Positions 1-20,608 of a stretch of 20,608 bases of DNA are shown here, piece after piece (the first letter of the stretch is position 1; each line of letters starts with the position of its first letter). The notes below the pieces were generated by a model. That model saw nothing but the letters and a program-made list of their open reading frames with translations, made no database searches and had not been told where the DNA came from. A program made the position numbers and the translations under genes. The DNA comes from a virus: IMG/VR virus record IMGVR_UViG_3300029286_000951, positions 1 through 20,608 of that record; one strand, written 5' to 3'.

Positions 1-2831
1 AACGAACCAAGACTTTGATAACTTCCACTACCTTTTAAATAATATGTTCTTGGTGTCTTTTCTTTTCCTGCATATAATAAATATGCACCAACACCATCTG
101 TGCCAGATTCACCAATTTTAGTCTTTATGATTCCATTATCCTGTGATTCATATAATTTAATCCAAGGTGAAGCCTGGTCTATTTCACGTATTCCATCTAA
201 TTTACATACGCCTCTTTCATTACCTTGTAAAATACATTCGCAATAAGTATAACCATATGATATTGCTAATCCTACCTTTAAATGATACCATCCAGTCCAA
301 TCAGTTCCTTCTACATAATCACCCCATAATGGTTGTATTAAAGATGTGTCATTAATATCTTTCAATTCAGCATCAACTGTATTTTGGTTCCAAGTTGGTC
401 GCAATATATGTTCTGCTAATAACCATTCGCCAACCCAAGCATCTAAAGTTTTCATAGAATGTAATTCACCAGTAGCTTGACTATCTGGATCGTGAAATAA
501 TTCATTTGTATGCTTAAATCCAACTTCTACACGCTCAGTATCTACAGTATAGAAATAATGTGGACGATAATTAGGCATTCCATCAAGATATGTTCTTGCA
601 CCAAAAAAGTCATTTGACCATTTCATTGCAATTCTATCCCAATATTCAATAATAGACTCAGCAGCATAAGGAACTGTAGCCCAAGATGTTATTGTAATAT
701 GTTGTTCAGATGATGATGAACCAAAGTAAAATCCAATTTCATCTACCATCCACAAATCTGGCATAGTTACGCCAGAATTTGAACATAAATCAAACTTTAA
801 TTGTCCAGTTTCATACTTCAATGTTGAAGGTACTTCATATTCTTGCTGTTCACCAATTGTTATTTCCCATGAAGAATCAGGCCCCCATTTTTCTTCAGCG
901 GAAGTATATCTGATGCAAGAACCAGTTATTTCTCTATATTTTATTACTAATGTAACAGCAATATCTTGAGTAGCACCAGTTGTTTGCAAATTTACACAAC
1001 TAAATGAACTCCAGTCAGAAACATCTTCATATTCTATTCCTGGTAATTCGCCACTATGAGGAACTGCCGCTGGATCCCACCATTTAGGATCATCTAATGT
1101 AGTAGTAATAGGTAAATTAGCTTTAGTCATTAATAACCAATCAGCAGAATATTCACCAGCAGAACTATCTTCTTTTAATGGTAATGGATAAGCATATGAA
1201 ACTAATCTCCACATTCTATTGTATCTTCTATTATTAGCTAATATTCTTCCTAATATTCCACCAGCAGCAGGTACTGTTAATACCATAGTGTTGCAATCAA
1301 TTTCAGCACCATTAGTCGCAGTCCAAGACGAAGGACGATGTTCGCCATCAGGTTTATCAAGATTTAATTCAGTTCTTACAACAGTTATCCAGTCTTTAAC
1401 ACCAGGATAATCTTTCATATCAGCTTTAAGTCCATGAAAGGCTATAGGTAGAATTAAGTCTTTACCATCATAGTGAATTGGATTTCCATAATCATCAATT
1501 TCATCGCGTGGATAATCTTTTCGATCCTGATGTGTAAATACTACATCTTCGTCATTTACTTCACACCAATCCCATCGTAATTTAACTTGTATTCCAGAAC
1601 CAAGACTTGCGAAAGAACGTGAAATTGCATATGGAACTGGAGTAGTATAAATCCAGAATTCATCATATTCATGTATTCCAGGTGCTAATGAAACATCAGC
1701 ATCAGTTTGGTCGTCTCTTTTAAATAATCCGACATCGAATGGCTGTCCTTTACTATCATCATAATCGCCATAATCAACATGAGTATTAAGACCATTTAAT
1801 GCTTTATAAAGTTTTAAATCGAATTTTATATGATTTACATTAGTAATTGTTTGTGAAAAAGCTTTAGCACCAGAACCTAATGTGCCTCTTTGCAAGGCCC
1901 AATATCCATTAGAATCTTGTATCATTTTCCAAGATATAATACTACTAGAAGTAGCAGCAGTATCATAAGTTAATGGATCTGGATATGTTTCATCACCATG
2001 ATAATGCATTACAGCACCATTATGTCCATTAGAACCAACTGTATGATTATCTATTTGGAACGTTAATTTAGAAAAATCTAAAGTATGTTCTACACCATCT
2101 TGGACAAATGTTGATTTAACTCCGCAATAGGTAGTATTAATATCTTTAGCACTGGTTAATGATTGAGATAAACTAAATACTAATGCTGAAGTAACATCAG
2201 TTTCAGTTCCAGCACCATAGTTTTTTGTTACAGATGTTGTTCCTATAGAAGCATAAACTTCTGTATTTTCATCAGCATACCATCTATCTTCACCTTTTCG
2301 CTGTGTTGGATGTCTTAATTCAGTATCTTCTGGAACATATTCATTTGTGACTAAACATCTGCGATATATACCACTTGAACCAATACTAAAATCTTCTTGA
2401 ATATAAGTAATGCCTTTAAATCCAAATGTAGCAGGTAATGTTGCTGGTTGTTTAGTATACCAACCATTACAATATAAAACTCTGTCTGTAACTAAATCCA
2501 TCATAGTTCCAGCACTTGATTTTACTTCATAAACTCGCCAATACCAGATGAATTGCATAGTTCCATCTGTTATAGAATTAACCCATGCTTGAACTGTGTC
2601 TATTACTTCCTGTGTAAATTCACCAGTACCTTGCATAATTTGAGGAGGATTTAAATATGGAATATATGTGCCTGAACTTATTAAAGATATTGATGTAGAT
2701 GCACCTAACGATGATGCAGAAACATATTGGAAACCATCTATTCCTCTTTCCCAGTCAACATTAGCCAATAATGTTCCACTATAAGCAGTATCTCCTAAAA
2801 CTTGTTCACCACGAACTCCCCATACTGTCAT
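1..2831 (-). CDS. Large tail-tip, baseplate or fibre protein (C-terminus outside window)
   Basis: I translated the minus strand from the ATG at 2831 to the window edge and found no stop, giving at least 943 residues with the C-terminus missing. It begins MTVWGVRGEQVLGDTAYSG, 3 bases after the tape measure stop, behind GGGAG at 7 bases spacing. The composition is rich in Trp, Tyr, Gly, Thr and Asp, with no membrane segment or coiled coil. It reads as a chain of beta-rich modules: about residues 170-300 are Ser/Thr/Gly-rich, and about 690-765 look like a carbohydrate-binding-type beta sandwich ending LWMVDEIGFYF. Position right after the tape measure is where distal tail, baseplate or receptor-binding proteins lie. 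I recognise no specific family. The tail assignment rests on context and composition. It could be an enzyme-bearing tail protein, but I see no catalytic motif in the visible part. Confidence 0.8.
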   Translation of the reverse strand, partial: MTVWGVRGEQVLGDTAYSGTLLANVDWERGIDGFQYVSASSLGASTSISLISSGTYIPYLNPPQIMQGTGEFTQEVIDTVQAWVNSITDGTMQFIWYWRVYEVKSSAGTMMDLVTDRVLYCNGWYTKQPATLPATFGFKGITYIQEDFSIGSSGIYRRCLVTNEYVPEDTELRHPTQRKGEDRWYADENTEVYASIGTTSVTKNYGAGTETDVTSALVFSLSQSLTSAKDINTTYCGVKSTFVQDGVEHTLDFSKLTFQIDNHTVGSNGHNGAVMHYHGDETYPDPLTYDTAATSSSIISWKMIQDSNGYWALQRGTLGSGAKAFSQTITNVNHIKFDLKLYKALNGLNTHVDYGDYDDSKGQPFDVGLFKRDDQTDADVSLAPGIHEYDEFWIYTTPVPYAISRSFASLGSGIQVKLRWDWCEVNDEDVVFTHQDRKDYPRDEIDDYGNPIHYDGKDLILPIAFHGLKADMKDYPGVKDWITVVRTELNLDKPDGEHRPSSWTATNGAEIDCNTMVLTVPAAGGILGRILANNRRYNRMWRLVSYAYPLPLKEDSSAGEYSADWLLMTKANLPITTTLDDPKWWDPAAVPHSGELPGIEYEDVSDWSSFSCVNLQTTGATQDIAVTLVIKYREITGSCIRYTSAEEKWGPDSSWEITIGEQQEYEVPSTLKYETGQLKFDLCSNSGVTMPDLWMVDEIGFYFGSSSSEQHITITSWATVPYAAESIIEYWDRIAMKWSNDFFGARTYLDGMPNYRPHYFYTVDTERVEVGFKHTNELFHDPDSQATGELHSMKTLDAWVGEWLLAEHILRPTWNQNTVDAELKDINDTSLIQPLWGDYVEGTDWTGWYHLKVGLAISYGYTYCECILQGNERGVCKLDGIREIDQASPWIKLYESQDNGIIKTKIGESGTDGVGAYLLYAGKEKTPRTYYLKGSGSYQSLGS

Positions 2832-2834
2832 TGT

Positions 2835-5597
2835 TTATCTCCCTTGCATCTGACGATAATATCTTGGAAAATTGTTCTTAGCCCATTCATCCATAGCTTG
2901 TTTAACTTCAGCAGGATTTCCATTTCTGATGTCAATATTGGCATAGAATTGAATATTAGGTTCCTGTGTATTTGTAACTGGCATCATTCCACCAACAACA
3001 GGACTTCCAGTAGAAGAAACATTATATCCAGAATGATAATTAGTTGCTGGCATTAATGGACTCATAGAAGGAACCATAGGAATGTTAGCAGGAGTTCCCC
3101 AAGGTGTTAATTGTCCAGTAGGCATAGTTGGAGCCATAGGATTATAGCCACCAACAGGTAAATTACCAACCCATTGTCTTGCACCAGCACTAAATTGAGT
3201 ATATTTAGAACTTGCATTATCTAATGCAACCTGTCTATCCACTGTTGATGTGACAGTTGCAGGCACATCTGCTATAGCTTCACCCATACCTTTCCAAGAT
3301 TCGTCTCTAACTGATTTAAACCAATCATTTGTATTATTTAAAAATTCAGTTGGAATTAAAGGTAATCCAAATGCTTTAGATACTGTATTTAGCCCATCAA
3401 TTACTGCTAAAATTGCTGTCATACAAATCACTTGCCATTCCATCATTACTACCATAGAAGCAAGAACACCAATTTTTATAATATCGAATATAATTTTAAA
3501 TGCTCCACCAACTGAATTTAAAACACCAGCAATACTTAATAATGATGGAATAAGAATATCAGCCATATTTAAAACAATTTCACCAATTTTAGGAACGCTA
3601 TTCATAAATGATTGATATAAGAATAATATATACTTAGCTATATATTGTATCCATTCACCAAATATAGGAGCATTATTAGCAATATAACCAAATGCTGCTC
3701 CTAAGAAAGTTGATACTGAAGTCCATAATCCTATAAACCACGAAGATATAGTAGCTACATTCTGTGGATTTAATAATGCTACTAACCAAGATATACCTAC
3801 AACCATTTTATCTATTATAGCAGTTATTATTTGTGCTGGACTTGCACCACCAGTTATTTCACTTATTAATTGTGCAAAAGCACTTCCTAATCCTAATACT
3901 GAAGATATTAAATTCTGGAATGATTGGCTTTGTGCTACTTGAACTAAAACTACTAATGCTTGAGCAGCAAATTGCATAAATGCATTACCAACTCTTAAAA
4001 CTGCATTAGCAAGCATATCAAATACACCAGTCTGTTTCAACCAATCAATAATTTTTCTACCATATACAATCCATTCTTTAAATGTAGGAAGTAATAAATT
4101 ACCAATATATCTTCTAATTTCACCAATAGCATCTTTAAAGTTAGAAATACTTCCAATAGCAATATCAGATTGCTTTTTCATAGCTCCACCAAATCTGGTT
4201 GCTATGATTTTATCTAATGAGCCTTTAATTGCTTCTGCATCACCTGGTTTTTGTGAAGAAATACCGCCACCTTTAGCTGCATTAGCACCATTCTGAATTA
4301 AATTAAGATTGGTAATACCAAATTCTTTAAGTCTTTCAAATTCGCCTCTAGTAGCATCTAAATAAGCTTCTACACCTTGTTCTAATGACTTGCCCATAGC
4401 AGAAGACATATTTCCAATAGGTCCTACTAATGCCTTAGGATCTAAATCTTGCATTTTTAATCTAACTGCTGCGTCCACAACTTCTGGAACCTCAAATGGT
4501 GTTTGTGCTGCAAATTCTGTTGCCCATTTAGTCATTTCTTTAGCTGCTGGAATATTGCCTCTAAATGCAGTTTCCATTTTGGCTCCTAAGCCTTCAAATT
4601 CTACTGCTGCATCTAATGTTGATTTGGCTACTAATCCAAGACTAACTAAAAGTCCTCCACCTACAATAAGTGTGGTTATACCAATTGCTCTTATAGCTCG
4701 TCCAGCTAATTGAGCACCTTTAATTATGCCATTAAAAACAAATCCAACAACGTTAGCAAATGTTCGGACTACTGCTGTAACTACTTTAAAAGCAGTAGAA
4801 AGAATAGATGTAATTAAATTCCCGAGGGCAGCAACAGTAGGCCCTATAACTTGTATTAATCCAGCTATTGCAGATGCTATAGCACCACCAGCTCTAAAAG
4901 TACCTGCTATAGTATTACCAATACCTACAGCCATATCTCTTAGTCCGCCACCAATATCAGTCATTCCTCTTCTTAATATTCCATTAGGCCCTCCAGCAGC
5001 ATTAACTCCATCCTGTGCTCTTGCTCCTGCTATAACAGTTCTTGCACGAATATTGCCAAGAATACCCTGTCCTCTAGCTGGTGACATTCTGCCATTTTCT
5101 CCCACAATTATAATTGCTCTACCAGGATTTATATTTAGTGCTGCTCGTGATATTATACCAGTTCTTAAATCTCTGTTTCCGCGACTTAAACTTCGCCAGC
5201 CAGATATAACACCACCTATTCCTCTCGATGTTCTTGTTATACCTGCCAATCCTTGTCTAATACCTTCAAAAAATATATCCCAATTATCTGTTTTTGGTTG
5301 AGGTAACTGTCTAATAGATTTTCCTAAATTATTATAAACATTAGAAACTTTAGAAACACTATTCCCATGTTTAGCCATACTTGTAGCCAACAATTCTCCA
5401 CCAGCAGCACCAGCAAGCAAAGAACTTGTCAAAGAATCTATTTCTTTCTTTCCTTTATCTGTGCTACTTTTGATATTGAATGTTCCAGCCATCTCTGATT
5501 TTAATTTCTTAGCGGCAGCAGACATGGCAATAAGGCCTCGCGATGCTTTATCGTCAAGCCTTACTGTCATAGAAATCAACATATTCTTATTTGCCAT
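2835..5597 (-). CDS. Tail tape measure protein
   Basis: A 920-residue protein whose length would set tail length and which is extruded from the tail tube during DNA entry. It starts with a basic, Ala-rich helical region. A long hydrophobic stretch (about 236-326) follows, then a segment typical of tape measures with AVEFEGLGAKM at 331-341 and AAQTPFEVPEV near 364-374. Further hydrophobic helices lie in the C-terminal half, and a Pro/Met/Gly-rich low-complexity tail precedes the end. The start has a textbook GGAGG 8 bases upstream and lies 4 bases after the stop of the frameshifted chaperone. It is the longest complete gene in the window and follows the G/GT chaperone, the usual order. No peptidase motif was recognised. 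Confidence 0.93.
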   Translation of the reverse strand: MANKNMLISMTVRLDDKASRGLIAMSAAAKKLKSEMAGTFNIKSSTDKGKKEIDSLTSSLLAGAAGGELLATSMAKHGNSVSKVSNVYNNLGKSIRQLPQPKTDNWDIFFEGIRQGLAGITRTSRGIGGVISGWRSLSRGNRDLRTGIISRAALNINPGRAIIIVGENGRMSPARGQGILGNIRARTVIAGARAQDGVNAAGGPNGILRRGMTDIGGGLRDMAVGIGNTIAGTFRAGGAIASAIAGLIQVIGPTVAALGNLITSILSTAFKVVTAVVRTFANVVGFVFNGIIKGAQLAGRAIRAIGITTLIVGGGLLVSLGLVAKSTLDAAVEFEGLGAKMETAFRGNIPAAKEMTKWATEFAAQTPFEVPEVVDAAVRLKMQDLDPKALVGPIGNMSSAMGKSLEQGVEAYLDATRGEFERLKEFGITNLNLIQNGANAAKGGGISSQKPGDAEAIKGSLDKIIATRFGGAMKKQSDIAIGSISNFKDAIGEIRRYIGNLLLPTFKEWIVYGRKIIDWLKQTGVFDMLANAVLRVGNAFMQFAAQALVVLVQVAQSQSFQNLISSVLGLGSAFAQLISEITGGASPAQIITAIIDKMVVGISWLVALLNPQNVATISSWFIGLWTSVSTFLGAAFGYIANNAPIFGEWIQYIAKYILFLYQSFMNSVPKIGEIVLNMADILIPSLLSIAGVLNSVGGAFKIIFDIIKIGVLASMVVMMEWQVICMTAILAVIDGLNTVSKAFGLPLIPTEFLNNTNDWFKSVRDESWKGMGEAIADVPATVTSTVDRQVALDNASSKYTQFSAGARQWVGNLPVGGYNPMAPTMPTGQLTPWGTPANIPMVPSMSPLMPATNYHSGYNVSSTGSPVVGGMMPVTNTQEPNIQFYANIDIRNGNPAEVKQAMDEWAKNNFPRYYRQMQGR

Positions 5598-5601
5598 TTA
5601 A

Positions 5602-6134
5602 TTACCTCCGACTAGCTTGTGAAGCATTCCAGCGATTTTCTTTAGCCTCTTCGTCGAGATAAATTAGACAAGTTTCTAAGAATTTAGGATCTTCATTTAA
5701 TAATGTTTCCCTTGTATATCCTTGTAATGTTCTTAACAATCCAAGAATAACAAATTCTTCTGGAACATCATCAGCACTTGTTATTCCGCCTTTTATTAAT
5801 TCTCTGGCTATGCCTCTGATGTCTCTGCTAAAGGGTTTTGTGGATTCACTGCACTGAATATCCCTTCTGTAAGTTCTTTAATAATAGAAGGCGATAATTC
5901 ATCCAATAATTCTACACTCCATTTAACTTCGCCATTATCATCTTCTAATCCACTAACTGCGATAACACAATCTTTAATTACTTTTTCCATGAAGTCAATC
6001 TGTGCTTCTGAATCGCCTTCATCAATCTTAGATTGTTCCTTAGCAATTTGTCTATACTTTCCCCAACTCAATTTAACATCAAATGTTAAATCTTCTACTT
6101 TCACTTTTGTCACATTTAAACTATTTAGTTTCAT
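5602..6134 (-). CDS. GT-type tail assembly chaperone made by -1 frameshift
   Basis: The short chaperone frame (ATG at 6134) can be extended by a -1 shift at the C_CCT_TTA heptamer at 5835-5829. After 102 zero-frame residues, ribosomes enter a frame open for 75 more codons, to a TAA at 5604-5602. The extension starts SRDIRGIARELIKGG and ends ENRWNASQASRR, giving a 177-residue fusion. The extension has no credible start of its own and abuts the tape measure gene. Its acidic, Leu-rich middle resembles T domains in character. This is the classic lambda G/GT arrangement, in which the minor fused product loads the tape measure for tube polymerisation. The frames and heptamer are read directly; the function is from family knowledge and position. 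Confidence 0.85.
5808..6134 (-). CDS. G-type tail assembly chaperone (unshifted product)
   Basis: A 108-residue acidic soluble protein starting MKLNSLNVTKVKVEDLTFDV and ending PLAETSEA. An upstream in-frame GTG at 6167 is possible, but GGGAGG lies 6 bases before the ATG at 6134, which I prefer. The start overlaps the end of the upstream methyltransferase-glycosyltransferase by 14 bases, so the two are probably translationally coupled. It is the abundant product of the G/GT pair; the fusion form comes from the slip site near its end. Size, charge, position before the tape measure and the -1 extension make the role likely even without a named sequence family. Confidence 0.85.
   Translation of the reverse strand: MKLNSLNVTKVKVEDLTFDVKLSWGKYRQIAKEQSKIDEGDSEAQIDFMEKVIKDCVIAVSGLEDDNGEVKWSVELLDELSPSIIKELTEGIFSAVNPQNPLAETSEA
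5829..5835 (-). other. Programmed -1 frameshift slippery site C_CCT_TTA
   Basis: Read on the minus strand, the heptamer is C CCU UUA in the zero frame of the chaperone gene. It fits X XXY YYZ exactly: both tRNAs re-pair fully at the first two codon positions after slipping to CCC UUU. It lies 6 codons before the zero-frame stop (TAG, 5810-5808), and the -1 frame is open up to the tape measure gene. I saw no strong stem-loop just downstream, only a short GGC/GCC hairpin, so stimulation may be weak or of another kind. Confidence 0.8.
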
Positions 6135-7527
6135 TTTTGTCCTCCCAGGACGGTGAAGTATCACCATATTTTTCTTGTAAAAGTTTTAAATTCTTTTCTA
6201 ATAATGCATTAGGATTTTCTAATGTATTCATTGTTATACTACCAGCGTGATGAACGAAAGAACCACCAATTATTAAATTCTTATATCCTTTCATATTACT
6301 TCTAATACACCAATCATCATCGTCACACATTCCTAATCCAAACCTTTCATCCATTCCACCAACATCTTCTACAAATTCTTTAGTAATCATCATACAGAAA
6401 CCAATTAATCTTTCAGTTTCTACAATTTGTTCATATCTTTTAATCTGTTCATCCCATGCCCAACCCATCATATCTTTATTATTTGTATATCCAACTGGTA
6501 TTTTCTGATAACCACTAATATTATTACATAATGGACCAACTATTCCAGCCTTTTCAACACCTATAAGAACATCAATCATTCTATCAGCAAAACCTTCAGG
6601 AAATATAACATCATTATTAGATAATAAAATTAAATCTCCAGTTGCTTTATCTAATCCTTGATTAACTGCCTTAATCCATCCTAAGTTCTCCTCATTTCTA
6701 TATACAATAACACCATTGGCTTCGCACCACTCTTTAGTGCCATCTATGCTTCCATTATCTATAACTATAATTTCATTATCTATATGTATTAATGCTTTTT
6801 TCAATGAATTAATGGCTTTTTGCGTATATTCTAATTGATTCCAACAAGGCATAACCACTGATAATTTCTTGTCTCTACGATTGGCTCTAACGGCTCTACA
6901 AACATACTGATAGGTGTAATACTCTATTAACTCTGCCCTATCGTTACAGCCAATATGTAGCCTATTCTGATGCACTTCATTGCCATATTCAGGAACCTTT
7001 TCGCCTGGCAAGATTATAGCTTTCATTTCTTCTATTTTCCATCCTGCCCGCCACAACATTTTTTGCAATTCTCTTCTAGTAAATAAATGCTTATGAGTCT
7101 CATCTAATAATCCAGTATCAGAATATGTAAAATCACCATTTAATAATCCATCTACTACTGTCCAATGTCTATTATTTGGCACTGATATTACTATACTTCC
7201 ATCTTTCTTAATATTCATATGTATCTTATTTAGTAATTCTTCAGGATTATTTAAATGTTCTAATACATCTGCTAATATTATGCAGTCATACATATAATCT
7301 ATTTTATCAGTTTCAACATCTAAAATATCGAAATTATCTAAATTACTTTTAGCTTCTTTATAATATATAGCATTGTTATCTATACCAGACACGACACAAT
7401 CTCTTGACTGTTTTAAATTATAGCCAAGAGTACCTGAAGCACATCCAATATCTAAAATTGATTTAGCTTTTTCTGGAACTAAAGAAATCACATCATTACG
7501 ATTGTGATTGTGGTATTTGTTTTGCAT
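6121..7527 (-). CDS. Methyltransferase-glycosyltransferase family 2 fusion
   Basis: A 468-residue two-domain enzyme. Residues 1-215 are a class I SAM-dependent methyltransferase: motif I is ILDIGCASG (24-32), an acidic mid motif lies in YDCIILADVLEHL (80-92), and VISVPNNRHW (113-122) is typical of the UbiE/COQ5-like fold. Residues 220-450 are a GT-A family 2 transferase: LSVVMPCWNQ (222-231), IIVIDNGSIDGT (253-264), the metal-binding SNND (303-306), and GGMDERFGLGMCDDDDW (390-406) with a later His427. It would transfer a sugar from a nucleotide-sugar and perhaps methylate it. The gene sits between tail tube and tail chaperone, an odd place for an enzyme, which suggests a moron modifying virion protein glycans or host surface polymer. 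GGGAGG precedes the ATG, a few bases from a long hairpin. Substrate unknown. Confidence 0.9.
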   Translation of the reverse strand: MQNKYHNHNRNDVISLVPEKAKSILDIGCASGTLGYNLKQSRDCVVSGIDNNAIYYKEAKSNLDNFDILDVETDKIDYMYDCIILADVLEHLNNPEELLNKIHMNIKKDGSIVISVPNNRHWTVVDGLLNGDFTYSDTGLLDETHKHLFTRRELQKMLWRAGWKIEEMKAIILPGEKVPEYGNEVHQNRLHIGCNDRAELIEYYTYQYVCRAVRANRRDKKLSVVMPCWNQLEYTQKAINSLKKALIHIDNEIIVIDNGSIDGTKEWCEANGVIVYRNEENLGWIKAVNQGLDKATGDLILLSNNDVIFPEGFADRMIDVLIGVEKAGIVGPLCNNISGYQKIPVGYTNNKDMMGWAWDEQIKRYEQIVETERLIGFCMMITKEFVEDVGGMDERFGLGMCDDDDWCIRSNMKGYKNLIIGGSFVHHAGSITMNTLENPNALLEKNLKLLQEKYGDTSPSWEDKNETK

Positions 7528-7545
7528 CTAATTCTCCTCCCAGAG

Positions 7546-7594
7546 TGATGGAGTAATTCTGCGGGTCAAAATGACCCGCAGAACCACCCCATCA
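7546..7594 (-). promoter_or_regulatory. Long intergenic RNA hairpin upstream of the methyltransferase-glycosyltransferase
   Basis: Two 23-base arms (7546-7568 and 7572-7594) flank a 3-base loop. The inner 12 pairs are perfect. The outer 11 include three positions that are G.U wobbles in the minus-strand RNA but A.C mismatches in a plus-strand RNA, so the structure favours the transcribed strand. There is no U-run after it, so it is not a canonical terminator. It ends 4 bases before the GGGAGG of the next gene, so it may protect the mRNA, guide processing or insulate translation. A 28-base core (7556-7583) recurs identically at 18689-18716. Confidence 0.8.
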
Positions 7595-7606
7595 TTAGTT
7601 TTTTTA

Positions 7607-8458
7607 TTAGCTTAATCCCCAAGTTAATGAGGTTAAGTCATTATAATCAGCTTCTAAAGACATTTTGTAACTAATAGAATCTTCACCAGCAGCCACAGGA
7701 ACAGGCATGGTTAGTGGATGTAGATTTCCAGCAGTTAGCGTGAAGGTCTTAACAGACGATTCTGTATTCTTAACAGATAATCCAACAGTTGCAATCGCTG
7801 GAACATCAGCAGAAAATATAACAGTAGGAGCAGCAGCAAATTCAACGTCTAATGTTACTTTCATATTTCCAGGAAGAATAACAGTAGGAAGTCTTTGTTC
7901 GCCAGCAGTCTTACAATCTAAATCAGTATCCATTTTAAGTCCATTTTCCAACTTAACTGAAATACTTTGTGCTTCATAAGCATTACCATCTAATGTAATA
8001 CAAGAACTATGCCATAAAAGCATTAAATTCTTAGCTTCTGCGGTAGGTGCTGTAGTCATTGCTGAAGTCGTATAAGACAATGCTAACCAACTCATATCAG
8101 CTTTTAATGCTCCACCTTTTTCTAATGAAAGAGTAAGGCTATCAACATAACAATTTTCTTCCATTACAACTTTACTACCTAATACGCCACCATCAATTTG
8201 TGCGATAACTGGCGGTAATCCATTAATAACTGTTTTTAATGCGAAATCAATCATTAATTCCTTGGTGACCCACATTGATAAAGAACCTTTAGGCTCCATC
8301 ATTGAATAGACAACAGAATCTTGTCCACCTGCCCCAGTTAAATGAGTAAGAGATTGATCTAACGTAAATTCTGCGTTTTCAACTCTTCCAGGAGCTACCT
8401 CTGTTGCCCCTGCCGTAACTTTAATACCTACAACGGTATCTAGTCCAACATATGCCAT
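7607..8458 (-). CDS. Major tail tube protein
   Basis: A 283-residue soluble protein beginning MAYVGLDTVVGIKVTAGATE. Residues 1 to about 190 show the alternating beta pattern of phage tail tube proteins, including NAEFTLDQSLTHLTGAGGQD near 28-48 and the later YEAQSISVKLENGLKMDTDL, resembling the tube-protein loop and strand before the second sheet. The last ~75 residues (VIFSADVPAIATVGLSVKN onward) look like a small added beta domain that may decorate the tube surface. GGAGG precedes the ATG and lies in the last codons of the 44-aa gene. The tail tube lying before the chaperone and tape measure is the standard order, here interrupted by one inserted gene. There is no sheath gene beside it. Confidence 0.8.
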   Translation of the reverse strand: MAYVGLDTVVGIKVTAGATEVAPGRVENAEFTLDQSLTHLTGAGGQDSVVYSMMEPKGSLSMWVTKELMIDFALKTVINGLPPVIAQIDGGVLGSKVVMEENCYVDSLTLSLEKGGALKADMSWLALSYTTSAMTTAPTAEAKNLMLLWHSSCITLDGNAYEAQSISVKLENGLKMDTDLDCKTAGEQRLPTVILPGNMKVTLDVEFAAAPTVIFSADVPAIATVGLSVKNTESSVKTFTLTAGNLHPLTMPVPVAAGEDSISYKMSLEADYNDLTSLTWGLS

Positions 8459-8461
8459 AAT

Positions 8462-8596
8462 TTATTCCTCCTGTTTTGTTTTCCCATCTATCACGACAGG
8501 TTCCATATTTTTGATTTGTTTTAAAACTTTTTTAACTATTTTTTCTTCTTTAATAGTTTTCTTTCCTCTATTTTTATCTGGTATAATCTGCTCCAT
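8462..8596 (-). CDS. Small basic protein (44 aa), unknown function
   Basis: A 44-residue frame, MEQIIPDKNRGKKTIKEEKI through DGKTKQEE, with GGAGG 8 bases before the ATG. It fills the gap between the tail terminator-like gene (1 base away) and the tail tube gene (3 bases). Its C-terminal codons contain the ribosome binding site of the tail tube gene, a sign of coupled translation. It is Lys-rich and probably helical with no membrane segment. I recognise no family. The tight spacing and strong binding site make a real gene likely; a structural or assembly role is only suggested by its location. Confidence 0.7.
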   Translation of the reverse strand: MEQIIPDKNRGKKTIKEEKIVKKVLKQIKNMEPVVIDGKTKQEE

Positions 8597-8597
8597 A

Positions 8598-9059
8598 TTA
8601 AATTCCTCCAACTTCAAATGTTATTTCAAATTCTATCACTTCTAATTCACATATTCCATTACTACCTCTTAATCTAACAGAATCTGAACCAGTAACTACA
8701 CCACTATACCAACCTTCATCACCAACAACTTGTGAATTATTAATAAGAGTCCTAATAACATTCATCGCAAATCTATTAACTATTGCTTCCATTTCTTCTC
8801 TATCACTTGGAATAGTTGTCTGGACTCCAATAGCTACTTTAGCTGTAACTCTAACTGGATCGTTCTTAATTCCATATTCTAAATTAGATAAACCAGCACG
8901 AGAAACATATACTACAAAATTACCAGTAGGACCACCAGTAACCTGGAAAGGCCCCTTTAACACATTAACATCATCACTTAATCCTTCAGATAATAGCTCA
9001 TCTTCTTGAAATATAGAAACTAATGTATTTATTCTAGAATCTAATTCTAATCCAGTCAT
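8598..9059 (-). CDS. Tail terminator-like / tail completion protein
   Basis: A 153-residue protein from MTGLELDSRINTLVSIF. An ATG two codons upstream (9065) is directly against the GAGG and so too close; the ATG at 9059 has 7 bases of spacing. The pattern of an N-terminal helix, a beta strand FVVYVSRAGL, a long helix REEMEAIVNRFAMNVIRTLINN and a final strand ELEVIEFEITFEV fits small tail terminator or tail-to-head joining proteins, which cap the tube and contact the connector. It lies just before the tail tube gene, where such proteins are found. The family call is based on size, predicted secondary structure and place, not on a diagnostic motif. Confidence 0.6.
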   Translation of the reverse strand: MTGLELDSRINTLVSIFQEDELLSEGLSDDVNVLKGPFQVTGGPTGNFVVYVSRAGLSNLEYGIKNDPVRVTAKVAIGVQTTIPSDREEMEAIVNRFAMNVIRTLINNSQVVGDEGWYSGVVTGSDSVRLRGSNGICELEVIEFEITFEVGGI

Positions 9060-9088
9060 AATCATTCCTCTACTTATCTATAACACCA

Positions 9089-9592
9089 TTAATAAGATCG
9101 TTCAAGATATTTAATAGCTAAATTGGCTATTTTATCTTCTTCTCTAGCATTTAATGATATAAATGGACGAGATGGTATATATTTGGTTCCTAATTGCTGA
9201 TATTCTGCATATTCAACGTTTGTTCCAATTCCTGCCTCATTATTATTATACCACTCATCTACTGACCTTCTTAACGTTCCAGTATCTTGTAACATCTTAA
9301 CAGATCCCATAGAACTAATCATTTTACCTTGATTAGATTCTTTGCCTTTTTCAGTCTTAGCATTATTCATATTCTTTCTATGTGATACTACATCTCTTCT
9401 TGACCTAATTGTTTCATAACTTAATGGAACCCATTTAGACGTGCCATCAGATTCGTCCCTAAATCTATCAGATACAGCCTGTTTTAATACAGCACTAATA
9501 GAAGACATTAATATGCGAGAATTAATTATTTTATTAATTAAATTATTAACAAAATTTCTTTCTTGAGTATCATCAATATCTATAATAAACAT
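9089..9592 (-). CDS. Virion morphogenesis / tail completion protein (Mu gpG-like, Phage_tail_S type)
   Basis: A 167-residue protein carrying hallmarks of the virion morphogenesis (tail completion) family: WVPLSYETIRSRR (54-66), a linker rich in Lys, Asn and Glu, LQDTGTLRRSV (101-111), then YAEYQQLGTKYIPSRPFISL (128-147). These motifs (a W-PLS element, the D-TG-L-RS element, the YA-Q-GT box and P-RPF) occur in this order in that family. Such proteins join head and tail. AGGAG lies 6 bases before the ATG, and the gene starts 9 bases after the connector gene. HK97 gp10-type proteins share similar motifs, so the exact sub-family is uncertain. Confidence 0.8.
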   Translation of the reverse strand: MFIIDIDDTQERNFVNNLINKIINSRILMSSISAVLKQAVSDRFRDESDGTSKWVPLSYETIRSRRDVVSHRKNMNNAKTEKGKESNQGKMISSMGSVKMLQDTGTLRRSVDEWYNNNEAGIGTNVEYAEYQQLGTKYIPSRPFISLNAREEDKIANLAIKYLERSY

Positions 9593-9601
9593 TATATACT
9601 C

Positions 9602-10018
9602 CTAAAAAGTAGGATATCTTTCGATATGCATATTACTTCTTATTTCACCTTGGTCATTAACTGCTACACCAGGCCATTGCACATATAATTCAGCAGTTCC
9701 ATCTGCTATTGATCTTAGCCATTTAATAATTCTATCATATTCTCTTTCCCAATAGCTTTCGTCTATATCCTGTGGAGCTAATGTTGCATTACTACCAGTT
9801 ATATTATGAATAGCGATAATAGCTACTGCATATTTCAATTCTTCTGGAGCATTTCCACCATCCCACGCAGTAAAGAATTGTCTATATTTACCTAAATAAG
9901 ATGAAGCAATTCCAGTTGCTGAAGTAATATAATTATCAAGAGTTCCATTGCATCTTTTCATCCAATTTTCGAAATCCTGAAGGTTCATTCTTATGTTAAT
10001 TTCCTGACACCACTGCAT
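9602..10018 (-). CDS. Head-tail connector / adaptor (Mu gp36-like, DUF1320 type)
   Basis: A 138-residue protein, mostly helical in its first two thirds, with EELKYAVAIIAIHNITGSN in the middle, YWEREYDRIIKWLRSIADGTAEL next and a short strand-rich tail ending NMHIERYPTF. Helical bundle plus the W-x-R-A/S-I-A-x-G motif resembles adaptor proteins that dock under the portal. The start MQWCQEINIRM is chosen because GGAGG lies 6 bases upstream; an internal ATG at 9988 has a poorer site. The first codons overlap the 3' end of the glycosyltransferase-TPR gene by 23 bases. Call based on length, motif and position between capsid and tail completion genes. Confidence 0.65.
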   Translation of the reverse strand: MQWCQEINIRMNLQDFENWMKRCNGTLDNYITSATGIASSYLGKYRQFFTAWDGGNAPEELKYAVAIIAIHNITGSNATLAPQDIDESYWEREYDRIIKWLRSIADGTAELYVQWPGVAVNDQGEIRSNMHIERYPTF

Positions 10019-11141
10019 TTTCTTCCTCCTTTGAATAATTAATAATCATTTTCCATAAATTATTAAATTTTTCCCTTTCTCCACCAACTTCTATAGCCTT
10101 TCCTAACCAAGCTGCTGCTTTTAACATATCGCCATTATTAAAATATAATAGAGCTAAAGCATAATAGGCTAACGCACCACATTTTTCAGGATTGCTAATA
10201 CCAGCTTGTTTAACTATAGGAACACTTCCAGCAGATATAGCCATTTTTAGGTAAAATTCAGCATTATCCATATCACCTAAATTAAGACTATCTCCACCAA
10301 TATCGAAACAAGCTTCACCAAATTCTTCACTTCCTAATAGAAGTTTCTTCATAGATACTTCTCTTGCTTCTTTATTCTTACCTAATAATCTTAGACATAT
10401 AGCCCATTTATCTAAAATCATTGATTCCATTCCAGCTTGTGTATTAGGTAAATCTAATGACTTTTCGCACCAAGTAATAGCAGAACCATATTCTTTATTA
10501 GATTGTAAGGCATCTGCTAAATAATAACAAGATCGTTTATCTTGAAATTCATTATAATCTGCTACTAATGCATCTAAATCTTTCTTCAATTTTTCATTAG
10601 CTTCTACTACTTCTGGTTTCTGAGATTTCTTATGTCCTATTACTATTTGTGAAGCATTAACTCTTGAAACATTGGCAGGAACTACTTCGTGGCGTCTTCG
10701 TTCATATCTAATACCTCTTTTCATAATCTTAACATTAAGCCAGCTTCCTGGAGTAACATCTGGATTAATTGGAAAATCAGTAAGCATAACTGATATACCA
10801 CCACAATCATTTTCTTCTGCTAATTTAAAGGCTGGTTCTAATGCATCTTTACCAGATAAAAACCATTCATCTGCATCTAACCATAGAAACCACTCTTTAT
10901 CTGAATTAGCTTCTACTTGCTCCATAACATAATTTCTTGTATCTGCCCAAGAATTATTTAGAAATTCGTGCTCATATAAATTAGCACCAAGTTCTTTAGC
11001 TACGTTGTATGTATTATCAGTTGTTTTCTTATCAATAGAAATATGGATTTCATTTGTAATATTTTTAAGTGAATTAACCAATCTTTCTATTATATTATCT
11101 TCATTACAAGCCATTGCTATTACTGCTAAATTATTAATCAT
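9996..11141 (-). CDS. Glycosyltransferase family 2 with TPR tail
   Basis: A 381-residue enzyme. Residues 1-170 are a GT-A family 2 core: LAVIAMACNEDNIIERLVNS (5-24), EIHISIDKKTTDNT (31-44), then the metal-binding DAD in WFLWLDADEW (84-93), and YERRRHEVVP (146-155). About 185-365 are helical repeats of TPR type, such as SCYYLADALQSNKEYGSAIT (204-223), the 290-303 repeat and ALAYYALALLYFNNGDM (323-339). This GT2-plus-TPR layout is known in Bacillota phages and bacteria. It lies in the middle of morphogenesis genes, between the HNH gene and the head-tail connector, and GGGAGG precedes the ATG. It may glycosylate a virion protein or an exposed host glycan; target unknown. No membrane helices, so probably cytoplasmic. 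Confidence 0.9.
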   Translation of the reverse strand: MINNLAVIAMACNEDNIIERLVNSLKNITNEIHISIDKKTTDNTYNVAKELGANLYEHEFLNNSWADTRNYVMEQVEANSDKEWFLWLDADEWFLSGKDALEPAFKLAEENDCGGISVMLTDFPINPDVTPGSWLNVKIMKRGIRYERRRHEVVPANVSRVNASQIVIGHKKSQKPEVVEANEKLKKDLDALVADYNEFQDKRSCYYLADALQSNKEYGSAITWCEKSLDLPNTQAGMESMILDKWAICLRLLGKNKEAREVSMKKLLLGSEEFGEACFDIGGDSLNLGDMDNAEFYLKMAISAGSVPIVKQAGISNPEKCGALAYYALALLYFNNGDMLKAAAWLGKAIEVGGEREKFNNLWKMIINYSKEEENAVVSGN

Positions 11142-11180
11142 TTTAATTTTCCTCCCAGAAAATGATATTCTCTTAACAAA

Positions 11181-11211
11181 AGTGGGAGGGAATTAAAAAT
11201 CCCCTCCCACT
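11181..11211 (-). terminator. Terminator-like hairpin between HNH gene and glycosyltransferase-TPR gene
   Basis: On the minus strand a 10-bp perfect stem (arms 11202-11211 and 11181-11190, GTGGGAGGG paired with CCCTCCCAC) with an 11-base AT-rich loop is followed by TTTTGTT. That is a rho-independent terminator pattern at the end of the HNH gene. The 3' arm also contains CCTCCCA, complementary to TGGGAGG at 11157-11151, which is the ribosome binding region of the next gene; the two pairings exclude each other. Read-through must be partial, because the downstream structural genes show no obvious promoter. Confidence 0.65.
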
Positions 11212-11226
11212 ATCACTTCATCCTCA

Positions 11227-11709
11227 TCATCCAGTTTTAATTATTCCAGTTATCTTTGTCCAAGTTCTACCAACTCTAATATGTCCTATTGTTGCTTGAC
11301 ATACTTTATAAATATTGGCTATATAACATTCAGATTTTCCTTCTTTTAATAGTTCTACTATTTCTAATACCTGATTGTTAGTTAGTTTAGATGAATGTTT
11401 TTCTCCGAATACATAATTATCTCTTTTTTTATCACGCATATTTTTCATATTGTCAAACTGCGTTCCTAGAAATAAATGATCTGGATTAACACAATTAGGA
11501 ATATCACAATGATGGCAAACATATAATTTTTCTGGTATAGTTCCATAGAATTGTTCATATGATATTCTATGTGCTTTTTTACCTTTCTTATTAATTTTTA
11601 CCATCCCATATCCATCTTTATTACATGAACCTTTCCATAACCAACATCCATCTTCCTGTTTTTCAACCTTACTCCAAAAATCTCCATACTTTCCTGCAAT
11701 TTTTCCCAT
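11227..11709 (-). CDS. HNH homing endonuclease
   Basis: A 160-residue protein with the HNH_3 (NUMOD-associated) pattern: GCWLWKGSCNKDGYGMV (21-37), KKAHRISYEQFYGTIPE (44-60), LYVCHHCDIPNCVNPDHLFL (62-81) with the His pair and CVNPDHL, and LGTQFDNMKNMRDKKR (81-96). After this a linker GEKHSSKLTNNQV leads to a helix-turn-helix-like C-terminus (about 112-148, IANIYKVCQATIGHIRVGRTW), the usual DNA-binding end of phage HNH enzymes. AGGAGG precedes the ATG. It sits between the capsid and connector modules as an insert. These enzymes cut a related phage's DNA and copy themselves across. All key catalytic residues appear intact, so it is probably active. Confidence 0.93.
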   Translation of the reverse strand: MGKIAGKYGDFWSKVEKQEDGCWLWKGSCNKDGYGMVKINKKGKKAHRISYEQFYGTIPEKLYVCHHCDIPNCVNPDHLFLGTQFDNMKNMRDKKRDNYVFGEKHSSKLTNNQVLEIVELLKEGKSECYIANIYKVCQATIGHIRVGRTWTKITGIIKTG

Positions 11710-11764
11710 ATTATTAACCTCCTTATTAGGCTGTATTAATTATATAAGATAATTGCAGGAAAGT
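11688..11764. repeat. 14-bp perfect inverted repeat around the HNH gene start
   Basis: Arms at 11688-11701 and 11751-11764 are exact reverse complements (actttcctgcaatt / aattgcaggaaagt) separated by 49 bases. The lower-coordinate arm lies inside the first codons of the HNH gene (about codons 4-8, IAGKY); the other lies upstream of its ribosome binding site. In the transcript the loop would hold the binding site and start codon. It may be a translational control element, a scar of insertion or part of the enzyme's target site. Confidence 0.75.
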
Positions 11765-11777
11765 GTATTAACATTCG

Positions 11778-12860
11778 TTACGAGGTATCTGTGACCTTAG
11801 TATAGATGTATTGGCTATCAACATTAACAATCGCTGGAGCACCAGTCCATTCTACGCCAAATTGTGGAACGTGTGGATGTTCCCAATCGCCATCTTGCCA
11901 TGCGAACGCACCACGAGCATTACTTGGAGCATTAACATCACTTGGCTCACATTCAATCATATAACGTCCAGCAGCCATATTGTCAGCAGTCGTGATAATA
12001 ACAACTTCATCAGGAATAGCTTTAATATAACCAGTAGCACCAGTATCAGTTGCCATAGAAGTTGCATCGAAAGGAAGAACCTCATCAATAACATCAAACT
12101 CATAGCCCCAAAGATTGGTGAATTCGCCAGATTTGTCATACATAGCCTTGTAGATTTCAGACTTTTCGCCAGAACCAGTATTATTATAGATATAACCCAT
12201 TGCCTTACTATTAAGAATAATTCTTCGAGCATCTACGCCACCATCAGCCATAATTGCGACTCTTGCAGCATCAATATCAGCTTTAATATCTGTGCCAGCA
12301 GTTGCCCAAGAAGCAGTTGCTCCAGCATCAATATGTGAAGCAGTAAACCCAAGACTAATCGCCTGAGGAGTGCTGGTTTTACCAAATCTGGTATCAAGAT
12401 AAACTATTCCAGTAGGCTCAATAGGAGCTACGCCAGCAGAACTTAAGCAAGCTCCACCAGTTAGCCATTGTGCTCTTAGCCAGTTTTGTCTACGTTCAAG
12501 GTTCAATGCACATTGTCGAACTGCACGAGCAATTGTTGCTTGCTGTGAATTGGACAACGAACCAACATCACGAACACCTTTCAAAAGAGAAGGAAGAATG
12601 TCTATTCTCTGTTTGTAGGTAGGAGCTTCAAAACTGACAACTGTTCTTACAGGATAATCAGTTAGAGGAGCTTTAGCATCATAAGCTACCATGTCGAGCA
12701 TAGCTCGGTTATATTCTAATACATCATATTTAACAAAGTTACCACCATTTTCTGCACCCATCGGTGAGAAATATTTGGCAAGTTTGCTTTGTGGCTCGGA
12801 AGCGAACTTCTCGAATGCTGCCATAATTGTTTCTACTCTTAATTCGGCTGGAATTGCCAT
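11778..12860 (-). CDS. Major capsid protein (lambda gpE-type)
   Basis: A 360-residue protein starting MAIPAELRVETIMAAFEKFA. It shows the Phage_cap_E pattern: an N-terminal helix, GNFVKYDVLEYNRAMLDMVA, APLTDYPVRTVVSFEAPTYK as the core strand, KGVRDVG, then RRQNWLRAQWLTGG. The later DGGVDARRIILNSKAMGYI region and the GYEFDVIDEV strand are consistent with the HK97 fold. It would be processed by the nearby protease-scaffold and assembled into the head. AGGAGG lies 8 bases before the ATG, separated by about 45 bases from the decoration gene. The codon use looks less AT-biased than in its neighbours, consistent with heavy expression. The HNH gene follows 68 bases later. Confidence 0.92.
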   Translation of the reverse strand: MAIPAELRVETIMAAFEKFASEPQSKLAKYFSPMGAENGGNFVKYDVLEYNRAMLDMVAYDAKAPLTDYPVRTVVSFEAPTYKQRIDILPSLLKGVRDVGSLSNSQQATIARAVRQCALNLERRQNWLRAQWLTGGACLSSAGVAPIEPTGIVYLDTRFGKTSTPQAISLGFTASHIDAGATASWATAGTDIKADIDAARVAIMADGGVDARRIILNSKAMGYIYNNTGSGEKSEIYKAMYDKSGEFTNLWGYEFDVIDEVLPFDATSMATDTGATGYIKAIPDEVVIITTADNMAAGRYMIECEPSDVNAPSNARGAFAWQDGDWEHPHVPQFGVEWTGAPAIVNVDSQYIYTKVTDTS

Positions 12861-12905
12861 AATTTATTTCCTCCTATATTTTTACCTTATTATATTCTTC
12901 AAAGA

Positions 12906-13577
12906 TTACGCAGTCCCTGCGGATACAGGAAGGAAGCTAATATTTGGAAGTTGATTCTTAAGAATCACATCAAACGTTGCACCAAGAGCACCAACGCCAG
13001 GACCGTTAACGTTTTCACGAGCAATTGCACCCTTGATTACGCCAACAGCAGGAACATCAAAAGTTGTTCCATCAGCGAAAACTACTTCGATTGCTTCAGC
13101 AAGAATAACCGCATCAGGAATCTGCGTAGGAGTAGCTGTTTCAACATTACCATGAGCACCATTAAGAGCTACTTCAAAGTAATCATCATCAACAACAGTT
13201 GCGGCGGCAGTTAGAACGATAACGTTTGTTGCCTGAGTAACAGTTGAGATTGTTCTTAGAGTTGCTGTTGCAGCATTACTTGCATAAAATAGAACGCCAG
13301 CACCTTCTTGCCCTAAGAATGGTTTTACACAATCAACAGTAACAGTAGTATCATTACTTACTGCGGATGTTGCTCGTGATCTGCGAATTGGCATATACTT
13401 GCCTGTGCTCACTATAGGAGCCATTGGTGTCCCCGCAGGAATAACGAATCGCCCAGTGGCGGTTACATCTAGCGGATCGAAAGAGGACCCTGAAACGATA
13501 ATATTGCGATACTCTTCAACACTCTCGAAAACGCCTCCAATTGAACTTTTTACTGCTTTGCTGTTTCTTGCAGCCAT
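12906..13577 (-). CDS. Capsid decoration protein (putative)
   Basis: A 223-residue protein rich in Ala, Val and Thr, with MAARNSKAVKSSIGGVFESV at the N-terminus, FVIPAGTPMAPIVSTGKYMP near 44-63, and AIARENVNGPGVGALG near 185-200. The repeated beta strands with Gly/Pro turns and the order protease-scaffold, this gene, major capsid fit a head decoration protein of the gpD kind, but it is about twice the length of lambda gpD (110 aa). GGAGG lies 8 bases before the ATG. Codon use resembles the capsid gene rather than the accessory genes. The call is positional; it might instead be another capsid accessory protein. Confidence 0.65.
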   Translation of the reverse strand: MAARNSKAVKSSIGGVFESVEEYRNIIVSGSSFDPLDVTATGRFVIPAGTPMAPIVSTGKYMPIRRSRATSAVSNDTTVTVDCVKPFLGQEGAGVLFYASNAATATLRTISTVTQATNVIVLTAAATVVDDDYFEVALNGAHGNVETATPTQIPDAVILAEAIEVVFADGTTFDVPAVGVIKGAIARENVNGPGVGALGATFDVILKNQLPNISFLPVSAGTA

Positions 13578-13602
13578 GATATTTACCTCCGTATTTTTTT
13601 AA

Positions 13603-14172
13603 CTATTTTAACTTAGAAATCATTTCTGTAGCTTTTGCATCTGCTTCTTCTTTAGATATACTATCTGGAGCTATATAATTTCCTTCAAATAATCTAACTT
13701 CTGGTTCTAACTTTACCTCAGCTTCTTTTCCAGATATAACTTCATCTAAAAGATCTGCTACAACGACTTCACTTGTTACTTCTTCTCCACTTTCGGATAG
13801 AATTTCTACTTTACCTTCTAATTTAGATAACACTTCATAGAGGGCAAATGCTTTTACTCTACTCACTGGAGGAATCTTTCCGCTAGAGATCCAACGATCT
13901 ACTACATCGGAAGCTTTGGCTTTTCGCACTTCGGCAGCATGTATTTCAATAGCTAAATCTTTAGCTTTAATAGCTTCTGCCTGATCTTCAATTGTCTTTT
14001 GTAATTGTTCTATTTGTGATTTAATATCAGAACTCATTGTTTCTGGTTTGTCTTCAACAACTTCTTCAATGACTTCTTCAATAACTTCTACAACTTCTTC
14101 CTGAATATCTTCTTGAACCTCTACTTCTTCAGCGACAATTTCCTCGGTTTCTTGTTCAATATTTTCTTCCAT
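13603..14172 (-). CDS. Scaffold protein from an internal start
   Basis: Inside the protease-scaffold gene, the ATG at 14172 (Met326) has a perfect GGAGG (14185-14181) exactly 8 bases upstream, as strong as any true start here. The resulting 189-residue product, MEENIEQETEEIVAEEVEVQ onward, is just the acidic coiled-coil scaffold domain without the protease. This resembles lambda C/Nu3, where an internal in-frame start yields the scaffold. The overlap of binding-site strength and domain boundary supports it, but production is not proven by sequence alone. Confidence 0.75.
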   Translation of the reverse strand: MEENIEQETEEIVAEEVEVQEDIQEEVVEVIEEVIEEVVEDKPETMSSDIKSQIEQLQKTIEDQAEAIKAKDLAIEIHAAEVRKAKASDVVDRWISSGKIPPVSRVKAFALYEVLSKLEGKVEILSESGEEVTSEVVVADLLDEVISGKEAEVKLEPEVRLFEGNYIAPDSISKEEADAKATEMISKLK

Positions 14173-15147
14173 ATCTTTTACCTCCGATTTAGCTATCGCC
14201 TGAGCGACTTCTTTATCTGTTAGTTCTTCACTTGATAACATATCTAAAAACCTCTTAAACCAATCTGTATCATTGTCTAATCCTTCAATAACAGGACTAT
14301 TAATATTACATGCTATTGCAGCAGCCTTTAATTTCTTCTTAGCTTCTGCGTCTAAATCAGATGCTGTGATTTTACTTCCCATTCCACCCATTAAAACACC
14401 AGCTATTGCTCTTACTCTTCTACAGTTGATAGGACCAGCTTTTGTATATCTTTCTTTGTTGCCCCATTCATTAGTTTTTTCGCTAGAAGTATCAGCATCA
14501 CGATATGCTAAATGCCAAGAACTAACTACATTCCTATCACCAACTATCAAATAACTTTCAGGAGGTAATTCACTTTCTATCATTCCTTCTGCTTCTGTAG
14601 TATCCATATAGGACTCAATTTCAGTACAATAATCCATACTATTAACTACAACACCCCAATTCATTCCTTTTACTGCTGGATCTGCTACAAATGCACCACC
14701 AACATAAACTGGTGTGTCATAAGTTTTATCAGTTGCTGAATTCTGCCAACCTTTTCTTGCCACTTCAGCAGACACATATCTTAAAGTACCATTTTCTATT
14801 AAATTAGCATCATTTTCATTTTGTACTTCAATATCAGCATATAAAGTCTTATTATCTTTATTATACTGAAGATTCTTATGCCAACCTATAGTGTTTCTTG
14901 CATCAATTTCAGTAATAGGATTTCCTTGGTGATCGTAACCATGATAAGGACGCATTGGAGGTTCCCAACTATTCTTAATTTCACTAAAATTATCAGCCAT
15001 TGCTTGTAAATCACTTTCTGTAAATTTCCTTCCATTCCATCTGCCAGTTTTTAATACTGGCATATTTTTGAATAGATATGATTTACCTTGTTTTATCATC
15101 GTAACATTATCTTTAACATCACTCAAATAAATTTCGAAATCTGTCAT
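13603..15147 (-). CDS. Prohead protease with C-terminal scaffold (Mu gpI-like)
   Basis: A 514-residue protein. Residues 1-170 match a Mu I-like protease: YLFKNMPVLKTGRWNGRKF (24-42), FTESDLQAMADNFSE (42-56), PMRPYHGYDH (64-73) with a likely catalytic His, and NGTLRYVSAEV (119-129) where S126 fits the nucleophile. A middle domain (about 195-280, SYLIVGDRNVVSSWHLAYRD and PINCRRVRAIAGVLMGG) follows. From about 326 the chain is very acidic, with VEVIEEVIEEVVEDKPE, then a coiled-coil region near 370-400 and a C-terminal tail, as in scaffolds. It would cleave scaffold and capsid precursors. The start overlaps the upstream stop in TAATG, with AGGAGG inside the last codons of that gene. An internal start gives a separate scaffold. 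Confidence 0.88.
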   Translation of the reverse strand: MTDFEIYLSDVKDNVTMIKQGKSYLFKNMPVLKTGRWNGRKFTESDLQAMADNFSEIKNSWEPPMRPYHGYDHQGNPITEIDARNTIGWHKNLQYNKDNKTLYADIEVQNENDANLIENGTLRYVSAEVARKGWQNSATDKTYDTPVYVGGAFVADPAVKGMNWGVVVNSMDYCTEIESYMDTTEAEGMIESELPPESYLIVGDRNVVSSWHLAYRDADTSSEKTNEWGNKERYTKAGPINCRRVRAIAGVLMGGMGSKITASDLDAEAKKKLKAAAIACNINSPVIEGLDNDTDWFKRFLDMLSSEELTDKEVAQAIAKSEVKDMEENIEQETEEIVAEEVEVQEDIQEEVVEVIEEVIEEVVEDKPETMSSDIKSQIEQLQKTIEDQAEAIKAKDLAIEIHAAEVRKAKASDVVDRWISSGKIPPVSRVKAFALYEVLSKLEGKVEILSESGEEVTSEVVVADLLDEVISGKEAEVKLEPEVRLFEGNYIAPDSISKEEADAKATEMISKLK

Positions 15148-16031
15148 TATAATCCTCCTAAAATACTCATATTAACATTCTTAGGTAGTAAATCCTCTGG
15201 AATATTACCAAATCCTTTCTGTGGTTTGGCATTATCTGGTGGCTGTCCTTCTTCATATATAACATCATCACCTATTATAATTGGAGTTAATGTACTTCTA
15301 CATTGATGATGTAATGGTGGAGTTGGAACTTGCCCATCTAATCTATAGCATTTATTATTATGCCATTGACAAGTTTGTGATATTCTACTATCATTAATAG
15401 CATCAAATCTAACGCCATCTATAATAGGATCACTTCTATATCTTGATATTCTTCCAGTTTCCCATAAATTAGCACATTCTGTTCGTGCTATGGTTTCTAA
15501 TCTTGCTTTACTTTTATTAGGAAATTCTTCCTTTAATAATTTAATAGTATTCTTAACTGATAATCCTTTTTTATTAGCTTCTATGTTTATAGTAGTTATT
15601 GCATTAATCATTTCTTTATCTACAGATTGTGCTACCATTGAACTTCTTTTCTGAATATATTTATCTATATAATAATTAGGTATTTCACTATTAATTTTAG
15701 TCTGTTGGTTAAATATCCAATTCCAAGCTTCTTTATTCCATCCATCTGGAACTCTATAATATGTCTTAGCTACAGATTTAGGTATTAAATTTTCTAATTC
15801 TGGACTTTTAATAATAATTTCTTTTATTTCTTTTCCAGTTTCAATCCATGATAATTTCCAACCTTTAGTAGTATGTGAAGCTATAACTTTAGCATACACT
15901 AAATTAGAAGCAGCAGATTGTGCTGCTGGCAACATATTCTGTCCTGAATTAATAGAACTAATTACTTTATCTTGAAAATCAGCACTAATATCACTAATAG
16001 CACTATTCATTTCATTAATCGCTCTGTCCAT
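15147..16031 (-). CDS. Head morphogenesis protein (Mu gpF / SPP1 gp7-like)
   Basis: A 294-residue protein. The C-terminal half carries the family motifs: ARTECANLWETGRISRYRSD (182-201), INDSRISQTCQWHNNKCYRL (212-231) with a C/H cluster, and PPLHHQCRSTLTPII (238-252), the conserved P-H-x-x-CRS element. The N-terminal half is helical. In Mu and SPP1 related proteins are minor head components that are associated with the portal and ejected with or bound to the DNA. Start overlaps the portal gene by 17 bases with AGGA upstream, typical of portal-gpF pairs. It ends in TAATG with the protease. Confidence is high from motifs plus order. Confidence 0.92.
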   Translation of the reverse strand: MDRAINEMNSAISDISADFQDKVISSINSGQNMLPAAQSAASNLVYAKVIASHTTKGWKLSWIETGKEIKEIIIKSPELENLIPKSVAKTYYRVPDGWNKEAWNWIFNQQTKINSEIPNYYIDKYIQKRSSMVAQSVDKEMINAITTINIEANKKGLSVKNTIKLLKEEFPNKSKARLETIARTECANLWETGRISRYRSDPIIDGVRFDAINDSRISQTCQWHNNKCYRLDGQVPTPPLHHQCRSTLTPIIIGDDVIYEEGQPPDNAKPQKGFGNIPEDLLPKNVNMSILGGL

Positions 16032-17379
16032 TATTATATCCTATTGGAGGAACTGATGTATTTTCTTTAGCTTTATCTAATTCTTCTTGATTAATACTAT
16101 CCATATCAACTAAACCAACACCACTAAATCTATCTCTAATAGAAGCTTCATCTTCTACTGTGTAATGAACTGCTGTAGAAAGATTAAGAAGATTAAGAAC
16201 ATTTGCAAGACCTTCCAAATCATCATCTCTAACAGGTTCAAATTTCCATTCGCCATAATTGTCCTGTGGTCCGAAATTATATTCTATCATTGGTTTTATT
16301 AATTGGTCTATTAATATAACGCCTAATTCTTCTCTAATAGATTCTATAAGAAGTAAGAAAATATCTAAAGAAGTCTCTACTTTAGCTCTACTACCAGAAT
16401 CTGTACTTGTAATTAAATCTTCAGGAATTAACATACTCTTAAATAGTTCTTTATTATGATATTTAATTGAGTTTTCATATCCTTCGCCATTATTATTGGA
16501 TTCTAGCAATTTAAAATCGAATGTTTCATCTGGACCAGATTCTATTGCTAATCCATTGCCAGGAGCTAATAATCCAATAAATTGTCCATAATAATCACTA
16601 TTGGTAATAATTCTACCATTTTCATCCATTTGTGTTCCTTTAGGCACACTAAAAATTGGTGTTGGATGAGCAAATCTTTCTAAGAAAATACTCCAATATA
16701 ATTCTAATTTAGATTTCATATACCAGGATTGTCTTGCTTTATCTGTTAATCTTCTACCAAATATATCTTCAGTTAATTCTTTCTGGAAAGGCCAATAAAT
16801 AACATCTTCAGCTTTATGAACAATTTCTATTTCATTCATTTTCCATCTTTTTTGTACAAATTCAGTTACTTTTCCAGATTCAGGATTATATTTAATACCA
16901 ATTGAATTATCAAATCTGTCGAAGAATGTTAATGGATTAATTAGATTAATAGCATCTACTGTCCAAGTTCCATCTTTAGTATTCCATACTTTTTCAGCGA
17001 CAGCAAAACCAGCCCACAAGCAGGACAATAAAGAAGATGTTACGCCTCTCATTCCACCATTAACTTGTTCTAAAGCTTCATCAATAAATGCATTAATATT
17101 TTCATCTTCGTGGTTATAGTTTCCTAACTTAGATAAAATAAATTGGCGAATAATAGTAATACAAGAACCAACTGTAGGATCATAAGAAGACATTAAATAT
17201 CCATCAATAATAGCTTCTTGAATAGTTGGTAATCTTTTATAAGGACCTGTTTCATATTGCATCCAATCTTGAGGAGCAGTTCTGCTGCTTGACAAATTAG
17301 ATACCTTTGGTTTAGAATTATCCACAAATGTTTCAATGTTTTTCTTATTATGAATATTTTTTCTATTTCTTGAACTCAT
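16015..17379 (-). CDS. Portal protein (Mu gp29-like, DUF935 type)
   Basis: A 454-residue protein with the DUF935 layout. After a basic, disordered N-terminus comes RLPTIQEAIIDGYLMSSYDP (54-73) and TVGSCITIIRQFILSKLG. GVTSSLLSCLWAGFAVAEKV (115-134) is followed by a beta segment with KVTEFVQKRWKMNEIEIV, and FGRRLTDKARQSWYMKSKLE for the stem. The mid-C-terminal part has LIPEDLITSTDSGSRAKVET and LIDQLIKPMIEYNFGP. Portals are the dodecameric DNA gate at one head vertex and bind the terminase. GAGGAG precedes the ATG, and the gene begins 3 bases after the large terminase stop. Confidence 0.92.
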   Translation of the reverse strand: MSSRNRKNIHNKKNIETFVDNSKPKVSNLSSSRTAPQDWMQYETGPYKRLPTIQEAIIDGYLMSSYDPTVGSCITIIRQFILSKLGNYNHEDENINAFIDEALEQVNGGMRGVTSSLLSCLWAGFAVAEKVWNTKDGTWTVDAINLINPLTFFDRFDNSIGIKYNPESGKVTEFVQKRWKMNEIEIVHKAEDVIYWPFQKELTEDIFGRRLTDKARQSWYMKSKLELYWSIFLERFAHPTPIFSVPKGTQMDENGRIITNSDYYGQFIGLLAPGNGLAIESGPDETFDFKLLESNNNGEGYENSIKYHNKELFKSMLIPEDLITSTDSGSRAKVETSLDIFLLLIESIREELGVILIDQLIKPMIEYNFGPQDNYGEWKFEPVRDDDLEGLANVLNLLNLSTAVHYTVEDEASIRDRFSGVGLVDMDSINQEELDKAKENTSVPPIGYNNGQSD

Positions 17380-17382
17380 ATT

Positions 17383-18672
17383 TTATCTCCTCGTAGTAAA
17401 TAATGATGCTCTGGCTGTTGTTGCTGTTTGAAATGATGTTACTGCATATCTAAGAGCATCTGGCCCATGATCATTACCTTCTGCTGGTTTATCCATCTTT
17501 ACTTTTCCTAATCTGTCCTGTGCCCAACAATAAGCATCAATTTCTGCTCTTAATTTAGGACAATCAGGTGATATCATCATTCCATTAGTCTGTGCAGCAG
17601 CTACAGATGTAATTCCTGGAATAATACTATTATCACCTTTAACAGCATTTAAATTAGCTCTTCTAAAAGCATCTATATTAGATGGTTCAGAAGGATCGCA
17701 ATAAAATGCTTCTATTCTATATTTATCTTGTAATTTCTTAGCAATACTAATCCAAGAATCTGAAGTATTATCAATTGCCCGCATCGTTTCATATTCTTCA
17801 TGCACAATCCATAATCTTCCATCAACAGTTTGCTGTACAATTACTATAACACCAGGATCAGTCCATCCCCAGTCAACACCAGCCACAGTTCTTTTTACCT
17901 GCAAATCTGGCGTTCCTACTTTAGAACTTAATCCTTGCCATATAACGCCTTCAAAACTAACAAATTCGCCATCTAATTCCTGTCTTGCAAAAGCACCAGT
18001 ATAAGCACTTCTTAATGATGTTACATAATCTGGACTTAAATAGATATTATGTTCTGTAGAACACTTAAATAATTGATAATTATAATCATCAACTAAATTA
18101 ATTTCATTAATATCCTGTTTTAATTGGAATGTTCTATATAGCCAATTCTTACCTCTTGGAGTTGTTGTTACCCATCCACCAGTAGGAAATCTAGGATCTC
18201 TAATTCTTCCTTGTAATATCTGAAATGCTTCACCATTAGTTTGTCCGCCTTCATCTAATCCAAAATAAGATAAATTAGGACCTCTTAAAGAGTCTGGATC
18301 ACCAGCTTGTCCAAAGAACAACATAGAACCATTAACAAATTCTGCTACCATATCTGTCTTATTATAATTTAATAGAAATCCATCAGATAATCTACATTGT
18401 TCTTGGAACTCTATAAGAATTGATTTTTTGAGCTGAACAAGAGTAGGTGATACTATAATTCCTCTACAGCCTGGATAAGTTGCTGCCCACCTAAGACTTT
18501 CCATTACATTAGCTAAAGACTTTCCACTTCCTATTCCACCAACATAAGCTCTAAATCTTTTATTAGAAGCTTTCAATTCTGGAGTAATAGGACACATCCC
18601 ATTATCGTGAAATAAACGCTGAGATGGTAATGGATTGTATTTAGGACCAATTGTTATAGTTTTAGTAGACAT
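17383..18672 (-). CDS. Terminase large subunit (ATPase-nuclease)
   Basis: From the start chosen at 18672 the protein has 429 residues. The ATPase has Walker A GGIGSGKS (45-52), Walker B LSYFGLDE (134-141) and the coupling motif TTTPRGK (169-175). The RuvC-like nuclease has acidic residues in VAGVDWGWTDPG (263-274, D267), FYCDPSEP (323-330, D326) and NDHGPDALRYA (400-410, D402/D405). It packages DNA into proheads and makes the packaging cuts. Upstream starts exist (ATG 18690, TTG 18702) but none has a ribosome binding site. The ATG at 18672 overlaps the stop of the 24-aa ORF in ATGTCTACTAA, so coupled translation is the best explanation. The motifs are independent of that choice. Confidence 0.95.
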   Translation of the reverse strand: MSTKTITIGPKYNPLPSQRLFHDNGMCPITPELKASNKRFRAYVGGIGSGKSLANVMESLRWAATYPGCRGIIVSPTLVQLKKSILIEFQEQCRLSDGFLLNYNKTDMVAEFVNGSMLFFGQAGDPDSLRGPNLSYFGLDEGGQTNGEAFQILQGRIRDPRFPTGGWVTTTPRGKNWLYRTFQLKQDINEINLVDDYNYQLFKCSTEHNIYLSPDYVTSLRSAYTGAFARQELDGEFVSFEGVIWQGLSSKVGTPDLQVKRTVAGVDWGWTDPGVIVIVQQTVDGRLWIVHEEYETMRAIDNTSDSWISIAKKLQDKYRIEAFYCDPSEPSNIDAFRRANLNAVKGDNSIIPGITSVAAAQTNGMMISPDCPKLRAEIDAYCWAQDRLGKVKMDKPAEGNDHGPDALRYAVTSFQTATTARASLFTTRR

Positions 18673-18736
18673 TGTTTGTTTTAATTCCATTCTGCGGGTC
18701 AAAATGACCCGCAGAATTATTACAAATAGTTTTCAT
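18662..18736 (-). CDS. 24-codon ORF linking the two terminase genes
   Basis: A frame too short for most callers: MKTICNNSAGHFDPQNGIKT ending NNVY. Its ATG lies 4 bases after the small terminase stop, behind GGAG located in that gene's last codons, giving a normal spacing. Its stop overlaps the large terminase ATG by 11 bases. The hairpin at 18689-18717 lies within it, encoding SAGHFDPQN. It may be a coupling leader that controls large terminase translation rather than a functional peptide. The frame and signals are visible; expression and role are inference. Confidence 0.55.
   Translation of the reverse strand: MKTICNNSAGHFDPQNGIKTNNVY
18689..18717 (-). repeat. 13-bp palindrome, second copy of the recurring hairpin
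   Basis: Perfect 13-base arms (18689-18701 and 18705-18717) around an AAA (TTT on the minus strand) loop. A 28-base block including the arms is identical to that at 7556-7583, more than 11 kb away. There is no U-tract on the minus strand, so it is not a simple terminator. It lies just before the large terminase start and inside the 24-aa ORF, so a structural control of translation or mRNA processing is possible. Confidence 0.8.
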
Positions 18737-18740
18737 ATAT

Positions 18741-19139
18741 TTACTCCGAGTTATTAACGACAGTTGGCACCTGGATTATGACCTGATTAACATTTTCAGG
18801 ATTAACTGAAACTAATCTATCTAAGATTTCTTGAGCAGCTTTAACAGCGTGTGGCTTTCCTGAGTCCATTGCCTTTTCAAGTGTTTTCCAAGCTTTAGCT
18901 ATAATACCATTACTGGTAATTTCTTTAATATATTCATCAACCAAAATTTTATATTCTGGCGTTTTCATATAATTATTTACTGTAGGACGACTAACGCCAA
19001 CTTCTTCTGCTATCTTAGATATTGATAATCCACGATCAACATTACATTCCAATATTCTTTGCATAATACCTAACTTCTTAGCACTAACATTATATAGTTT
19101 AGGAATTATTTCTTTTTTTTCTTCTTCTGTTAAGTTCAT
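18741..19139 (-). CDS. Terminase small subunit (putative)
   Basis: From the ATG at 19139 the protein has 132 residues. It contains a helix-turn-helix (about 39-58, SISKIAEEVGVSRPTVNNYM) after a helical N-terminus, a middle helix KILVDEYIKEITSNGIIAKA, and AVKAAQEILDRLVS near 98-111. DNA-binding HTH plus oligomerisation helices is the small terminase plan, and it lies directly before the large subunit, separated only by the 24-aa ORF. Upstream starts (ATG 19151, ATG 19193) are possible. The 19151 ATG abuts GGAG with no spacing, while the 19139 ATG has 12 bases. The start overlaps the zinc-ribbon gene by about 41 bases. The HTH shows a role in recognising phage DNA; other regulators could look alike. 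Confidence 0.8.
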   Translation of the reverse strand: MNLTEEEKKEIIPKLYNVSAKKLGIMQRILECNVDRGLSISKIAEEVGVSRPTVNNYMKTPEYKILVDEYIKEITSNGIIAKAWKTLEKAMDSGKPHAVKAAQEILDRLVSVNPENVNQVIIQVPTVVNNSE

Positions 19140-19275
19140 TATATTTTTCATCTCCAACATGAGAATTACAAGATGGACATACTTTATCCACACCTATGTC
19201 TTCTTTGTTCCATTCTTTTCCGCACCAATTGCATTTATATTTCTTTCTTATACTATAAGGATTGTTATTCATCAT
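19099..19275 (-). CDS. Small zinc-ribbon protein
   Basis: A 58-residue frame from the ATG at 19275, MMNNNPYSIRKKYKCNWCGK onward. Two knuckles, C15-x2-C18 (CNWC) and C33-x2-C36 (CPSC), form a zinc ribbon, and the tail is very basic (NRRRKKRNNS). The start overlaps the stop of the sigma region 2-like gene (AATGATGAATAA), so it is probably coupled to it; I see no separate binding site. Its own end overlaps the small terminase start. Zinc ribbons of this kind can bind nucleic acid or proteins such as RNA polymerase, but nothing here fixes the partner. The upstream in-frame ATG at 19335 lies inside the sigma-like gene and has no support. Confidence 0.75.
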   Translation of the reverse strand: MMNNNPYSIRKKYKCNWCGKEWNKEDIGVDKVCPSCNSHVGDEKYNELNRRRKKRNNS

Positions 19276-19564
19276 TTTCACATAATGGCTCATGGATATA
19301 TTTGCTTGCTCTTCTGATATGATTAAATGCTGCATTGTGAGCTAATGTTCTGATATAAGCTCTGGTGCAATTATCCATACCTAATCCAATATCTTCTATT
19401 TTATTAATATGTTCATATTTTTCCCATATTCTAATACATATAACTTGGACTATATCATCAATCTCACAGAATCTTGGACAGATATTCCATGCTTTCTTAG
19501 CCTCTCCCAAAATTGTAGAATAATATTTTTTAATTATATTATCATATTCATTAACACTATTCAT
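19265..19564 (-). CDS. Sigma-70 region 2-like protein
   Basis: A 99-residue protein, MNSVNEYDNIIKKYYSTILG onward. CPRFCEIDDIVQVICIRIWE (29-48) matches the region 2.1-2.2 core-binding pattern (L/I-D-D-L-V-Q-x-x-x-x-x-W), and RAYIRTLAHNAAFNHIRRAS (68-87) matches region 2.3-2.4, which melts and reads -10 DNA. There is no region 3 or 4; the protein ends soon after. The ATG at 19564 overlaps the stop of the region 4-like gene; a GTG at 19573 is an alternative. It probably binds RNA polymerase as half of a sigma factor, with the previous gene supplying the other half. Similarity is by motif only. Confidence 0.75.
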   Translation of the reverse strand: MNSVNEYDNIIKKYYSTILGEAKKAWNICPRFCEIDDIVQVICIRIWEKYEHINKIEDIGLGMDNCTRAYIRTLAHNAAFNHIRRASKYIHEPLCENDE

Positions 19565-19898
19565 TATTATCACACAATATACATATGATATTATTTTCCG
19601 CTCGTTTAATAATTTCCGATATAACTTGCTGACTTTTGTTTCTATTAGTAGCTATATCGAATTGTGTATTCTTACTATACCATCTATCTTTAGCAATAAT
19701 AGCATCATATTCATCTAACTTAGATATTGCATATTCTAAATCTAATACTATTTCTATCATATCATTAGTATTATAGACTAATTTCTGATAATCTATATTG
19801 AAACTACTTGGAATACCATAATTATATAATATTTCTTTAATTTCGCGATATGAATTAAGAGCTTGTTTTACTTTCGTTGGATTCCACCATGACTTCAT
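19557..19898 (-). CDS. Sigma-70 region 4-like HTH protein
   Basis: A 113-residue protein. The C-terminal half reads as sigma region 4: LEYAISKLDEYDAIIAKDRW (54-73), then TQFDIATNRNKSQQVISEII (78-97) followed by KRAEN. The HTH aligns without gaps to the canonical pattern T-Q-x-E-I-A-x-x-x-x-x-S-Q-x-x-V-S-x-I-x-K-R-A. The first 50 residues are helical and carry no region 2. It precedes the region 2-like gene and overlaps it by 8 bases, so the two halves are made together but in reversed order. AAGGAG lies 10 bases before the ATG. It may bind -35 DNA or act as an RNA polymerase co-activator. A generic phage RinA/ArpU-like regulator is the main alternative, since these share the region 4 HTH. Confidence 0.65.
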   Translation of the reverse strand: MKSWWNPTKVKQALNSYREIKEILYNYGIPSSFNIDYQKLVYNTNDMIEIVLDLEYAISKLDEYDAIIAKDRWYSKNTQFDIATNRNKSQQVISEIIKRAENNIICILCDNNE

Positions 19899-19998
19899 TC
19901 TGCTTTTTCTCCTTGTTTGTTATCCAAACTGATTTAGGACGTTTCTTGCCACGAAATTTAGATTGCCTTCTGGCTCGTCCATCATCTTCTTTATTCAT
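19855..19998 (-). CDS. Small basic protein (47 aa), unknown function
   Basis: A 47-residue frame, MNKEDDGRARRQSKFRGKKR through NESKTSS, with GGAGG 10 bases before the ATG. It is the first gene after the intergenic region holding the octamer array, so it opens the transcript carrying the sigma-like and terminase genes. It overlaps the start of the region 4-like gene by 44 bases, and that gene's binding site lies in its codons. The many Arg/Lys residues suggest nucleic-acid contact. I recognise no family. The strong ribosome binding site and tight overlap argue it is real. Confidence 0.65.
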   Translation of the reverse strand: MNKEDDGRARRQSKFRGKKRPKSVWITNKEKKQNEVMVESNESKTSS

Positions 19999-20042
19999 AA
20001 TTAATTATCCTCCTATATAATACCTGCTTTTTAATATTTACT

Positions 20043-20125
20043 ATTTTCTTACCTATTTCTTACTAGTTTTGTCATATATTATTCATATAATTCACATTTT
20101 CTTACTTCTTTCTTACTAGTTTGTT
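20043..20125 (-). repeat. Paired direct repeats carrying four GTAAGAAA octamers
   Basis: Two ~30-bp units (20043-20073 and 20096-20125) share CTAGTAAGAAA...GTAAGAAAAT read on the minus strand. Each holds two GTAAGAAA octamers, plus-strand tttcttac at 20045, 20056, 20098 and 20109. Spacing within pairs is 11 bp and between the units 53 bp, so all four sit nearly on one face of the helix. They lie before the first gene of the sigma/terminase operon. They are probable binding sites for a regulator or phage sigma factor; iterons of an origin are another option. Confidence 0.7.
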
Positions 20126-20156
20126 AAGTTAAAATCGTACATTTATTTGTATAATA

Positions 20157-20178
20157 AAGGGACTTCCCATGTCCCCTT
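20157..20178 (-). terminator. Terminator-like hairpin after the 78-aa gene
   Basis: On the minus strand AAGGGGAC and GTCCCTT pair around a 7-base loop with a single bulged base, followed by TTATTATA. It may end transcription of the upstream gene before the octamer array. The stem is short and the U-run interrupted, so strength is doubtful. Confidence 0.4.
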
Positions 20179-20264
20179 ATAAGATACTATAAGTATATAG
20201 TTAAAGATACTTCATAGAATCAACCCCTCATAAAATTAAAATCGAAATTAATACTGTTACATGA

Positions 20265-20297
20265 TTTGAATCAATCTGCCGTTTAGATTGATTCGAA
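20265..20297. repeat. 13-bp stem-loop
   Basis: Arms 20265-20277 and 20285-20297 pair over 13 positions (one T.G wobble in plus-strand RNA), around a 7-base loop, centred on GAATCAATCT/AGATTGATTC. No U-run follows on either strand. Possible regulator binding site or RNA stability element. Confidence 0.55.
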
Positions 20298-20332
20298 GCA
20301 CATCGTAGCGTAAGCGAAGATGAATAAACCAT

Positions 20333-20569
20333 TTAAGAATCCTTGAAATAATCTGGATAATTTAAAGTTAGGTAATAATATCCATCTAAAGATTTAATCA
20401 ATGCATCATATTCAATAATTGTGACAAGATATTCTTTCTTCTTGGTTAATTCGTACATATTATGAACATTATTGTAAGTATCTACAATTTCATTATATAA
20501 ATCTACGAATCCTTCTATTTTTAACAGTTTTTTCTTATTGTTCTTATATCTAATTGAGTGGACTTTCAT
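20333..20569 (-). CDS. Unknown small protein (78 aa)
   Basis: A 78-residue frame, MKVHSIRYKNNKKKLLKIEG onward, with AGGAG 5 bases before the ATG. It starts very basic and turns into acidic, Tyr-rich helical sequence (about 22-75, ending NYPDYFKDS). No membrane segment or Cys motif. It lies upstream of the long intergenic region, so it probably belongs to a different transcript, the end of an earlier operon. I recognise no family. Confidence 0.65.
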   Translation of the reverse strand: MKVHSIRYKNNKKKLLKIEGFVDLYNEIVDTYNNVHNMYELTKKKEYLVTIIEYDALIKSLDGYYYLTLNYPDYFKDS

Positions 20570-20608
20570 AGTTGCTCCTATATCTTAGTTCTAGATGTTC
20601 TGGATTCA

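Follow-up and report, generated by a model that had tools for sequence, protein, structure and literature searches.

The window analyzed here, that is, the whole stretch of DNA under consideration, spans all 20,608 bp of one IMG/VR virus entry, which is probably a fragment. Its G+C content lies at about 31-40%, it contains no tRNA genes, and nearly all of its genes are carried by the minus strand. These minus-strand genes include those for the small and large terminase subunits (TerS and TerL), a portal of the Mu type (Portal_Mu, E 2.2e-33), MuF, capsid E, neck and tail proteins, and the tape measure. Two groups of genes stand amid the neck and tail genes: a methyltransferase and a family 2 glycosyltransferase at 6121-7527, and a family 2 glycosyltransferase plus TPR at 9996-11141. 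The presence of these sugar-modifying genes suggests glycosylation of the virion or of the host surface. Directly after the major capsid gene there is also a 160-aa ORF (11227-11709), HNH endonuclease-like by eye, which is a possible homing endonuclease.

The features that concern us are the following, in the order in which the minus strand is read.

20154 to 20180, minus strand: a 10-bp hairpin (RNA fold, z -2.2).
20034 to 20122, minus strand: a direct repeat of 36 nt in two copies lying 53 bp apart, each copy carrying tandem (A/G)GTAAGAAA units.
19855 to 19998, minus strand: a basic 47-aa ORF (pI 10.3) with a strong AGGAGG Shine-Dalgarno sequence and a weak coding signal.
19557 to 19898, minus strand: a 113-aa protein with a helical N-terminal part and a region 4-like HTH (about residues 50-104), identified by sigma-family matches.
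19265 to 19564, minus strand: a 99-aa protein with sigma region 2 (2.1-2.4) only, identified by PF04542, a 16-sigma profile, hhalign and its coding signal.
19099 to 19275, minus strand: a 58-aa zinc-ribbon protein, CxxC...CxxC (Zn_ribbon_8, E 5e-4, below the cut-off).
18741 to 19139, minus strand: TerS (phrog_2538, terminase small subunit, E 9.3e-12).
17383 to 18672, minus strand: TerL (Terminase_3, E 2.1e-11; phrog_2, E 3.7e-45).

The first-pass annotation had described the 113-aa and 99-aa genes as a pair placed before the terminase, with a zinc-ribbon protein alongside, and the ORFs do lie in this arrangement. The string is tight: the region 4-like, region 2 and zinc-ribbon genes lead into TerS and then TerL, the zinc-ribbon gene shares 11 bp with the region 2 gene, and the start of TerS (19139) overlaps the zinc-ribbon gene. 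TerL is the first in a string of head and tail genes that reaches the left end of the window. Small Cys-rich, zinc-ribbon-like ORFs are also found directly upstream of TerS in two distant TerL relatives (L002:6381-6578 and L005:5782-6009).

Sigma factors direct RNA polymerase to the genes that it is to read, and almost all of them have regions 2 and 4 on one chain. The 99-aa protein (11.7 kDa) was said to hold region 2 only, and the profile searches agree. Sigma70_r2 (PF04542) matches residues 11-88 with E 1.3e-7 and 31.7 bits, above its cut-off of 24, and the model is covered almost end to end; comparison with region 2 columns by hhalign gives E 1.3e-5. The protein retains the core region 2 motifs DDIVQ, which is the core-binding motif, and AYIRTLAHN, as well as the AYIRTLAHNAAFNHIRR stretch of regions 2.3-2.4, and no region 4 model of Pfam, PHROG or NCBIfam matches it. 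Judged from these matches, the 99-aa protein consists of sigma region 2 alone.

The 113-aa protein (13.4 kDa, acidic, pI 5.2) presents a less decided picture. Its matches are almost all to sigma models, and always to their C-terminal region 4: in NCBIfam SigG (4.5e-4), SigF (8.9e-4), a further SigG model (TIGR02850, 1.8e-3) and ECF (2.4e-3), in PHROG a sigma family (E 1.6e-3), and in Pfam PF04545 (E 0.11, 12.5 bits). The alignment to region 4 is gapless over 53 columns and covers both r4.1 and r4.2. No sigma match was obtained for nine shuffles of the sequence or for its reversal; one shuffle reached 0.004, with an unrelated model. Every one of the region 4 matches nonetheless falls below the curated cut-offs, the best being the E of 4.5e-4. 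As a further comparison, the neighboring TerS, which has a real HTH, was aligned to the same region 4 columns and gave E 0.0015, versus 0.042 for the 113-aa protein. Unlike the 113-aa protein, whose matches are sigma-specific, TerS matches many unrelated HTH families. Since these columns accommodate the HTH of TerS no less well, the assignment of the 113-aa protein to sigma region 4, and to that region only, is no more than probable. Thus, of the earlier claim of a region 4-type HTH, the gapless alignment stands and is joined by the sigma specificity of the matches, while the identity itself is held at this lower strength; profile searches support region 2 above its cut-off and region 4 below all of them.

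We may calibrate these scores against known phage proteins. For region 4 the late sigma factor SPO1 gp34 scores 13.4 bits, against 12.5 bits here; for region 2 it scores 23.8 bits, against 31.7 bits here, and T4 gp55 scores 13.1 bits. The region scores of the pair are therefore close to those of a proven late sigma, gp34.

Both genes are real. By a codon-usage score trained on the large genes of the window, each ORF is the best of its six frames (0.126 versus at most -0.015 for the 99-aa ORF, and 0.17 versus at most 0.03 for the 113-aa ORF). The 8-base overlap noted at first pass is present, at 19557-19564. The 113-aa gene is preceded by the Shine-Dalgarno sequence AAGGAG, whereas the 99-aa gene starts inside the 113-aa gene (ATG at 19564, with a GTG at 19573 as the alternative) and has no Shine-Dalgarno sequence, as expected for coupled translation.

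It was also claimed that each protein lacks the half of a sigma factor that the other holds. An independent profile, for which 16 full-length sigma ORFs were taken from the phage collection, upholds this when run on the 143 ORFs of the window: the 99-aa protein ranks first (E 2.4e-4, model positions 10-78), the 113-aa protein ranks second (E 0.072, positions 99-151), and the two ORFs thereby cover complementary halves of one sigma profile, each without the other half. A normal sigma gene interrupted by a frameshift was considered and rejected, since the region 4 ORF comes first here and region 2 comes first in a normal sigma. A search of PDB sequences with the two proteins yielded no convincing match, and their single-sequence AlphaFold models (pLDDT 41.5 and 55.5) were too poor for fold searches to be informative.

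In order to gauge how unusual such a split is, we surveyed 17 loci, of which 16 had been picked out by searching 50,697 phage records for region 2; this is a sample rather than an exhaustive count, and the collection includes 'human fecal' records, some of them unverified and possibly bacterial. All 16 of the real sigma ORFs hold both regions in one ORF, and so the split is unusual. The seventeenth locus was a spurious, chance-level match to the 99-aa protein.

Relatives are scarce. For neither protein was a homologue found in IMG/VR or in the phage collection, where no match appeared at E up to 0.1 and only three and two chance-level matches, respectively for the two proteins, at E up to 10. 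Portal, capsid and TerS queries found no relatives in IMG/VR; TerL found distant ones, with 25-41% identity in the best matched segment. The region 2 domain occurs in none of the 50 TerL-related virus records, many of which are fragments, and no counterpart of the pair is visible upstream of TerS in L002 and L005, the two relatives inspected in detail. Among genome contigs there were five alphaproteobacterial matches, by TerL only, and we therefore assign no host. Within the window, a 78-aa ORF at 20333 bears a weak phmmer likeness to the 113-aa protein (E 1.6), which we take as chance.

Upstream of the pair, the 47-aa ORF overlaps the start of the 113-aa gene, matches no family, and is possibly the first gene of the operon. 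Beyond it, the stretch from 20000 to 20332 holds no convincing gene. A search of Rfam gave no match. The hairpin at 20154-20180 is a candidate terminator of upstream transcription. The window has no further copy of the 27-nt core of the direct repeats, shuffled sequences have none at all, and the exact repeat pattern is absent from the IMG/VR viral contigs; no late-promoter family is visible, the repeats being found in the window only upstream of the pair. The region as a whole looks like an operon control region, in which the repeats are a candidate operator or promoter region. Two precedents bear on their possible role: the Ltr protein of phage phi-13, whose late promoter is preceded by four direct repeats that are the proposed Ltr site (PMC13123087), and SigO-RsoA, which acts on its own operon (PMC8103513). 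Compared with these, the repeats are compatible with an Ltr-type site or with self-regulation of the SigO-RsoA type, and either would fit.

Given these observations, we put at about an even chance the reading in which the phage encodes, in this pair, a sigma factor of two subunits resembling SigO-RsoA, probably for late genes. The reading is supported by the strength and completeness of region 2, by the sigma specificity of the region 4 matches, by the complementarity of the halves, by scores near those of SPO1 gp34, by the 8-bp overlap with a second start that lacks a Shine-Dalgarno sequence, by a gene order and domain split like those of SigO-RsoA, and by the placement of late activators next to terS or the late promoter in other phages. 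It is weakened by the sub-threshold region 4 scores, by the fit of the TerS HTH to the same columns, by the failure to find any homologue, by the lack of region 2 in all 50 TerL-related records, and by the absence of a visible late-promoter family. Under such a scheme the 99-aa subunit, as sigma-2, would bind the clamp helices of beta-prime, where it would read and melt the -10 region, while the 113-aa subunit, as sigma-4, would be seated on the beta flap and would read DNA further upstream. Coupled translation of one message would supply the two subunits in matched amounts. The pair stands at the front of the operon for the terminase and the head and tail proteins, and from this position we infer that the holoenzyme would most likely drive the late genes; it may also drive its own operon by way of the repeat-bearing region upstream. 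A role as a late-gene switch is plausible on the strength of gene position.

The main rival explanation, which we regard as rather unlikely, holds that the 113-aa protein acts by itself as a late activator of the RinA/Ltr/ArpU type, recruiting the host sigma holoenzyme to a direct-repeat promoter, and that the 99-aa protein has a separate job, for example occupying the sigma-2 site on the clamp and so weakening host transcription. RinA and Ltr proteins measure about 130 aa, and in several phages late activators are encoded immediately upstream of terS or of the late promoter (PMC13123087); the position of the 113-aa gene directly ahead of the terminase genes fits a protein of this kind, as do the direct repeats upstream of the operon. 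However, the 113-aa protein matches no RinA, ArpU or Ltr model of Pfam, PHROG or NCBIfam at E up to 5, its acidity is at odds with the Ltrs, which are small basic proteins (PMC13123087), and its coupling to a region 2 protein would be left unexplained.

The weakness of the region 4 scores, together with the TerS HTH doing at least as well in the profile comparison, lends some weight to another explanation, that only the 99-aa protein is a sigma part, working in the manner of T4 gp55 with this or another partner, and that the 113-aa protein, small and either helical or HTH-bearing, is something other than sigma-4. T4 shows that the partner of a region 2 protein can do without an HTH that reads sequence (PMC2988020). 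We consider this improbable, as the matches of the 113-aa protein are sigma-specific and run gapless across r4.1 and the HTH, and as its shuffled controls produce no sigma match. Less probable again is that both ORFs are functionless remnants of a rearranged and decaying sigma gene: the pair is known from a single occurrence with no relatives found, as a remnant might be, but both ORFs are intact with the codon usage of the phage's own genes, the core region 2 motifs are kept, and the operon is tightly overlapping.

Several known systems resemble the proposed two-subunit sigma factor in part. GafA/GafYZ of gene transfer agents is likewise a phage-like late activator with a sigma-like HTH; GafA is a single gene in Rhodobacter and two genes elsewhere, GafY works with the host RpoD, and a canonical region 2 protein is not described (PMC9638019, PMC11150451). 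RinA, Ltr and ArpU, as well as Xpf of PBSX, share with the pair the position of a small regulator directly ahead of the terminase genes, and the Ltr promoter shares the upstream direct repeats. Unlike the pair, these systems lack a region 2 partner on a protein of its own; for Xpf, both sigma-2 and sigma-4 are listed (PMC10141391).

T4 gp33/gp55 and SPO1 gp33/gp34 are looser parallels. T4 gp55 (region 2) and gp33, a flap-binding mimic of sigma-4, are described as a split sigma (PMC2988020), and they resemble the proposed role of the pair in joining a region 2 protein to a flap-binding partner for phage late transcription. To this extent the parallel drawn at first pass holds. It is weakened in that gp33 recognizes no DNA sequence (PMC2988020), whereas the 113-aa protein probably has an HTH-like region 4, and in that about 109 kb of the T4 record separate genes 33 and 55, whereas the genes of the pair overlap; moreover, the activator in T4 is the sliding clamp gp45. 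SPO1 gp33 and gp34 are, like the pair, encoded by two small overlapping phage genes (4 bp), accessory first and sigma second. By profile, gp34 holds regions 2 and 4, whereas the 99-aa protein lacks region 4, and SPO1 gp33 has a family to itself, PF25742, whose model matches gp33 with E 1.9e-38 and does not match the 113-aa protein.

The closest known system, by gene order and domain split, is SigO-RsoA (YvrI-YvrHa) of Bacillus subtilis, and its citation as a two-part parallel was apt. Sigma-4 resides on SigO and sigma-2 on RsoA, and both proteins are required (PMC10028694). A table in PMC10141391 gives the domains differently; we keep to the assignment that two papers spell out. The sigma-4 gene is named first in the yvrI-yvrHa (sigO-rsoA) operon (PMC8103513), so that the reversed order remarked upon at first pass is correct, with region 4 first, but is not new. 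Both systems have a short region 2 protein (RsoA, 9.0 kDa, PMC10141391, versus 11.7 kDa), while SigO, at 22.5 kDa, is larger than the 113-aa protein. Neither of our proteins matches an NCBIfam family named SigO or RsoA at E up to 5. Unlike the phage pair, SigO-RsoA is a cellular acid-stress factor with its own regulon and without late-gene context. Among the papers searched, SigO-RsoA was the single clear example of a sigma factor made of two proteins in which sigma-4 reads DNA. It is possible, and we offer this more tentatively than the two-subunit reading itself, that the pair is a phage late sigma that couples a sigma-2 to a DNA-reading sigma-4 and dispenses with the host sigma, and is thus a counterpart of SigO-RsoA and perhaps its source. 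If so, this compact pair (99 and 113 aa) would give phage late genes a small switch with two inputs, would show that the sigma split exists in phages too and perhaps arose there, and would provide, beside SigO-RsoA, a second system in which to ask why sigma factors split.
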